Shown here piece by piece: positions 1-64,000 of a DNA stretch of 64,000 bases. This stretch comes from Albidovulum marisflavi (GTDB lineage Bacteria > Pseudomonadota > Alphaproteobacteria > Rhodobacterales > Rhodobacteraceae). The DNA lies in the NCBI RefSeq assembly GCF_025751435.1, contig NZ_JAOWKY010000001.1, positions 1,286,001 to 1,350,000 of the forward strand. Reading direction: 5' to 3'. The notes beneath the pieces are model-generated. The model worked only from the letters and a program-made list of their open reading frames with translations, had not been told where the DNA came from and did not search any database. Made by a program: the position numbers and the translations under genes. The first letter of the stretch is position 1, and every line of letters starts with the position of its first letter.

Positions 1-111
1 CATCCCCTGGTCTGGCGACCAAGTGTGCTAAAAAAACGGCGTCATGCAACGTCCGATGTGGGGCGTTTTGGAAGAAGTTGCGCGATTTGGACGACAAAAG
101 CGCGCAAAACG

Positions 112-861
112 TCAGTGACGCTGCGGCACCGGAACGTTCAGGTACGCATCCCGGCCGATCCGCACGTGGCCGGCAAGCCCCAATGCCGCACGATCGCCGG
201 GGGCAAGCGCACGGACTGCCGCATCCACCGTTTCTCCGATGGCAACGACGTCGCGCCCTAGCGCGCTGATGTAGGGCAGGCCGGGGGTGGCGGGCGCCGT
301 GGGGCCAAGGACGCGCAGTTGCGCGGCAAGGGCAGGCCGGTGCGCCTCCAGAAGCCGCCAGGTCACCGCGTCAACCGCAGCAATGTCGGCGCGCCCTTCC
401 GCGACAGCACGAGCGCTTTCGATATGGGCGCCGGTCAGGATCACCTCATTGACGGCAATCCCCAACATCGCGGAGTGATTGAGGGGCGCGGCCCAGCCCG
501 ACTGGCTGTCGGTGCTGTTGGCCGCCAAACGCTGCCCGAACAAATCCTGCGTCGATCGCTCTTCGTCCGCCCGGACGACCAGTTGGGAATAATAGTGTCC
601 GGGTGCCGCATCGGGCAGCCCGTAATCAGGCGTTCCGATCAATGACACCCGATCATGCAGGCGTGTGCGGTATGGGAAACCGCAGGTCTGCCCCAGGATC
701 AGGTCGGGGCTTTCCCATGCCTCCCACAGATCCATCCCTCGGGTCAGGTTGTCGGGCGCATCGATCTCGCGCGCGCGCAACCCGTCGCGGATCAGCCCCC
801 AGAAGCGATCGGTCGGTTCGCGCACTTCGTCCCAGTCGTACATTGGCAAGAGTGCGATCAT
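112..861 (-). CDS. PhnD-like phosphate/phosphonate-binding protein without signal peptide
   Basis: A 249-residue protein that resembles the substrate-binding subunits of phosphate/phosphonate ABC transporters (PhnD-type periplasmic-binding fold). Visible hallmarks are the repeated pattern typical of that fold, DLILGQTCGFPY near residues 53-64 and GRADIAAVDAVTWRLLEAH near 156-174, where PhnD proteins carry an alternating small-residue ligand loop. The N-terminus MIALLPMYDWDE begins directly with the first beta strand; there is no hydrophobic leader or lipobox, so unlike a transporter subunit it should stay in the cytoplasm. No ABC permease or ATPase is nearby. Its ATG overlaps the TerB-like gene stop (ATGA at 858-861), so the two are translationally coupled. 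Ligand and role unknown; family assignment fairly sure, transport role doubtful. Confidence 0.8.
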   Translation of the reverse strand: MIALLPMYDWDEVREPTDRFWGLIRDGLRAREIDAPDNLTRGMDLWEAWESPDLILGQTCGFPYRTRLHDRVSLIGTPDYGLPDAAPGHYYSQLVVRADEERSTQDLFGQRLAANSTDSQSGWAAPLNHSAMLGIAVNEVILTGAHIESARAVAEGRADIAAVDAVTWRLLEAHRPALAAQLRVLGPTAPATPGLPYISALGRDVVAIGETVDAAVRALAPGDRAALGLAGHVRIGRDAYLNVPVPQRH

Positions 862-1295
862 GTCCCGCGCTCCATTCTTTTTCTGGCCAGTCCGCTTTCG
901 GCATCGGTGACCCCAAGCAGGCTGGCGGCCAGCCTGATCACGGCATCCTCATGCGCGTCGCGCTCGCCGTCCGCAAGGGCGATCGACCATAGCGTTTCGA
1001 TCAGCGCGATACGATCTTCATGCGGCACCGCGTCTTTCAGGGCGCGCGTGAACCGCACGGTGTCTGGCGCCTCTGCCTCAAGTGCTTCGGCTTCCTGCCG
1101 CAAATGTGCCGCTTCGAAAGGTGAAAGTTCGTACCTGCTGACAAGGGCGCGATCGATCCGCGCCGCCTCGACCAGGGCATAGACGCCGTCGGCGCGCGCG
1201 ATCCGCACCAAGAGCGCTGCGAGCGCAAGGCGGGCGTCGTCGGGTGGAAGTGAGGTGGGCGACGCCATCAGCGTCGATAGCAGCTTTGAAAACAT
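858..1295 (-). CDS. TerB-like tellurite-resistance-type domain protein
   Basis: A 145-residue all-helical protein of the TerB-like (COG4103) family. The signatures are two acidic repeats, ALLVRIARADGVYALVEAARI near residues 26-46 and ETLWSIALADGERDAHEDAVI near 101-121, each a helix followed by an acidic, EF-hand-like turn that in TerB binds divalent metal. The open frame extends upstream, but MFSKLLSTLMAS at 1295 is the start that matches the family. It overlaps the PhnD-like gene by four bases and follows the small membrane protein by 40 bases, suggesting a three-gene operon. The name does not imply tellurite resistance; stand-alone TerB-domain proteins in alphaproteobacteria have no settled function. 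Confidence 0.82.
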   Translation of the reverse strand: MFSKLLSTLMASPTSLPPDDARLALAALLVRIARADGVYALVEAARIDRALVSRYELSPFEAAHLRQEAEALEAEAPDTVRFTRALKDAVPHEDRIALIETLWSIALADGERDAHEDAVIRLAASLLGVTDAESGLARKRMERGT

Positions 1296-1335
1296 GATCA
1301 GGATATAGCGATCCCGGTGCCTGTAGAAAAGCGCC

Positions 1336-1554
1336 TTAGCCTGCGCGCGTGCCGACGCGCGCAGAGTGCCTGCGTTCCTTGGCCTGATCGCCTGGCAGCA
1401 GGTGCAGGCTGACAAGGCCCAGAAGCGCGATGGCCGCGCCGCCAAACGACCATATCAGGAATCCGGCCCAGAGAGGAGCGCCGTAAACGAACGAAGCCAC
1501 CAGCCCAGCGGCCAGTCCCAGCACCCATCCGAATATCAGCATTCCAAGATACAT
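1336..1554 (-). CDS. small two-helix membrane protein
   Basis: A 72-residue protein with two predicted membrane spans (about residues 4-24 and 28-52), a short cytoplasmic tail rich in Arg/Lys, and no recognisable domain. It starts at an ATG at 1554 and is the first gene of the run that continues with the TerB-like and PhnD-like genes on the same strand. It is probably a conserved hypothetical inner-membrane protein of Rhodobacteraceae. Reality is supported by its hydrophobicity pattern and its position; function is unknown. Confidence 0.62.
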   Translation of the reverse strand: MYLGMLIFGWVLGLAAGLVASFVYGAPLWAGFLIWSFGGAAIALLGLVSLHLLPGDQAKERRHSARVGTRAG

Positions 1555-1647
1555 TCTGCGCCCCCGCGTCAGATCGTGATCATAAATCAGCTTGATTGGC
1601 GATTAGGGCAAAATTTTGGCGGCACGCGAAAAAGCGCGCCTGCGCAT

Positions 1648-1670
1648 GCTGCATTTCGGCAAAATGCAGC
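1648..1670. repeat. perfect inverted repeat (9-bp arms) upstream of small membrane protein operon
   Basis: GCTGCATTT (1648-1656) and AAATGCAGC (1662-1670) are exact inverted copies separated by five bases. A third copy, AAATGCAGC, lies at 1695-1703. The site is about 95-115 bases upstream of the start at 1554 and has no T-run, so it reads as an operator rather than a terminator. The cognate regulator is unknown. Confidence 0.6.
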
Positions 1671-1787
1671 CGAGTCCCTTTGTGGTCCCTTGGGAAATGC
1701 AGCGTTTTTGTATTGGAAACTTTGATTGGTTGCGTTCCGAGGCGGGGAACTGGCAAGGACCTTGCGCGGTTTCAAGAGGGCGGTGCC

Positions 1788-1829
1788 GCCAAATGTCAGG
1801 TCGGGGCAGCCAAATGTCGCGACATTGGC
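1788..1829. repeat. cluster of GCCAAATGTC elements including a 14-bp palindrome
   Basis: GCCAAATGTC occurs at 1788-1797 and 1809-1818, and an inverted near-copy GACATTGGC at 1821-1829. The last two create the perfect palindrome AATGTCGCGACATT at 1813-1826. The cluster lies just past the 3' end of the secreted-protein gene and at the far end of the 278-base non-coding stretch that precedes the gene starting at 1554. It may be a multi-site operator; chance cannot be excluded. Confidence 0.45.
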
Positions 1830-1832
1830 GAC

Positions 1833-2318
1833 TCAACGGCGCAGGCAAGGGCGCCCGTCTACGCGGCTTGTGCCCCTATCTCCCGCCTTCTCCAGAACCG
1901 TTCGAGCGGCCATCGTGATCAGGCAATTCCATTCATCCTGCCGGTCCGGGTTCGGGGTCTCAAGGACGGCGCGGACGCCGAGGACCGGTGTGCCGTCAAG
2001 CGGGATCACATGGGACTCGGGGGATAAACCCACCATTGCAGAAATCGTATATGTCCACGTCTTGGTCTCGCCCGTTCCGACCCATCGACCGACATCGCTG
2101 TCGGTGACGACGTTCACGACGTAGTCGGCGCCAGGACCGTTCCGAGCCCGCATTCCCGACCGGTCCAGAACCGACGCGAGCGGCGGCAGAATATACTCGC
2201 CGTAACCGCTGGCATATTGCGACGAAGACAACTCGATGATGTAGGACTTTCCCTTCAGCGTCTCGGCCTGCGCCGGGGCGGCAAGAAGAAGCAGGACAAG
2301 CAAGGGCCGGGCGGACAT
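1833..2318 (-). CDS. secreted conserved hypothetical protein
   Basis: A 161-residue protein that begins MSARPLLVLLLLAAPAQA, a clear Sec signal peptide with cleavage expected after AQA near residue 18. The mature part (about 143 residues) has two cysteines (in NCLITM and PCLRR), suggesting one disulfide, and a conserved-looking stretch ADYVVNVVTDSDVGRWVGTGETKTWTYTI. I recognise no enzyme motif. It is probably a small periplasmic beta-rich protein. It stands alone, downstream of pyrG on the same strand but separated by 203 bases with a hairpin and an inverted repeat. Confidence 0.75.
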   Translation of the reverse strand: MSARPLLVLLLLAAPAQAETLKGKSYIIELSSSQYASGYGEYILPPLASVLDRSGMRARNGPGADYVVNVVTDSDVGRWVGTGETKTWTYTISAMVGLSPESHVIPLDGTPVLGVRAVLETPNPDRQDEWNCLITMAARTVLEKAGDRGTSRVDGRPCLRR

Positions 2319-2403
2319 GTCTGGGCCAAGCGTTCGATGGGCGGGGGGGCGTAATCAGCCCCCCATCGCGTCTTTCCGGATGTACCACGTTCGTCGAATT
2401 TCA

Positions 2404-2421
2404 GAACACTGAAAAGTGTTC
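2404..2421. repeat. inverted repeat GAACACT/AGTGTTC with GAAA loop
   Basis: GAACACT at 2404-2410 and AGTGTTC at 2415-2421 flank GAAA. It lies about 85 bases upstream of the secreted-protein start at 2318. As DNA it looks like an operator half-site pair; as RNA it would make a stable GNRA-capped hairpin. Confidence 0.4.
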
Positions 2422-2472
2422 CGAGTGGTCAAGCAAACTCGGCAATCGCCGTCGGTCGGCGGTTATCTCGGT

Positions 2473-2492
2473 CCCCAACCGTGTCGTTGGGG
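2473..2492 (-). terminator. possible terminator hairpin after pyrG
   Basis: CCCCAAC (2473-2479) pairs with GTTGGGG (2486-2492) around a six-base loop, about 30 bases past the pyrG stop. There is no strong T-run on the minus strand, so it is only a candidate for intrinsic termination. Confidence 0.35.
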
Positions 2493-2521
2493 GCGGGAAC
2501 CAAGATTGTTCTGGCCGTGGG

Positions 2522-4165
2522 TCAGACCAGCCGCTCGACGTCCTTCGCGGCGCGGATGAAATCCGCGAACAGCGGATGAGGGGCGAAGGGCTTGGACTTC
2601 AGTTCCGGGTGGAACTGGACCCCGATGAACCAGGGATGGTCCTTCCATTCCACGATTTCCGGCAGCCGCCCGTCCGGGCTCATGCCCGAAAAGATCATTC
2701 CGCAGCTTTCCAGCTTGTCGCGGTATTTCACGTCCACCTCGTAGCGATGGCGGTGTCGCTCTTCGATCTCGGATGCGTTGTAGACCTGGGCGACCTTCGA
2801 TCCGTCCTTCAGATGCGCGGTGTAGGCGCCAAGGCGCATCGTGCCGCCCTTGTCGTCGTCGACCTTGCGCGCGACGGTGTGGTTGCCCTGCACCCATTCC
2901 TTCAGGTGATAGACGACGGGTTCGAACCGCTTTTCACCCTTTTCGTGGTCGAACTCCTCGGATCCCGCCTTGGTCAGGCCGGCCTTGTTCCGCGCTGCTT
3001 CGATCACCGCCATCTGCATCCCCAGGCAGATGCCCAGGTAGGGGATGTTCTTTTCGCGGGCGAACTGGGCGGCCTTGATCTTGCCCTCTGTCCCCCGCTC
3101 GCCGAAGCCGCCCGGCACCAGGATGGCGTGGAATCGTTCCAGATAAGGCGCGGGATCTTCGCGCTCGAAGATCTCCGCGTCGATCCATTCGGCCTTGACC
3201 CGGACCCGGTTCGCCATGCCGCCATGCGTCAACGCCTCGGCGATGGATTTGTAGGCATCTTCAAGCTGCGTGTACTTGCCCACGATGGCGACGCGAACCT
3301 CGCCCTCGGCGTTGACGAGCCGGTCCATGACGTCTTCCCAACGTGCGAGGTTTGGCTTGGGGGCAGGCGCTATGCCGAAGGCGTCCAGAACCGCCTGGTC
3401 CAGCCCCTCGCGGTGATAGGCCAGCGGCGCCTCATAGATCGTCTTGAGGTCGTAGGCTGGAATCACGGCGTCGGGCCGGACGTTGCAGAAAAGGGCGATC
3501 TTGGCGCGCTCCTTCTCCGGGATCGGGTGTTCCGAGCGGCAGACCAGAACGTCGGGCGCGAGGCCGATGGACTGGAGTTCCTTCACCGAATGTTGGGTCG
3601 GTTTCGTCTTCAGCTCTCCACTGGCCGCCAGGTAGGGCAGAAGGGTCAGGTGCATCAGGATCGACTGACCGCGCGGGCGTTCGTGGATGAACTGGCGGAT
3701 CGCCTCGAAGAAGGGTAGGCCCTCGATGTCGCCGACCGTTCCGCCGATCTCGCACAGCATGAAATCGACCTCGTCCTCACCGATGTGGAGGAAGTCCTTG
3801 ATCTCGTTGGTGACGTGGGGAATGACCTGGATCGTTTTGCCCAGATAGTCGCCCCGGCGTTCCTTCTCGAGAACATTCGAGTAGATCCGGCCCGAGGAGA
3901 TGGAATCGGTCTTGCGGGCGTGAACACCCGTGAAACGCTCATAGTGGCCAAGGTCCAGGTCGGTTTCCGCCCCGTCATCGGTCACGAAGACCTCGCCATG
4001 TTCGAAGGGCGACATGGTGCCGGGATCGACGTTGAGGTAGGGGTCCAGCTTGCGCAGGCGGACCGAATAGCCGCGGGCCTGCAAAAGGGCCCCGAGCGCC
4101 GCCGAGGCAAGCCCCTTGCCGAGCGAAGAAACCACACCGCCGGTGATGAAAACGTAACGCGCCAT
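2522..4165 (-). CDS. pyrG: CTP synthase
   Basis: A 547-residue glutamine-hydrolysing CTP synthase, the last step of pyrimidine nucleotide synthesis (UTP + ATP + glutamine to CTP). The N-terminal synthetase domain (about 1-270) starts with the family sequence [18 protein letters not shown], including the nucleotide-binding loop. The C-terminal class I glutamine amidotransferase domain (about 290-540) has its nucleophile Cys380 in LGICLGMQ and the His519/Glu521 pair in GVQFHPEL. Length matches the family exactly. It lies 158 bases downstream of secG on the same strand, a neighbourhood common in alphaproteobacteria. Cytoplasmic; assignment is certain. Confidence 0.98.
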
Positions 4166-4323
4166 GGTTCGGATGCCCCCGTGAATGCCTCAAATTCTTG
4201 GTTTCGCCAAAGCGCCCTAGCTTCGGCATCACGGGATTCAAGCCTTATCAGATTCGCAGCCTGCCCGCAACAGGACCGCAAGGTCTAGTGGTGCGCTTTC
4301 GCGCTCGGATCAAAGGGTTGTGG

Positions 4324-4701
4324 TCAGTTGGCCGGAGGGGGCGTCAGCGGCGCATCATCGGCAGCAGGTGCCTGATCGCCATCGGCCGCAGAGGGTGGCA
4401 GCAGGTCTCCGGTCGGGACGACAGGTGCAACCGGCGCGTCTGCCGGAGCTTCGGTTTCGGCCTGGTCGACGACCGAGGTGCCTTCGGAATTCTGTGCGGC
4501 AAGCAGCGTCAGGGCGATCGACGTCGCGATGAAGGCGGCCGCCAGTCCCCAGGTCAGCTTGGTCAGCGCGTTCGCCGCGCCCCGCGCGCTCATGGCGCCG
4601 CCGCCGGACAGAAGACCGCCGCCTTCCGACCGCTGAAGCAGCACCACGCCGATAAGCATGAGCGCGAGGATCAGGTGGACGGTAAGAATGACGTTTTCCA
4701 T
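4324..4701 (-). CDS. secG: preprotein translocase subunit SecG
   Basis: A 125-residue inner-membrane subunit of the SecYEG channel. Two spans (about 3-23 and 50-70) bracket the conserved cytoplasmic loop LLQRSEGGGLLSGGGAMSARG, the SecG signature. The C-terminal 50 residues form a Pro/Ala/Asp-rich tail (APADAPVAPVVP...) that is usual for alphaproteobacterial SecG and presumably disordered. It is transcribed toward pyrG, 158 bases away, probably as one unit. Assignment is firm. Confidence 0.95.
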   Translation of the reverse strand: MENVILTVHLILALMLIGVVLLQRSEGGGLLSGGGAMSARGAANALTKLTWGLAAAFIATSIALTLLAAQNSEGTSVVDQAETEAPADAPVAPVVPTGDLLPPSAADGDQAPAADDAPLTPPPAN

Positions 4702-4807
4702 CGGGACCGGGTCTTGTTTCGGGCTGACGCGCCTATCTAGGCGTATGACGTCCGGGGCGCAAGCCCGGAAGCGGAGGTGCCCGACCGCCTTCGCGGCAAG
4801 AAACGTC

Positions 4808-4831
4808 GCTTTCGCGCTTTTCCGCGAAAGC
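4808..4831. repeat. perfect inverted repeat upstream of the GST gene
   Basis: GCTTTCGCG (4808-4816) and CGCGAAAGC (4823-4831) are exact inverted copies with a six-base spacer, 34 bases ahead of the GST start and within the secG/GST divergent region. It could be an operator or a 5' mRNA hairpin. Confidence 0.45.
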
Positions 4832-4865
4832 CGCTCCGGCGATAAGGCCAGACGAGGAGAAAACC

Positions 4866-5558
4866 ATGTACGTGCTCCACTACGCGCCTGACAATGCTTC
4901 GCTGATCGTCCGCCTGGTGCTTCTGGAACTGGACGCCGCGCACCGGACGTCGCTTGTCGACCGGCGTGTCCGCGCCCAGGACGGGCCGGAATATCGGCGA
5001 CTGAACCCGAACGGTCTGATCCCTGCGCTGGAAACGCCGGATGGGGCGCTTTTCGAAACCGGCGCGATTCTGCTGTGGCTGTCCGAACGCCACGGCGCGC
5101 TGGCTCCGCAACCGGGCGACGCCGCGCGCGGCGATTTCCTCAAGTGGCTTTTCTTCGTTTCCAACACGCTTCACGCCGACACGCGCCTGCTGTTCTATCC
5201 CGAGCGTCACGCCGGGCAGTCGGCCGATGTCGCGGCTTTCCGGGATGCCGCGCGCAACCGCGTCGCAAGTCATCTTGGTCTGGTCGAGGCGATGGCCGCG
5301 ACCCGCCCCGGCTGGTTTTCGCCGGATGCGCCGTCGGTCCTGACGCTTTATGTCTGCTGCCTTGTGCGCTGGCTCGCGCTTTATCCGGTTGAAACCGCCG
5401 GATGGCTCGACCTGGGGCGTTACCCCGCGCTTGGCGCGGTCGCCGCCGCGATGGAGCAAAGGCCCTCTGCTCTCCAGGCCTCCTTGATCGAGGGGCTTGG
5501 AGCCACGATCTTTACGCAACCGTCTTATGCCTGCCCGACAGAGGGCAGCGCGACCTGA
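4866..5558 (+). CDS. glutathione S-transferase family protein
   Basis: A 230-residue GST-like protein. The N-terminal thioredoxin-like domain (1-80) contains LNPNGLIPALETPDG with the cis-Pro of the glutathione site and LFETGAILLWLSERHG (Glu-Ser/Thr-type GSH-binding position), followed by an all-helical C-terminal domain. A strong ribosome site GAGGAGAAA precedes the ATG. The sdaA gene follows after 12 bases, so they are likely co-transcribed; why a GST travels with serine deaminase is unknown. The substrate cannot be predicted; isomerase, peroxidase or dehalogenase activities occur in this superfamily. Confidence 0.88.
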   Translation: MYVLHYAPDNASLIVRLVLLELDAAHRTSLVDRRVRAQDGPEYRRLNPNGLIPALETPDGALFETGAILLWLSERHGALAPQPGDAARGDFLKWLFFVSNTLHADTRLLFYPERHAGQSADVAAFRDAARNRVASHLGLVEAMAATRPGWFSPDAPSVLTLYVCCLVRWLALYPVETAGWLDLGRYPALGAVAAAMEQRPSALQASLIEGLGATIFTQPSYACPTEGSAT

Positions 5559-5570
5559 AAGGACCACCCG

Positions 5571-6947
5571 ATGTTTCTGTCCGTCTTCGATATGTTCAAG
5601 GTCGGGGTAGGCCCTTCGTCCTCGCACACGATGGGGCCAATGGTGGCGGGCTCGCGCTTCCTTGACCTGCTGCGCGCCTCGCCTTTCCATCCCGCGGGCC
5701 TCAAGGCCTCGCTTCACGGCTCGCTTGCCTTCACCGGCAAGGGACACGCCACTGACCGCGCGACGATCCTTGGGCTTGCCGGCTTCGTGCCCGAATCCTA
5801 CGACAACGAAAAGGCCGAGGCGACGCTGGCCGCGATCGCCGAAACCGGCACCGTGACGCCGCCCGGCCTTCCCACGCTGAAATTCGACCCCTCGACGGAT
5901 CTGTCCTTTGACTATGGTCCGGCGCTGCCCGGTCATGCCAACGGCATGATCCTGATGGCCACGGACGCGCAGGGCGACGTCATCCTGCAGGAGACGTATT
6001 ACTCCATCGGTGGCGGTTTCGTCTTGACGGCCGCCGAAAGCGAGTCCGCCGACAAGGTCGCGGCCAAACCATCCGGCTGCCCCTATCCGTTCCAGAATGC
6101 GGCCGAAATGCTTGAGATGGCCAAGGCATCGGGCAAGTCAATCGCCCAGATGAAGCGGGCCAATGAATTGCACTTCCGCACCGAGCGCGAGCTTGAGGAT
6201 GGCATGGCGCGGCTGTGGCAGGTGATGAACGACTGCATCGAGCGTGGACTTGCGACCGATGGCATCCTTCCGGGCGGGCTGAAGGTGCGCCGCCGTGCCA
6301 AGGGCATCCACGAAGCGCTGTTGGCCGAACGCGGCATGAACCTGTCCGCGCCGCACACCATCAACGACTGGATGAGCGTTTACGCAATGGCCGTGAACGA
6401 GGAAAACGCAGCCGGCGGGCAGGTCGTAACCGCGCCCACGAACGGTGCGGCGGGGGTGCTTCCCGCCGTCATCCGCTACTGGCTGGATCACGTTCCCGGC
6501 GCAAGCGCGTCCCGTGTCGGTGATTTCCTGCTAACCGCGGCGGCGATCGGCGGGCTCTGCAAGCACAATGCCTCGATCTCGGGCGCCGAGTGCGGCTGCC
6601 AGGCCGAAGTCGGATCCGCTGCCGCGATGTCGGCGGCAGGGCTTTGCGCCGTGATGGGTGGCACGCCCGAACAGGTCGAAAACGCGGCAGAGATTGCGCT
6701 GGAACATCACCTGGGCATGACCTGCGACCCGGTGAAGGGTCTGGTTCAGGTGCCCTGCATCGAACGCAATGGCCTCGGCGCGATCAAGGCGGTCTCCGCC
6801 GCTTCTCTGGCGCTTCGGGGCGATGGCCAGCACCTGGTTCCGCTTGATGCCGCGATCGAGACGATGTGGCAGACGGGCCGCGACATGCACGAGAAGTACA
6901 AGGAAACCTCGCTGGGCGGCCTGGCGGTGAACGTCCCCAACTGCTGA
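5571..6947 (+). CDS. sdaA: L-serine ammonia-lyase (iron-sulfur, single chain)
   Basis: A 458-residue serine dehydratase converting L-serine to pyruvate and ammonia with a [4Fe-4S] cluster rather than PLP. The beta domain opens with [19 protein letters not shown], the family hallmark; the alpha domain carries the cluster cysteines, seen in [23 protein letters not shown] (about residues 327-349) and a later Cys in [14 protein letters not shown]. Both domains are fused in one chain as in E. coli SdaA. The oxygen-labile cluster makes it a cytoplasmic catabolic enzyme. It follows the GST gene by 12 bases. Firm assignment. Confidence 0.97.
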
Positions 6948-6985
6948 TCGGTATGCGCTTGCCGGGGGCGCCCAGACCCGCGATC

Positions 6986-7009
6986 CTGCTGCCATTATCC
7001 TGGCAGCAG
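6986..7009. promoter_or_regulatory. perfect 9-bp inverted repeat ahead of the WYL regulator
   Basis: CTGCTGCCA (6986-6994) and TGGCAGCAG (7001-7009) flank TTATCC. The centre lies about 30 bases upstream of the regulator start at 7029 and 40 bases past sdaA. There is no T-run, so autoregulatory operator is more likely than sdaA terminator. Confidence 0.55.
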
Positions 7010-7028
7010 GGAATCGGTGGGCACGGGG

Positions 7029-7691
7029 ATGAAACCGAACCGGATGCTTCAGATCATAGCGCTGTTCCGGTCAGAGGGAGGGGCGCTGACGGCAGAGGCG
7101 CTGGCCGCGCGGCTTGGTGCGTCGCGGCGCACCATATACCGCGACATATCGGCCCTTCAGGCGATGGGCGTCCCGATCGATGGAACCGCGGGGCAGGGAT
7201 ATGTGCTGCGGCCGGGCTTCGACCTGCCGCCGATCGGTTTCTCACCCGCCGAGATCGAGGCGATCATCGTCGGCCTCGCGCTTCTGCCGGCCAGTGCAGG
7301 GGGCCTGTCTGCCGCGGCCCGCTCGGTCGCGGCGAAGATCCAGATCGCGCAACCGCCGAAAGGCCGCCGGACCTTGCCGCGGGCATCCTCATCGACCGCC
7401 GCCGAGCCGGCGCTGTTGCGCAGGGCGATGCGAGAGGAACGCAGGCTGGCCATCGCCTACAGGGGGCAGGACGGGGCGATTTCACATCGCGCGATTCTGC
7501 CTGTCGCGTCCGTCACGCGCGCTGATGCCGCGTTCGTCGTGGCGTGGTGCGAGCTTGCCGAAGACCTTCGCCTGTTCCGGATGGAAGCGATCGAGGACTG
7601 CATCCTGCCGGGGGGCGGTTTCGCTGGCCGCGGTGCCGCGCTGCGCGCCGAACTGGATGCGCGCACATTCGCATCCATAGCGCTGGCCTGA
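7029..7691 (+). CDS. HTH/WYL-domain transcriptional regulator (YafY type)
   Basis: A 220-residue regulator. The N-terminal winged helix (about 1-60) reads MLQIIALFRSEGGALTAEALAARLGASRRTIYRDISALQAMG, the DeoR/HTH_11 type common to YafY proteins, followed by GTAGQGYVLRPGF. The C-terminal WYL domain (about 125-205) senses a ligand, often a nucleotide or nucleic acid, in characterised relatives. A GTG at 7017 is possible, but the ATG at 7029 matches homologue starts better. A perfect inverted repeat lies immediately upstream, suggesting self-regulation. Its other targets are unknown; the DMT exporter 78 bases downstream is a candidate. Confidence 0.88.
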   Translation: MKPNRMLQIIALFRSEGGALTAEALAARLGASRRTIYRDISALQAMGVPIDGTAGQGYVLRPGFDLPPIGFSPAEIEAIIVGLALLPASAGGLSAAARSVAAKIQIAQPPKGRRTLPRASSSTAAEPALLRRAMREERRLAIAYRGQDGAISHRAILPVASVTRADAAFVVAWCELAEDLRLFRMEAIEDCILPGGGFAGRGAALRAELDARTFASIALA

Positions 7692-7769
7692 ACCGGGAAC
7701 ACGCGGGCGGATTGTATCTGGCACATTTTCCCCATGGACGTAGTCCAAGCGCCGCTATAGCGGGGCGTC

Positions 7770-8705
7770 ATGAACCCGTCTGACCGCATCCTTCCCGGCG
7801 TCGCGCTGATGATCGTCTTTTGCGTCTTCGCGCCGCTGATCGACGTGGCATCGAAGCTTTCGGCGGTCGCTGTTTCCGTCGGCGTGATCGCATTGGCGCG
7901 CTTCGTGGTCCAGGCGGGGCTCATGCTGCCCGTAGTGCTGGTGCTGGGCCTCGGGCTCAGGCTGTCCCCCCGCGCACTGGGGCTGACCGCCGTCCGGGCT
8001 GCGATGCTGATCCTGTCCACCTATTGTTTCGTCGCCGCGCTCAAGGCGATGCCGATCGCGGATGCCCTGGCCATCGCCTTCGTCGAGCCCTTCGTCATCC
8101 TGCTGATAGGACGCCTCGTGCTGGCCGAACAGGTCGGCCCGCGCCGCCTGGTGGCCTGCGCGATAGGTTTCGGCGGATCGCTGATGGTCATCCAGCCGTC
8201 CTTCGCGGCATTCGGCGCGGTCGCGCTGTTCCCGTTGGGCACGGCCGTGACCTTCGCGCTTTACATGCTGGTCACGCGGCGCCTTTCGCGGCTGGTGCAT
8301 CCGGTGCCGATGCAGTTCCACACCGCGCTTGTCGCGGCTCTTGTCTGTGTGCCGCTGCTTGCCATCGGCAACTACCTGGGCGAGCCTTCGCTGAAGCTGA
8401 CGCTGCCCTCGGGCATCTTCTGGCTCTGGCTGTTCTGCGTCGGGCTTGCCGCTTCGGTCAGTCACATGGCGATGACCTATGCGCTGACCTTTGCGCCGTC
8501 CTCGACGCTGGCGCCGTTGCACTATCTGGAAATCGTGACGGCAACGCTTTTCGGTTACCTGGTTTTCGGAGACTTTCCCGGCGGCCTGACCTGGGCCGGA
8601 ATCGGGGTGATCGTCGGTTCCGGACTTTACGTCATCTACCGCGAGCGGCAGCTGGACCGGCAGGCGCGGCTGGTTGTCCGCAATCCGGTCGCAGTGCCGC
8701 AATAG
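7770..8705 (+). CDS. EamA/DMT-superfamily permease
   Basis: A 311-residue inner-membrane protein with about ten hydrophobic segments arranged as two five-helix EamA repeats (roughly 5-140 and 150-290), the second ending ALTFAPSSTLAPLHYLEIVTATLFGYLVFGDFP, which is typical of drug/metabolite exporters. It probably exports an amino acid or similar small metabolite; the substrate is not predictable. It follows a WYL regulator on the same strand. Its 3' end runs 74 bases into the convergent thiamine diphosphokinase gene. Confidence 0.88.
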   Translation: MNPSDRILPGVALMIVFCVFAPLIDVASKLSAVAVSVGVIALARFVVQAGLMLPVVLVLGLGLRLSPRALGLTAVRAAMLILSTYCFVAALKAMPIADALAIAFVEPFVILLIGRLVLAEQVGPRRLVACAIGFGGSLMVIQPSFAAFGAVALFPLGTAVTFALYMLVTRRLSRLVHPVPMQFHTALVAALVCVPLLAIGNYLGEPSLKLTLPSGIFWLWLFCVGLAASVSHMAMTYALTFAPSSTLAPLHYLEIVTATLFGYLVFGDFPGGLTWAGIGVIVGSGLYVIYRERQLDRQARLVVRNPVAVPQ

Positions 8706-9342
8706 CCGCGCCAAGCGCGATGCGCGGCAGGATGACCAGCATCCCGTGGGAATCGAATTCCATCTCGACCCTTCCGGTCGCCTCGTTCGAAGTGCCGATG
8801 CGCCCGCCAGGCGCAAGCGTCAGGCCCGCGATCGGCCAGCGCAGTCCCTCGGAACGGCCCGAAACTTCGGCCATCGGGAACAGTGACACGCGCATGCCGG
8901 GGGCCAGGTCCAGCGACACGCTGGACGGGGCGTGAAAGATCACGTCGTCGCGCCCGACCAGCAGGCACGTTGACCCTGGATGGCGCACAAGGGCGTTGCA
9001 GGCCGAAAGCGAGTGATCGAATCGCAACCCCGTGAATCCAAGCCCCAGGATGAACGGTGCGCGAAGCCGCATCAGGCATTTTTCGAAGTCCGTGCTTTCC
9101 TGCTCGGCGACAAACAGCACGCGCGAAGGGTCAAGTTCGGCCAGATGCCGCCGATCGGCACTGTCCAGGTCGCCGATCACCCATTCGGGAACGTGACCAA
9201 AGGCCCGCGCCACATTCGCGCCACCATCCGCCGCTACGATCCGAGGGGCGAATGACAGGGCTTCCGAGAGGGTTTCGCGGTCGACTTCACCGCCGCCCAG
9301 AAGCGTGACGGGTTGCGAAAATGGTGGCAATGTTGGTGGCAT
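8632..9342 (-). CDS. thiamine diphosphokinase
   Basis: A 236-residue enzyme that transfers pyrophosphate from ATP to thiamine, giving thiamine diphosphate. The catalytic N-terminal domain shows VAADGGAN near residue 37 and the signature PEWVIGDLDSAD near 52-63 with the metal-binding Asp residues, then EQESTDFEKCLM near 81-92 (the TDxxK motif). The open frame begins at 9378, but MPPTLPPFSQPVTLLGGG at 9342 fits the family. The C-terminus overlaps the convergent DMT permease by 74 bases (8632-8705) and is Ala/Pro/Arg-rich, consistent with a recent stop-codon extension. Assignment firm, symbol varies (thiN/tpk). Confidence 0.92.
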   Translation of the reverse strand: MPPTLPPFSQPVTLLGGGEVDRETLSEALSFAPRIVAADGGANVARAFGHVPEWVIGDLDSADRRHLAELDPSRVLFVAEQESTDFEKCLMRLRAPFILGLGFTGLRFDHSLSACNALVRHPGSTCLLVGRDDVIFHAPSSVSLDLAPGMRVSLFPMAEVSGRSEGLRWPIAGLTLAPGGRIGTSNEATGRVEMEFDSHGMLVILPRIALGAAIAALRPDCGQPAAPAGPAAARGR

Positions 9343-9378
9343 GGCGGCATTGATGACGATTAGGGCAAAGAAAGGCAA

Positions 9379-9390
9379 TTCAGGCCTGAA
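9379..9390. repeat. 12-bp palindrome TTCAGGCCTGAA
   Basis: A perfect palindrome sits between the start of the thiamine diphosphokinase gene (minus strand) and the orphan 573-residue gene (plus strand), next to an unusually A/T-rich run (9391-9425). It may be an operator in this divergent promoter region. Confidence 0.35.
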
Positions 9391-9477
9391 AGAATCCTTC
9401 CTTTTTCCTATATGTCATCATTGTAGGGGACGAGTAGTGGGCAAACCTGCAAAAGGTGAGCCGTGTTTGGGTAGAGA

Positions 9478-11199
9478 ATGACGATGGTAGGTGCGAACAA
9501 GATCCTGACGGTTTCCTACGGAACCTTCTCCTGCACTCTGGAGGGGTTTGAGGAGCCTTTTGGCACGATGCGGGCAATCGCTGAGTACTTCCGGGATCTC
9601 GCCTCGCAGGATCGATACTTTGGCGCCGAGCCGCCCACGCCTGACACCGAAATGCTTCACCGCATCGCCGAGCGCGAGGTGCGCCGCCGGGTCGAGGCCC
9701 GCGTGGACGACGAGGGGATCACCCTGAAAGCAGCGGAACCCGAGGTTCAGGAGCCCGAAACCGTAGAAGAGCCCGATCAGGCCAGCCCTGAGCAGGAAAG
9801 CCTGGCCCCGGCCGAGACCCCGGCCGAGACCGCTGCCGAGAAGCTCAAGCGCCTCCGGGCGGCGGTCGCCGAGGCCGAGGCCGCAGCGTCACAAGAAGAC
9901 TGGGTCGAAAACCGCACCTCATTCTCCGCCGAGGCCCCAGCCGCCGATTTCGGCTATACGCTTGATGTCGTATCCGCCAACATCAAGGCGGGACCCGCGA
10001 AGGACGAATTCCATGAGGAGGAGTTCTACGAGGACGAGGAGGCCGAGGACATCGCTGCACCCGCAACGGAGCGGCCATCCCAGGCCGCCGCAAGCGATGA
10101 ACGGGAAGAACCCGCGGGTCAGACGACGCTGCCGAACCTTGCCGCGCGGCTGCGCGCCTACGAGGCGGAGGCACCCTATCTGCGCGGTGGTCCCCGCCCC
10201 CCGGCATCTCCGCGCCCGGCGCCGAAAGTCGATGAGGACCTTCTGCGCCGCGTCACCGAGGAAAGCCGCGCCGAAGACCAAGCGGTAAGCGCTGACACCG
10301 TTCAAGGCCGCTCAATCCTCGAGCAGGCGTCGGGTGACGACGAAGCCGCTGTTGCCCGCCTGATGAAAGAGGCGCACAGCAAGCTTGAAGGCCCCGAAAG
10401 CAAGCGCAAGTTTTCGGCGATCTCGCATATGAAGGCCGCGGTTGCCGCGACGGTGGCAGACCGCCGGTTCAAGGCGGAGGCAGAGGTCGAGGACGATGGT
10501 GATGAGGGCGGCGAGGAAACCCAGCTGAACCGCTACCGGGAGGACCTGTCGCGCGTCGTCCGCCCGCGGCCCACGCCGCCGTCCCCGCCCAAGAGGCAGG
10601 CGGCTTCCGCGCCCTCGACGCCGCCCAAGGCTACAGAAACGGGCAGGCCTGCAGTACCACCCGCGCCTGCCCAAGAGCGTAAGGCCGAAGCGCCAGCGGT
10701 GGCAGAGCCCGCGAAGGCGCCGGCCCCCAATCCGCCCCGGTCGTCGGTCCATCCCGCGCCGCTTGTGCTTTTCTCGGAGCAGAAGGTTCAGGATGAATCA
10801 CAAGCCGCAGAGCCTGCGGTAGCCCGTCGCCGCTCGGCGATCCCGACCCGCATCCTTACCGAGGATGAGGTGGTGGTGCCGCGCCGCCGGGTGCAGCCCG
10901 AGGACGCCGACAGCTTCGCAGAGTTCGCCGAAATGATGGGCGCCTCGGATCTTTCGGACCTGCTTGAGGCCGCCGCGGCCTATACCGCGACCATCGAAGG
11001 CACGCCGCACTTCTCTCGCCCGCAGCTTCTGCGCAAGGTGGCAACCGTGTCGGATACCCCTGACTTCAGCCGCGAGGACGGCTTGCGGTCGTTCGGGATG
11101 CTTCTGCGGCAAGGCAAGATCCAGAAGGTGCGGAGGGGGCAGTTCAAGATAACGGACGCCTCGCGCTTTCTCAGCGATGGACTGCGGGGATCGCGCTAA
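9478..11199 (+). CDS. large acidic orphan protein of Rhodobacteraceae type
   Basis: A 573-residue protein with two ordered ends and a long low-complexity middle. Residues 1-75 (ILTVSYGTFSCTLEGFEEPFGTMRAIAEYFRDLA... RIAEREVRRRVEAR) are compact and, from memory, strongly conserved in this family. Residues about 80-470 are rich in Ala, Glu and Pro, with proline-rich patches (RPRPTPPSPPKRQ) and short helical islands. Residues about 480-573 form a second conserved block ending in a winged-helix-like stretch (FGMLLRQGKIQKVRRGQFKIT). Databases sometimes call homologues CheA-like or lipoprotein; I see neither histidine-kinase motifs nor a lipobox. No signal peptide. Possibly a scaffold or nucleoid/cell-cycle protein; function unknown. 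Confidence 0.85.
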   Translation: MTMVGANKILTVSYGTFSCTLEGFEEPFGTMRAIAEYFRDLASQDRYFGAEPPTPDTEMLHRIAEREVRRRVEARVDDEGITLKAAEPEVQEPETVEEPDQASPEQESLAPAETPAETAAEKLKRLRAAVAEAEAAASQEDWVENRTSFSAEAPAADFGYTLDVVSANIKAGPAKDEFHEEEFYEDEEAEDIAAPATERPSQAAASDEREEPAGQTTLPNLAARLRAYEAEAPYLRGGPRPPASPRPAPKVDEDLLRRVTEESRAEDQAVSADTVQGRSILEQASGDDEAAVARLMKEAHSKLEGPESKRKFSAISHMKAAVAATVADRRFKAEAEVEDDGDEGGEETQLNRYREDLSRVVRPRPTPPSPPKRQAASAPSTPPKATETGRPAVPPAPAQERKAEAPAVAEPAKAPAPNPPRSSVHPAPLVLFSEQKVQDESQAAEPAVARRRSAIPTRILTEDEVVVPRRRVQPEDADSFAEFAEMMGASDLSDLLEAAAAYTATIEGTPHFSRPQLLRKVATVSDTPDFSREDGLRSFGMLLRQGKIQKVRRGQFKITDASRFLSDGLRGSR

Positions 11200-11202
11200 G
11201 GA

Positions 11203-11436
11203 TCAGTCCTTGGGTTCGTCGGGATCCTCTTTCCCGACGCCCTTGAACACCGACTTGAACGGAAGTGCCCACAGGAAGCCAAGCGCCACGTAGAGGGCGA
11301 CCTCCGCCCAGATCGGAAGTCGTCCGAAGCGCGCGTCGATCCAGTTCGCCAGCGTGACCGCCACGACGATATAGGCCGGCAACCCGAAGATCAGGATCAG
11401 TAGGGAAAGCCTGCGGCGGGCGCGGTAGGAAAGCAT
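11203..11436 (-). CDS. DUF2842 small membrane protein
   Basis: A 77-residue protein with two membrane spans (about 9-31 and 43-62) and the sequence GFLWALPFKSVFKGVGKEDPDEP that is typical of DUF2842, a family confined to alphaproteobacteria. The start MLSYRARRR at 11436 leaves a four-base gap after purA; a GTG-type upstream start would overlap purA by 11 bases. Co-transcription with purA is likely and common. Function unknown. Confidence 0.85.
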   Translation of the reverse strand: MLSYRARRRLSLLILIFGLPAYIVVAVTLANWIDARFGRLPIWAEVALYVALGFLWALPFKSVFKGVGKEDPDEPKD

Positions 11437-11440
11437 AGGC

Positions 11441-12739
11441 TCAGTCCGCAAACGGGTCGGTGACCAGGATCGTGTCGTCCCGCTCGGGGCTGGTGGACAG
11501 AAGTGCCACCGGGCACTGGATCAGCTCCTCGATCCGGCGGACGTACTTGATCGCGGCGGCCGGCAGTTCTGCCCAGCTGCGCGCACCCTCGGTGCTTTCC
11601 TGCCAGCCCTCGATTTCCTCGTAGACCGGCACGCAGCGCGCCTGCTGATCGGCGGCGGTCGGAAGATAATCCAGCCGCTTTCCGTCCAGGTCATAGCCCA
11701 CGCAGATCTTCAGCGTGTCGAAGCCGTCCAGCACGTCGAGCTTGGTCAGCGCGATGCCGTTGATGCCCGAGATCGCGCAGGTCTGGCGCACCAGAGCCGC
11801 GTCGAACCAGCCGCAGCGGCGCTTGCGGCCCGTGACGGTGCCGAACTCGTGCCCGCGCGTGCCCAGGCGTTCGCCGTCGGCGTCGTGCAGCTCGGTCGGG
11901 AAGGGGCCTTCGCCGACGCGGGTCGTGTAGGCCTTGACGATGCCAAGGACAAAGTCGATGGCGTTCGGACCAAGTCCCACGCCTGTCGCCGCCTGTCCCG
12001 CGATGACGTTCGACGATGTGACGAACGGATAGGTCCCGAAGTCGATATCAAGCAGGGAGCCTTGCGCACCTTCGAACAGGATACGCTTGCCGGCCCGACG
12101 GGCTTCGTTCATCACCTTCCAGACAGGCGCGGCATATTGCAGGATCTCGGGCGCGATCTCTTTCAGCTGGGCAAGAAGCGCGTCCGTGTCGATCGGCTCA
12201 AGCCCCAGACCCGCGCGCAGCGCGTTGTGGTGGACCAGCGCGCGTTCCACGCGCAATTCCAGCGTCGCCGCATCGGCCAGGTCCGCGACCCGGATCACGC
12301 GGCGGCCGACCTTGTCCTCGTAGCACGGACCGATCCCGCGCCCCGTCGTGCCGATCTTGGCCTTCGATCCGGTCGCCTGCGCCTCGCGCGCGCGGTCCAA
12401 CTCTCCGTGATAGGGCATGATCAGCGGGGTGTTTTCCGCGATCATCAGCGTCTCGGGCGTGATCTCGACGCCCTGTTCGCGGATCGAGGCGATTTCCTTG
12501 ACCAGGTGCCAGGGGTCCAGCACCACGCCGTTGCCGATGACGGACAGCTTGCCGCCGCGAACCACGCCCGACGGCAGCGCGTTCAGCTTATAGACCTTGC
12601 CGCTGATGACAAGCGTGTGGCCCGCGTTGTGGCCGCCCTGGAAGCGCGCGATGACGTCGGCGCGTTCCGACAGCCAGTCGACGATCTTGCCCTTGCCCTC
12701 GTCGCCCCATTGGGCGCCCACGACAACCACGTTGGCCAT
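11441..12739 (-). CDS. purA: adenylosuccinate synthetase
   Basis: A 432-residue enzyme that joins IMP and aspartate using GTP, the first committed step to AMP. The N-terminal GTP loop [11 protein letters not shown] contains catalytic Asp13; His41 lies in GGHNAGHT; the IMP loop [14 protein letters not shown] and the C-terminal GTP-base motif [19 protein letters not shown] are all present. The frame is open upstream, but [17 protein letters not shown] at 12739 is the family start. DUF2842 follows in the same operon. Cytoplasmic; certain. Confidence 0.98.
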
Positions 12740-12836
12740 GATCCTGTCCTTGCAACTTTGACAAACCCCGCGTCCTATAACGGTGACGCCCGCCGGGCGA
12801 AACAGCAAAATCGCCGCGTGGAGGCTTCGGGGGCGC

Positions 12837-13223
12837 ATGTTTCTCTATATTACGATCGGGACGAACGATCTGGCGCGGGCGGGCCGCTTCTACGACGCCG
12901 TCATGGCCACCCTGGGATTTGAGAGAGCGGCGGAGAACGCAAGCGAAGTTGGCTATCGCAAGCCTGGGGAGCGCACCCGCTTTTGGGTGACGCGGCCCTT
13001 CGACGGCCGTCCGGCGACGGTCGGGAACGGCTCCATGCCTGCGTTCGATGTGGCCGACCGGGCAGCGGTGGATGCCTTTCACAAGGCCGCCCTGGCCAAC
13101 GGAGGCAGCGACGAGGGCGCGCCGGGCCTGAGGCCCTATGCGCCGCATTTCTACGCCTGCTATGTCAGAGACCCCGATGGCAACAAGCTGTCGGCGGTCT
13201 GCGAACGCGACTCTGCGTCCTGA
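12837..13223 (+). CDS. VOC-family (glyoxalase/bleomycin-resistance fold) protein
   Basis: A 128-residue single-module protein with the vicinal-oxygen-chelate fold: [27 protein letters not shown] at the start and [15 protein letters not shown] at the end, the usual last strand with the Glu-type metal ligand. The start at 12837 drops a non-homologous extension and matches the first strand of the fold. It is divergent from purA with a 97-base shared region. Such small VOC proteins include glyoxalases, dioxygenase relatives and antibiotic-binding proteins; the substrate is unknown. Confidence 0.85.
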
Positions 13224-13343
13224 TGTCCTCGGTTCGCGCTTCGGCCCGCGTTCGCATCAACAATGCCGGCGCCTGGACAATTGCCGCTCGCGCCCGGCGA
13301 CGAGTTTTCCTATAACGCGCGCGACACGATGCAGGAGAGTGCC

Positions 13344-14132
13344 ATGTCCGAGAACCTGTCCCCCATTGACCAGGCCAAGGCGAACGCGGCCCGCAAGGCC
13401 GTCGATTTCGTCGAAAGCGGAATGAAGGTGGGGCTTGGCACCGGGTCCACCGCTGCCTGGATGGTCAAGCGCCTTGGTGAGCGCGTGCGCGACGAAGGCC
13501 TGCGTATCGTCGCCGTGCCGACCTCAAGCCGCACCGCCGCGCTTGCGCGCGAGGTGGGCATCACCGTCATCACCCTCGACGAAGCCAAGTGGCTCGACAT
13601 CACGATCGACGGCGCCGACGAGTTCGACGCCGAAATGAACCTGATCAAGGGCGGCGGCGGGGCGCTTTTGCAGGAAAAGATCGTGGCGACGGCATCCGAC
13701 CGCATGGTGGTGATCGCGGACTCCGCGAAAGAAGTCGCGCATCTGGGCGCCTTCCCCCTGCCGATCGAGGTCATTCCCTTCGGCGTGAACGTCACGCGCG
13801 GGCTGGTCGAAGAGCTTCTGGGCGCCTTCGACGTCATGGGACGGCGCACCACGATCCGCATGAACGGCAGCGACCCCTTCCGCACCGACGAGGGCAACTT
13901 CATCCTCGATCTGCACCTGGGCCGCATCGGCGATCCGCGCCAGCTTGCGCTGATGCTGAATCAGGTTCCCGGCGTGGTTGAAAATGGGCTTTTCGTAGAT
14001 ATCTGCGACAGGGTGGTGATCGGACATGCGGACGGAAGGGTCGAAGTGCGCGATATACACGACTGTTCGATCGACGTGACGGAGCTTCCGGTTGGGGACA
14101 CCACGAACATCTTTGCCAATATCGAGGAATAG
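13344..14132 (+). CDS. rpiA: ribose-5-phosphate isomerase A
   Basis: A 262-residue isomerase interconverting ribose 5-phosphate and ribulose 5-phosphate in the pentose phosphate pathway. Family motifs are GLGTGSTAAWMV (phosphate loop), DITIDGADEFDAEMNLIKGGGGALLQEKIVA with the catalytic Asp/Glu, and LPIEVIPFG. The ATG at 13344 follows GCAGGAGAG, a good ribosome site, and the upstream extension is discarded. The glutathione reductase gene starts seven bases after its stop, so they are one transcription unit linking NADPH generation with its use. Confidence 0.97.
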   Translation: MSENLSPIDQAKANAARKAVDFVESGMKVGLGTGSTAAWMVKRLGERVRDEGLRIVAVPTSSRTAALAREVGITVITLDEAKWLDITIDGADEFDAEMNLIKGGGGALLQEKIVATASDRMVVIADSAKEVAHLGAFPLPIEVIPFGVNVTRGLVEELLGAFDVMGRRTTIRMNGSDPFRTDEGNFILDLHLGRIGDPRQLALMLNQVPGVVENGLFVDICDRVVIGHADGRVEVRDIHDCSIDVTELPVGDTTNIFANIEE

Positions 14133-14139
14133 GGACCCG

Positions 14140-15498
14140 ATGGCATTCGACTACGACCTGTTCGTCATCGGTGGCGGTTCGGGCGGCGTGCGTGCGGCGC
14201 GGATCGCCGCCGGCGAGTACGGCGCGAAAGTCGCTATCGCCGAGGAATACCGGATGGGCGGGACCTGCGTCATCCGGGGCTGCGTGCCCAAGAAGCTGAT
14301 GGTCTTCGCATCTTCCTATGCCGGGCAGATCGAGGACGCGCGCGCCTACGGCTGGGACGTTCGGGCGGGTGCCTTCGACTGGTCCGCGTTTCGTGCCAAG
14401 CTGGATGCGGAACTTGATCGGTTGGAGGGCGTCTATCGCGCCGCGCTTGTCAGGAACGGCGTTACCATCCACGACGAACGTGCCGTGATCGAGGATGCTC
14501 ATACCGTCCGGCTGGAAAACGGCGCGCGGTTCACGACCAAGCACATTCTCGTTGCGACGGGCGGGCAGCCATCGGTGCCCGAACCGGCAGCCTCGGTCGG
14601 GGTCATGACGTCGAACGACGTCTTCAAGCTGGACACCCTGCCAAAGTCCATTCTGATCGTGGGCGGCGGTTTCATCGCCTGCGAATTCGCCTGCATCCTG
14701 AACGGGATGGGTGTCGAGGTCACGCAGTTCTACCGCGGAGAGCAGATCCTGCGCGGGTTCGATGGCGAAGCGCGGGGCCATATCGCGGAACTGATGCGCG
14801 ACTCGGGCGTGAACCTGCACGTCGGCACCGACGTGATCGAGATGCGCGACGCCGACGGCGGCACATGGGTCAAGTCCACAGATGGTCGTGAGCATGTCTT
14901 TGAAAAGGTGCTTTACGCGACTGGCCGCACGCCGAACTCTTCGGGCATTGGCCTTGAAGAGGCAGGTGTGAAACTGGGACGCCGCGGCGAGATCGTTGTC
15001 GATGGCTGGAGCCAAACCTCGGTCCCCTCGATCTATGCCGTCGGCGACGTCACCGACCGCATCAACCTGACGCCGGTCGCCATCCGCGAAGGGCACGCTT
15101 TTGTCGACACGGTATTCGGTGCGAAGCCGACGAAGGCGGATCACGATCTTGTGGCTTCGGCCGTCTTCACGCAGCCAGAGTTCGGGACCGTGGGCCTGAC
15201 CGAGGAAGCCGCGCGCGACCTTGGCCCGATCGAGGTTTATGCAACCTCGTTCCGCGCGATGCAGTCGGCCTTTGCGGGCCGGCGCGACCGCGTGATGATG
15301 AAACTGATCGTCTGCGCGCAGAGCCGCAAGGTGCTGGGATGCCACATCGTGGCGCCTGGCGCCGGGGAAATGATCCAGCTTGCGGCCATAGCCATCAAGA
15401 TGGGCGCAACGAAAGAGGATTTCGACCGCACCGTCGCCGTTCACCCTGTCATGGCTGAGGAACTGGTCACGTTGCGCAAACCGGTCAGGACGGCTTGA
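14140..15498 (+). CDS. gor: glutathione-disulfide reductase
   Basis: A 452-residue FAD enzyme reducing glutathione disulfide with NADPH. The FAD loop is GGGSGGVRAARIAA; the redox-active disulfide is Cys43/Cys48 in GGTCVIRGCVPKK; the NAD(P) loop GGGFIACEFACIL is near residue 175; a second FAD motif YAVGDVTDRINLTPVA is near 300; and the catalytic His-Glu pair is in TVAVHPVMAEELV near the C-terminus. The start at 14140 matches homologues. It lies seven bases after rpiA. A glutathione rather than lipoamide or mercuric substrate is supported by the CVIRGCVPKK context. Confidence 0.96.
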   Translation: MAFDYDLFVIGGGSGGVRAARIAAGEYGAKVAIAEEYRMGGTCVIRGCVPKKLMVFASSYAGQIEDARAYGWDVRAGAFDWSAFRAKLDAELDRLEGVYRAALVRNGVTIHDERAVIEDAHTVRLENGARFTTKHILVATGGQPSVPEPAASVGVMTSNDVFKLDTLPKSILIVGGGFIACEFACILNGMGVEVTQFYRGEQILRGFDGEARGHIAELMRDSGVNLHVGTDVIEMRDADGGTWVKSTDGREHVFEKVLYATGRTPNSSGIGLEEAGVKLGRRGEIVVDGWSQTSVPSIYAVGDVTDRINLTPVAIREGHAFVDTVFGAKPTKADHDLVASAVFTQPEFGTVGLTEEAARDLGPIEVYATSFRAMQSAFAGRRDRVMMKLIVCAQSRKVLGCHIVAPGAGEMIQLAAIAIKMGATKEDFDRTVAVHPVMAEELVTLRKPVRTA

Positions 15499-15565
15499 TT
15501 TTCCTGTCAAAAGTCCCAGTTGGGATGCAGGATGCACGAAATCTGAACAAAGAAGGTAGGCATAG

Positions 15566-16693
15566 ATGAGTGGAAGCGGAGGCCCCTGGGGAGGTGGCGG
15601 TTCTGGCGGCGGGGATGACGACGATCGTCAATCCCGTGGACCTCGGCGCCCGGTCGGGGGGGCGCAGATCCCCGAAATCGACGACATCATGCGCAAAGGC
15701 TCGGAGCGGCTGAAGGTGCTGATGGGCGGCAGGGGCGGATCGGGCCGCGGCAATGGTGGCGATCAGCCCGGCCTGCCGCGCGGCACCTTCGTGCTTGCCG
15801 CGCTGGCCGCGGTCGCGCTGTGGTCCTACGAAAGCTTTTACACCGTAAAGCCTGAAGAGCGCTCGGTTGAACTGTTCCTGGGCAAGTGCAACTCGCCCTG
15901 CATCGGCGAGCCGGGGCTGAACTTTGCCCCCTGGCCGATCGTCATTCCCGAAAAGGTGCAGCTGTCGACGGAACGCACCGAGGATATCGGCGTCGGGCGC
16001 GGCGGGCAGGACGACAGCGGCCTGATGCTGACCGGTGACGAAAACATCGTCGACATCGACTTCCAGGTCGTCTGGAATATTTCTGACCCTGAAAGATACC
16101 TGTTCAACCTGCGCGACCCGGAACTGACGATCAACGCCGTGGCCGAAGCGTCGATGCGTGAAATCATCGCCCAGTCCCAGCTTGCGCCGATCCTGAACCG
16201 GGATCGCGGCGCGATTGCAGAACGGTTGAAGGACCTGATCCAGACAACGCTGGACGGCTACGACTCCGGGCTTAACGTGGTGCGCGTGAACTTCGACCGC
16301 GCCGACCCCCCGAGGGAAGTCATCGAGGCGTTCAAGAACGTCCAGTCCGCGGAACAGGAACGCGACCGCCTGCAGAAGGAAGCCGACGCCTACGCCAACA
16401 CGGTTGTGGCGGGCGCGCGGGGTCAGGCCGCGCAGATCCTTGAAGAGGCGGAAGCCTATCGCGCGCAGGTCGTGAACCAGGCCGAGGGTGAGGCAAGCCG
16501 CTTCTCGGCGGTTCTTGCCGAATACGAAAAGGCACCCGAGGTCACGCGCAAGCGTCTTTATCTTGAAACCATGGAGCAGGTGATGGGCCGGGTCGACAAG
16601 GTCATCATCGACGAGAACCAGGGCGGCCAGGGCGTTGTGCCCTACCTGCCGCTGAATGAACTGGGCCGCAAGCCGGCCGCGGAGGGCAACTGA
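15566..16693 (+). CDS. hflK: FtsH protease modulator HflK
   Basis: A 375-residue inner-membrane SPFH protein that with HflC forms the large cage around FtsH. It has the glycine-rich cytoplasmic N-terminus (SGSGGPWGGGGSGGG), one membrane span near 77-93 (GTFVLAALAAVALWSY), the SPFH domain (about 95-260) and a long coiled coil (about 260-335, EQERDRLQKEADAYA...). The SPFH region and coiled coil should lie in the periplasm. Its TGA overlaps the hflC ATG by one base (TGATG at 16691-16695), giving tight coupling. Confidence 0.96.
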   Translation: MSGSGGPWGGGGSGGGDDDDRQSRGPRRPVGGAQIPEIDDIMRKGSERLKVLMGGRGGSGRGNGGDQPGLPRGTFVLAALAAVALWSYESFYTVKPEERSVELFLGKCNSPCIGEPGLNFAPWPIVIPEKVQLSTERTEDIGVGRGGQDDSGLMLTGDENIVDIDFQVVWNISDPERYLFNLRDPELTINAVAEASMREIIAQSQLAPILNRDRGAIAERLKDLIQTTLDGYDSGLNVVRVNFDRADPPREVIEAFKNVQSAEQERDRLQKEADAYANTVVAGARGQAAQILEEAEAYRAQVVNQAEGEASRFSAVLAEYEKAPEVTRKRLYLETMEQVMGRVDKVIIDENQGGQGVVPYLPLNELGRKPAAEGN

Positions 16694-17562
16694 TGAACCG
16701 CGCCGCACTTATCATTCCCGTCATCGTTCTTGCAATCGCGGGCGCGCTTTCCGCCATCTTCATCGTGGATGAAAAGGAACGGGCGCTGGTGCTCCAGTTC
16801 GGCCAGATCAGGGCCGTGCACCAGGAACCGGGGCTCTACTTCAAGATCCCGATCGTGCAGGAGATCGTTCGCTACGACGATCGCATCCTTGGGCTGGACG
16901 TCGAGCCGCTTGAAGTCACGCCGCTGGACGACCGTCGTCTGGTCGTCGACGCATTCGCGCGTTACCGGATCACGGATGTGCAGCGCTTCCGCCAGGCGGT
17001 CGGCGCGTCCGGGCTGGGACTGGCCGAAAGCCGCATCGACACGATCCTGCGCGCCCAGACGCGCGAGGTTCTGGGCGGCGTGACGTCCTCCGAGATCCTG
17101 TCGGCCGACCGCGCGGCACTTGCGCAGCGCATCCGGGATGCGTCCCGCAACGAGGCCGCGACCCTGGGCGTCGAAGTCATTGACGTGCGGCTCAAGCGCA
17201 CCGATCTTCCGGTCCAGAACCTTGACGCGACTTTCGCGCGGATGCGCGCGGAACGCGAAAGGGAAGCGGCCGACGAAGTCGCGCGAGGCAAGGAGGCCGC
17301 CCAGAGGCTGCGTGCGCAGGCCGATCGTACCAAGGTCGAGCTTGTATCGGACGCGCAGCGCCAGTCGGAAATCATCCGCGGACAGGCCGACGCAAGACGG
17401 AACGCCATTTTCGCCGACGCCTATGGCGCTGATCCGGAGTTCTTCTACTTCTACCGGTCTCTCGCGGCCTATCGCGCATCCCTTCTGGGCGGCAACTCGA
17501 CCATGGTGATGGCGCCGGACAGCGAGTTCTTCAACTACCTCAAGTCCGACCAGAGGCGGTAA
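16693..17562 (+). CDS. hflC: FtsH protease modulator HflC
   Basis: A 289-residue partner of HflK. A single N-terminal membrane span (about 4-24) is followed by VDEKERALVLQFGQI, the start of the SPFH domain, and a coiled-coil region (about 190-245, MRAEREREAADEVARGKEAAQRL...), ending with the conserved YFYRSLAAYRASL and LKSD tail. Length and gene order are standard. DUF2065 follows three bases after the stop, and degP after that, giving a compact envelope proteostasis cluster. Confidence 0.96.
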   Translation: MNRAALIIPVIVLAIAGALSAIFIVDEKERALVLQFGQIRAVHQEPGLYFKIPIVQEIVRYDDRILGLDVEPLEVTPLDDRRLVVDAFARYRITDVQRFRQAVGASGLGLAESRIDTILRAQTREVLGGVTSSEILSADRAALAQRIRDASRNEAATLGVEVIDVRLKRTDLPVQNLDATFARMRAEREREAADEVARGKEAAQRLRAQADRTKVELVSDAQRQSEIIRGQADARRNAIFADAYGADPEFFYFYRSLAAYRASLLGGNSTMVMAPDSEFFNYLKSDQRR

Positions 17563-17565
17563 GGC

Positions 17566-17769
17566 ATGGGGGGCTTCGCTCTCCTGGTGCTTGGGATCGG
17601 TCTGGTGCTTTTGCTGGAGGGGCTGGCCTTTGCGCTGGCCCCTTCGCGCATCGAAGAGGTCCTTGACCTGCTTCGGCGCCTGCCGGCCGAGACGCGCCGA
17701 AACATCGGAATCGCCGCCGCGACGCTTGGCCTCGCGCTCATTTGGCTTGCCCGCCACCTTGGGGCCTGA
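17566..17769 (+). CDS. DUF2065 (YjeT-type) small membrane protein
   Basis: A 67-residue protein with two membrane spans (about 3-25 and 46-65) and the family pattern LLLEGLAFALAPSRIEEVLDLLRRLPAETRRNIGIAAATLGLALIWLAR. It starts three bases after hflC. This DUF2065 placement behind hflKC is conserved in many proteobacteria, suggesting an accessory role with the FtsH-HflKC complex, but no function is established. Confidence 0.88.
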   Translation: MGGFALLVLGIGLVLLLEGLAFALAPSRIEEVLDLLRRLPAETRRNIGIAAATLGLALIWLARHLGA

Positions 17770-17822
17770 AACACTGTTTGCAATCACGCTTGTGTGACGC
17801 GGGTCCTGCGGGTTTGATTCCC

Positions 17823-17874
17823 GGTAGGACATGCCTACCTACTAGGACGGACAAGGGCGGCGCCAAGCGCCGCC
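17823..17874. promoter_or_regulatory. two hairpins in the DUF2065-degP gap
   Basis: GGTAGG (17823-17828) pairs with CCTACC (17834-17839), and GGCGGCGC (17856-17863) pairs with GCGCCGCC (17867-17874) around a three-base loop. The second ends 23 bases before the degP GTG. They could be an attenuator or stress-responsive leader for degP, or partial transcription termination after hflKC. Confidence 0.45.
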
Positions 17875-17897
17875 GGAAGTGACAAGGGGAAAGTGGA

Positions 17898-19370
17898 GTG
17901 AGACCTCAGGCAATTTCAGTTGCTGCTGCGCGTGAAGGGAACGCGTCAAACCTGCGGTATTTCTGGGCCCTGTTCATCGGGCTCGTGCTCGCCTTGGCGC
18001 TGGCTCTTCAGGCAAGCGCGCGGGCCGCACCCGAGAGCTTCGCGGATCTTGCGGACAAGGTCAGCCCGTCAGTGGTCAACATCACGACCTCGATGGTCGT
18101 GGCGGCGCCGACCGACGGCAATCCCATCGTGCCCGAGGGTTCCCCCTTTGAGGACTTCTTCAAGGATTTCGGCGCGCCCGGACCGAATGGTCCGCGCCGC
18201 TCGAACGCGCTGGGGTCGGGGTTCGTCATCTCCGAGGACGGCTACATCGTCACGAACAACCACGTGATCGACGGCGCCGATGAGATCGAGGTGGAGTTCT
18301 TCACCGGCAAGCGGTTGGACGCGAAGCTGGTCGGTACCGATCCCAAGACCGACATCGCGCTGCTGAAGGTCGAAAGCGACGCACCGCTGCCGTTCGTCAG
18401 CTTCGGCGATTCCAACCTGATGCGCGTTGGCGACTGGGTCATGGCGATGGGCAACCCGCTGGGGCAGGGGTTTTCGGTGTCCGCCGGGATCGTGTCTGCC
18501 CGCAACCGCGAACTGAGCGGAACCTATGATGATTTCATCCAGACCGACGCCGCCATCAACCGCGGCAACTCAGGCGGGCCTCTGTTCAACATGGAGGGTG
18601 AAGTCATCGGGGTGAATACCGCGATTCTAAGCCCCAACGGCGGTTCGATCGGCATCGGCTTTTCAATGGCGTCGAACGTGGTGTCGCGCGTGATCGACCA
18701 GCTGCGCGAGTTCGGGGAAACCCGGCGCGGATGGTTGGGTGTGCGCATCCAGGACGTGACCCCCGACGTCGCCGAGGCGATGGGCCTGTCCGAGGCAAAG
18801 GGCGCGCTGGTCAGCGATGTGCCGGATGGACCGGCCAAGGACGCGGGCATGCTTCCGGGCGATCTGATCACCAGTTTTGACGGTGCCGACGTTTCCGATA
18901 CCCGCGATCTCGTGCGGCGCGTCGCCGAGGCCGATGTGGGCAAGGCGGTTCGCGTCGTCGTGATGCGCGAAGGCAAGAGCCAGACCCTGCTGGTGACGCT
19001 GGGACGGCGCGAGGCGGCCGAGGCGGAAGGCGAGGGCGCCATAGTGACGCCGGAGGCCGAAGCCGAACCCATGCAGAAGGACCTTCTGGGGCTGACGCTG
19101 ACGCAGTTGACCGATGATCTGGCGATCGAGCTTGGACTTTCGGAAGGCAGTACAGGTCTGGTGGTCGTCGATATCGACGAAACCAGCGAGGCCTACGGCA
19201 AAGGCCTCCGCTCTGGCGATGTCATCACCGAGGCGGGCCAGCAGTCGGTGGCGACGCTGGCCGACCTTGAGGATCGGATCGACGAGGCGAAGGAAGCAGG
19301 CCGCAAGTCCTTGCTTCTGCTGATCCGCCGTTCAGGCGACCCGCGGTTTGTCGCGTTGTCGGTCGAGTAA
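17898..19370 (+). CDS. degP: Do-family periplasmic serine protease (DegP/DegQ-like)
   Basis: A 490-residue HtrA-type protease and chaperone of the periplasm. A signal-like hydrophobic segment (about 21-43, ending ARAA) leads into the trypsin-like domain with triad His122 (TNNHVID), Asp152 (KTDIALLKV) and Ser225 (GNSGGPLFN). Two PDZ domains follow (about 265-365 and 390-485), both with the G[IL]... ligand-loop pattern. It starts at GTG 17898 behind AAGGGGAAAGTGGAG. A good terminator follows. Located after hflK-hflC-DUF2065, consistent with joint envelope quality control. DegQ or MucD would be equally valid names. Confidence 0.93.
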   Translation: MRPQAISVAAAREGNASNLRYFWALFIGLVLALALALQASARAAPESFADLADKVSPSVVNITTSMVVAAPTDGNPIVPEGSPFEDFFKDFGAPGPNGPRRSNALGSGFVISEDGYIVTNNHVIDGADEIEVEFFTGKRLDAKLVGTDPKTDIALLKVESDAPLPFVSFGDSNLMRVGDWVMAMGNPLGQGFSVSAGIVSARNRELSGTYDDFIQTDAAINRGNSGGPLFNMEGEVIGVNTAILSPNGGSIGIGFSMASNVVSRVIDQLREFGETRRGWLGVRIQDVTPDVAEAMGLSEAKGALVSDVPDGPAKDAGMLPGDLITSFDGADVSDTRDLVRRVAEADVGKAVRVVVMREGKSQTLLVTLGRREAAEAEGEGAIVTPEAEAEPMQKDLLGLTLTQLTDDLAIELGLSEGSTGLVVVDIDETSEAYGKGLRSGDVITEAGQQSVATLADLEDRIDEAKEAGRKSLLLLIRRSGDPRFVALSVE

Positions 19371-19391
19371 GGCGCGGCCCAAGAATGGCAG

Positions 19392-19425
19392 CGGGCGCTT
19401 CTGCCGGGGCGCCCGTTTCGTTTTT
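19392..19425 (+). terminator. intrinsic terminator after degP
   Basis: CGGGCGC (19392-19398) pairs with GCGCCCG (19409-19415), followed directly by TTTCGTTTTT. Stem and T-run are both present, 22 bases past the degP stop. Confidence 0.85.
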
Positions 19426-19447
19426 GCAACGGTTCCCGGACTGATAA

Positions 19448-20565
<1,118 letters not shown>

Positions 20566-20602
20566 GGCGGCGATACTGCCCGCGCGACGGGATAAAGACG
20601 CC

Positions 20603-21709
20603 TCAGGCGCGCGCGGCGTCCAGCGCCGCCGGCAGCGCCGCGTCGAATGCCGCCAGATCCTCGGCCCTGCCGACGCTGACCCTGATGCAGCGGTCATGCG
20701 GCGCGACGAAGGGCATACGAACGAAGATGTCGTGCGCGATCAGCTCTGACAGAACCCGCCGGGCAAAGGCGCCATCGCCGCCGCAATCGATGGTGACGAA
20801 GTTCGTGGCCGATGGCAGCGGCGCGAGGCCATTTGCACGTGCTATGGCGCCCAGCGTGGCACGCGCATCAGAGACCCAGACCTGAACCCTGGTCAGCCAG
20901 TCCTGGTCCGACAGGGCGGCCAGCGCGCCCGCCTGTCCGATGCGGCTCATCCCGAAATGATTGCGGATCTTGTTGAAGGCGGTGACAAGGGGTGCGGCCC
21001 CGATGGCATAGCCCACGCGGGCGCCCGCCATGCCGTAGCCCTTTGAAAAGGTCCGCATCCGGATCACGCGCGGATCTTGCGGATCAAGGACGGGGGCGGT
21101 GCCCGCGGGCGCGAGTTCCACGTAAGCCTCGTCAAGAACCAGAAGGGATCCTTCGGGAACCTTGGCGATCATGCGCGCGATGGTGTCGGCCCCGTGCCAG
21201 GAGCCCATCGGATTGTCCGGATTGGCCAGGTAGATAAGCTTCGCCCCGGTTTCGGCGGCGCGCGCGGTCAGGGCGTCGGGGTCCTCGTGGCAACCGCTGT
21301 AGGGAACCTTGTGGATGGCGCCGCCGAAGCCCGCGACATGGAAGTTGAAGGTCGGATAGGCCCCGTCAGAGGTCACCACCGCGTCGCCCGGCTCGATCAA
21401 CATGCGGACAAGGTAGCCCAGAAGGCCGTCGATCCCTTCGCCCACGACGATGTTTTCGGCCTTGACGCCATGATGCGCGGCCAGGGCAAGGCGAAGGTCA
21501 TGGTTCTCGGGGTCCCCGTACATCCAGACGTCGTGCGCGGCCTTTGCCATGGCTTCAATGGCGCGGGGCGAGGGGCCAAAGACGTTTTCGTTCGCGCCCA
21601 GACGGGCGGCGAATGGCCTGCCACGGTCGCGCTCCTGCGTCTCGGGGCCGACGAAGGGCACGGTGGCGGGCAGAGACGCCACAAGCTGGGTATAGCGCGG
21701 TCCGGTCAT
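20603..21709 (-). CDS. HisC-like PLP-dependent aminotransferase
   Basis: A 368-residue fold-type I aminotransferase of the histidinol-phosphate aminotransferase family. Motifs are RLGANENVFGPSPRAIEAM near the start, DGAYPTFNFHVAGFGG, LIYLANPDNPMGS (the NPxNPTG equivalent), LLVLDEAYVELAP and the PLP lysine region RTFSKGYGMAGARVGYAIG. The ATG at 21709 fits homologues. No other his genes are near, so it may be a paralogue acting on phenylalanine/tyrosine or another amino acid rather than the dedicated HisC. Cytoplasmic. Confidence 0.9.
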   Translation of the reverse strand: MTGPRYTQLVASLPATVPFVGPETQERDRGRPFAARLGANENVFGPSPRAIEAMAKAAHDVWMYGDPENHDLRLALAAHHGVKAENIVVGEGIDGLLGYLVRMLIEPGDAVVTSDGAYPTFNFHVAGFGGAIHKVPYSGCHEDPDALTARAAETGAKLIYLANPDNPMGSWHGADTIARMIAKVPEGSLLVLDEAYVELAPAGTAPVLDPQDPRVIRMRTFSKGYGMAGARVGYAIGAAPLVTAFNKIRNHFGMSRIGQAGALAALSDQDWLTRVQVWVSDARATLGAIARANGLAPLPSATNFVTIDCGGDGAFARRVLSELIAHDIFVRMPFVAPHDRCIRVSVGRAEDLAAFDAALPAALDAARA

Positions 21710-21749
21710 GGACCGAGTGAAAGCCGAATTCCCCGGCTTCGGCAAGCGC

Positions 21750-22085
21750 TCAGTCGCGCATGAACTTCTTGCGGGCCTCTTCCGCGACCGCGATCTTCAG
21801 TTCCAGCGTGGCGATGCGCTTCATCGCCATGTGGCGTTCATCCTCGGTCGTGGCCTCGGCATAGCCCGCCCTTGCGGCGGAAAGTTCCTGTTTCAGGATC
21901 ACCTCTTCCGGCAAGGCCCCAGCTTCCGCCATGATCCGGAACCCCAATGCGGTGCCGGTATCCACGAAGGCGTCGCCCGGGCGTTCGGGAAGTGGCCGGC
22001 CTTCGCCGGCAAGGTGGTCAAGCGTGCCTTCCGCACGGGCTTTCAGCATCCGCCGTTCGGCCATTCTGTTCAGCCAGTCTGACAT
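21750..22085 (-). CDS. DUF1992 (DnaJ homologue subfamily C member 28-like) protein
   Basis: A 111-residue protein with the DUF1992 core: DWLNRMAERRMLKARAEGTLDHLAGEGRPLP, which is shared with the J-domain-less YhdN/DnaJC28 group. It is highly charged and helical with no membrane segment. The start MSDWLNRMAERR at 22085 is preceded by AGGAGGTTAACC, an excellent ribosome site. It stands 40 bases upstream of the aminotransferase gene on the same strand. Function unknown. Confidence 0.88.
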   Translation of the reverse strand: MSDWLNRMAERRMLKARAEGTLDHLAGEGRPLPERPGDAFVDTGTALGFRIMAEAGALPEEVILKQELSAARAGYAEATTEDERHMAMKRIATLELKIAVAEEARKKFMRD

Positions 22086-22132
22086 GGTTAACCTCCTGAT
22101 TCCAAAATGGGACGCAGGGGCGCGCATGACAA

Positions 22133-22158
22133 GGCCCCGGATCTTTCCCCCCGGGGCC
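22133..22158 (-). terminator. hairpin past valS
   Basis: GGCCCCGG (22133-22140) pairs with CCGGGGCC (22151-22158) around a ten-base loop, just beyond the valS stop at 22191. The minus-strand tail has no clear T-run, so termination strength is uncertain. Confidence 0.5.
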
Positions 22159-22190
22159 CATCAGGACGGTTTCAAGGATGGCCTGTCGCC

Positions 22191-25100
22191 TCAGTTCACT
22201 TCGGCCAGGCGCGACAGGGCGGCCTTGAGCTTTGCCGCTTCATCCTCGCCCAGACCCAGTTTCTCGCGCGTTTCATCGACGATCTCCTCGGGCGCGCTTT
22301 CGACGAACTTGGGGTTCGACAGGCGTCCGCGCAGGCCGTTCAGATCCTTTTCCAGCTTCTCCAGCGTCTTGGACAGGCGCGCCTTTTCCTCGGCGATGTC
22401 GATCACGCCTTCAAGCGGGATCGCGAAGCTGCCGCCTTCGACCGCGACAGTGATCGCGCCCTTGGGGGCGGCGCTTTCGGTCATGCCGTCAAGCCGTGCA
22501 AGCCGGGTGATCATCGGTTCGTTGTTGGCCCATGCCGCACGGCCCTTGTCGTCCATCGCGGTCATCACGATGGGCAGCTTCAGGCCCGCCGGGACATGCA
22601 TCTGCATCCGGGCAGAGCGAATCTCCTCGATCAGGCCGATGACCCAGTTCATTTCCCGGTCGGCGTCCGTGTCGATCAGTTCGGCGCCATAGGATGGCCA
22701 GTCGGCATGGACCAGCATCTTGGCACGCTCGCCCGTCTGGCCCCAAAGCTCCTCCGTGATGAAGGGCATGAACGGGTGCATCAGGACATAGCATTGGTCC
22801 AGCACCCAGGCCATTGTGGCGCGGGTTTCGGCGGCCTGTTCGCCATCCATCAGCGGCTTGGCGAATTCAACGTACCAGTCGCAGACCTTGCCCCAGACGA
22901 AGGCGTAAAGGGTGTTGGCCGCATCGTTGAAACGGTAGGCGGCCAGCGCCTCGTCCACCGCAAGCCGGGCGCGGGCGGTTTCGCCGATGATCCAGCGGTT
23001 CACCGTGTGGCTGGCCTGCGGCAGGTCGGCGGTGCCCACGTCACGCCGCAGCGCACCGTTCATCTCGGCAAAGCGGGTGGCGTTCCAGAGCTTGGTGGTG
23101 AAGTTCCGATAGCCCGCGATCCGGTCCTTCGAGAGCTTCAGGTCGCGTCCCATGGCGGCCATGGCGGTGAGCGTGAAGCGCACGGCGTCCGCCCCGTATT
23201 CGGCGATGAGGTCGAGGGGGTCGAGCACGTTGCCGAGCGACTTCGACATCTTCTTGCCCTTCTCGTCGCGGACGAGGGCGTGGACATAGACGGTGTGGAA
23301 GGGGACCTGATCGACGACCGCAAGCTGCATCATCATCATCCGGGCGACCCAGAAGAAGATGATGTCGAAGCCGGTGACGAGGACGTCGGTCGGGAAGTAT
23401 TTCTTCAGCTCCTCGGTGTCCTCGGGCCAGCCGAGCGTGCCGATGGGCCAGAGGCCGGAGGAGAACCAGGTGTCGAGGACGTCGGGGTCGCGGGCGATCT
23501 GGATTTCTGGCAGTTCGCCAGCGAAGCCAGCAATTGAAGGCTCTGCGCCTTCCGCAACCAAGATATCCCCGATTGCTCGTGTGTCGCCTGCGGCGATCTC
23601 TTCATTCCAGTAGTAGGCATGCGCGATCTTGCAGGCCTCTTCCGCGGTGGCGGCGCAGAATGTCTGCAAGGGCCAGGTACCCTTGTCAGAAACGCCATCT
23701 CGCCAAGCCATCGAAGAAACGAAATCTTTGGTCGGCCCATACCACACCGGAATCTGGTGGCCCCACCAGAGTTGGCGCGAAATGCACCAGGGCTCGATGT
23801 TTTCCAGCCAGTGGAAATAGGTCTTGGCGTCGCGTTCGGGCAGGATGCGGGTGTAGCCGGCCTTTTCGTCGAAGGTTCCGGCCTCATGCGCGGCCATGCC
23901 CTTGCGCACCGCCTCAAGCGCGGGTTCGACGATCTTTGCCGTGTCCACGAACCACTGGTCGGTCAGCATCGGCTCGATCACGACCTTCGAGCGGTCGCCA
24001 TGCGGCTGCATCATCTTGTTCTGCTCGACGAAGGGCACGCGCTCCAGGTGTTCCGCGCCGGTTTCCTTGTCGATGGACTTCTGCAGGATGGTGACGGCCA
24101 GCCCCTCGGCGGTGATCTGGTCGATCACGCGGCGGCGGGCCTCGTAACGGTCAAGGCCGCGCAGGTCGTCGGGGACGAGGTTGATGGCATCCACCTCGGC
24201 CTCGGAAAGTTGCCGTTCGCCCTTCGCTACTGACATCGCGATGGCGGCAGCCTCGGCGTAGGCGGCGCCGTCGGCGCGCATCTGCGCCTTGGTGTCCATC
24301 AGCCGGTAGCAGGGGATGTTGCCGCGCTTGGCCACGCCGTAGTCGTTGAAGTCATGGGCGCCGGTGATCTTGACCGCACCGGAACCGAAACTCGGGTCGG
24401 GGTATTCGTCGGTGATGATCGGGATCAGGCGGCGATGTTCCTTGGGGCCGACCGGAATCTCGCAAAGTTTCCCGACGATTGGCGCGTAACGTTCATCAGA
24501 GGGGTGAACCGCGACCGCGCCGTCGCCCAGCATGGTTTCTGGCCGGGTCGTCGCGATGGAGATGTAGTCGCGCGTTTCGCGGAAGGTGACGTTGCCGTCC
24601 TCGTCCTTCTCCACGTATTCGTAGGTCTGGCCGTCTGCGAGCGGGTACTTGAAGTGCCACATGTGGCCCTGCACCTCGACCTGCTCGACCTCGAGGTCAG
24701 AAATCGCGGTCTCGAAATGCGGGTCCCAGTTCACCAGCCGCTTGCCGCGGTAGATATAGCCCTTGTTGTAGAGGTCGACGAAGACCTTGATCACCGCGTC
24801 GTGGAAGTTGCCCTCTTCGCCCGCGGGCGCGCCGGGGGCGCCGGACATGGTGAAGGCGTTGCGCGACCAGTCGCAGGAGGCGCCGAGGCGCTTGAGCTGG
24901 TTGATGATGGTGTCGCCGGACTTGCCCTTCCATTCCCAGACCTTCGCCAGGAACGCCTCACGCCCCATCTCGCGGCGGGTCTGATTGGACTTGTCCTTGG
25001 CCAGCTCGCGTTCCACGACCATCTGGGTTGCGATACCGGCGTGGTCCTGCCCCGGCTGCCAGAGCGTGTCGAAGCCGCGCATCCGGTGCCAGCGCACCAG

Positions 25101-25292
25101 AATGTCCTGCAGCGTGTTGTTGAACGCATGGCCCATGTGGAGCGAGCCGGTCACGTTCGGCGGCGGGATCATGATGCAGAAGGTATCCTCGCGCGAGGCA
25201 TTGGCGCCGGCCTTGAAGGCGCCCGCGCTTTCCCAGGCCTCGTAGAGGCGGGTTTCGGCCTCGGCGGCGTTGAAGGTCTTTTCCATCGGCAT
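22191..25292 (-). CDS. valS: valyl-tRNA synthetase
   Basis: A 1033-residue class I synthetase. The signature HIGH-type motif is in [14 protein letters not shown] near residue 47; the KMSKS loop is in [11 protein letters not shown]; the editing (CP1) domain lies between with [19 protein letters not shown]; the anticodon domain and a C-terminal coiled-coil arm (about 965-1030, [20 protein letters not shown]) complete the family architecture. Length is at the long end owing to an insert around residues 520-600, within which base composition drops (about 23530-23760). Certain assignment. Confidence 0.97.
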
Positions 25293-25357
25293 GTCGTTCG
25301 TCCCGTCATTCGCTCGGGTTTCCCTTAGCGAAAGGGCGGGCGAAGGAAAAGGGGCGG

Positions 25358-26434
25358 CTACTCCGCAGGGGTGCCGCAGGCCGCCATCGCAAGCCCCAGG
25401 GCCGCCAATAGGTCATAGGCGCCCGCGCGCATCCTCGAGCCCTTACGTGCGCCCGCAGCCGCGATGGCAGCCTGGATTGCGTAGTAAAGCGCGAAGGCGC
25501 GCGACGCATAGGCGATGATCGATCCGCGACGGCCGCGGAAAACTGCGCTGCCAGGGCGGCGGCGACCAGAAGGCCGGGCAGGACCGGGGCCACAATCTGC
25601 ATCATGTCGATGATCGCGGTTTCGGACAGCCGTGCTTGGTCCGGGGTGAAGAGGTAGGCGATGAGCCCGATATAGGCGAGGTAGATTGCCGTGGAAAGAA
25701 GCTGCGCGATGCGCATCGCCCGGCGCCTGGTCGGCGCGTCGTATTCGGCGCCAAGGTAGCGCGCGGTCTCGAATCCCTGGACGGTCACGATCAGCCCGAA
25801 GGCAAGCTGCACCGCCGGCCAGCCCGTCAGCGTCGGCGGGTCGAAGACCAGCCCGCCACCGTTCAACTTTTCGGAGAAGTAGACGGCAAGTCCTGCGAGC
25901 ATCGACGATATGATGGCCAGCTTGATGCCGACGGACACCTGCTCCATCCGCTCAAGCGCCTGGAATCCATGCGCCCACCCGGTGATCAGAATGACCCCGA
26001 AGATCGCCGTCGTGACGATCCTGCCGGCAAGGTCGCCGGCGAAGGGTGTCAGGTCGACCGCGAAGGCTCCGAACAGGTTCAGGTAGTAGGCGACCGAGAT
26101 CACATAGGCGATGGCCAGCGCCCAGGAGGCAACGGTTTCCAGCCGTTGTTCCGTCGCGCTACGCCCGCTTTCGCCGTCCAACCGCCGGGTGATGTTGAAG
26201 CGGATCGCATCGCCGAAGGCGTAGGCCGCAAGGCAGAGCAGCGCCATGACGGCGGGCGCGTAAACCCCGTAGCTGTGTTCCAGAACAGGTCCCAGCACCA
26301 GAAAAACCCGAGCCGATGATCGAGGCTAGCGGAGTGACGGTGGCGCGCCAAAGCCGCGCCCGGGAAAGGCGCGGCCAAAGAAGCAGCCCGGCAGTCGCCA
26401 GCCCGCAGCAAAGAATGAGCGCATCGATGAGCAT
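25358..26434 (-). pseudogene. frameshifted APC-superfamily-like permease
   Basis: The reading frames join into one polytopic membrane protein only if two breaks are bridged. The N-terminus MLIDALILCCGLATAGLLLW (start 26434, with GAAGG upstream) runs in one frame to IIGSGF; after the A5 run at 26302-26306 (T5 on the coding strand) the match continues in another frame (LGPVLEHSYGVYAPAVMALL... AALAAQFSAAVAD). Near 25515-25530 the frame shifts again to IIAYASRAFALYYAIQAAIAAAG and stops at 25358-25360. About ten membrane helices are recognisable. From memory of homologues, some 40 residues between AVAD and YASRAF appear deleted. It follows the HD-domain gene by 100 bases on the same strand. A sequencing error could explain the homopolymer break, less easily the second. 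Confidence 0.7.
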
Positions 26435-26534
26435 TCATACAGCCTTCTGTCTGGAACTCCAAACCGAAGGCCGCCCCGATGGCAAGGCGCGTGTTGCCGC
26501 TTTCAGCCGATCGGGGCTGCCGTCCCCGCCGGTG

Positions 26535-27152
26535 TCAGCGGCCTGCGGCGACGGCAGCGTCGGTCAGGGGCGCGCGTTCGCCGCGACGGATCACCGCCGG
26601 GTCATAGGGCTTGCGGTCGAAGACCTCGCGCACCATCGGGGCGAAGAACTCGATCGGCAGGTCTGGGTAGTCGGGATCGAAGCTGGCCTGGTCCCAGCGT
26701 TCGCAGAATTCGGCGCAGTCATCGAAATACGGATGCCCCCTGTGGCGTTCGCGCTTGTGCTGGTCGAAGCCGTCCAGGTGGTGGCCGTAGTAAAGCATCT
26801 GGAAGTCGCCATGGGTCTGGACGCACCAGGTGCATTGTTCGCGCACGAAGGGCTTGAGAATCGTGGCGGCGTATTCATCATGGTTGTAGGGCGCGTAGAT
26901 GTCACCGATGTCGTGAAGCAGGGCAGAGACGACCCAGTCGATGTCCGCCCCGTCGCGCCAGGCGCGGGTTGCGGATTGCACGGAATGGCCAAGTCGCGTG
27001 ATCTTGTAGCCCGACAGGCTCTTGTCCAGATCGACCAGCGCCGTCAGCAGCCGGTCTGCGGTGTGCTTGGTGTGGTCGATTTCATGCGCCGTCAGGAATT
27101 CGTACTCTTCCTTCGTGCCGTCCTTCATCTGGGTGAAGCTTACCGTCTTCAT
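26535..27152 (-). CDS. HD-domain protein with diiron-oxygenase-like ligand set (COG4341 type)
   Basis: A 205-residue soluble HD-domain protein. Six candidate metal ligands are present in the order seen in mixed-valent diiron HD oxygenases such as PhnZ and inositol oxygenase: His56 (RLGHSVQSA), His80-Asp81 (ALLHDIGD), His91 (YNHDEYAA), His114 (VQTHGDF) and Asp154 (ERWDQASFD). The spacing His56 to His80 equals that in PhnZ (His34 to His58). The PhnZ substrate residues Tyr24/Glu27 are not obviously kept, so the substrate may differ. The true start MKTVSFTQMKDGTKEEY at 27152 overlaps the stop of the PhyH gene (ATGA at 27149-27152). Relatives are annotated as phosphohydrolases; oxygenase function is inferred from ligands and partner. 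Confidence 0.85.
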   Translation of the reverse strand: MKTVSFTQMKDGTKEEYEFLTAHEIDHTKHTADRLLTALVDLDKSLSGYKITRLGHSVQSATRAWRDGADIDWVVSALLHDIGDIYAPYNHDEYAATILKPFVREQCTWCVQTHGDFQMLYYGHHLDGFDQHKRERHRGHPYFDDCAEFCERWDQASFDPDYPDLPIEFFAPMVREVFDRKPYDPAVIRRGERAPLTDAAVAAGR

Positions 27153-28033
27153 TGTGCGGCTCCCGCGTATAGTCCCTTGTCGTTCTTGGTGCCCTTCATC
27201 AGGAATGCCCCCTGAGCGGAGCGGATTTCCTCGTAAAGCGCAAGGCTCTGTGGTGTGAAGTTCTGGGTCGGTGGCGAATAGAGGATGAAGTTGCGCATCC
27301 TGTCGGCCCCGCGCGCCAGCATCGCGTAATCCTTGTCGCCGACCTCTTGCGCGACCTCGGGCCGGATGTAGCGGACCACTGCGCCGATCCGGCGATCGTC
27401 CGAGGTGTTGGGGCCCGAACCGTGGATCGTCAGGCCGTGATGCAGGCTCAACTCTCCCGGCATCAGTTCGATCGGCACGCGGTCTTCGGGGGCGACGTCG
27501 ACCTTGATCTCCTGCCCACGGCTCAGAAGGTTGTCCTCGGCAAAGGTGTCGTCGTGCGGCAGGATGGGGTTGCGGTGCGAACCGGCGACGAATTCCATGC
27601 AGCCCGATGCAAGAGTCGCGGGCGAAAGCGCCAGCCACATCGTCACCATGCCGTCAATCGCGCCCAGGCCCCAGTAGGTCAGATCCTGGTGCATGGAAAC
27701 CTTGTGCCTGGTATGCGGCTCCTTGATGAAGAACTCGACTCCGTAGATCAGCAGGTCGGGGCCCAGCACGTCCTCGACCACATCCAGAATTGCCGGGTGG
27801 GTCCCGATCCGGTGGGCAAGCGGCAAGACGCAGTTGGCGTTCACGCGCTTGTAGGTGTTCAGGGGCAGCGGTAGCCCGGCGTCCAGCCAGTCGCGCTCGA
27901 TCGCTTCAAGTTCAGCGCGCCATTCGGCGGCCTGCGCGGGGCTTATGGCCTTGATCGGATGCAGATAACCATCTTCCCAGTAACGGTCGACCGCCGCCTT
28001 GCTCAAGCGGCCGTCGGGCAGTGGAATGTTCAT
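27149..28033 (-). CDS. phytanoyl-CoA dioxygenase (PhyH)-family Fe(II)/2-oxoglutarate oxygenase
   Basis: A 294-residue oxygenase. The facial triad is His115/Asp117 (SMHQDLTYWG) and His204 (TIHGSGPN), with an Arg about 11 residues later (SDDRRIGAV) for binding 2-oxoglutarate. It shares the family and size range of PhnY*, the first enzyme of oxidative 2-aminoethylphosphonate breakdown, but also of ectoine hydroxylases and many uncharacterised enzymes. The ATG at 28033 has GGAGA eight bases upstream; an earlier GTG at 28051 is less likely. It is coupled to the HD gene and divergent from a LysR regulator. Likely reaction: hydroxylation of a small substrate for the HD enzyme. Confidence 0.88.
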   Translation of the reverse strand: MNIPLPDGRLSKAAVDRYWEDGYLHPIKAISPAQAAEWRAELEAIERDWLDAGLPLPLNTYKRVNANCVLPLAHRIGTHPAILDVVEDVLGPDLLIYGVEFFIKEPHTRHKVSMHQDLTYWGLGAIDGMVTMWLALSPATLASGCMEFVAGSHRNPILPHDDTFAEDNLLSRGQEIKVDVAPEDRVPIELMPGELSLHHGLTIHGSGPNTSDDRRIGAVVRYIRPEVAQEVGDKDYAMLARGADRMRNFILYSPPTQNFTPQSLALYEEIRSAQGAFLMKGTKNDKGLYAGAAQ

Positions 28034-28109
28034 CGGGTGTCTCCGGTTCACAGCGTCGGGGTCACGGTATGCCGGAATGGCAGCTGCTCAGAGCGGTATA
28101 TCTTGCCGG

Positions 28110-28134
28110 TCAGGATAAGTTCAGCTTATCCTGA
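28110..28134. promoter_or_regulatory. 25-bp perfect inverted repeat, candidate LysR operator
   Basis: TCAGGATAAG (28110-28119) and CTTATCCTGA (28125-28134) are exact inverted copies with a five-base spacer. It contains ATAAG-N5-CTTAT, compatible with the T-N11-A pattern of LysR sites, ends five bases before the regulator start at 28139, and is the only such element in the divergent promoter. Confidence 0.7.
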
Positions 28135-28138
28135 ATTC

Positions 28139-29044
28139 ATGGAACGAACCCGCATCCCCTCGCTCAACTGGCTGCGCGTTTTCGAGGCGGCGGCGCGGAC
28201 GGAAAGCTTTGCCCGCGCCGCGGTCGAACTGAGCATGTCGGCACCGGCCGTCAGTCAGCAGGTCAAGGCGTTGGAGGCGCATCTGGGGGCAGAGCTGTTC
28301 ACCCGTCACGCCCATGCCGTGCGCCTGACAGAGGCGGGCCGCGCCTATCTGCCCTCAGTCCAGATGTCACTCGTCTCGCTCGAAACCTCGACAGCCGGCC
28401 TCTTCGGCCGGGGAAGGGAAGAGCGGCTTTACGTGCAGGCGGTGCACATCTTCGCCCAAGGGGTCCTGGCCCCGCTGTACAGCGATTTCACCACACGGCA
28501 TCCCGGCATCAAGCTGGTGCTGACCACCGGCAACGCGGTCGGCGATTTCACCCATGCCTTCAGCGATCTGAAGATCATCTTCGGCGCGCCTTCGGCCTTT
28601 GGCCCTGCTCACGACCGGCTGATCGGTGAAACGCTGTACCCCGTCGCGCGCCCCGAGATCGCGGCATCCATCCGGACGCCCGCCGACCTGCTTTCCCATC
28701 CACTGCTTGAGGTGGCGACCCATCGCGCGGGCTGGCCGCATGTCTTCGAATCGCTTCGCATCCTTGGCGCAGGCGCGCGGTTCCTGATGGTTGACTCCAC
28801 CGTCATGGCGGCTGCGCTGGCGGGGCAGGGCGCGGGCGTCGCGCTGGCGCGCGCGCCGGCGAGCGATCCGATCATGGCCGCGCAGGGTCTTGTGCCGTGT
28901 CTTCCCGGCGTCGGCGTGATGGGGCTGGAATACTACCACCTGGTCTATCCCGATCCTGGCACGCTGCGCCGCCCTGCGCGGGCCTTCCGCGCCTGGCTGA
29001 TGGAGCGCATGCGCACCTTCGATGGACCCGGCGCGCAAGTCTAG
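28139..29044 (+). CDS. LysR-family regulator of the PhyH/HD operon
   Basis: A 301-residue LysR regulator of the GcvA-like branch. The winged helix is near residues 6-65 (LNWLRVFEAAARTESFARAAVELSMSAPAVSQQVKALEAHLGAELF), followed by the linker helix and a two-lobed effector domain. The frame is open far upstream, but MERTRIPSLNWLRVFE at 28139 is the LysR start. It is divergent from the PhyH-HD-permease run and has a 25-bp inverted repeat at its 5' end, so it probably controls both itself and the operon. The inducer is unknown; it would likely be the pathway substrate. Confidence 0.92.
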   Translation: MERTRIPSLNWLRVFEAAARTESFARAAVELSMSAPAVSQQVKALEAHLGAELFTRHAHAVRLTEAGRAYLPSVQMSLVSLETSTAGLFGRGREERLYVQAVHIFAQGVLAPLYSDFTTRHPGIKLVLTTGNAVGDFTHAFSDLKIIFGAPSAFGPAHDRLIGETLYPVARPEIAASIRTPADLLSHPLLEVATHRAGWPHVFESLRILGAGARFLMVDSTVMAAALAGQGAGVALARAPASDPIMAAQGLVPCLPGVGVMGLEYYHLVYPDPGTLRRPARAFRAWLMERMRTFDGPGAQV

Positions 29045-29069
29045 CGCAGGTCGCCGCGCCGTGCCGTGA

Positions 29070-29501
29070 TCATGACCCGCGGTCGATCTTGGTCGACAAG
29101 TGGATCAGGCTTTCCGAGCTTTTGACGCCTGTCAGCGCGCCGATCTGATCCAGAACGTTGTCGAGTATCGTCGTCGACGCCGCCGCGACGTGAAGCAGCA
29201 GGTCGACCCGGCCCGAGGTCGTGAAGGCGCGCTCGACCTCGGGGATGGTCTTCAATCGCGACAGGACAGCTGCCTGCGCGCGCGGTTCGATGTTCAGAAG
29301 GATCGTCGCGCGGATGTGGCCCTGTCGGGCCGCCTCGCCAAGTTTGACGGTGTATCCGGCGATGATGCCGGTGCCCTCCAGTCGTTCAAGCCGCGCCTGA
29401 ACCGTGGACCGCGCGACCTTCAGTTTGCGCGCAAGAGTCGCGACTGATGTGCGGGCATCCGTGCCCAGTTGGGCCAAAATTGCCTTGTCGAGATCGTCCA
29501 T
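29070..29501 (-). CDS. Lrp/AsnC-family transcriptional regulator
   Basis: A 143-residue feast/famine regulator: an N-terminal helix-turn-helix (about 3-58, MDDLDKAILAQLGTDARTSVATLARKLKVARSTVQARLERLEGTGIIAGYTV) and a C-terminal RAM ligand-binding domain (about 65-140). It is divergent from the ornithine decarboxylase gene with 221 bases between the starts, so control of that gene in response to an amino acid such as ornithine or lysine is plausible but not shown. Confidence 0.93.
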   Translation of the reverse strand: MDDLDKAILAQLGTDARTSVATLARKLKVARSTVQARLERLEGTGIIAGYTVKLGEAARQGHIRATILLNIEPRAQAAVLSRLKTIPEVERAFTTSGRVDLLLHVAAASTTILDNVLDQIGALTGVKSSESLIHLSTKIDRGS

Positions 29502-29592
29502 TTCGGGGTGCCGGCGTTGTGACCTGTCGTTTCGTCGTTTTAGCAGGTATTTTCGGCAAATCCACTCTTTCGATCGGTCGGAATGTGCCCCA

Positions 29593-29689
29593 TATGCCCG
29601 GCACGTTCAGGGAAAAGGGCGGCTCATACGCACCTTGCCTGGTTTGGTCAAATGCGTAAGCGCTTTCCAACCGGTCGTGCCGGGGCATA
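29593..29689 (+). promoter_or_regulatory. candidate structured leader RNA of ornithine decarboxylase
   Basis: TATGCCCGGCACG (29593-29605) pairs with CGTGCCGGGGCATA (29676-29689), 13 pairs with a single bulged base. Inside, TACGCA (29627-29632) pairs with TGCGTA (29653-29658), and weaker matches (GGAAA/TTTCC, TTGCC/GGTCAA) extend it into one long imperfect hairpin. It ends 33 bases before the start codon. A speF-associated leader motif has been described upstream of ornithine decarboxylase genes in alphaproteobacteria; I cannot align this sequence to it. It might instead be DNA-level binding sites for the divergent Lrp protein. Confidence 0.5.
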
Positions 29690-29722
29690 GGGTGGCTGCG
29701 CCTTGTTGGCAGGAGCACGCCG

Positions 29723-30868
29723 ATGGGGCTTTCCAAGACGATCTGGACGAATCCGTCCGAATTTCTGCGCACGCAACGGCCTGATCAGCCGGTGATGTTC
29801 TTTTCGCCCACGGTCCTGCAGGCGACGGCGCGGCGGTTCATCGACGGCTTTCCCGGTCTCGTGACCTATGCGGTAAAATCAAACCCCGAGGAAATGGTGA
29901 TCCAGAATCTCGTCGCTGCGGGCGTCAAGGGTTTTGACGTGGCCTCCCCGGCCGAGATCGAGATGGTCGCGCGGCTCGCTCCGGGTGCGGCCATGCACTA
30001 CAACAATCCCGTACGCGCCCGGCACGAGATCACCTACGCCGTGGGCATGGGCGTATGCTCTTACTCGGTCGACAGCCATTCGGAGCTCAAGAAACTGATC
30101 GAACTCGTGCCCGCCAGGGGCGTCGAGATCAGCGTGCGCTTCAAGCTGCCGGTTTCAGGCGCGACCTACAATTTTGGCGCCAAGTTCGGCGCGACTTTCG
30201 AAAAGGCGGTCCTGCTGCTGCAAGAGGTCGCAGAGGCGGGCTACATCCCCTCGCTGACCTTCCATCCCGGCACCCAATGCAGCGACCCGATGGCGTGGGA
30301 CGCGTACATTCGCGCCGCGGCAGACATCTGCGGCCGGTCTGGCGTCATGGTGCGGCGGCTTAACGTCGGCGGCGGATTCCCGTCCCATCGTCTGCAGGGC
30401 GAACTGCCCCAGCTTGACGCGATTTTCGCCCTGATCGGCCGCGTAGCGGCGGAGGCTTTCGATGGTGCCCCGCCGGCGCTCGTCTGCGAGCCGGGGCGCG
30501 GGCTGGTCGCCGAATGCTTTTCGCTTGCCGCGCGGATCAAGGGCATCCGCGATAACGAGCACGTGTTCCTGAATGACGGTGCCTATGGCGCGATGGACGA
30601 ACTGCCGCTGATGGGAACGATCGACCGGGTCCGCGTGTTGTCCGAACGCGGAGAGATCCGCAGCGGTGCGCTAGAGGATCACATCGTTTTTGGTCCGACC
30701 TGCGATTCGGTCGACCGGCTGCCCGGGGAACTGCCGCTGCCCGCCGATATGGACGAGGGAGACTATCTGGTTTTCGCCGGAATGGGCGCCTATTCGACCG
30801 CGACCAACACGCGCTTCAACGGGTTCGGTGATCTGTCGATCGCCACGGTGATGTCGCTGGGCGTTTGA
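29723..30868 (+). CDS. ornithine decarboxylase-like fold-type III PLP enzyme
   Basis: A 381-residue alanine-racemase-fold decarboxylase of the eukaryotic-type ODC/lysine decarboxylase group. The PLP lysine is Lys52 in TYAVKSNP; HPGTQC near 181 and the phosphate-binding LNVGGGFPS near 213 follow; VCEPGRGLV near 254 is the conserved Glu-Pro-Gly-Arg; and the catalytic Cys327 lies in FGPTCDSVD. It makes putrescine from ornithine (possibly cadaverine from lysine), the entry to polyamines. Located divergently from an Lrp-type regulator and behind a long hairpin. Ornithine specificity is inferred from family. Confidence 0.93.
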   Translation: MGLSKTIWTNPSEFLRTQRPDQPVMFFSPTVLQATARRFIDGFPGLVTYAVKSNPEEMVIQNLVAAGVKGFDVASPAEIEMVARLAPGAAMHYNNPVRARHEITYAVGMGVCSYSVDSHSELKKLIELVPARGVEISVRFKLPVSGATYNFGAKFGATFEKAVLLLQEVAEAGYIPSLTFHPGTQCSDPMAWDAYIRAAADICGRSGVMVRRLNVGGGFPSHRLQGELPQLDAIFALIGRVAAEAFDGAPPALVCEPGRGLVAECFSLAARIKGIRDNEHVFLNDGAYGAMDELPLMGTIDRVRVLSERGEIRSGALEDHIVFGPTCDSVDRLPGELPLPADMDEGDYLVFAGMGAYSTATNTRFNGFGDLSIATVMSLGV

Positions 30869-31055
30869 CCCGCGCCAAGGTGTCCTGCACATCGCAGATC
30901 CCCCTCTTGCGGCGTCACTGTTTCCAGTTTGCCGTAAACACTTCGTCGATGAACGCGGCACAAGCCGTCACGGGATCTTTTCTGGACGTATGCGGCCGGC
31001 GGGGCGATGATGGGGATAGGGGTAGGGGCTGCCGACGAAAGGAGACGGCGATACA

Positions 31056-32135
31056 ATGCGCGATGTCGCGCGAAGGCTCTGGGGATTGCTTGGTCTCGGT
31101 CGTCGTGCCGCGGTCGAGGTGCAGGTTCCGCCACGCGGACGGGAGCCCACCGATCACGTCATCCTGATTGATGGAACGATGTCCTCGCTTGATCCGGGGC
31201 AGGAAACCAACATCGGCCGCATCTACCTTGCGCTTCGCGCGGTGCCGCAGTCGGCGCGCATGTCGATGTACTACGAACCTGGCGTGCAGTGGCGAAGCTG
31301 GCGCGACGCGCGCGATGTCGCGATGGGCCGGGGGATCAATCGCCAGATCCAGCGCGCCTACGGCTGGCTCGCCACGCGCTACCGTCCGGGGGACCGCGTT
31401 TTCCTGTTCGGCTTTTCGCGGGGCGCCTTCGCCGTGCGATCCCTTGCAGGGATTATCGACCAGGTCGGGCTTCTGCGGACCGATTGCGCGATCGAGCGCA
31501 ACGTCCAGCTTGCCTATCGCTATTACCGCCAGGCCGAAGCGTCGGAGTCCCGTGACATCTTCGTCCGGCGCTTCTGCCATGCCAAGGTCGGGATCGAGAT
31601 GCTGGGCGTCTTCGACACGGTCAAAGCGCTTGGCCTGAGATTGCCGTTCCTCTGGAGCTGGACCGAACCGCAGCATGATTTCCACAATCATGCACTGGGT
31701 CCTCATATCCGCAACGGCTACCACGCGCTTGCGCTGGATGAGACGCGCGCCGCCTATGACCCGCTATTGTGGGACACGACTGCGGCTGAAAAGTCCGCTC
31801 AGGTCGAGCAGGTCTGGTTTCGCGGAACCCACGGCGACATCGGGGGGCAGATCGGCGGCTTTGCTGCGGCCCGACCGCTTGCCAACATCCCGCTGGTCTG
31901 GATGCTGGAAAAGGCCGAGGCACATGGGCTGCCGCTGCCGGTCGATTGGCGGGGAGACTTCCCCACCGACCCCAAGGCGCCCTCGGTCGGGACTTGGAAT
32001 GGCTGGGGCAAGGCGTTCCTGTTGCGCTCGAAGCGGAGGTTTGGCCAGGATCCGTCCGAGGCGCTGCACCGCAGCGCGCGCGATGGGTCGCGCGGCGCGC
32101 GGCGGGCGATGGCACACCACATGCGCCAGGCGTGA
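31056..32135 (+). CDS. DUF2235 alpha/beta-hydrolase-like protein
   Basis: A 359-residue protein with the DUF2235 hydrolase core also found in type VI secretion phospholipase effectors and in fungal relatives. HVILIDGTMSS near residue 34 is the first strand with the conserved Asp-Gly-Thr; the nucleophile elbow FGFSRGAFAVRSLAG has Ser121; LGVFDTVKALG supplies the conserved Asp; and WFRGTHGDIGG gives the likely catalytic His. There is no signal peptide and no secretion genes nearby, so it is probably an intracellular esterase/lipase or lipid-related enzyme. An AAGGAG ribosome site precedes the start. It is a single-gene unit. Confidence 0.85.
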   Translation: MRDVARRLWGLLGLGRRAAVEVQVPPRGREPTDHVILIDGTMSSLDPGQETNIGRIYLALRAVPQSARMSMYYEPGVQWRSWRDARDVAMGRGINRQIQRAYGWLATRYRPGDRVFLFGFSRGAFAVRSLAGIIDQVGLLRTDCAIERNVQLAYRYYRQAEASESRDIFVRRFCHAKVGIEMLGVFDTVKALGLRLPFLWSWTEPQHDFHNHALGPHIRNGYHALALDETRAAYDPLLWDTTAAEKSAQVEQVWFRGTHGDIGGQIGGFAAARPLANIPLVWMLEKAEAHGLPLPVDWRGDFPTDPKAPSVGTWNGWGKAFLLRSKRRFGQDPSEALHRSARDGSRGARRAMAHHMRQA

Positions 32136-32165
32136 TGCCGTGTGCCGGGCGGTCGCGCGCGAAAA

Positions 32166-32191
32166 GGCCCCGAAGCCGGGGCTTCGGGGCC
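32166..32191 (-). terminator. intrinsic terminator after metF
   Basis: GGCCCCGAAGCC (32166-32177) and GGCTTCGGGGCC (32180-32191) are exact inverted copies. On the minus strand the stem is followed by TTTTC, 18 bases past the metF stop. It may also terminate the convergent DUF2235 transcript. Confidence 0.8.
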
Positions 32192-32208
32192 AGTGCAGAG
32201 ACTGTGCA

Positions 32209-33072
32209 TCAGGCCACGTTCTGCAGGGAGACCTCGGTCGCGATCCCAAGCGCGGTGCAGACGTCGCGGGTCAGCTGCGGGCGATTGAGCGTGTAGAAAT
32301 GCAGGTCCTCAACCCCGCCCGTCAGCAGTTCGTCGCAAAGCTCGGTCGCGATCGCTGTTGACAGCAGCGTTTCGTGGCCGTCGCGGATGGCGTGGGCGTA
32401 AGCCTCGTCCAGCCAGGTCGGGATCGCGGTGCCGCACCGGGTGGCAAAGCGCCTCGCACCTTGCCAGGAGTGGATGGGCAGGATGCCGGGAATGATCGGC
32501 GCGTCGATCCCAGCCTTTTCGCAGGCGTCGCGGAAGCGGAAGAAGGTTTCGGCCTCGAAAAAGAACTGGGTGATCGCGGAACTGGCGCCTGCGTCGATCT
32601 TGCGCTTGAGCCAAGCGATGTCCGCGGCCGTGTCGGCTGCGTCCGGGTGCCGTTCGGGATAGGCACCCACCCGGATCTTGAACTTGCCCGTGTCGGCCAG
32701 CGCCTCGACCAGTTCGACCGCATCACGAAAGCCCTCGGGGTGTGGGCAGAACGCGTCCGCGCCGCCGGGGGGGTCACCCCGAAGCGCCACGATCTCTGAT
32801 ACACCGGCGGCTGCGTAATCCTGGGCAATCTCAAGCGTTTCGGCCCTTGATGCCTCGACGCAGGTGAGATGTGCCGCGACGTTCAGGCCGAAGTTCTGAC
32901 CGATGGCGCCCACGGCCTCGTGCGTCAGCTTTCGCGTCGTGCCGCCGGCGCCATAGGTGACGGAAACGAAATCCGGGCGCAGCGGCGCCAGGGTCTGCGC
33001 CGCATCCCAGAGACGGAAGGACGCATCGAGCGTTTGCGGCGGGAAGAATTCGAAGGAGATGCGAAGTGTCAT
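32209..33072 (-). CDS. metF: methylenetetrahydrofolate reductase
   Basis: A 287-residue flavoenzyme reducing 5,10-methylene-THF to 5-methyl-THF for methionine synthesis. ISFEFFPPQT opens the TIM barrel; VSVTYGAGGTTR, AHLTCVEASR and IVALRGDPPGG are the folate/FAD motifs; and ITQFFFEAETFFRF with IPGILPI complete it. The start MTLRISFEFFPPQT at 33072 discards a long spurious extension. It is divergent from a MetR-like regulator across an A/T-rich 93-base gap that carries inverted repeats, the classic metF/metR arrangement. Confidence 0.96.
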   Translation of the reverse strand: MTLRISFEFFPPQTLDASFRLWDAAQTLAPLRPDFVSVTYGAGGTTRKLTHEAVGAIGQNFGLNVAAHLTCVEASRAETLEIAQDYAAAGVSEIVALRGDPPGGADAFCPHPEGFRDAVELVEALADTGKFKIRVGAYPERHPDAADTAADIAWLKRKIDAGASSAITQFFFEAETFFRFRDACEKAGIDAPIIPGILPIHSWQGARRFATRCGTAIPTWLDEAYAHAIRDGHETLLSTAIATELCDELLTGGVEDLHFYTLNRPQLTRDVCTALGIATEVSLQNVA

Positions 33073-33118
33073 GGGGAACCTCTTTTTGCTTGCTCCCCTT
33101 GTGCCGGGATTGTCGGCG

Positions 33119-33153
33119 TGAGACAAATTCATAATTCTCATCATTAATATGAG
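33119..33153. promoter_or_regulatory. A/T-rich inverted repeats in the metF-metR promoter
   Basis: TGAGA (33119-33123) and TCTCA (33136-33140) are inverted, as are CTCAT (33137-33141) and ATGAG (33149-33153), overlapping in an A/T-rich island between the two starts. They are candidate MetR sites; the E. coli consensus (TGAA-N5-TTCA) is not exactly met. Confidence 0.45.
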
Positions 33154-33165
33154 TCGTGCAACAAG

Positions 33166-34071
33166 ATGTATCTGGAACTTCGGCATCTGCGGACGATCAA
33201 GGCGATCCATGATGCCGGCGGGCTGGCCAAGGCAGCCGACCTGCTGCACATCACCCAGTCGGCGCTTTCTCATCAGATGAAGGGGCTTGAGGATCAGGCG
33301 GGGGTGGAGCTTTTCGTGCGCCGGACGAAGCCGCTGAAGCTGTCGGCCGCGGGGCTCAGGATGCTGCGGGCCGCCGAGCGGATCCTGCCCGAGCTTGAGG
33401 CGCTGACCGAGGATTTCCGCGCGTTGCGCGCGGGCCGCTCCGGTCGCCTTCACATCGCGATGGAATGCCACGCCTGCTTCGACTGGCTGTTCCCGGTGTT
33501 GGAGCGGTTCCGTCACGCCTGGCCGGATATCGACGTCGACATTCGCGCGGGGCTGGCCTTCGATGCACTGCCCGCCTTGATGCGAGAAGAGGTGGATCTT
33601 GTCATCTCCTCCGATCCGGACGGGCCGGGCGGAGCCGTGTTCAACCCGCTTTTCGACTATTCGCCCACGCTTGTCGCCTCATCATCGAATTCGCTCGCCG
33701 CCAAGGAGTGGATCGAGGCAGAGGACCTGCGCGACCAGATCCTGATCACCTATCCGGTGGATCGCGGAAGGCTGGACGTCTTTTCCACGCTGCTGACCCC
33801 TGCGCGGGTCGAACCCCTTGGGATGCGACAGGTCGAACTCACGGCGGTGATCCTGATGCTGGTCGCCTCGGACCGCGGCGTCGCGGTTCTGCCAGACTGG
33901 GTCTTGCGGGACGTCAAGCGGCAAGACGACTATGTCACGCGCCGCCTGACCGAACACGGCGTGGTCAAGCGGATGTATGCCGCCACGCGGGAGGAGGACG
34001 CGACCCGTCCCTTCATGGCGCATTTCCTGCGGCTTGCCAGAACCGAGGCGGTGAAGCTTCAGCGCGCGTAA
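33166..34071 (+). CDS. metR: LysR-family regulator, MetR-like
   Basis: A 301-residue LysR protein closely resembling MetR: MYLELRHLRTIKAIHDAGGLAKAADLLHITQSALSHQMKGLEDQAGVELFVRRTKPLKLSAAG gives the winged helix (note Leu-His-Ile-Thr-Gln-Ser-Ala-Leu-Ser-His, the MetR recognition-helix style), and IAMECHACFDWLFPVLERFRHAWPDIDVDI matches the MetR homocysteine-responsive domain. It is divergent from metF, which it probably activates. The molybdoenzyme gene follows on the same strand after 57 bases. Confidence 0.9.
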   Translation: MYLELRHLRTIKAIHDAGGLAKAADLLHITQSALSHQMKGLEDQAGVELFVRRTKPLKLSAAGLRMLRAAERILPELEALTEDFRALRAGRSGRLHIAMECHACFDWLFPVLERFRHAWPDIDVDIRAGLAFDALPALMREEVDLVISSDPDGPGGAVFNPLFDYSPTLVASSSNSLAAKEWIEAEDLRDQILITYPVDRGRLDVFSTLLTPARVEPLGMRQVELTAVILMLVASDRGVAVLPDWVLRDVKRQDDYVTRRLTEHGVVKRMYAATREEDATRPFMAHFLRLARTEAVKLQRA

Positions 34072-34128
34072 AGCTTGACCAAGTCGGCCGCCCGGAGGAA
34101 CCTGCCGCCATTCGCAGGGAGGGACGGC

Positions 34129-36363
34129 ATGTCTGGCGATCGGGGACAGGTGACTTCAGCTCATTGGGGGGCCTCGCGGGTTTTCACCGAGGGGGGGCGG
34201 ATCGTGCGCGCCGAACCGTTCGAGGAGGATCCGGATCCCTCGCCCATCGCACATATCTTGCCCAAGGCTGTCCACCATGCCGACAGGGTCGCGCGGCCCT
34301 CGGTCCGGAAGGGGTGGCTTAAGGGTGACAGGGCGCGCGGGTCCGGCCACGACGATTTCGTGGAGATGCCGTGGGACGAGGCCCTGGACATCGCGGCCGA
34401 GGAGATAGGCCGCATCCGGCGCGTCCACGGGAACGAAGCGATCTACGGCGGTTCTTACGGCTGGTCCAGCGCGGGGCGGTTTCACCACGCGCAAAGCCAG
34501 TTGCACAGGTTCCTGAACTGCATCGGTGGCTATGTCGCGCGCCAGGGCAGCTATTCGCTCAGCGCGGCCGAGGTCATGATCCCGCATATCTTCGGTGTAA
34601 GCGAGAGCGAATTCCACTATTCCTACCAGGAGCGTTGGTCCGAAATCGTCGAACATACCGAAACTCTGGTGGCCTTCGGCGGGATCAACACCAAGAACGC
34701 ACAGGTCAACCCCGGCGGAACGGGCGCGCATCGGACCGGCGCCTACCTGCGCGCGTTCGGCGCCGGGCGCGGTGTGATGTTCAATGTCAGCCCGCAGCGG
34801 GGCGACAGCCCCGAGTTCGCGCGCTGGATACCGGTCATTCCAGGCACAGATACAGCGCTGATCCTGGCCCTCGCACACGAGCTTGAGCGGACGGGGCGCG
34901 TGGACCGCGATTTCCTGTCGCGCTGCGCTGTCGGCTACGACCGCTTCCGCGCTTACCTTGCAGGCGAAACGGACGGCGTCGCAAAGAATGTCGCCTGGGC
35001 GTCCGCGATATCGGGGGTGCCCGCGGAGGAAATCGTCGCCTTGGCAGACCGGATGGCCACGACCCGCACGATGGTCGCCGTCTCCTGGTCGGTGCAGCGG
35101 GCCGAGAACGGCGAACAGCCCTATTGGGCCGCTGCGACGCTGGCGGCGATGCTGGGACAGATCGGCCTGCCGGGCGGGGGCTTCGGGGAAGGTTATGGAA
35201 CGACCGATGGCGGTGGCACGGGGCCGACACGCCGCTGGGGCGGTGGTGCGTTGCCGCAGGGGACGAACCCAGTGGGCATCGCCATTCCCGTCGCGCGCAT
35301 CGCGGACATGCTGCTGAACCCCGGCATGCCCTACCAGTACAATGGTCAGAACCGGACCTATCCCGACATCCGCCTGATCATGTGGGCGGGCGGGAACCCC
35401 TACCATCACCACCAGGACCTTCGGAGGTTGGAACGGGCCTGGGAAAAGCCCGACTGCGTCATCGTGAACGAGCCGTGGTGGACGGCGACGGCGCGCCGGG
35501 CCGACATCGTCTTTCCGGCGACGACCCCCTACGAACGCGAAGATTTCGGGCGCGAAAGCACCGATCCCTACATCTTTCACATGCCCCGCCTGATCGAACC
35601 ATTGGGCGAGGCGCGCGACGATTTCGAGATCTTCCGCGGCCTCGCCGCCCGCCTGGGCGCAGAGGAAGCCTTCACGGAAGGGCTGAGCGCCACAGAGTGG
35701 ATCGCCCGCCTTTACGGCGATTTTCGCGCCCACAGCGCGGGGCAAGGGGTCGCGACGCCGGCCCTTGACGATTTGAAGGCGCGCAACTGGGCCAAGATCG
35801 ATCCGCCCCCGCAACCTGCCGAGGGCCCGCTGGCCGCTTTCCGCAGGGATCCGGAGGCGCACCCGCTGCAAACGCCTTCGGGACGGATCGAGGTCTTTTC
35901 AGACACGATCGCGGCCATGGGCTACGGTCACTGCCCCGGTCACGCGGTCTGGATCGAGCCAACCGAATGGCTGGGGACGCGCGACCGCTACCGGCTGCAC
36001 ATGCTGTCGCCGCAGCCCGCCGACAAGCTGCATTCGCAACTTGAAGCGGCGCTGGCGGATGAACCCGACGCCCGGCCCATGCGCGTCGTCCTGAACCCGG
36101 AAGAGGCGAGGTCCCGCGGGATCGCGGACGGCACGCTGGTCGAGGTCTTCAACGACCGCGGCACCTGCCTGGCGCGCGCGCGGATCAGCGACGACGTGAT
36201 GCCCGGCGTCCTGATCCTTCCCACGGGCGCGTGGTACCGGCCGGACGGCCAGGGGCGGGACACGCAGGGCAATCCGAACGTGCTGACGCGCGACATCGGA
36301 ACATCCCCGATCGCGCAGGGGCCTACGGCGCATACCACACTGGTCGATCTTCGCCCCGTCTGA
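34129..36363 (+). CDS. molybdopterin oxidoreductase of the DMSO/biotin-sulfoxide reductase group
   Basis: A 744-residue bis-MGD molybdoenzyme. There is no twin-arginine leader and no N-terminal iron-sulfur Cys motif, so it is cytoplasmic and cluster-free like BisC. GGSYGWSSAGRFHHAQSQLHRFLN near residue 107 contains the expected molybdenum-ligand serine region; VNEPWWTATARRADIVFPATTPYER and SGRIEVFSDTIAAMGYG are signature stretches of the TorA/DorA/BisC branch; and the C-terminal dinucleotide-binding domain (about 620-740) is intact. The ATG at 34129 follows GGGAGGG and is preferred to a TTG at 34075. Located behind metR, it may reduce methionine or biotin sulfoxide; substrate unproven. Confidence 0.9.
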   Translation: MSGDRGQVTSAHWGASRVFTEGGRIVRAEPFEEDPDPSPIAHILPKAVHHADRVARPSVRKGWLKGDRARGSGHDDFVEMPWDEALDIAAEEIGRIRRVHGNEAIYGGSYGWSSAGRFHHAQSQLHRFLNCIGGYVARQGSYSLSAAEVMIPHIFGVSESEFHYSYQERWSEIVEHTETLVAFGGINTKNAQVNPGGTGAHRTGAYLRAFGAGRGVMFNVSPQRGDSPEFARWIPVIPGTDTALILALAHELERTGRVDRDFLSRCAVGYDRFRAYLAGETDGVAKNVAWASAISGVPAEEIVALADRMATTRTMVAVSWSVQRAENGEQPYWAAATLAAMLGQIGLPGGGFGEGYGTTDGGGTGPTRRWGGGALPQGTNPVGIAIPVARIADMLLNPGMPYQYNGQNRTYPDIRLIMWAGGNPYHHHQDLRRLERAWEKPDCVIVNEPWWTATARRADIVFPATTPYEREDFGRESTDPYIFHMPRLIEPLGEARDDFEIFRGLAARLGAEEAFTEGLSATEWIARLYGDFRAHSAGQGVATPALDDLKARNWAKIDPPPQPAEGPLAAFRRDPEAHPLQTPSGRIEVFSDTIAAMGYGHCPGHAVWIEPTEWLGTRDRYRLHMLSPQPADKLHSQLEAALADEPDARPMRVVLNPEEARSRGIADGTLVEVFNDRGTCLARARISDDVMPGVLILPTGAWYRPDGQGRDTQGNPNVLTRDIGTSPIAQGPTAHTTLVDLRPV

Positions 36364-36417
36364 GGGGCGCGTCGGTCAGGCATCGCGAACGGGCCCCAGG
36401 GGCGCATGTGAGGAAGA

Positions 36418-37836
36418 ATGCAGGCGGCAGACGGCGAATATGTCACCTGGGCAGAGGTCTTGCGGGGGCGCTACGCTGCTTCCGTCCTCTTGTGCTGCCT
36501 TGGTGTCTGGCTGCATGCCGCAGACGCGCTGGTCGTGACGACGATGATGCCGGCCATCGTGGCCGATATCGGTGGCGACCGCATCGTCGCCTGGAACTTC
36601 GCGCTTTATGACACCGGTTCCATCGTTGCCGGGGCCGCAACCGGTCTTGTCGCGCTGCGCCTTGGGATCCGAGGGCCGATGATCGCCGCCGCGCTGCTGT
36701 TCGCGGCCGGATGCCTTCTCAGCGCGGTGGCGCCGACGATGCCGGTGCTTCTTGCGGGCCGGGTCGCACAGGGGCTGGGCGGAGGCGGGCTTGTCTCGCT
36801 TTCCTTCGTCGCGGTTGCGCGGATCTTTCCCGTCAGAATGATGCCGCGCGCCTTCGCGGCCATGTCGGTCGTCTGGGGCGCCTCGGCCTTTGCAGGGCCG
36901 CTGGTGGGGGGCGTCTTCGTGACCTGGGGCAGCTGGCGCGCGGGCTTCGTCGCCTTTGCGCTGCAGGCTGCGCTTCTGGCGGTCTGGTTCCGCTTCGGGA
37001 TCGGAGATGGCGCGGCACCAAAGGGTCAGGATGACGCGGCCGGCCTGCCGATGCGGCGGCTTGCTCTGTTGTGCGCGGCGGTGCTGTCGGTGGCCTTTGC
37101 CGGGATCGCAGGCTCCGTCGCGCTGATGTCGCTGTTCCTGGCCCTGGGTGTCGGGGCGCTGGCGCTGTTCGCCTGGCTCGACAATCGCAGCGGAGCGGAC
37201 CGGCTCTGGCCCCGCCGGGCCTTCGATCTGCGGCATCCGACCGGTGCGGCCCTGGTGATGATCCTCGCCATGAACATCTCGACCATGGGGCTCGCGACCT
37301 ATGGGCCGCTTCTGATGGACCTGATCCACGGGACCAAGCCCCTGGTCGCCGGCTACATCGTCGCGATCATTTCGATAGCATGGACTGTGTCCGCCGTTGT
37401 TGTCTCTGGCCAGCCCCAGCGACGCGATCCGATGTTCATCATGGCCGGCATGACCTTGGTGCTGTTAAGCGTGATGGGGCTTTTCCACGCGGTGCCCCGA
37501 GGGCCGGTGTGGCTGATTGCCGTATTCGCCGCCTGCGAAGGGATCGGCTATGGCATGGCCTGGTCCTTCATCGTCCGCCGCGCCGGGCGCTTGGCCGTGG
37601 GCGAGGATACGGACCGGATGACCGCGGCGCTGCCGACGATCGGACGGCTGGGCTACGCGCTTGGTGCCTCGACCATGGGGATCTTCGCCAACTCCGCCGG
37701 GTTCGATGCCTCGGCCAGCGCGCCAGACGCAGCGCAGGTCGCGCGCACGATCTTCCTGGGCAGCATTCCCTTCGCGGCCCTGGGATGGGTGGCGATGCTG
37801 CGCTTTACCACCTTTGGCGGGTCACGCGGCGTTTGA
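36418..37836 (+). CDS. MFS transporter, DHA2-like
   Basis: A 472-residue inner-membrane protein with 13-14 hydrophobic segments. The first half has ADALVVTTMMPAIVADIGG and GRVAQGLGGGGLVSLSFVAVARIFP, the motif pattern of 14-helix drug:H+ antiporters (DHA2), though the motif A region between helices 2 and 3 is weak. It starts 54 bases after the molybdoenzyme gene on the same strand. Possible substrates range from drugs to sulfoxides or other metabolites of the neighbouring enzyme; none can be assigned. Confidence 0.88.
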   Translation: MQAADGEYVTWAEVLRGRYAASVLLCCLGVWLHAADALVVTTMMPAIVADIGGDRIVAWNFALYDTGSIVAGAATGLVALRLGIRGPMIAAALLFAAGCLLSAVAPTMPVLLAGRVAQGLGGGGLVSLSFVAVARIFPVRMMPRAFAAMSVVWGASAFAGPLVGGVFVTWGSWRAGFVAFALQAALLAVWFRFGIGDGAAPKGQDDAAGLPMRRLALLCAAVLSVAFAGIAGSVALMSLFLALGVGALALFAWLDNRSGADRLWPRRAFDLRHPTGAALVMILAMNISTMGLATYGPLLMDLIHGTKPLVAGYIVAIISIAWTVSAVVVSGQPQRRDPMFIMAGMTLVLLSVMGLFHAVPRGPVWLIAVFAACEGIGYGMAWSFIVRRAGRLAVGEDTDRMTAALPTIGRLGYALGASTMGIFANSAGFDASASAPDAAQVARTIFLGSIPFAALGWVAMLRFTTFGGSRGV

Positions 37837-37858
37837 CCGGCAGGAACAGTGCGGCTAG

Positions 37859-37873
37859 GCTTCGTTTCGAAGC
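37859..37873. repeat. hairpin GCTTCG-TTT-CGAAGC
   Basis: GCTTCG (37859-37864) and CGAAGC (37868-37873) form a perfect six-pair hairpin 22 bases past the MFS stop and 20 bases before the small ORF. No T-run follows. Confidence 0.4.
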
Positions 37874-37893
37874 TTCAGGCAAGGAGGGCCGCG

Positions 37894-37977
37894 ATGACAT
37901 ACCGCGTGACGCGGCGACTGACGCTTGGCCCTGTTCCGGCCCCGCATGGCGTGATGCGGGGCGGCGTGGAAGCCTGA
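37894..37977 (+). CDS. 27-codon ORF, possible leader peptide of the ABC-F gene
   Basis: ATG at 37894 follows GGCAAGGAGGGCCGCG, a strong ribosome site, and the frame runs to TGA at 37975-37977, giving MTYRVTRRLTLGPVPAPHGV plus seven residues. A nine-pair stem (GCCCCGCAT 37939-37947 with ATGCGGGGC 37954-37962) lies within its second half. It sits 88 bases ahead of an ABC-F ATPase gene and just before further nested stems. Leader peptides control several resistance-type ABC-F genes. Evidence is only the ribosome site and position. Confidence 0.4.
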   Translation: MTYRVTRRLTLGPVPAPHGVMRGGVEA

Positions 37978-37985
37978 GCGAACCC

Positions 37986-38056
37986 CGTCTGCCCCAAGGC
38001 TGGAGCAAGAGCACCAGCCGGATGTGTTCAGGATGCAAAGCATCCCCCGGCAGACG
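37986..38056 (+). promoter_or_regulatory. nested stem structure ahead of ABC-F gene
   Basis: An outer eight-pair stem CGTCTGCC (37986-37993) with GGCAGACG (38049-38056) encloses two perfect six-pair hairpins: GGCTGG (37998-38003) with CCAGCC (38014-38019), and GGATGC (38031-38036) with GCATCC (38040-38045). This is the layout of a three-way junction ending eight bases before the ABC-F start codon, where it would interfere with ribosome access. No known riboswitch consensus is recognised. Confidence 0.5.
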
Positions 38057-38064
38057 AGACCACG

Positions 38065-39585
38065 ATGAGCCTTCTTTCCGTATCCGACCTTGCCCTGACG
38101 CTCGCAGAGCCGCTGTTTTCCGATCTTGATTTCACCATCCACCCCGGCGACCGCGTGGGCCTTGTCGCCGCCAATGGCCGCGGCAAGTCCTCGCTCTTGC
38201 GCGTTCTTGCAGGGTTCTCGGAACCGACGCACGGCCGCGTGGTCCTTGCGAGGGATGCGAAGGTCGCGCTGGTGGAGCAGGACCCACCCGCGTCGCTTCG
38301 GTTCCTGCCCCTGCGCGAGGCAGTCCTGCTTGGCCTTCCAGAGGAGTCGCGCGATTATGAGGGGTGGCGCGTGGATATCGCGCTGGACGACCTGCTGGTG
38401 CCCCATGACCTGCGCGACAGGCCGATGGAGGCGCTTTCGGGGGGCTGGCAGCGCAGCGCGCTGCTTGCCCGCGCGGCAGTCGCCGAACCGGACATTTATC
38501 TTCTGGATGAGCCGACCAACCATCTTGATCTGTCGCGCATAGGTGTGTTGACCCGCTGGCTGGGGGCGCTGCCGCGTGCGGTGGCGGTCCTCACGGTAAG
38601 CCACGACCGCGCGTTCCTTGATGCTTCGACAACGCACACACTGTTCCTGCGCCAGAGCCGCAGCAGGATCTTCGCGCTTCCCTATTCACCCGCGCGCGCC
38701 GCGCTGGACGCGGCTGACGCCGCCGACGCCCGCGTCTTCGACAACCAGATGAAGGAAGCGCAGCAACTGCGCAGGCAGGCGGCGAAGCTGAAGAATATCG
38801 GGATCAACTCCGGCAGCGACCTGCTGACGGTCAAGACACGGCAACTGACCGACAGGGCCGACAAGATCGAGGCCGGGGCAAGGCCCGGACACCGCGATCG
38901 GTCGGCAGGCGCCATCCGTCTCGAGGGCAGCGCCAGTCATGCGCGCGCGCTTCTGACCTTCGAGGATGCCCAGATCCTTGCCCCCGACGGCCGTCTGCTG
39001 TTCCGGACAGGCCCGAAATGGATCGTGCCGGGCGACCGGGTGGTCCTGCTGGGGCAGAACGGCGCGGGCAAGAGCAGGATGATGGCCACGGTTCGCGCGG
39101 CGCTAGGCGGCGCGGACGGGGCGATCCGCGCGGCGGCATCGGCCCGCGTCGGGATCGCGGACCAGGACCTGGGGCAGATCGATCCCGACCGCTCTCCTCA
39201 TTCCCAGCTTTCTGAGCGGTTCGATCTTGGCGATCAGGCGCTGCGGGGCGCGCTGGCGGGCGCGGGTATCGCCATCGATCGCCAGACCGCGCCGGCCCGC
39301 AGGCTCTCGGGCGGGCAAAGGGCGCGGCTTGCGATGCTGATCCTCCGGCTTGAGCAGCCGAACCTGTACCTGCTGGACGAGCCGACCAACCACCTGGACA
39401 TCGAAGGGCAGGAAGCGCTTGAGGCAGAGATCGCCACCGATGCGGCCGCCGCGCTGATCATATCGCATGACCGCGCTTTCGTGCGGGCGGTCGGAACCCG
39501 CTTCTGGCGGATCGCCGGGCGCCAGCTGGTCGAGGTCGAAAGTCCGGAAGGCTTTTTCCGCGAGGCGGAGGAGGGGGGCGGTTGA
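38065..39585 (+). CDS. ABC-F family ATPase
   Basis: A 506-residue soluble protein with two ABC domains and no membrane region. First domain: Walker A VGLVAANGRGKSSLL near residue 31 and signature ALSGGWQRSALLARA; second domain: Walker A VVLLGQNGAGKSRMM near 328 and signature RLSGGQRARLAMLIL, each with a Walker B LLDEPTNHLD. The inter-domain linker (about 210-270) is charged and helical as in ABC-F proteins that bind the ribosomal E site. It is shorter than Uup or EttA and might be a ribosome-protection or translation factor. A structured leader and small ORF lie upstream. Confidence 0.92.
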   Translation: MSLLSVSDLALTLAEPLFSDLDFTIHPGDRVGLVAANGRGKSSLLRVLAGFSEPTHGRVVLARDAKVALVEQDPPASLRFLPLREAVLLGLPEESRDYEGWRVDIALDDLLVPHDLRDRPMEALSGGWQRSALLARAAVAEPDIYLLDEPTNHLDLSRIGVLTRWLGALPRAVAVLTVSHDRAFLDASTTHTLFLRQSRSRIFALPYSPARAALDAADAADARVFDNQMKEAQQLRRQAAKLKNIGINSGSDLLTVKTRQLTDRADKIEAGARPGHRDRSAGAIRLEGSASHARALLTFEDAQILAPDGRLLFRTGPKWIVPGDRVVLLGQNGAGKSRMMATVRAALGGADGAIRAAASARVGIADQDLGQIDPDRSPHSQLSERFDLGDQALRGALAGAGIAIDRQTAPARRLSGGQRARLAMLILRLEQPNLYLLDEPTNHLDIEGQEALEAEIATDAAAALIISHDRAFVRAVGTRFWRIAGRQLVEVESPEGFFREAEEGGG

Positions 39586-39632
39586 GCCGCCCAGGCGCAA
39601 CCGGGCGGACACTGGGAAACTTTTCGCCCCGC

Positions 39633-39651
39633 GCGCCCTTCACAAGGGCGC
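39633..39651. repeat. hairpin GCGCCCTT-CAC-AAGGGCGC
   Basis: A perfect eight-pair stem (39633-39640 with 39644-39651) lies between the ABC-F and suhB genes. It has no T-run; it could be a weak terminator or part of the suhB leader. Confidence 0.4.
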
Positions 39652-39694
39652 AGGGGCCGCGTATAGGCAGGCGCTGATCCAGGAGAAGCCAGCG

Positions 39695-40486
39695 ATGCAG
39701 GGCAGTGCCAATCTCAACGTGATGATCAAGGCCGCGCGCAAGGCGGGCCGCAGTCTCGTCAAGGACTTCCGCGAAGTCGAAAACCTCCAGGTTTCTGCCA
39801 AGGGGGCGGGCGACTTCGTCAGCCGCGCCGACATCGCGGCGGAAAAGATCATCCGTGAAGAACTGATGACCGCGCGGGCCAGCTACGGCTGGCTGGGCGA
39901 GGAAACCGGCGCGGCGGACGGTCAGGACCCGACCCGGCGCTGGATTGTCGATCCCCTGGACGGGACCACAAATTTCCTTCACGGCTTGCCGCACTGGGCG
40001 ATCTCCATCGCGCTTGAGCACAAGGGCGAGATCGTTTCTGCCGTCGTCTTCGATCCTGCCAAGGACGAGCTTTTCTGGGCTGAAAAGGGCGCGGGCGCGT
40101 GGATGAACGACACCCGAATCCGCGTTTCGGGCCGCCGCGTGATGGCCGAGGCGCTTTTCGCGACGGGCGTGCCCTTCGGCACCAAGAAGACACTGCCGGC
40201 GACCATGCGCGACCTTGCGCGCCTGATGCCCGCCTGCGCGGGCGTGCGTCGCTGGGGCTCTGCGGCGCTGGACCTGGCTTACGTTGCAGCCGGACGCTAC
40301 GACGGGTTCTGGGAACGCGAACTGAATTCCTGGGACATGGCTGCCGGTCTGCTTCTGGTGCGCGAGGCTGGCGGTTTCGTGTCGGGCGTGCGTGAAGATC
40401 AGGACATCTTCGACAGCGGCACGATCATCGCGGCCAATGGCCAGCTGCACGAACCGCTTGCGAACATCCTGCGCGCACCGGCCTGA
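39695..40486 (+). CDS. suhB: inositol monophosphatase family protein (SuhB-like)
   Basis: A 263-residue Mg-dependent phosphatase. GWLGEETG, WIVDPLDGTTNFLHGLPHWAISIAL and WERELNSWDMAAGLLLVREAGG are the three metal/substrate motifs of the family. The ATG at 39695 follows CCAGGAGAAGCC; the upstream open frame belongs to the ABC-F gene region. SuhB also assists rRNA transcription antitermination in E. coli; whether this homologue does so is unknown. Convergent with the rhomboid gene. Confidence 0.94.
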   Translation: MQGSANLNVMIKAARKAGRSLVKDFREVENLQVSAKGAGDFVSRADIAAEKIIREELMTARASYGWLGEETGAADGQDPTRRWIVDPLDGTTNFLHGLPHWAISIALEHKGEIVSAVVFDPAKDELFWAEKGAGAWMNDTRIRVSGRRVMAEALFATGVPFGTKKTLPATMRDLARLMPACAGVRRWGSAALDLAYVAAGRYDGFWERELNSWDMAAGLLLVREAGGFVSGVREDQDIFDSGTIIAANGQLHEPLANILRAPA

Positions 40487-40511
40487 TCGCGACGGACGTC
40501 CTTAGAAAAAG

Positions 40512-41255
40512 CTACCATTTGCGACGCTTCACGCGCGGGACGCGCGTGTGCGTATATTCGGTGTCCGGATGTGGCGGGCGCCCGCCCGTCCTCTGCCAGA
40601 ATTCGGCGGCACCGCGTCTCAGCCAGGCCGGCAGCGTCAGGACGAGCCCGGCGGCGAAGCCCCCCACATGTGCCCAATAGGCGACCCCGCCGATGTCCGT
40701 CGGCGTGCCAAGCCCCGAAAAGACCTGTATCGCGAACCACAGCCCCAGCATGAGCCAGGCGGGCACGGCGACCACACGGAAGAACACGATGAAAATTATC
40801 AGGACGTCGATGCGCGCGCGGGGGAACAGCAGCACATAGCCCCCCATGACGCCGCCGATCGCGCCGGATGCGCCGACGGTCGGGATATCTGAAAGCGGAT
40901 TTGCCGCGATCTGCGCGACCGCGGCCGCCACACCGGCGACGACGTAAAGCAACAGGAAACCCGCGTGCCCCAGGGCATCTTCCAGATTATCGCCGAAGAT
41001 CCACAGAAACAGCATGTTGCCCGCAAGGTGCATGAAGCCGGCATGCAAGAACATCGAGCTGAATATGCCCGTGTATTCGCCGTACTGCGTCACCAAAACC
41101 GGGTACAATGCCCAGTCGCGCAATAGCGCTGACTGCCCCGCGGGCGAGTTGAGGTAGCCCAATTCGACCAGAAAGACCGCAGCATTCGCCAGGATGAGCG
41201 TCCAGGTCACCCAGGGCGTGGAACCGGAAGGATTGTGGTCGCGGATCGGAAACAT
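40512..41255 (-). CDS. rhomboid-family intramembrane serine protease
   Basis: A 247-residue membrane protease with six or seven spans. Catalytic Ser130 is in TVGASGAIGGVMGGY and catalytic His196 in YWAHVGGFAAG; HAGFMHLAGNMLFLWIFG is the conserved His-Asn oxyanion segment of helix 2. The C-terminal tail (about 215-247) is basic and cytoplasmic. It is 39 bases downstream of putA on the same strand but functionally unrelated as far as is known. Confidence 0.94.
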   Translation of the reverse strand: MFPIRDHNPSGSTPWVTWTLILANAAVFLVELGYLNSPAGQSALLRDWALYPVLVTQYGEYTGIFSSMFLHAGFMHLAGNMLFLWIFGDNLEDALGHAGFLLLYVVAGVAAAVAQIAANPLSDIPTVGASGAIGGVMGGYVLLFPRARIDVLIIFIVFFRVVAVPAWLMLGLWFAIQVFSGLGTPTDIGGVAYWAHVGGFAAGLVLTLPAWLRRGAAEFWQRTGGRPPHPDTEYTHTRVPRVKRRKW

Positions 41256-41294
41256 CGTTCGACGCTTTCCGATCCGCGATCTGCCGTCAAGGGG

Positions 41295-44200
41295 TCAGGC
41301 CGCCCCTGCTTCGGCCAGAAGCGCCGCGTTTCCACCCGAGGCGGTCGTGTCGACGCAGACGTGGCGTTCCAATGCCACATGTCCAAGGTCCGGCATCGCG
41401 GTGATCAGCGGCAGGATCGGCCCCCGGCGCTCTGCAAGAGCCAATGCGTAATCGCGGGCCTGTTCTTCCTCGCCCCACCACAGCGCGCCGGCGAAGCCCT
41501 CAAGCGTCGTGAGCATTTCCGGCGCAAGCTGCCCTTCGACCGCCACCGCGGTCCCGCCAAGCGCGCGGATTGCCTCGGCCTGGGTCTGGGCGGCGGCGCC
41601 CGGTCCAAGGCAAAGGAACGGGGCACGGGCGCAAAGCGTCAGCTGATTCGATTCCCCCGTCGGGCCGGGCAGGTCGATCCTGGTGATCTCTCCGCCCGCG
41701 CCGGCCTTGGCAAGTGCCGCGCGCACGGCGTTCGGGTCGGCCTTTGCGTTCGATCCCGCCGACAGAGCGGCAGGTTCGGGTTGGGTGAAGCGCGCCAGGT
41801 ATTCCGGGCCGCCCGCCTTGGGGCCGGTGCCGGAAAGTCCCTCGCCACCGAAGGGCTGGCTGCCGACGACGGCACCGATCTGGTTGCGGTTGACATAGAT
41901 GTTGCCGACGCGCAGCGCCTCGCACACTTCCTGCACGCGGTTGTCGATGCGGGTGTGAAGACCGAAGGTCAGCCCGTAGCCGGTCGCGTTGATGTCATCG
42001 ATGACCTTGGGCAGGTCCTCAGCCTTGTAGGTCGCGAGATGCAGCACCGGGCCGAAGATTTCGCGGCCAAGATCGGCGATGCCCTTCACCCGGATTACCG
42101 ACGGCGCGATGAAATGCCCGTTGCGCGGGATCGAAAGCTGACGCAGCAGCCTTCCTTCCTTTCGCGCCTTTTCGATGTGTGCGCGGATGCCTTCTTCGGC
42201 CTCGGCGTCGATCACGGGGCCAACGTCGGTCGAAAGCGACCAGGGATCACCCAGCTTCAGTTCCTCCATCGCGCCGAAAAGCATGTCGGTGAAATGGGGC
42301 GCGATGTCTTCCTGCACGTAGAGGCAGCGCAGCGCCGAGCACCGCTGGCCCGCGGACTGGAAGGACGAGGCGATCACGTCGCGCACCGCCTGTTCGGGCA
42401 GCGCGGTCGAGTCGACGATCATCGCGTTCAACCCGCCGGTTTCGGCGATCAGCGGCGCACCCGGCGCTAGGTGCTTGGCCATGGCGCGGCGGATGATCAG
42501 CGCGGTTTCGGTCGATCCGGTGAAGCACACCCCGTTGACGCGCGGGTCGGATGTCAGCCGTGCGCCGACGGTTGCGCCGTCGCCGGGCAGAAGCTGCAGG
42601 GCCGAGGCCGGCACACCCGCCTTCAGCATGAGCCCCGCCGCGAAGGTGGCGATCAGTGGCGTCTGCTCGGCGGGTTTCGCCAGGACCGCATTGCCCGTGG
42701 CCAGCGCCGCGGCGATCTGGCCGGTGAAGATGGCAAGCGGGAAGTTCCAGGGGCTGATGCAGACGAATAGCCCGGCCGGGGCTGCGCTGATCGCTTGCGC
42801 GCGCGCCGCGTAGTAGCGCAGGAAGTCGACCGCTTCGCGCACTTCCGCGACTGCGTCCGCCAGCGTCTTGCCGGCCTCGCGCGCCAGGAGCGCGAAGATT
42901 GGGCCGAAGTTTTCCTCGTACAGGTCGGCGGCACGGTTCAGGATGACTGCGCGTTCCTTGGAAGAGGCCGCCCAGGGACGTGCAGCGGACAGTGCGGTGT
43001 CGACATCCTCGGGCGATGCGTCGGTGATGCGGCCCACGCGGGCGCCGGTGGCGGGGTTGGCAACAAGGCGGGGCGCCAAGCCCTTCACCTTGCCCGCGAT
43101 CAGCGGCTGGCCGGTGAATTCCGTCTTGGCGTGTTCGTCGCGCGCCGTGTCGATCATAGACAGCGTCGGCGCGTCGGTCAGGTCGAACCCTTCCGAATTC
43201 CGCCGTTCGGGCGCGAAGAGTTCCGGACCCTTGCGGATGACGCGGTTGGCAATGTCGGGCAGCATCGCCTCGACCGCATCGAACGGGTCCGACGCGACGG
43301 TTTCCGGCGCGACTTCAAGGTCGACGATCTGGTGCACGAACGAGGAGTTGGCTCCGTTTTCCAGCAGGCGGCGCACCAGATAGGCCAAAAGATCGCGGTG
43401 CGCGCCGACGGGGGCGTAGATGCGGCAGCGCGTGCCCTCATCCCGGTGGACGATGTCATGCAGACGCTCGCCCATGCCGTGAAGGCGCTGGAACTCGAAC
43501 GCGGTCTTGTCCGCCGCCATGTCCAGGATCGCGGCGACGGTATGGGCGTTGTGGGTCGCGAACTGCGGATAAATGCGATCCGTCAGGCCCAGGAGCTTGC
43601 GCGCGTTCGCGATGTAGGAAACGTCGGTCGCCTCCTTGCGGGTGAAGACCGGGAAGTCGGTCAGGCCCATGACCTGCGCGCGCTTCACCTCTGCGTCCCA
43701 GTACGCGCCCTTGACGAGCCGGATCATGATCTTGCGGTCAAACTTGTCTGCCAGCGCATGCAGCCATTCGATCACGAGGCCTGCGCGGCGGCCGTAACCC
43801 TGCACGACCACGCCGAACCCGTCCCAACCTTCAAGTTCCGGGTCCGACAGCACGGCCTCGATCACCTTCAGCGAAAGCGTCAGACGGTCGGCTTCCTCGG
43901 CGTCGATGTTGAAGCCCATCTGCGCCTTGGCGGCCTGCCGGGCCAGATCACGCACGACGGGCACCAGCTCGGCCATCACGCGTGCTTCCTGCGCCACTTC
44001 GTAGCGCGGATGCAGGGCGGAAAGCTTGACCGAAATGCCCGGATTGGCGCGGATGTCGTCAGAACGGCAGGCCGAGGCGATCGCGGTGATCGCGCGCGCA
44101 TAGGCCACGGCATAGCGGCGGGCGTCGTCGGCAGTCTTTGCGGCCTCGCCCAGCATGTCATAGGAATAGGTGTAGCCCTGCGCTTCCATTCCCGCGGCGC

Positions 44201-44735
44201 GGTCCATCGCGGATGAGATGGTTTCGCCCAGCACGAACTGCTTGCCCATTTCCTTCATCGCGCGGGACACGGCCTTGCGGATGACCGGTTCGCCCAGGCG
44301 GCGGACGGCGTTGCGCAGGTGGCCGGCAACGCCCGGCTCCTTTTCTTCCAGGACCTTGCCGGTCAGCATCAGCGCCCAGGTGGACGCGTTGACCAGCGGA
44401 GAGGCAGAGTGGCCCAAGTGCTTGCCCCAGTCCGAGGGCGCGATCTTGTCCTCGATCAGCGCATCCATGGTTTCGGCGTCGGGCACGCGCAGCAGCGCCT
44501 CGGCCAGACACATCAGCGCGATGCCCTCTTCGGTCGAAAGCCCGTATTCGGCCAGGAACACTTCCATCAGCCCCGGCCGCACGTCCGCGCGGATGCGCCG
44601 GACCAGATCCGCGCCCTTGGCGACGATGCGCGCGCGGTCCTGCGCCGAAAGGGCGGCCTCGGCGATCAGCCGTTCCAGAAGCGGACCTTCCGCAGCAAGA
44701 GAGCCGGTTTCGATCCTGTGCCAGAGCGCGTCCAT
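41295..44735 (-). CDS. putA: bifunctional proline dehydrogenase / glutamate-semialdehyde dehydrogenase
   Basis: An 1146-residue enzyme oxidising proline to glutamate. The FAD-containing proline dehydrogenase barrel spans about 130-460 (GFGVVVQGYGRRAGLVIEWLH, MIRLVKGAYWDAEVKRAQ); the aldehyde dehydrogenase domain spans about 520-990, with QSAGQRCSALRCLYVQ holding the catalytic Cys and NIYVNRNQIGAVVGSQPFGGEGLSGTG near its end; and about 130 C-terminal residues form the accessory domain of longer PutA types. There is no N-terminal ribbon-helix-helix, so it cannot repress its own gene; the divergent Lrp-type PutR does that job. AGGAGGA precedes the start at 44735, and the upstream frame extension is rejected. 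Confidence 0.97.
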   Translation of the reverse strand: MDALWHRIETGSLAAEGPLLERLIAEAALSAQDRARIVAKGADLVRRIRADVRPGLMEVFLAEYGLSTEEGIALMCLAEALLRVPDAETMDALIEDKIAPSDWGKHLGHSASPLVNASTWALMLTGKVLEEKEPGVAGHLRNAVRRLGEPVIRKAVSRAMKEMGKQFVLGETISSAMDRAAGMEAQGYTYSYDMLGEAAKTADDARRYAVAYARAITAIASACRSDDIRANPGISVKLSALHPRYEVAQEARVMAELVPVVRDLARQAAKAQMGFNIDAEEADRLTLSLKVIEAVLSDPELEGWDGFGVVVQGYGRRAGLVIEWLHALADKFDRKIMIRLVKGAYWDAEVKRAQVMGLTDFPVFTRKEATDVSYIANARKLLGLTDRIYPQFATHNAHTVAAILDMAADKTAFEFQRLHGMGERLHDIVHRDEGTRCRIYAPVGAHRDLLAYLVRRLLENGANSSFVHQIVDLEVAPETVASDPFDAVEAMLPDIANRVIRKGPELFAPERRNSEGFDLTDAPTLSMIDTARDEHAKTEFTGQPLIAGKVKGLAPRLVANPATGARVGRITDASPEDVDTALSAARPWAASSKERAVILNRAADLYEENFGPIFALLAREAGKTLADAVAEVREAVDFLRYYAARAQAISAAPAGLFVCISPWNFPLAIFTGQIAAALATGNAVLAKPAEQTPLIATFAAGLMLKAGVPASALQLLPGDGATVGARLTSDPRVNGVCFTGSTETALIIRRAMAKHLAPGAPLIAETGGLNAMIVDSTALPEQAVRDVIASSFQSAGQRCSALRCLYVQEDIAPHFTDMLFGAMEELKLGDPWSLSTDVGPVIDAEAEEGIRAHIEKARKEGRLLRQLSIPRNGHFIAPSVIRVKGIADLGREIFGPVLHLATYKAEDLPKVIDDINATGYGLTFGLHTRIDNRVQEVCEALRVGNIYVNRNQIGAVVGSQPFGGEGLSGTGPKAGGPEYLARFTQPEPAALSAGSNAKADPNAVRAALAKAGAGGEITRIDLPGPTGESNQLTLCARAPFLCLGPGAAAQTQAEAIRALGGTAVAVEGQLAPEMLTTLEGFAGALWWGEEEQARDYALALAERRGPILPLITAMPDLGHVALERHVCVDTTASGGNAALLAEAGAA

Positions 44736-44780
44736 GAAATCCTCCTGACGTTTGAACCATGATATCGCTTGCAGACGGGG

Positions 44781-44798
44781 CATTCTTCCCAAAGAATG
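44781..44798. promoter_or_regulatory. candidate PutR operator
   Basis: CATTCTT (44781-44787) and AAGAATG (44792-44798) are exact inverted copies in the 97-base region between the divergent putA and putR starts. Position and A/T content fit an Lrp-type site. Confidence 0.5.
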
Positions 44799-44832
44799 GT
44801 AGAAGGTAGGCAAGTAGACTATTTTCGGGTGT

Positions 44833-45303
44833 ATGGACATGCCAAACGATCTTCCGGATATGGATCGCTACGACGCCGCGATTCTGCGAGAGCTTGCGGC
44901 GGACGGGCGAATGCCTGTGACGGAGCTTGCCCGGCGCATCGGATTGTCGAAAACGCCGACTCAGGCACGGGTCAAGCGGCTGGAGGAAACCGGCGTCATC
45001 GCGGGCTACCGCGCGGTGCTGAGCCCGGTTCGCCTGGGTCTTGCGAACGTCGCCTTCGTCGAGGTCCGGCTGTCCGACACCAGGGAAAGCGCGCTTCAGG
45101 CCTTCAATCGGGCCGTGCAGGGGGTCGCCGAGATCGAGGAATGTCACATGATGGCGTCAAGCTTCGATTACCTGCTGAAGGTGCGCACCGGCGACATCGC
45201 GGATTACCGGCGCGTCCTGGGCGAAAGGATATCGTCGCTTCCCCACGTGGCATCGACTTCGACCTACGTGGTGATGGAGGCAGTTAAGGAACGCGGTTTG
45301 TAA
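44833..45303 (+). CDS. putR: Lrp/AsnC-family activator of proline catabolism
   Basis: A 156-residue Lrp-like regulator: helix-turn-helix near residues 10-65 ([52 protein letters not shown]) and a RAM domain near 75-150 including [28 protein letters not shown]. It is divergent from putA, as in Rhodobacter and Agrobacterium, where PutR activates putA in response to proline. Assignment rests on family and position. Confidence 0.93.
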
Positions 45304-45345
45304 CCCTTGTCCGCAGCGCGCATTCCTCTATGGTCGCTCCGCCCG

Positions 45346-45431
45346 GCCCGCGTGGTGGAATGGTAGACACAGGGGACTTAAAATCCCTAGGCCGAAAGGC
45401 CATGCCGGTTCGAGTCCGGCCGCGGGTACCA
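45346..45431 (+). tRNA. tRNA-Leu (anticodon TAA)
   Basis: A class II tRNA. Acceptor arm GCCCGCG (45346-45352) pairs with CGCGGGT (45421-45427), then discriminator A and encoded CCA (45429-45431). The anticodon loop is ACTTAAAAT, giving anticodon TAA; the long variable arm TAGGCCGAAAGGCCAT and the T arm GCCGGTTCGAGTCCGGC are canonical. It decodes TTA, a very rare codon in this GC-rich sequence. A tandem copy of its last bases follows (see repeat). Confidence 0.97.
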
Positions 45432-45503
45432 GGCGGGTGCCGTCCGAGCCTTCAGACTTTGCCGCGGGTACCAGGCAGGTGCCGTCCGAGCCTTCAGACT
45501 TTA
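45420..45503 (+). repeat. 42-bp tandem duplication including the tRNA-Leu 3' end
   Basis: The unit 45420-45461 is repeated at 45462-45503 with two differences (G/A at offset 15 and the last base). Each copy contains the last 12 bases of the tRNA including CCA, followed by GTGCCGTCCGAGCCTTCAG. The second copy creates an orphan tRNA 3' end downstream of the gene. Confidence 0.85.
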
Positions 45504-45650
45504 TTGCGTTTTACCCCAAATTGACCTAGAATCTTTGCCGCGACGTTACCTCTATCGACCACTGTCTCCGTCTTCGGCCCAGTCTCGATCTTGCACTGAC
45601 TGCGCCGGGCCGCCGCATATCGCGGGCGGGACATGACAGGAGAATGCACG

Positions 45651-45857
45651 ATGGCCACCGGCTCCGTGAAATGGTTCAACGCCACCAAGGGTTACGGCTT
45701 CATCGCCCCCGAAGGCGGAAACAAGGACGTGTTCGTCCATATCACCGCTCTTGAGCGCGCGGGCATCCGCGAGCTGAAGGACGGCCAGAAGGTCACCTAC
45801 GACGTTCAGGCCGGCCGTGACGGCCGCGAAAGCGCGATCAACATCGTTCTGGCCTAA
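45651..45857 (+). CDS. cold-shock-domain protein
   Basis: A 68-residue single-domain OB-fold RNA chaperone. RNP1 is KGYGFIAP and RNP2 is VFVHITAL; the start [10 protein letters not shown] at 45651 follows ACAGGAGAA. A 147-base leader lies between the tRNA repeat and the start codon, as is usual for csp mRNAs, which often carry temperature-responsive structure. A bidirectional terminator separates it from maeB. It belongs to the CspA family; which paralogue cannot be told. Confidence 0.96.
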
Positions 45858-45870
45858 GGCCAAGCGAAGG

Positions 45871-45890
45871 GGGAGGGCCCGCGCCCTCCC
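45871..45890. terminator. terminator hairpin between csp gene and maeB
   Basis: GGGAGGGC (45871-45878) pairs with GCCCTCCC (45883-45890) around four bases. It begins 13 bases past the csp stop and abuts the maeB stop, so it may serve both convergent genes. T-runs are weak. Confidence 0.65.
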
Positions 45891-48170
45891 TCAACTGTAA
45901 TGTGCCACCGGCGTGCCCGCGATCGCGGACATGTTCAGAAGGCCCCGCGCCGTGATCGACGGCGTCACGATGTGGGCCTTGTTCCCCATACCCATCAGGA
46001 TCGGCCCGACCTCAAGCCCGCCAGCGCGCATCTTCAGCATGTTGCGCGCCGTACTTGCGGCGTCCGTGTAGGCGAACACCAGGATGTTCGCCGCGCCCTC
46101 AAGCCGAGAGTTGGGGAACACGCGCGCCCGGAGTTCGGGGTCAAGCGCCGTGTCGGCCGACATCTCTCCCTCATAGGCGAAGTCCACGCCCTTGGCGTCA
46201 AGGATGTCCATTGCCGCACGCATCCGGCGGCCGGAATCGGTCTCCAGGTTGCCGAAGTTCGAATGCGAACACAGCGCGACCTTGGGGATGATGCCGAAGC
46301 GGCGGGCATGGCGCGCGGCACCGCAGATGGTCGTGGCGATCTGTTCGGGCGTGGGTATCGCGTTGACATGCGTATCCGCGATGAATAGCGGCCCGTCTTC
46401 CTGGATCATCAGCGAAAGCGCGCCGTGCGGACTCAGCCCGTCGCGTGCCAGAAGCTGGGTGACGTAGTTCATGTGCCACAGGTACTGCCCGAAGGTGCCG
46501 CAGATCATGCTGTCGGCATCGCCCCGGTGCACAGCGATGGCGGCGATCGCCGTGGTGTTCGTCCGGACCACGGCACGGGCGATGTCGGGCGTCACGCCGC
46601 GGCGCTCCATCAGCTGATGGTAGGTGCCCCAATAGTCGCGGTAGCGCGGATCATTCTCGGGGTTGATGACCTCGAAATCCCGTCCGGGCCGGATCGGCAA
46701 GCCCGCGCGTTCGCAGCGTCGCTCGATCACTTCGGGGCGGCCGATCAGGATCGGGCTGTCTGTCATCTCTTCAAGCATTGCGTTGGCGCAGCGCAGGACG
46801 CGTTCGTCCTCGCCCTCCGCATAGATGATCTTGCGGGTCGCGCCGCGCGCCGCCTCGAAGACCGGCCGCATGATCAGGGCCGACCGGAAGACCGAACCGT
46901 CAAGCTTTTGCTTGTAGGCGTCCATGTCGGCGATCGGCCGCGAGGCCACGCCCGTTTCCATCGCCGCCTTCGCGACGGCTGAGGCGACGACGCCGATCAG
47001 TCGAGGGTCGAAGGGCTTGGGGATCAGGTAGTCCGGCCCGAAGCTAAGCTTTTCGCCGCGATAGGCGGCGGCGGCCTCTGCGCTGGTCGTCGCGCGGGCA
47101 AGCGCGGCGATCCCCGCGACACAGGCCAGTTCCATTTCGTCGTTGATCGTGGTCGCACCCACGTCCAGCGCGCCGCGGAAGATGAAAGGGAAGCAAAGGA
47201 CGTTGTTGACCTGATTCGGGAAATCGCTGCGGCCCGTCGCGATGATCGCGTCCGGCGCCACGCCGCGCACTTCGTCCGGCAGGATCTCTGGCGTGGGATT
47301 GGCCAGGGCAAAGACGATCGGGCGCGGCGCCATCTTGGCCACCATGCCGGGTGTCAGCACGCCGGGACCCGACAGGCCAAGGAAAAGGTCCGCGCCCTCG
47401 ATCACCTGGTCCAGTGTCGCGGGGTCGGTTCCCTGGGCATAGGCCGCCTTCTGCGGCGTCATCTGTTCTGCCCGTCCATGATAGACCAGGCCCGCCAGAT
47501 CGCAGAGCCACACGTTTTCCCGCCTGACGCCCAGCTTCAGCAGCATGTCGAGGCAGGCGATCCCCGCAGCGCCGCCGCCGGTCGAAACGATCTTGATATC
47601 CTCGAACCGCTTGCCTGTGACGTGCAGCGCATTGGTCGCCGCCGCACCGACGACGATCGCGGTTCCATGCTGGTCGTCGTGGAAGACCGGGATGTTCATG
47701 CGTTCCCGACACAGCCGCTCCACGATGAAACAGTCCGGTGCCTTGATATCCTCGAGGTTGATCGCGCCGAACGTCGGCTCTAGCGCGCAGACGATGTCCG
47801 CCAGCCTCTCCGGGTCGCTCTCGTTGACCTCTATGTCGAAGCAATCGATGTTGGCGAATTTCTTGAAAAGAACGGCCTTTCCTTCCATCACCGGTTTCGA
47901 GGCCAGCGCGCCGATGTTGCCAAGGCCAAGAACCGCCGTTCCGTTCGACACCACCGCAACCAGGTTTCCGCGCGCCGTGTAGCGGCTGGCTGTTGCCGGA
48001 TCGGCCTTGATCTCCAGACAGGCTTCCGCGACGCCTGGGGAATACGCCCTGGACAGATCGCGCCCGTTCGCCATCGGCTTGGTAGGCCGGATCTCAAGCT
48101 TTCCGGGTTTCGGAAACTCGTGATAGTCCAGCGCCGCCTGTCTTGCGCTGTCTTGACGGGCCTCTTCCAT
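45891..48170 (-). CDS. maeB: NADP-dependent malic enzyme with phosphotransacetylase-like domain
   Basis: A 759-residue MaeB-type enzyme decarboxylating malate to pyruvate. The malic domain (about 1-430) has YSPGVAEACLEI, VSNGTAVLGLGNIGALASKPVMEGKAVLFKKFANIDCFDIEV and FHDDQHGTAIVVGAAATNAL (metal-binding Asp pair), then the NAD(P) region IVSTGGGAAGIACLDMLLKLG. The C-terminal phosphotransacetylase-like domain (about 430-759) is regulatory in known MaeB proteins and lacks catalysis. It starts 13 bases downstream of an A/T-rich palindrome. Firm assignment. Confidence 0.96.
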   Translation of the reverse strand: MEEARQDSARQAALDYHEFPKPGKLEIRPTKPMANGRDLSRAYSPGVAEACLEIKADPATASRYTARGNLVAVVSNGTAVLGLGNIGALASKPVMEGKAVLFKKFANIDCFDIEVNESDPERLADIVCALEPTFGAINLEDIKAPDCFIVERLCRERMNIPVFHDDQHGTAIVVGAAATNALHVTGKRFEDIKIVSTGGGAAGIACLDMLLKLGVRRENVWLCDLAGLVYHGRAEQMTPQKAAYAQGTDPATLDQVIEGADLFLGLSGPGVLTPGMVAKMAPRPIVFALANPTPEILPDEVRGVAPDAIIATGRSDFPNQVNNVLCFPFIFRGALDVGATTINDEMELACVAGIAALARATTSAEAAAAYRGEKLSFGPDYLIPKPFDPRLIGVVASAVAKAAMETGVASRPIADMDAYKQKLDGSVFRSALIMRPVFEAARGATRKIIYAEGEDERVLRCANAMLEEMTDSPILIGRPEVIERRCERAGLPIRPGRDFEVINPENDPRYRDYWGTYHQLMERRGVTPDIARAVVRTNTTAIAAIAVHRGDADSMICGTFGQYLWHMNYVTQLLARDGLSPHGALSLMIQEDGPLFIADTHVNAIPTPEQIATTICGAARHARRFGIIPKVALCSHSNFGNLETDSGRRMRAAMDILDAKGVDFAYEGEMSADTALDPELRARVFPNSRLEGAANILVFAYTDAASTARNMLKMRAGGLEVGPILMGMGNKAHIVTPSITARGLLNMSAIAGTPVAHYS

Positions 48171-48183
48171 GACGCCTCCCCTT

Positions 48184-48203
48184 CTAGTTTAGTATTAAAC
48201 TAG
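48184..48203. promoter_or_regulatory. A/T-rich perfect palindromic operator between maeB and the cupin gene
   Basis: CTAGTTTA (48184-48191) and TAAACTAG (48196-48203) flank GTAT. It is 13 bases from the maeB start and 122 bases from the VOC-bicupin start, in strong contrast to the GC-rich surroundings. The form suggests a dimeric MarR- or TetR-type repressor; no such gene is in the window. Confidence 0.65.
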
Positions 48204-48325
48204 TATACTTCGCATGCCTTGCCCTTACCACGCCACGGCTGGGACGACCACAGATTTCGCTTGAACTCAGCGACCCGGCGGGAAGACTGGCCGAAACCGG
48301 AACCTTCTCCGACCAGGAGCATACG

Positions 48326-49408
48326 ATGAGCGAGACCCGCGCCGAAGTTCTTTTGCCCACCACCGACCTGAGGCAGGATATCCCGTTCTTCACCAAGGTG
48401 CTCGGGATGCGGATGGACATGATCTATCCTGCGGACAATCCGGCGGTCGCGGTCTTTTCGGGCCACGGCTTGCGGGTGCGGCTGGATCAGGCCGCACCTC
48501 AGGCGCCCGGGCGGCTTCGCATCCTGACCGATACACCCGATGCCCTTGCGGAGGGAAAGCGGTGCATCACCGCGCCGGGCGGGACTGTGGTTGAGGTTGA
48601 CGAGCTGAACCCGCCGCTGGTCCTGCCGCCCACGGAACATGCCTTTGTCGTGCGCCGCCTTGCCGACCAGGCGCCCTGGGTCATCGGCCGTGCGGGCATG
48701 GCCTACCGGGATCTGGTGCCCAGCCGCCTTGGCGGTGCGATCATCGCCAGCCACATTCGCGTGCCCGATGGCAAGGTCCCGGACATGGTCCACTTCCACA
48801 AGGTCGGCTTCCAGCTGATCTTCTGCGTAAACGGCTGGGTGGACGTGCTTTACGAGGATCAGGGCGGGCTTCGCCGCATTCATGCCGGGGACTGCTTCAT
48901 CCAGCCGCCGGGAATCCGCCACCGCGTGGTCGAGGCAGGCGATGACATCGAGGTGGTCGAAATCGGCGTTCCCGCCGAGCATGTTACCGAGATCGACCAC
49001 GACATGACCCTGCCCACGCCCGATTACCGCCCCGAGCGCGAATGGGACGGGCAGAAGTTCGTCCACAACCTTGGCAACGATGCGATTTGGCAGGACTTCC
49101 GGTTGCCGGGCTACATCTGCCGCGACACCACCGTAGCTGAGAACACCAAGGGCGTCGCGGGCGTGCAGGTCGTGCGCCGCGGGCAGGGCAAACCCGTGCC
49201 CGCGCGCCATGACAGCGACATCCTTTTCGGCTTCGTCATGGCGGGCGCGATGACCCTGCAGGGCGAAGGCAAGGAGCCCTTCCGTCTTGGCAGGGGCGAC
49301 GCATTCGTGACGCCGCCCGGCATGGTCACCTCCTGGGCCGACCCGACCGAGGATTTCGAGCTGCTGGAAGTGTCCTTGCCCGGATACTTTGTCACCGTGC
49401 CGGCGTGA
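48326..49408 (+). CDS. VOC-bicupin fusion protein
   Basis: A 360-residue protein joining two fold families. Residues about 1-105 form a VOC (glyoxalase-fold) module: AEVLLPTTDLRQDIPFFTKVLGMRMDMIYPADNPAVAVFSGHGLRVRL. Residues about 130-235 are a first cupin (VHFHKVGFQLIFCVNGWVDVLYEDQGG, FIQPPGIRHRVVE), and about 285-358 a second (RHDSDILFGFVMAGAMTLQGEGKEPFRLGRGDAFVTPPG). His residues in the first cupin (HFHK, RHR) look like a metal site; the second keeps fewer. The ribosome site CAGGAG is clear. Cupin plus VOC composition fits a dioxygenase or isomerase of small acids; function unknown. Confidence 0.88.
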   Translation: MSETRAEVLLPTTDLRQDIPFFTKVLGMRMDMIYPADNPAVAVFSGHGLRVRLDQAAPQAPGRLRILTDTPDALAEGKRCITAPGGTVVEVDELNPPLVLPPTEHAFVVRRLADQAPWVIGRAGMAYRDLVPSRLGGAIIASHIRVPDGKVPDMVHFHKVGFQLIFCVNGWVDVLYEDQGGLRRIHAGDCFIQPPGIRHRVVEAGDDIEVVEIGVPAEHVTEIDHDMTLPTPDYRPEREWDGQKFVHNLGNDAIWQDFRLPGYICRDTTVAENTKGVAGVQVVRRGQGKPVPARHDSDILFGFVMAGAMTLQGEGKEPFRLGRGDAFVTPPGMVTSWADPTEDFELLEVSLPGYFVTVPA

Positions 49409-49439
49409 CCCACGGCCTGTCGCGGCGGTCGTCTGGCTC

Positions 49440-49459
49440 GGGCAAGCCTTCGCTTGCCC
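49440..49459 (+). terminator. hairpin after the VOC-bicupin gene
   Basis: GGGCAAGC (49440-49447) pairs with GCTTGCCC (49452-49459) around CTTC, 31 bases past the stop and 50 bases before cdd. No T-run, so termination is uncertain. Confidence 0.5.
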
Positions 49460-49510
49460 CGAACGGGGAATGGCGCGATACATGACCATACGGTCAAGAA
49501 AGGGTTGCAT

Positions 49511-49918
49511 ATGTCTTCCGATGACGCCGATCTTGTCGCCGCGGCCAGGGCGGTTCGAGAAAACGCCTATGCGCCGTACTCGCATTTCAAGGTTGGTGCG
49601 GCGGTGCGCGCGCCGTCGGGCAAGGTATTTGCCGGCTGCAACGTTGAAAACGTGGCATATCCGGAGGGAACCTGCGCAGAAGCAGGCGCAATCGCCGCGA
49701 TGATCGCCGCGGGCGAAACCGAGATAATCGAGGTTGCCGTGATTGCAGACAGTCCCGCACCCGTGCCGCCCTGTGGCGGATGCCGCCAGAAGCTGGCAGA
49801 GTTCGCCCGCCATGACGCACCGGTAACGCTTGCGACGACCGAAGGCGCACGACTTGAAACGACGGTTGGCGGGCTGCTGCCCGGCCGCTTCGACGCAAGC
49901 CACATGGATCGCGCGTAA
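49511..49918 (+). CDS. cdd: cytidine deaminase
   Basis: A 135-residue zinc enzyme deaminating cytidine and deoxycytidine. GCNVENVAYPEGTCAEAGAIAAM has the zinc Cys and catalytic Glu (the Cys-Ala-Glu motif), and PVPPCGGCRQKLAEF the PCxxC zinc cysteines. The ATG at 49511 fits the family; a longer frame upstream is rejected. The stop overlaps the deoA start by one base (TAATG). First gene of a nucleoside salvage run. Confidence 0.96.
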   Translation: MSSDDADLVAAARAVRENAYAPYSHFKVGAAVRAPSGKVFAGCNVENVAYPEGTCAEAGAIAAMIAAGETEIIEVAVIADSPAPVPPCGGCRQKLAEFARHDAPVTLATTEGARLETTVGGLLPGRFDASHMDRA

Positions 49919-51225
49919 TGGACGCGCGGACCGTCATCGCGGCGCTGCGCGATGGCTGCGGTCTTCCGGGTGATGCCGCGAATTGGTTCGCCCGGGGGCT
50001 TGCCTCGGGCGACGTGACCGATGCCCAGGCGGGTGCCTTCGCCATGGCCGTCCTGCTCAAGGGGCTTTCGGACGACGACCGGGTCGGGCTGACGATTGCC
50101 ATGCGCGATTCCGGACAGGTCCTGAACTGGATCTTGCCGGGCCCAGTCGTGGACAAGCATTCCACGGGTGGCATCGGCGATTCCACATCGCTGTTGCTGG
50201 CCCCCGCCTTGGCGGCTTGCGGCGCCTATGTGCCGATGATCTCGGGCCGGGGCCTTGGGCATACCGGCGGGACGGTCGACAAGCTGGAAGCCATCCCGGG
50301 CTATCGCACCGATATCGGCGTGGACAAGCTGCATCGCATCGTGGCCGACGTGGGGTGCGCCATCGTCGCGGCCTCGGCCGATATCGCGCCGGCCGACCGA
50401 CGGCTGTATGCGATCCGGGATGTGACAGGCACCGTCGAAAGCATCGACCTTATCACCGCTTCAATCCTGTCCAAGAAGCTTGCGGCCGGGCTTGAGGCGC
50501 TGGTCCTGGACGTCAAGGTCGGGTCGGGTGCCTTCATGAAGACGATGCGGGACGCCCGCGCGCTGGCGCAGTCGCTGGTCGCGACCGCGAACGGCGCGGG
50601 ATGCCGGACCGCGGCACTGATCACCGACATGAGCCAGCCTCTTGCCTCGACCGCGGGCAACGCGCTTGAGGTTCTCGAGGTCATGGAGACTCTGACTGGC
50701 GCGGTCGTGAACCAGGCGCTTTGGGATGTCACCGCAGCCCTCGGCGGCGAGGCGCTGGTGCTTGCTGGTCTGGCGACCGATGCCGACGAAGGCGCTGACC
50801 AGATCGACGAGGCGCTGGAATCGGGCCGCGCGGCGGAAACATTCGGCCGGATGGTGGCGGCATTGGGCGGCCCCTCGGATTTCGTCGACCACTATCCGGA
50901 CCGCTTGCCGGCGGCGCGGGTGGTCAGGGACGTTCCCGCGCCGCAGGCTGGCTTCATTTCCGAGATCGACGCCGAGGCCCTTGGCCACGCGGTTGTGCAC
51001 CTTGGCGGCGGGCGGCTGCGGGGCACCGATCGCATCAACCCGTCCGTCGGATTGTCCGAGATGCGGCCCGTAGGTGAACCGATGGCGCGGGGCGAAGCCC
51101 TGGCGCGCGTTCACGCAGCCAGCGAGGATGCGGCCGATCGTGCCGTGGCTGCGGTGCAGGCGGCTTTCCGTCTGGCCGAGGCGGTTCCGGATGAACCGCC
51201 GCTCATCCATGAAAGGGTGGGCTGA
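49918..51225 (+). CDS. deoA: thymidine phosphorylase
   Basis: A 435-residue enzyme cleaving thymidine to thymine and deoxyribose 1-phosphate. VDKHSTGGIGDSTSLLLAPALAACGAYVPMISGRGLGHTGGTVDKLE is the family signature and phosphate site. Starts on the last base of the cdd stop and ends on the first base of deoB (TGATG), so cdd-deoA-deoB are fully coupled. Confidence 0.97.
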   Translation: MDARTVIAALRDGCGLPGDAANWFARGLASGDVTDAQAGAFAMAVLLKGLSDDDRVGLTIAMRDSGQVLNWILPGPVVDKHSTGGIGDSTSLLLAPALAACGAYVPMISGRGLGHTGGTVDKLEAIPGYRTDIGVDKLHRIVADVGCAIVAASADIAPADRRLYAIRDVTGTVESIDLITASILSKKLAAGLEALVLDVKVGSGAFMKTMRDARALAQSLVATANGAGCRTAALITDMSQPLASTAGNALEVLEVMETLTGAVVNQALWDVTAALGGEALVLAGLATDADEGADQIDEALESGRAAETFGRMVAALGGPSDFVDHYPDRLPAARVVRDVPAPQAGFISEIDAEALGHAVVHLGGGRLRGTDRINPSVGLSEMRPVGEPMARGEALARVHAASEDAADRAVAAVQAAFRLAEAVPDEPPLIHERVG

Positions 51226-52433
51226 TGCGACGCGCATTCCTGATCGTCATGGACAGCGTGGGATGCGGCGGCGCGCCGGACGCGGCGTCGTTCTTCAATG
51301 GCCACCTGCCCGACACCGGCGCCAACACCTTGGCGCATATCGCGCAGGCCTGCGCGGCCGGCCGGGCCGAGGATGGGCGATCCGGTCCGCTGCGGATGCC
51401 CAATCTTGACGCTCTGGGGCTTGGGGCAACGATCCGGCTTGCATCGGGGGCCGCCACCCCCGGCTTCAACGCGATGCCGACAGGACTTTGGGGCGCGGCC
51501 ACAGAGGTGTCCAAAGGCAAGGACACGCCCTCGGGGCACTGGGAACTGGCAGGAGTGCCCGTTCCGTGGGACTGGCACTACTTTCCGGACACGAAACCTG
51601 CCTTTCCGCAGGAGCTTATGGACAAGGTGGCGCAGCTTGCGGGCACCGGGGGCACGCTTGGAAACTGCCACGCCTCCGGTGTTCCGATCATCGAGGAACA
51701 CTGTGCCGAACACATGCGGACCGGCTGGCCGATCTGCTACACATCGGCTGACAGTGTTTTCCAGATTGCCGCGCACGAGGAAACCTTCGGGCTCGACCGA
51801 TTGCTGAAGCTGTGCAGGGACCTCGCGCCGACCCTTCACGCGATGAGGGTGGGCCGTGTGATCGCGCGCCCCTTCGTCGGAAACAGCGGCAATTTCAGTC
51901 GCACGGCCAATCGTCGCGACTTTGCGATAGCGCCGCCCGCGCCCACGCTGTGTGACTGGGTATCCAAGGCAGGGCGCAAGGTCTACGGCATCGGCAAGAT
52001 CGAAGACATTTTCTCGGGCCGCGGAATCTCGGATGTCCGCAAGGGAACAGACATTGCACTTTTCGAACATTTGATGGCGCTTTCTTCAGAGGCAGAGGAT
52101 GGTTCATTGACCTTCGCGAACTTTGTCGAGTTTGACAGCCACTTCGGTCATCGACGCGACGTCTCGGGCTACGCCCACGCTCTGGAATGGTTCGACCGCA
52201 TGGCCGGAACCTTCATGAGCAGTCTTCGCCCCGGAGACTTCGCGATCTTCACCGCCGATCATGGCAACGATCCGACTTGGGCCGGATCGGATCATACGCG
52301 CGAACGGGTGCCTGTGCTGGGCCATGGCCGGGGCGCGCGCGGCGTCGGACTGGTCGCGTTCGCGGATGTCGGCGCCTCGGTCGCGGAGCACCTGGGCGTG
52401 CCCTCGCAGGGGCCGGGGAACAGCTTTCTGTAA
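51225..52433 (+). CDS. deoB: phosphopentomutase
   Basis: A 402-residue metal-dependent mutase converting (deoxy)ribose 1-phosphate to the 5-phosphate, of the alkaline phosphatase superfamily. RRAFLIVMDSVGCGGAPDAASF holds the first metal Asp; GKDTPSGHWELAG the phosphoryl-acceptor Thr; and IFTADHGNDPTWAGSDHTRERVPVL the C-terminal metal Asp-His set. Coupled to deoA; an 81-base gap separates it from add. Confidence 0.97.
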   Translation: MRRAFLIVMDSVGCGGAPDAASFFNGHLPDTGANTLAHIAQACAAGRAEDGRSGPLRMPNLDALGLGATIRLASGAATPGFNAMPTGLWGAATEVSKGKDTPSGHWELAGVPVPWDWHYFPDTKPAFPQELMDKVAQLAGTGGTLGNCHASGVPIIEEHCAEHMRTGWPICYTSADSVFQIAAHEETFGLDRLLKLCRDLAPTLHAMRVGRVIARPFVGNSGNFSRTANRRDFAIAPPAPTLCDWVSKAGRKVYGIGKIEDIFSGRGISDVRKGTDIALFEHLMALSSEAEDGSLTFANFVEFDSHFGHRRDVSGYAHALEWFDRMAGTFMSSLRPGDFAIFTADHGNDPTWAGSDHTRERVPVLGHGRGARGVGLVAFADVGASVAEHLGVPSQGPGNSFL

Positions 52434-52514
52434 GGCTGGCAAGGAACGCAGCGCCCGCGTAGGACAGCGCCGGCCATACCCACGGCGGACGTACCGGCGC
52501 GAAGGACGAAGTTG

Positions 52515-53504
52515 ATGACGAACACGCTTCCAAAGATCGAACTGCACCTGCACCTGGAAGGCGCGGCACCCCCTGCCTTCATCCGGGGGCTTGCGGCGGA
52601 AAAGAAGATGGACATTTCGGGCATCTTCAATGCGCAGGGGCACTACAGCTATACCGACTTCTGGCACTTCCTGAAGGTTTACGAAGCTGCGACTGAAACT
52701 CTGAAGACGCCACGCGACTATCACCGCCTCACCCGCGCGGTGCTTGAGGAAAGCGCCGCATCCGGCGTCATCTATTGCGAAACGTTTCTTTCGCCGGACT
52801 TCTGCGGTGGTCGCGACCTTGGCGCGTGGCGTGAGTATCTGCACGCGATCCGAGAAGCCGCCGACGAGGCCGAGCGGCAGGACGGGATCGTCCTGCGCGG
52901 CATCGTCACCCCGATCCGGCATTTCGGACCGGAAAAGGCGAAGCAGACGGCGATCTGCGCGGCCGAAACCGCAGGCGACTGGATCGTCGGCTTTGGGCTG
53001 GCGGGGGACGAGAAGCTCGGAAAACCCAAGGATTTCGCCTGGTCCTTCGACGCCGCGCGCGAGGCGGGACTCAGGCTCACCTGCCATGCGGGAGAGTGGG
53101 GCGGACCCGACAGCGTGCGCGACGCGGTCCGCGACTTGCAGGTCGAACGGATCGGCCATGGCGTGCGTGCGATCGAGGATCCGGCGTTGGTCGAAGAACT
53201 GGCCGAGCGCGGAACGGTGCTTGAAGTCTGCCCGGGGTCGAACATCGCGCTTGGCCTTTACCCCGACTGGCGCAGGCACCCGGTCGGGCAGCTGTACGAT
53301 CGGGGGGTAAAGATCACGATCTCGACCGATGACCCGCCGTTCTTCCACACGACGATGACACGCGAATACGACCGGCTGGCCGATGCCTTCGACTGGGACG
53401 CGGGCGTCTTCGCGGCCATTGCCAGAACCTCTGCCGAAGCTGCATTCTGCGACACGATCATGAAAGACAAGATTCTGAAGAAACTGGAGACTGCGCATGC
53501 TTGA
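52515..53504 (+). CDS. add: adenosine deaminase
   Basis: A 329-residue TIM-barrel deaminase turning adenosine to inosine. Zinc ligands His11/His13 are in [23 protein letters not shown] holds the catalytic Glu; [11 protein letters not shown] a further His; and [10 protein letters not shown] the Asp pair. A TTG at 52512 is possible but the ATG at 52515 is preferred. It overlaps upp by eight bases, so the two are coupled. It extends the cdd-deoA-deoB salvage run. Confidence 0.95.
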
Positions 53505-54129
53505 GCACCTGAACGTCGTCCGCCACCCGCTTGTCCAGCACAAGCTGACCATCATGCGCGACAAGACGACATCCACGAACACGTTCCGCAGGCTTCTGCG
53601 CGAAATCAGCCAGCTTCTGGCCTATGAAATCACGCGCGAGATGGAGATGACCACCCAGGTGATCGAAACGCCGCTGTGCCCGATGGAGGCGCCGACGCTG
53701 GCGGGCAAGAAGCCGGCGCTGATCTCGATCCTGCGCGCGGGCAACGGGCTTCTGGACGGGGTGCTGGAGCTGATGCCCGCGGCGCGGGTGGGCTTCGTCG
53801 GACTTTACCGCGACGAAAGGACGCTTGAGCCGGTCCAGTACTACTACAAGGTTCCCTCGGAACTGGATGAGCGGTTGGTGATCACGCTCGACCCGATGCT
53901 TGCGACGGGCAATTCCTCGGTCGCGGCGATCGATTTGCTCAAGAAGTCCGGGGCGCGCAACATCCGATTCATGTGCCTGCTGGCCGCGCCCGAAGGGGTG
54001 GAGCGGATGCAACAGGCGCACCCCGACGTGCCCATCGTGACAGCCGCGGTGGACGAAAGGTTGAATGAGCATGGATACATCGTGCCGGGGCTTGGGGATG
54101 CGGGCGACCGCATGTTCGGCACGAAGTAG
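53497..54129 (+). CDS. upp: uracil phosphoribosyltransferase
   Basis: A 210-residue enzyme making UMP from uracil and [32 protein letters not shown] opens the family sequence, [33 protein letters not shown] the uracil region, and [18 protein letters not shown] the PRPP-binding loop. The ATG lies inside add with CTGGAGA as ribosome site. It recovers the uracil produced downstream of cytidine deamination. Confidence 0.97.
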
Positions 54130-54189
54130 CCGGGACTTTACGGGCGGTTGGTGCTGCGTCATCTTCGAGGAAAGCGCAGGGCGAAACGG

Positions 54190-55041
54190 ATGCAGGACAA
54201 GGTGCGGTTGATTGCGATCTCGGTTGCGGTGGCGATGACGTCCTTCGCCGCTGGCGCCGTTCCCGTGTCCGAGGTTTCTGGACCCGCCGAGCCGCCGCCC
54301 GAAGGTTATGCCGAACGGCAGTACGTGGACAGCGACGGATGCATGTTCGTGCGCGTGGAAGGCGATGATGGCGTTGTCGCCTGGGCGCCGGTGGCGACGA
54401 CGGAAGGGGAGCTTCTGTGCGGCCACAAGCCCACGGCGACCCTCAACCTCAGCGTCGATGCGCCTCCGCCCCCTTCCGTGGAGCCTGTGCCAGAGCCGCA
54501 GGTGTCGGACGAAACCCCGCCCGCGGCGGCCATGGCCGATGTCGAGGAACCAGCCGATGAACCGGAAACGGTGGCGGAACCCGAACCTGTTGCCAATCCC
54601 GCCCCGACGCGCGGGACGACCGGGCCTGTTCGGCTTCTTGCGATATCGACGCTTCCAATCGCTCAGACCGATTGCAAGAATGGCGCGGCGCTTGTTGAAC
54701 GTTACCTTCTTTCCGACGGGCGGCAGCCTGTGCGCTGTGCTGGCCCCGCAGACGATCCGCTTGATGTTCTGGTCAACCGGGGCTTCCTGCGTGCCGTGAA
54801 GCGCGCGCCCGCGGTTCCGGCTGGCGCGCGCTATCTGCAGCTTGGCGCCTTCGGGCAGTCCGCGAACGTGGACCAATGCGCCGATCTTGCCAAGCGGCTT
54901 GGGTTTCCAGCAGAGCAGAGGCGGGTTTCGGGAAGCAAGCTGACGCTGGTGCTTGCTGGCCCCTTCGATCGGCCCGATGATCTTCGTGCGGCCTGGCTGG
55001 CTTTCCAGACTGCGGGCTATGCGGATGCCTTCTACCGCTAG
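54190..55041 (+). CDS. secreted SPOR-domain protein
   Basis: A 283-residue envelope protein. The signal peptide is MQDKVRLIAISVAVAMTSFAAGAVP; a Pro/Glu/Ala-rich linker spans about 90-155; and a C-terminal SPOR domain spans about 205-280 (ARYLQLGAFGQSANVDQCADLAKRLGFPAEQRRVSGSKLTLVLAGPFDRPDDLRAAWLAF). SPOR domains bind denuded glycans of septal peptidoglycan, so a division-site role is likely. The start at 54190 is chosen because it gives a proper signal peptide. Four cysteines may form disulfides. Confidence 0.87.
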   Translation: MQDKVRLIAISVAVAMTSFAAGAVPVSEVSGPAEPPPEGYAERQYVDSDGCMFVRVEGDDGVVAWAPVATTEGELLCGHKPTATLNLSVDAPPPPSVEPVPEPQVSDETPPAAAMADVEEPADEPETVAEPEPVANPAPTRGTTGPVRLLAISTLPIAQTDCKNGAALVERYLLSDGRQPVRCAGPADDPLDVLVNRGFLRAVKRAPAVPAGARYLQLGAFGQSANVDQCADLAKRLGFPAEQRRVSGSKLTLVLAGPFDRPDDLRAAWLAFQTAGYADAFYR

Positions 55042-55044
55042 CGC

Positions 55045-56067
55045 TCAGCCCGAGCAGATGCCTTGAAGCGCGACCCAGTCTCCGTCGCTCAGCACCGGCT
55101 CTGCCGGTGATCCGCTGCGGAAGGGGTCGGCCTCGATCAGGGCGAGCGTCGCCTCGCCGCTGGGGTCTAGCGCATAGGCGAAGGGGGTGGAGGGGATGCG
55201 GGCCTGATCGAAGGCTCCGACCAGGTCTTCGGACCGGACCGGCGTGATCGGTTCGGTCAGAAAGGTTTCCGCGTAGCCATGGACTGCCCCGTCGGAGAGA
55301 TCGCCCGTGGTCAGAAGTCTGAGAGCCGTACCAAGCCCGGCCCAGTCCAACAGTTCGCGCGTCGGGTCGGCCTGTTCCGCCCGCAGCCGCGCAGCCAGGA
55401 TGTGACCCGCCAGCACCTCGGGCGCCGCGTCGGACTCGGCAAATGAGCGGGGAAGGACGATGCGCCCGCCGGGCAGCGCGCGGGGGGCGTCAAGCCCGGT
55501 CGGCAGTACGAGGATCGTGCCGCGCCCTGCCGTAAGAACCCGCGCCGCAAGGCGCGCAAGCGCCGCGTCGCCTTCGGGCGTGGAGCAGGGTGAGCCGGTC
55601 AGACGCCCAAGGTCCGCCAGAACGCGCGATCCGATGTCTTCGCGCTTGGAGTCCGGCAAGATCTTCGCGGTGTGCGCGACCAGCGCGCCGGGCAGCCAGA
55701 ACAGCAAGAGCGCAAGCATCGTCGCGACGAACGCTCCCAGCAACACATGGCGCAATCTTCCGGGATGGGGGCGGCGCGCCTCGATCAGGCGACGGACCTT
55801 GCCGATCGCCGCGATCATGGTGTCGTCGTCGATTTCAAGCTCTTCCCCGCCATCCGTTCCGGGCGCATAAAGCGCGGGCCGCTTGCCGGGATTCAGCCGT
55901 ACCACCGCGGGCAGCGACCAGTGCGCCAGCGCCGCCATCGTGCGCGTGTCCGATATCACCAGCGTCGCATCCCCGAACACCACCAGCACTTCGCGCCGTT
56001 GCCCGTCCGGCGCGGCGCGCCAAAGGCCGGTCGATTCCAGCCGCTGATACTCGGATAACGCCGTCAT
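55045..56067 (-). CDS. conserved hypothetical single-span membrane protein
   Basis: A 340-residue protein with an N-terminal cytoplasmic part (about 1-105, a small beta-rich domain with VLVVFGDATLVISDTRTM), one membrane span near 112-135 (HVLLGAFVATMLALLLFWLPG) and a periplasmic part (about 140-340) resembling a protease-like or lipoprotein-like domain without clear catalytic residues (GGRIVLPRSFAESDAAPEVLAGHILAARLRAEQ). Such proteins are conserved in Rhodobacteraceae. Start MTALSEYQRL at 56067. It is divergent from the Pit gene and convergent with the SPOR gene. Function unknown. Confidence 0.8.
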   Translation of the reverse strand: MTALSEYQRLESTGLWRAAPDGQRREVLVVFGDATLVISDTRTMAALAHWSLPAVVRLNPGKRPALYAPGTDGGEELEIDDDTMIAAIGKVRRLIEARRPHPGRLRHVLLGAFVATMLALLLFWLPGALVAHTAKILPDSKREDIGSRVLADLGRLTGSPCSTPEGDAALARLAARVLTAGRGTILVLPTGLDAPRALPGGRIVLPRSFAESDAAPEVLAGHILAARLRAEQADPTRELLDWAGLGTALRLLTTGDLSDGAVHGYAETFLTEPITPVRSEDLVGAFDQARIPSTPFAYALDPSGEATLALIEADPFRSGSPAEPVLSDGDWVALQGICSG

Positions 56068-56223
56068 GTCGGGCCGGGCCTGCTCTTGCCTCGATTGAGG
56101 GCAAGGATAGACCATCGGGGCCGCTTGAACAATCGGCAGGCGAGGCGGCGCCAGCATGCCGAGGCCATTGATTTGTGCGGCAAAGATCCCTAACCAGCAG
56201 CGCCAGAGCAGCCGGAGACCGAC

Positions 56224-57708
56224 ATGGCCCAGAACGACTTCGAACCACGCCATCTTGAGACGCTGGACCGTGACCTGGGTCGCTTCTCCAATCTGGAAAA
56301 AGCGACAGCCTATGTCGCGCGGCCCACGGTCGCACCCGGCATCGCCTTCGTGTTCATCATGCTTGCCGGTTTGGCGGCTGCGCTGTTCTTTGGCCAGACC
56401 AGCAACACGCTGGTCGTCGTGGTCGCCGCGATCTTTGGCGCCTACATGGCGTTGAACATCGGCGCAAACGATGTCGCCAACAACATGGGGCCCGCGGTGG
56501 GCGCCAATGCGCTGACCATGGGGGGCGCTATCGCGATCGCGGTGGTCTTTGAAAGTGCGGGCGCGCTGATTGCCGGGGGCGATGTGGTCAAGACGATTTC
56601 AAAAGGGATCGTCGCGCCCGAAAGCATCGAGACCTCTTCGGTCTTCGTCTGGGCGATGATGGCCGCGCTTCTTTCTTCGGCGCTCTGGGTCAACCTTGCG
56701 ACCTGGATCGGCGCACCGGTTTCGACGACCCATTCGGTCGTGGGCGGCGTGATGGGGGCGGGCATTGCCTCGGCCGGGTTCGCCGCGGTCAACTGGGCCA
56801 CGATGGGCACGATCGCGGCAAGCTGGGTGATTTCGCCGCTTCTTGGCGGTCTGATCGCGGCCGCTTTCCTGTGGTTCATCAAGGCCCGCGTGATCTACCG
56901 CGACGACAAGATCGCGGCGGCGCGGGTCTGGGTGCCGGTCCTTGTCGGCATCATGGCGGGGGCCTTTGCCGCGTATCTTTCGCTGAAGGGGCTCAAGCAC
57001 CTGGTCAAGATTACCTTCCCGATGGCGCTTCTGATCGGGCTGGTTGGCGGCGTTGCGACCTGGGCCGCGATGATCCCGGTGATACGCCGCCAGTCCAGAG
57101 GGCTGGAAAACCGAAACAAGTCGCTGAAGGTGCTGTTCGGCATTCCGCTGGTCGTCTCGGCCGCGCTTCTGAGCTTCGCGCACGGCGCCAACGACGTCGC
57201 CAATGCCGTTGGGCCGCTGGCCGCGATCGTGCAGGCCTCGGGCTCGGGCGAGATCGGCGGCGATGTCAGCATTCCGCACTGGGTGATGGTGATCGGCGCC
57301 TTCGGGATCTCGTTCGGGCTTTTCCTGTTCGGGCCCAAGCTGATCCGCATGGTCGGCAGCCAGATCACCAAGCTGAACCCGATGCGGGCCTACTGCGTGG
57401 CCCTTTCGGCCGCGTTGACGGTGATCGTGGCAAGCTGGCTGGGTCTTCCGGTCAGTTCCACGCACATCGCCGTCGGCGCGGTATTCGGGGTTGGCTTCTT
57501 CCGCGAATGGGATTCCGAGCGCCGCCTGAAGATGAGCCGCGTGGCAAGCCCCGAGAGGCCGAACCTTGCGCCCGAAGAGCGCCGCCGCCGCAAGCTGGTG
57601 CGCCGGAACCATTTCATGACGATCATCGCCGCCTGGGTGATCACGGTCCCAGCGGCGGCGCTGATGTCGGCGGTGATCTTCTACGCCATTCGTGCGGTGG
57701 CGGCGTAG
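56224..57708 (+). CDS. inorganic phosphate transporter, PiT family
   Basis: A 494-residue inner-membrane symporter with about twelve spans. The duplicated family motif occurs twice, GANDVANNMGPAVGA near residue 79 and GANDVANAVGPLA near 321, with the accompanying PVSTTHSVVGGVMGAG and PVSSTHIAVGAVFGVG. It imports phosphate (or metal-phosphate) with protons. A 70-residue cytoplasmic C-terminal region before the last span is basic. It is the Pit type common in alphaproteobacteria without a pitA-associated PhoU-like gene here. Start ATG at 56224. Confidence 0.94.
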   Translation: MAQNDFEPRHLETLDRDLGRFSNLEKATAYVARPTVAPGIAFVFIMLAGLAAALFFGQTSNTLVVVVAAIFGAYMALNIGANDVANNMGPAVGANALTMGGAIAIAVVFESAGALIAGGDVVKTISKGIVAPESIETSSVFVWAMMAALLSSALWVNLATWIGAPVSTTHSVVGGVMGAGIASAGFAAVNWATMGTIAASWVISPLLGGLIAAAFLWFIKARVIYRDDKIAAARVWVPVLVGIMAGAFAAYLSLKGLKHLVKITFPMALLIGLVGGVATWAAMIPVIRRQSRGLENRNKSLKVLFGIPLVVSAALLSFAHGANDVANAVGPLAAIVQASGSGEIGGDVSIPHWVMVIGAFGISFGLFLFGPKLIRMVGSQITKLNPMRAYCVALSAALTVIVASWLGLPVSSTHIAVGAVFGVGFFREWDSERRLKMSRVASPERPNLAPEERRRRKLVRRNHFMTIIAAWVITVPAAALMSAVIFYAIRAVAA

Positions 57709-57729
57709 GGGATACCCCGCCCTGCGTTA

Positions 57730-59355
57730 TCAGACTTCCTTTGCGCGGACCCGCAGTTCGAATTTCTGGACCTTGCCCGTCGACGTCTTCGGCAGGTCGC
57801 AGAAGATGACATGCTTTGGTGTCTTGAAGCCGGCCAGGCGGGACCGGGCAAAGGCGATCAACTCGACCTCGTCGGCTTCGGCGCCTTCCTTCAGTTCGAC
57901 AAAGGCGCAGGGCACTTCGCCCCATTTGTCGTCAGGCTTGGCCACGACCGCGCAGAGCGACACGGCTGGATGGTGCATCAACGCGCCCTCAACCTCGACC
58001 GAGGACACGTTTTCCCCGCCCGAGATGATGATGTCCTTCGCCCTATCGGTGATCTTGATGTAACCGTCGGGATGCTGGAAGGCGATGTCGCCCGAGCGGA
58101 AGAAACCGCCCTTGAAGGCCTCTTCGGTTGCCTTGGGATTCTTGTAATAGCCCTTCATCACCGAATTGCCGCGGATGGCGATTTCGCCCAGCGTCTGCCC
58201 GTCGCGCGGCACGGGATTGCCCTGCTCGTCGTGGACGGTGATGTCCTCCATGAACGGCATGAGGATGCCAGTGCGCGCCTTGATCGCCGCGCGCTCCGCC
58301 TGCGGCAGGTCGTCCCAGCGATCATGCCAGAGGCATTCGGTCACGTGGCCGTAGGTTTCGGTCAGCCCGTACACCTGGGTCACACTGAAGCCCAGCGGTT
58401 CGATCGCGGCAAGCGTTGCGGCCGGGGGCGGGGCGCCTGCGGTGTAGACTTCGACGATGTGGTCGAAATCGCGCCGGTCGCCGGGCTTGGCGTTGATGAT
58501 CGAGTTCAGCACGATCGGCGCGCCGCCCATGTGGGTCACACCCTCGTCCGCGATGGCGTCATAGATGTTCTTGGCGGTGATGTCGCGGCAGCAAACAAGC
58601 GTGCCGCCAACCGCCGGCATCATCCAGGTGTGGCACCAGCCGTTGCAGTGAAAAAGTGGCACGATGGTCAAGTAGACCGGCCGGATTCCGACGGCCCAGG
58701 TGACCGCCGTCCCCATCGCCAGAAGGTAGGCCCCACGATGATGATAGACGACCCCTTTCGGCCGACCCGTCGTGCCGGAGGTGTAGTTGAGGGCAAGGCT
58801 TTCCCATTCATCCTGGGGCATGTGCCAAGCTGCATCCGGATCGCCCGTCGCCAGGAAATCCTCGTATTCCGCATGTGCCCCGGAGGGTTCGAAGCCGGCC
58901 TCCCGGTCGGCGACCTCGACGATCATCGGCGCGGGGCCTTCCATGCGCGCGATCGCCTCGGCGACCAGCGGCAGAAGTGCCGTATCGGCCAGGACGATCT
59001 TCGCCTCGCCGTGGTCGAAGATGTATCCAATCGTGTCGGCGTCAAGCCGGGTGTTGATCGTGTTCAGGATCGCGCCCGCAGCCGGCACACCGAAATGAGC
59101 CTCGGCCTGCGCGGGGATGTTGGGCAGAAGCGTCGCCACCACGTCGCCCGGCTCGACCCCCGCCCGCGCCAAAGCAGATGCAAGGCGGCTGACGCGCGCG
59201 CTGTAGTCCGCATAGCTGCGCCGAGTGCCGCGGTAGACCACGGCGGTCTGTTCGGCGTGGACGTCCGCCGCACGCCTGAGAAACGACAAGGGCGTCATCG
59301 CCACGAAGTTCGCCGGGTTCTTGCCAAGACCCGTTTCATCTGAAAGCCAACCCAT
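57730..59355 (-). CDS. AMP-forming acyl-CoA synthetase/ligase
   Basis: A 541-residue ANL-superfamily enzyme activating a carboxylic acid with ATP and CoA. P-loop YTSGTTGRPKGVVYHH near residue 183; adenylate motif YGLTETYGHVTECLW; GEIAIRGNSVMKGYYKNPKATEEAF; and the C-terminal hinge GYIKITDRAKDIIISGGENVSS with the lysine-containing PKTSTGKVQKFELR. The start MGWLSDETGLGKNP at 59355 follows GGGGAGG. It is close to the beta-oxidation operon, so a fatty acid or related acid is likely; DmdB-type (methylmercaptopropionate) specificity cannot be excluded but the N-terminus differs from what I remember of DmdB. Confidence 0.92.
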   Translation of the reverse strand: MGWLSDETGLGKNPANFVAMTPLSFLRRAADVHAEQTAVVYRGTRRSYADYSARVSRLASALARAGVEPGDVVATLLPNIPAQAEAHFGVPAAGAILNTINTRLDADTIGYIFDHGEAKIVLADTALLPLVAEAIARMEGPAPMIVEVADREAGFEPSGAHAEYEDFLATGDPDAAWHMPQDEWESLALNYTSGTTGRPKGVVYHHRGAYLLAMGTAVTWAVGIRPVYLTIVPLFHCNGWCHTWMMPAVGGTLVCCRDITAKNIYDAIADEGVTHMGGAPIVLNSIINAKPGDRRDFDHIVEVYTAGAPPPAATLAAIEPLGFSVTQVYGLTETYGHVTECLWHDRWDDLPQAERAAIKARTGILMPFMEDITVHDEQGNPVPRDGQTLGEIAIRGNSVMKGYYKNPKATEEAFKGGFFRSGDIAFQHPDGYIKITDRAKDIIISGGENVSSVEVEGALMHHPAVSLCAVVAKPDDKWGEVPCAFVELKEGAEADEVELIAFARSRLAGFKTPKHVIFCDLPKTSTGKVQKFELRVRAKEV

Positions 59356-59449
59356 GACATACCTCCCCGACCGATCATGTCGCATTCAGGCGCGAATATG
59401 GAGGCGGCCAGGGGTTGAAGGGAAGCGGAAAACGACACCGGATTCTCAC

Positions 59450-60373
59450 ATGACGACAGCGGCGGCAACCATGCCTGCGAACCGAACCCTGGCCGCGGCG
59501 GGGGCGATCCTGATCTACGCGTTCGTGATCGGGTTCACGGACAATTACGTTCAACTGATCGCCGCGGATACCGGGCTTTGGCAGTTTCACGCCACGCGCA
59601 CGGCCATGGCATTCGTCATCCTGGCGCTGGCGGCCGTGCCGCTTGGGCTACGGCTTCGGCCGCGCAACTGGCGCGCTGTCGGGTTCCGCAGCCTCGTCCA
59701 CGGATCGGCCATGGTCGTCTACTTCGGCTGCCTGGCCTTCCTGCCGGTCGCGGTCGTCGCGGCCGGGCTTTTCACCGCGCCGATCTTCGTGCTTCTGATT
59801 TCGCGCTTCGCATTCGGGATGTATATCGGGCCTTTCCGGATCCTGGCGGTCGCGGTCGGGTTTCTTGGCGTGATGATGGTGTTGGGGCCCGACGGCGACA
59901 TGGCCATCGGTCCGGCGACACTGCTGCCCGTCGCGGCCGGGGCGCTTTACGCATTGGGCAACATCGCCACGCGGCAGTGGTGCCGGGACGAAAGCGCCGA
60001 AACGATGCTGGCGGGTTTCTTCGCCGCGCTTGGAACCTATGGCCTTCTGGGGCTTGTCGCGCTGGCGCTGTGGCAGCCCGAGGTTCCCGCGGGCACGGAC
60101 GGCTTCATCCTGCGCGGTGCCGTCTGGCCCTCTGCCACCTTCCTGTTCTGGACCTTCGTGCAGGCCGCCGGGTCGCTTCTGGGTGTCGGGATGATGGTCA
60201 AGGCCTACCAGATGGCCGAGGCAAGCCGCGTCGCGGTCTTCGAATACGTGATCCTGCCCGCATCCGCCTTCTGGACCTGGGCGATCTGGGGTGATCTCCT
60301 GTCACTGCGCGCGATGGCGGGCATGGCGCTCATCTTCCTTGCGGGCCTGATCATCGCGGTACGGGGCAAATAG
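59450..60373 (+). CDS. EamA/DMT-superfamily permease
   Basis: A 307-residue membrane protein with about ten spans in two EamA repeats (about 15-145 and 155-300): LIYAFVIGFTDNYVQLIAADTGLWQFHATRTAMAF and SLLGVGMMVKAYQMAEASRVAVFEYVILPASAFWTWAIWGD are typical. The start at 59450 is chosen over an in-frame ATG at 59471; the evidence does not separate them strongly. It is divergent from the acyl-CoA ligase and convergent with fadJ. Substrate unknown. Confidence 0.87.
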   Translation: MTTAAATMPANRTLAAAGAILIYAFVIGFTDNYVQLIAADTGLWQFHATRTAMAFVILALAAVPLGLRLRPRNWRAVGFRSLVHGSAMVVYFGCLAFLPVAVVAAGLFTAPIFVLLISRFAFGMYIGPFRILAVAVGFLGVMMVLGPDGDMAIGPATLLPVAAGALYALGNIATRQWCRDESAETMLAGFFAALGTYGLLGLVALALWQPEVPAGTDGFILRGAVWPSATFLFWTFVQAAGSLLGVGMMVKAYQMAEASRVAVFEYVILPASAFWTWAIWGDLLSLRAMAGMALIFLAGLIIAVRGK

Positions 60374-60397
60374 GCACCGCCGCCGCCGCGTTCCTCG

Positions 60398-62599
60398 TCA
60401 CGCGGCCTGCACCGCCGTGGCGAAGCGGGCATAGAAACTGTCCCCGTCCGCCGCGATTTCGCGCAGAAGCCCCGGCGCCGCGAAGCGCGGACCATGGGCA
60501 TCGGCCAGGCGGTCGCATATCTGGACCGCCGTTTCCGCTCCGATCATGTCCAGCCAGCTGAACGGCCCGCCCGACCACGGGCAGAAGCCCCATCCAAGGA
60601 TCGCGCCCACGTCGCCTTCGCGGATGTCGGTCAGCACGCCCTGTTCCAGCGCGCGGACCGCCTCCAGCACCTGCACGAACAGCATCCTGTGCTGAACTTC
60701 GGTCAGCTCGGGCTGAACCTGGGCCACGGGCCACAAGTCCGACAGCCCGTCCCAGAGCCCGGTGCGCTTGCCGGCGTCGTCATAGGCGTAAAAGCCCGCG
60801 CCGGCCTTGCGGCCAAGCCGCGCGCGATCGGCCATCGCGAACAGAACCGTGTCGACCGCACCGTCGGGATAGGCGTCGCCCATGGCGGCCCTGGTCGCCT
60901 TGGCGATCTTCACCCCCAGGTCGATCGACGTTTCGTCGACCAGTTGCAGCGGCCCCAGCGGCAGGCCGACCAGCTTGGCCGCGTTCTCGATCAGCGCGGG
61001 TTCGACCCCCTCTGCCACCATGCGGATGCCTTCGTTGATGTAGGGGATGATGCAGCGGTTGGCGTAGAAGAAGCGCGCGTCGTTGACGACGATCGGCGTC
61101 TTGCGGATCTGGCGCACGAAGTCCAACGCCTTGGCGACGGCGGTATCGCCGGTATCCCGGCCCTTGATGATCTCGACCAGCATCATCTTGTCGACCGGGC
61201 TGAAGAAGTGGATGCCGATGAATTGCGCCGGACGCCGCGATGCCTTTGCCAGGTCGGATATGGGCAGGGTCGAGGTGTTGGTGGCGAACACGGCCGTTTC
61301 GGAAAGCACCGCTTCGGCTTTCGCCGTGACCTCTGCTTTCACCTTCGGGTCTTCAAACACGGCTTCGATCACCAGTTCACAACCCGAAAGCGCCGCGTAG
61401 TCGGCCGTCGCGGTGATGCGCGCCAGCACTTCAGCCTTCTCGTCTGCCGTCACCTTGCCCCGCTTGATCCCCTTGTCGAGAAGACCCTGCGAATGCGCCT
61501 TTCCGCGATCGGCGGCCTCTTGCGTGGCGTCGATCAGGATGACCTGGATACCCGAGCTGGCCGCGACATGCGCGATGCCCGCACCCATCATGCCTGCGCC
61601 GAGAACGCCAAGTTTCGCCACCTTCTGATCGGCCACCTGCGGGCGGTTCGCGCCCTTCTCAAGCGCCGCCTTGTTGATGAACAACGACCGGATCATGGCC
61701 GAGGAGGAGGGGTTCATCAGCACATGTGTGAACCAGCGCGCCTCGATCCGAAGCGCGGTGTCGAAGGGCACCAGAGCGCCTTCGTAGACGGCCGACAACA
61801 GCGCCTTGGCGGCTGGATAGACGCCCATCGTCTTGCCCAGAACCATCGCGGAGGCGCCGACGAAGGTCATGAAGCCCGCAGGGTGATAGGGCGCACCACC
61901 GGGCAGCTTGTAGCCCTTCTGGTCCCAGGGTTTGACCAGGTCGGCCTCTGTCGCGGCAAGAACCCATTCCTTGGCACGGGCGAGCAACAGGTCGGGTGCG
62001 ACGACCTCATCGATGATGCCCGCCGCCTTCGCCCTTTGCGGGTCGGAAAGCTTGCCCTCAAGCAGGAAGGGGGATGCGGCCATGGGGCCGAGCTTGCGGA
62101 CAAGCCGCGTCGTGCCGCCCGCGCCGGGGAATATTCCCACCAGGATCTCTGGCAGGCCGATCTTGGCCTTGGGGTTGTCAGCGGCGAAGATGCGGTGGCA
62201 GGCCAGCGGGATCTCCAGTCCGATCCCGAGCGCGGTGCCGGGCAGGGCGGCGACAATGGGCTTGCCGCCTTTCTTGGTCCTGGGGTCCATGCCCGCCAGT
62301 TCGATTTTCCGCTCAAGCGCATGGAACCGCATGATCCCGTCGAAAAGGCCCTGCGCGGGATCGGTGCCCGCGCTTTCCTTCATCTTCGCGATGACGTTCA
62401 GGTCCATGCCCCCCGCGAAGTCCTTCTTGCCCGAAGTCAGGATCACGCCGGCGACGGCGGGGTCGGCAAGCGCACTGTCCACGTGGGCCTCAAGTTCGGC
62501 CGCTCCTTCCAGGTTGAGGACGTTCATGGACTTGCCCGGAACGTCCCAAGTAATGGTCGCGATGCCGTCCGCGTCCACGGAACAGGTGAAATCAGCCAT
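60398..62599 (-). CDS. fadJ: multifunctional enoyl-CoA hydratase / 3-hydroxyacyl-CoA dehydrogenase
   Basis: A 733-residue FadB/FadJ-type protein. The crotonase domain (about 1-190) has PGKSMNVLNLEGAAELEAHV, GGKPIVAALPGTALGIGLEIPLACH and the substrate Glu region; the NAD-binding dehydrogenase starts at about 320 with KLGVLGAGMMGAGIAHVAASSG; and the C-terminal dimerisation domains follow (FIGIHFFSPVDKMMLVEII, FYANRCIIPYINEG). It catalyses hydration and oxidation in fatty acid beta-oxidation. The start MADFTCSV at 62599 has GAGGAG seven bases ahead. It is the third gene of the thiolase-cupin-fadJ run. Confidence 0.95.
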   Translation of the reverse strand: MADFTCSVDADGIATITWDVPGKSMNVLNLEGAAELEAHVDSALADPAVAGVILTSGKKDFAGGMDLNVIAKMKESAGTDPAQGLFDGIMRFHALERKIELAGMDPRTKKGGKPIVAALPGTALGIGLEIPLACHRIFAADNPKAKIGLPEILVGIFPGAGGTTRLVRKLGPMAASPFLLEGKLSDPQRAKAAGIIDEVVAPDLLLARAKEWVLAATEADLVKPWDQKGYKLPGGAPYHPAGFMTFVGASAMVLGKTMGVYPAAKALLSAVYEGALVPFDTALRIEARWFTHVLMNPSSSAMIRSLFINKAALEKGANRPQVADQKVAKLGVLGAGMMGAGIAHVAASSGIQVILIDATQEAADRGKAHSQGLLDKGIKRGKVTADEKAEVLARITATADYAALSGCELVIEAVFEDPKVKAEVTAKAEAVLSETAVFATNTSTLPISDLAKASRRPAQFIGIHFFSPVDKMMLVEIIKGRDTGDTAVAKALDFVRQIRKTPIVVNDARFFYANRCIIPYINEGIRMVAEGVEPALIENAAKLVGLPLGPLQLVDETSIDLGVKIAKATRAAMGDAYPDGAVDTVLFAMADRARLGRKAGAGFYAYDDAGKRTGLWDGLSDLWPVAQVQPELTEVQHRMLFVQVLEAVRALEQGVLTDIREGDVGAILGWGFCPWSGGPFSWLDMIGAETAVQICDRLADAHGPRFAAPGLLREIAADGDSFYARFATAVQAA

Positions 62600-62638
62600 C
62601 CTCAACTCCTCTTTCGGGGGCGGCGCGCGCGCCGGTCG

Positions 62639-63112
62639 TTACCGCGGCCCGTTCCAGGGTGTGCCGTCCCGATAGGTGAAGACGGCCTTGCCGTCTGCCA
62701 TCTCCACCTTCATGTCGACGTCCGAATAGGTCGCGACCTCGAACGGCGCCTTGGTCCCGACGACCAGGAATTGCGCGATGCGGTCGGTGCGGTTGACGAA
62801 GTGGTGTCCGTTGCCGTCGCCTGCCGGGAAAGCCGCGCAGTCACCTGGCAGCATGACGTGTTCGCCCGCGTCGTCGATCAGAGTGCATTCACCTGAGGTC
62901 ACCATCACGAACTCGTCTTCGTGCTGGTGCCAGTGACGCAGGCTTGACAGCCCGCCCGGCTCAAGCGTGACAAGGTTCGCGCCGAACTGCGTCAGGCCAC
63001 CGGCGGCGCCAAGCCGCATGGACGACCGCCCGGCCATCATCGCGGCATAGGGTTCGGGATAGATCGAGCCGGTCTTGACCGGAACCTTGGTGAGATCAAT
63101 CTTTGGCATCAT
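62639..63112 (-). CDS. cupin-domain protein in the beta-oxidation operon
   Basis: A 157-residue single-domain cupin: [62 protein letters not shown] has both cupin motifs with the metal-type residues HWHQHEDE and NGHHF. The ATG at 63112 overlaps the thiolase stop (ATGA at 63109-63112), and fadJ follows 39 bases later. That coupling suggests a role tied to acyl-CoA breakdown, but substrate and reaction are unknown; many such cupins are called transcription-factor-like or dioxygenase-like without proof. Confidence 0.87.
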
Positions 63113-64000
63113 ACCCTCTCGATGATGGTTGCGGCACCCATGCCGCTGGCAATGCAAAGCGTGGCAAGGCCGGTTCCCTTGCCGGTGCGTTCCAGTTCGT
63201 CCAGAAGCGTTCCGATGATGATCGCGCCCGTCGCGCCCAACGGATGACCCATCGCGATGGCGCCGCCGTTGACGTTGACCCTGGCGGGGTCGGCGTCGAA
63301 CGCCTGCAGGAAGCGCAGAACGACCGAGGCGAAGGCCTCGTTCACCTCGAAAAGGTCGATGTCGGCGACGGACATGCCGGCCTCACGCAGGATCTTTTCG
63401 GTCACGGGCACCGGTCCAGTCAGCATGATCGTAGGGTCGGTGCCGATCTTTGCCGTCGCACGGATCCGGGCGCGGGGTTTAAGCCCGTGCGCTTTGCCGA
63501 ACGCTTCGTTTCCGATCAGGACGGCGGCGGCCCCGTCGACGATGCCGGAAGAGTTACCGGCATGGTGGATATGGTTTATCCGTTCCAGATGCGGGTACTT
63601 CATGATCGCCAGCTTGTCGAAGCCCGGCATGACCTCTCCCATCGTCTTGAAGGCGGGGTCAAGCCGGGCAAGCGCGTCCATGTCCGTGCCGGGCCGCATA
63701 TGCTCGTCGCGATCAAGGATCGTCAGGCCGTTCTGATCGCGCACGGAAACAATCGAGCGGGCAAAGCGCCCTTCGCCCCAGGCAAGTGCTGCGCGGCGCT
63801 GGCTTTCGACCGCCAGGGCGTCGGCATCTGCACGCGAAAAACCGTATTCGGTGGCGATGATGTCGGCCGAAATTCCTTGCGGCACGAAATAGGTCTTCAT
63901 GGCAAGGCTGGGGTCCACCGCAATCGCCGCGCCGTCAGATCCCATGGGCACGCGGCCCATCATCTCGACCCCGCCCGCGATATAGGCCGTGCCGGCACCG
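63109..64000 (-). CDS. fadA: acetyl-CoA acyltransferase (thiolase), 5' end outside the window
   Basis: The visible 297 residues are the C-terminal two-thirds of a thiolase; the reading frame stays open to the window edge ([18 protein letters not shown] is internal), so the start and the nucleophilic Cys lie beyond 64000. Present are [29 protein letters not shown] with the catalytic His, and [15 protein letters not shown] with the second catalytic Cys. It cleaves 3-ketoacyl-CoA in the last step of beta-oxidation. The stop is coupled to the cupin gene start. FadA-type versus acetoacetyl-specific thiolase rests on context. Confidence 0.92.

Follow-up and report, generated by a model that had tools for sequence, protein, structure and literature searches.

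A PhyH-family oxygenase and an HD-domain protein as a candidate pair for two-step oxidation, possibly of a betaine-type compound, in Albidovulum marisflavi

Which reaction is carried out by an oxygenase of the PhyH family whose gene runs directly into that of a small HD-domain protein? This question is raised by one locus in the window, i.e. in the whole stretch of 64,000 nucleotides from Albidovulum marisflavi that was analysed (Table 1). The PhyH and HD genes share an ATGA overlap and, as judged by eye, a purine-rich site lies directly 5' of both starts. A first-pass annotation of this DNA had described the same layout with a 205-residue HD protein, and it can be read directly from the sequence. 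In a sample of 295 genomes (294 genera) of the window's family, 39 of 100 homologous loci have PhyH immediately upstream of HD, and the pairing is therefore not a matter of chance. Specifically, this arrangement is present in 24 of 51 loci at 65% identity or more, in 15 of 42 at 50–65% and in 0 of 7 below. The divergent LysR-type gene is likely to encode the regulator of the pair; its cluster is again found divergent beside PhyH-HD in relatives. Viral kinship was looked for with PHROGs and no match at E 0.01 was found.

Table 1. Features of the window at the PhyH-HD pair and around it
Feature	Positions	Strand	Remarks
PhyH-family Fe(II)/2-oxoglutarate oxygenase, 294 aa	27149..28033	-	ATG at 28033, stop 27149-27151
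HD-domain protein, 205 aa, putative mixed-valent diiron oxygenase	26535..27152	-	ATG at 27152, stop 26535-26537
LysR-type regulator, divergent from PhyH-HD	28139..29044	+	best model GcvA PRK11139, 194.9 bits, below the model cut-off of 288
Membrane-protein-like frames downstream of HD	25306-26462	-	by eye apparently spread over several frames, from a broken gene or an error in the sequence; 330 aa ORF without Pfam match at 1e-6
AsnC-type regulator (by eye) and PLP-dependent ornithine/arginine-type decarboxylase (PF02784)	29070-30868		beside LysR; clusters of these genes recur near HD in several relatives
Tle1-like phospholipase catalytic domain protein	31056-32132	+	PF09994, 218.5 bits
PutA-type proline dehydrogenase/aldehyde dehydrogenase	41295-44840	-	

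Kinship of the two proteins

The PhyH protein has the features of a PhyH Fe/2OG oxygenase: 106.6 bits on Pfam PF05721 (cut-off 22), the HxD...H triad and an Arg for 2-oxoglutarate. The triad His115, Asp117 and His204, already noticed in the first-pass annotation, is invariant together with Arg215 in 16 aligned sequences, the window's included. Both by sequence and by predicted model (of moderate quality, pLDDT 78.5) the closest solved relative is ThoJ, whose entry is titled 'non-heme monooxygenase' and is uninformative on betaines.

All six metal ligands that had been ascribed to the HD protein (His56, His80, Asp81, His91, His114 and Asp154) are present and fall on the six ligands of TmpB in a profile alignment. 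The set is complete in 263 of 264 HD homologues longer than 170 aa, the window's included, the exception being L130 with Leu at position 91. When the AlphaFold2 model of HD (built from 46 aligned sequences, mean pLDDT 94.2) was compared with the PDB by Foldseek, PhnZ was the top structural match, and among the best 50 of 119 matches all 10 at E ≤ 1e-3 were PhnZ or TmpB chains. MIOX came next (2huo, E 0.09, probability 0.99), with a glycyl-tRNA synthetase chain of equal E and a probability of 0.57. Exopolyphosphatases appeared at E ≥ 0.64 and dGTPase and Rel entries at E ≥ 3.2, again among the best 50 of 119. A profile of 35 relatives gave the same two proteins against PDB sequences (PhnZ 2.1e-11, TmpB 1.3e-10). 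In hhalign, with 35 HD members less than 60% identical as the query and small reference sets, the probability was 99.2% against nine TmpB, 92.9% against two MIOX and 1.2%, i.e. no match, against seven HD_3 (YfbR-like) hydrolases. The hydrolase profiles covered HD_3 only; YqeK, HD-GYP and SpoT were covered by the NCBIfam and Pfam scans and by the PDB fold search.

HD does not exceed any curated cut-off in the NCBIfam and Pfam scans. Below E 1e-4 it matches three NCBIfam models, each for an HD oxygenase (Phn-HD, TmpB and hydroxymethylphosphonate dioxygenase), and on the phosphonate-cleaving models it reaches 29, 26.8 and 24.1 bits as compared to 214.6 for TIGR03276, 300 for NF049941 and 300 for NF052439. 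The leading Pfam families, MIOX and HD, are likewise under their cut-offs; MIOX is the best match (E 4.7e-4), its 20.3 bits lying below the gathering score of 25, and Asp84 replaces the lysine of HDxxK. A relative from Phaeobacter that is 84% identical to HD is annotated as 'inositol oxygenase family protein'. Kinship of HD with the diiron oxygenases PhnZ, TmpB and MIOX, and not with hydrolases, is thus well supported by fold and profile, and we infer that HD is itself active as a diiron oxygenase. The first-pass annotation had proposed an oxygenase-type protein and had named a placement, by tree, among nucleotide phosphohydrolases of shown hydrolase activity as evidence against itself. Fold and profile group HD as proposed, and the profile has no match to the seven HD_3 sequences.

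Partners of the HD protein

HD homologues are present in 99 of the 295 genomes of the family sample and in 109 of 385 genomes across the class. For the analysis of neighbours 267 distinct HD genes were assembled by deduplication from 100 family loci, 80 named, 11 plasmid and 79 class-level loci. Left out were four partial matches (G224:C27 and G281:C29, two pieces each), 100 of 104 family-sample places being taken, as well as the P. syringae plasmid locus L139, where the match is in two pieces, and four HD genes identical to another. Counted by the first label that applies, the neighbour is PhyH in 60 cases, BKACE or carnitine 3-dehydrogenase in 28, an FA-hydroxylase in 9, a TmpA-like dioxygenase in 6, a class II aldolase in 6, a Rieske oxygenase in 4, TauD in 3, and an IPNS-like oxygenase and a Rieske ferredoxin in 1 each; 149 genes have no scored partner. 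The labels IPNS-like, Rieske ferredoxin, AsnC and amidohydrolase were given by eye and not from the scan; one IPNS-like protein, from L295, was scanned and matched no NCBIfam model.

Of the 267 HD genes, 83 have a neighbour from one of six hydroxylase families as compared to 13 of 1782 background genes, taken from elsewhere in the same loci and kept un-dereplicated, a contrast that is inflated to some degree since the markers were picked after viewing the HD neighbours. After dereplication of HD the adjacency is found in 31 of 137 (at 80% identity), 14 of 72 (70%) and 7 of 36 (60%), and PhyH is the neighbour in 16 of the 137. Rarity of PhyH neighbours had been put forward as grounds for giving up the coupling of the two genes; they are not rare, nor are they the rule.

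Linkage is also seen at the level of genomes. PhyH homologues (E ≤ 1e-50) occur in 54 of 295 genomes and 52 of these 54 carry HD, against a base of 99 in 295; 39 of 57 PhyH places in the family sample adjoin HD. Among 15 genomes in which PhyH is never beside HD, 13 carry HD as compared to 60 of the 256 genomes in which no such pair is adjacent. In one of these 13 (G281) the sole HD gene is broken, and one of the two HD-free genomes (G139) has a partial PhyH match. PhyH has no match at E 1e-50 in 47 of the 99 HD genomes of the family sample, which argues that HD works without PhyH. It is important to note that the co-occurrence and locus counts ignore the kinship of the genomes and are not independent. 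Altogether, PhyH appears to depend on HD, whereas HD does not depend on PhyH. The proposed coupling of the two genes thus holds by adjacency and co-occurrence, with PhyH as one partner among several. An obligate PhyH partnership was ruled out, as 27 of 51 near relatives in the family sample (at least 65% identity) have no PhyH directly upstream. The ValRS gene is a neighbour in 17 cases; a function in common with it was also considered, and we read this adjacency as conserved position only.

A quick tree of 88 rows (81 of them HD) has 12 of 85 inner branches starred and most inner branches are weak. The HD rows were chosen with preference for a scored partner, so that shares in the tree are not frequencies. 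The window's HD belongs to a set of 18 rows (support 98) with PhyH in 9, carnitine genes in 3, FA-hydroxylase in 2, and Rieske, Rieske-ferredoxin, TauD and TmpA-like contexts in 1 each. Its nearest row is a carnitine-operon HD of its own genus.

Candidate substrates

In the mechanism we propose, PhyH would use Fe(II) and 2-oxoglutarate to hydroxylate a C-H bond of a small substrate, and HD would then, with O2, break the bond adjacent to the newly formed carbinol carbon and set free a carboxylate. The substrate would be a quaternary-ammonium (betaine-type) compound and not a phosphonate. HD would be the constant part of the system, joined in other bacteria by other hydroxylases or by carnitine genes. 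We infer the order of the steps and the bond cleaved, as well as the substrate class, the latter from gene context and residues. That the two-step oxygenase logic holds for PhyH-HD is quite probable in our judgement. Oxidation in two steps of a quaternary-ammonium compound, with HD cleaving the hydroxylated product, is the reading we favour, at about even odds, and any single substrate that one might name is unlikely to be the right one.

A betaine-type nutrient is likelier than a phosphonate because relatives of HD sit beside carnitine and choline genes. In 28 of 267 cases, including Mesorhizobium, Hoeflea and Tabrizicola, HD adjoins BKACE and/or carnitine 3-dehydrogenase, as in an L-carnitine/gamma-butyrobetaine catabolic operon, and these HD proteins are 67–78% identical to that of the window. 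The order BKACE-HD-carnitine 3-dehydrogenase usually precedes genes for an acyl-CoA dehydrogenase, a CoA ligase and a crotonobetainyl-CoA-hydratase-like protein, often with a GbdR-like regulator nearby (from scans of one member per cluster, in which neither the hydratase nor the GbdR match reached its cut-off). A genome from the same genus as the window (G010, L056) has the arrangement too. In a plasmid of P. aeruginosa (L034) a TmpA/butyrobetaine-dioxygenase-like gene stands directly before HD, and genes for a choline-binding protein, a choline dehydrogenase and an aldehyde dehydrogenase follow. Among the four Rieske partners, the three that were scanned have the glycine betaine monooxygenase GbcA as their best model, far under the cut-off. 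A carnitine or choline marker lies within five genes of 52 of the 267 HD genes, which is a raw count with no background rate beside it. Identity clusters with any marker-bearing member number 22 of 137, 16 of 72 and 13 of 36 at 80, 70 and 60%, and those whose representative itself has the marker 20, 13 and 6, respectively.

Several observations weigh against the betaine reading. More than half of the HD genes, the 149 mentioned above, have no scored partner, and the carnitine context comes mostly from one close group (28 raw, 3 at 80% and 1 at 70% identity). The neighbourhood of the window's pair yielded no quaternary-ammonium gene, and the BKACE-carnitine 3-dehydrogenase locus of the window's own genome, unlike the HD-bearing carnitine operons, has no HD between the two genes.

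It is also conceivable, though fairly unlikely, that a hydroxylase and then HD, by C-C or C-N cleavage, oxidise a small molecule outside both the phosphonates and the quaternary-ammonium compounds, e.g. a hydroxy acid, a polyol or a lipid headgroup. The kinship of HD with MIOX would agree with this, as would the 12 of 267 HD genes that are followed by an FA-hydroxylase (three in the order PhyH-HD-FA-hydroxylase), the class II aldolase neighbours in six distinct loci (L035, L101, L276, L280, L290 and L291) and a LysR-PhyH unit without adjacent HD on a Ruegeria plasmid, a few genes from proline racemase-family genes. However, it would not explain why close relatives, in which positions 84 and 118 carry the same residues, lie in carnitine operons or next to TmpA-like genes.

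These residues also bear on a phosphonate substrate. Tyr24 and Glu27 of PhnZ fall on Leu46 and Tyr49 of the window's HD; the YxxE pair is absent, as had been stated in the first-pass annotation, and in an alignment of the 267 HD genes with nine TmpB and two MIOX it is present in only 2 of 264 HD homologues (L281 and L286). Position 84 is Asp in 260 of 267 HD proteins, His in 9/9 TmpB, aligned to His62 of PhnZ, and Lys in both MIOX. Two of the seven exceptions, L295 and L300, have His, and TmpB falls beside both in the tree, inside the wider HD family on a very long branch (4.57) whose placement is unsure. Position 118 is Gln in 267/267 HD and Lys in 9/9 TmpB, where it stands four residues past the fourth His ligand. 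A role is also ascribed to Lys108 of PhnZ. The substrate contacts described for PhnZ in PMC7916636 are His62, which orients the substrate hydroxyl, and Glu27, which orients the amino group, and they are replaced in HD by Asp84 and Tyr49. The changes at 84 and 118 would thus speak against a phosphonate substrate, and on them the phosphonate was lowered as first choice.

A PhnY*/PhnZ-like breakdown of a phosphonate other than AEP, TMAEP or methylphosphonate, where PhyH hydroxylates the carbon beside phosphorus and HD frees phosphate, is accordingly judged improbable. PhnZ and TmpB are the closest folds and profiles, PhnY*/PhnZ-type pairs are a known precedent (PMC10574752), and the plasmid relative L034 has its TmpA-like gene directly before HD. 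On the other hand, besides the residues and the scarcity of YxxE, PhyH fits the model of methylphosphonate hydroxylase poorly (E 0.074), the two scanned TmpA-like partners have TmpA as best model but remain at 347.5 and 334.8 bits below its cut-off of 400, and the host has its own TmpAB. The first-pass annotation had left the substrate as another phosphonate or a non-phosphonate; the first part is now less likely on account of Asp84/Gln118, the separate TmpAB and the carnitine/choline contexts of relatives, and the second, as a betaine-type compound, is favoured by residues and contexts. It is very unlikely that HD is a metal-dependent phosphohydrolase or other non-oxygenase lying by chance beside an oxygenase: some relatives are recorded as 'phosphohydrolase' or 'HD domain-containing protein', many homologues have no scored partner, exopolyphosphatase chains appear in the fold search and the six ligands are also found in dinuclear HD hydrolases, but the phosphohydrolase reading is lowered by the fold and profile results, HDxxK hydrolases have Lys where HD has Asp84, and PhyH co-occurs with HD even when not adjacent.

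Returning to the betaine-type reading, Asp84 and Gln118 are kept in 60/60 PhyH-, 28/28 carnitine-, 9/9 FA-hydroxylase-, 6/6 TmpA- and 3/3 TauD-partnered proteins, and also in 144 of 149 without scored partner. A signature of seven positions (L46, Y49, R53, D84, W109, Q118 and Y121), picked from the alignment and not from a structure, is common to 57/60, 28/28, 9/9, 5/6 and 3/3 of the same groups, respectively. It is present in 1/6 aldolase-, 0/4 Rieske- and 0/1 IPNS-like-partnered proteins, and in 190 of 267 overall, whatever the partner. This fits a single substrate type with exchangeable suppliers. The shared residues may mark only close relationship, since the signature is also found in many HD proteins without partner (86 of 149).

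Known systems and further loci

Established HD oxygenases include MIOX (PMC8177086) and PhnZ and TmpB with PhnZ variants (PMC10574752). By our judgement PhyH-HD works like PhnY*/PhnZ and TmpA/TmpB and falls outside both. As in TmpA/TmpB, a hydroxylase is directly followed by an HD diiron oxygenase, with fold and six ligands in common. TmpA/TmpB is described as having a trimethylammonium substrate and glycine betaine as product (PMC10574752). In contrast, TmpA is butyrobetaine-dioxygenase-like and its counterpart here is PhyH. Nor is HD a PhnZ or a TmpB: it stays at or below 29 bits on the curated models, far under their cut-offs, and has no YxxE loop and Asp84/Gln118 in place of His/Lys. Outside the window, the same genome has at G000:C2:293105-294759 (L001, L227) a TmpA of 597.4 bits, over the cut-off, directly beside a TmpB-type HD with a YLGE loop and 199.3 bits on TIGR03276, under the cut-off.

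The combination of an Fe/2OG hydroxylase with an HD oxygenase is shared with PhnY*/PhnZ and with the methylphosphonate pair of Gimesia, from which the window's pair differs in the replaced PhnZ contacts and in the weak match of PhyH to the methylphosphonate hydroxylase model, respectively. MIOX resembles HD in the Pfam, fold and profile matches, whereas the HDxxK lysine, which is K in both MIOX rows, is missing from HD. In the account given in PMC8177086, MIOX acts without a hydroxylase partner.

As for the L-carnitine/gamma-butyrobetaine catabolic operon, to our knowledge none of its steps is assigned to an HD protein, and the open-licence PMC literature searched yielded no such assignment.

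A more far-reaching version of the betaine-type reading, which we regard as doubtful, would see in these HD proteins another branch of the HD diiron oxygenases, one specialised on quaternary-ammonium compounds. Hydroxylase partners and carnitine operon would then converge on a hydroxylated betaine, e.g. L-carnitine. HD would cleave this compound with O2 and lead in one step towards glycine betaine, so that carnitine dehydrogenase and BKACE are bypassed. The PhyH of the window would supply HD as a betaine hydroxylase not recognised so far. A search of the open-licence PMC literature found no paper on this HD family, which is no proof of absence. If active, the family with its changed substrate residues would extend HD oxygenase chemistry past phosphonates and inositol, would be a candidate enzyme for betaine and carnitine turnover, and would warn against scoring such HD genes as phosphonate degraders.

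Some loci of relatives have a composition of their own. A class II aldolase, the neighbour in the six loci named above, is also reported from the carnitine/butyrobetaine region of Arctic SAR11 (PMC12421898). In L281, PhyH, a GbcA-like Rieske oxygenase and two tandem HD genes lie in one directon. In L143, L182, L184 and L199, from Rhizobium and Mesorhizobium, HD follows about 400 bases behind a gene that looks amidohydrolase-like by eye, and in L199 a Rieske-ferredoxin-like gene is called between the two.
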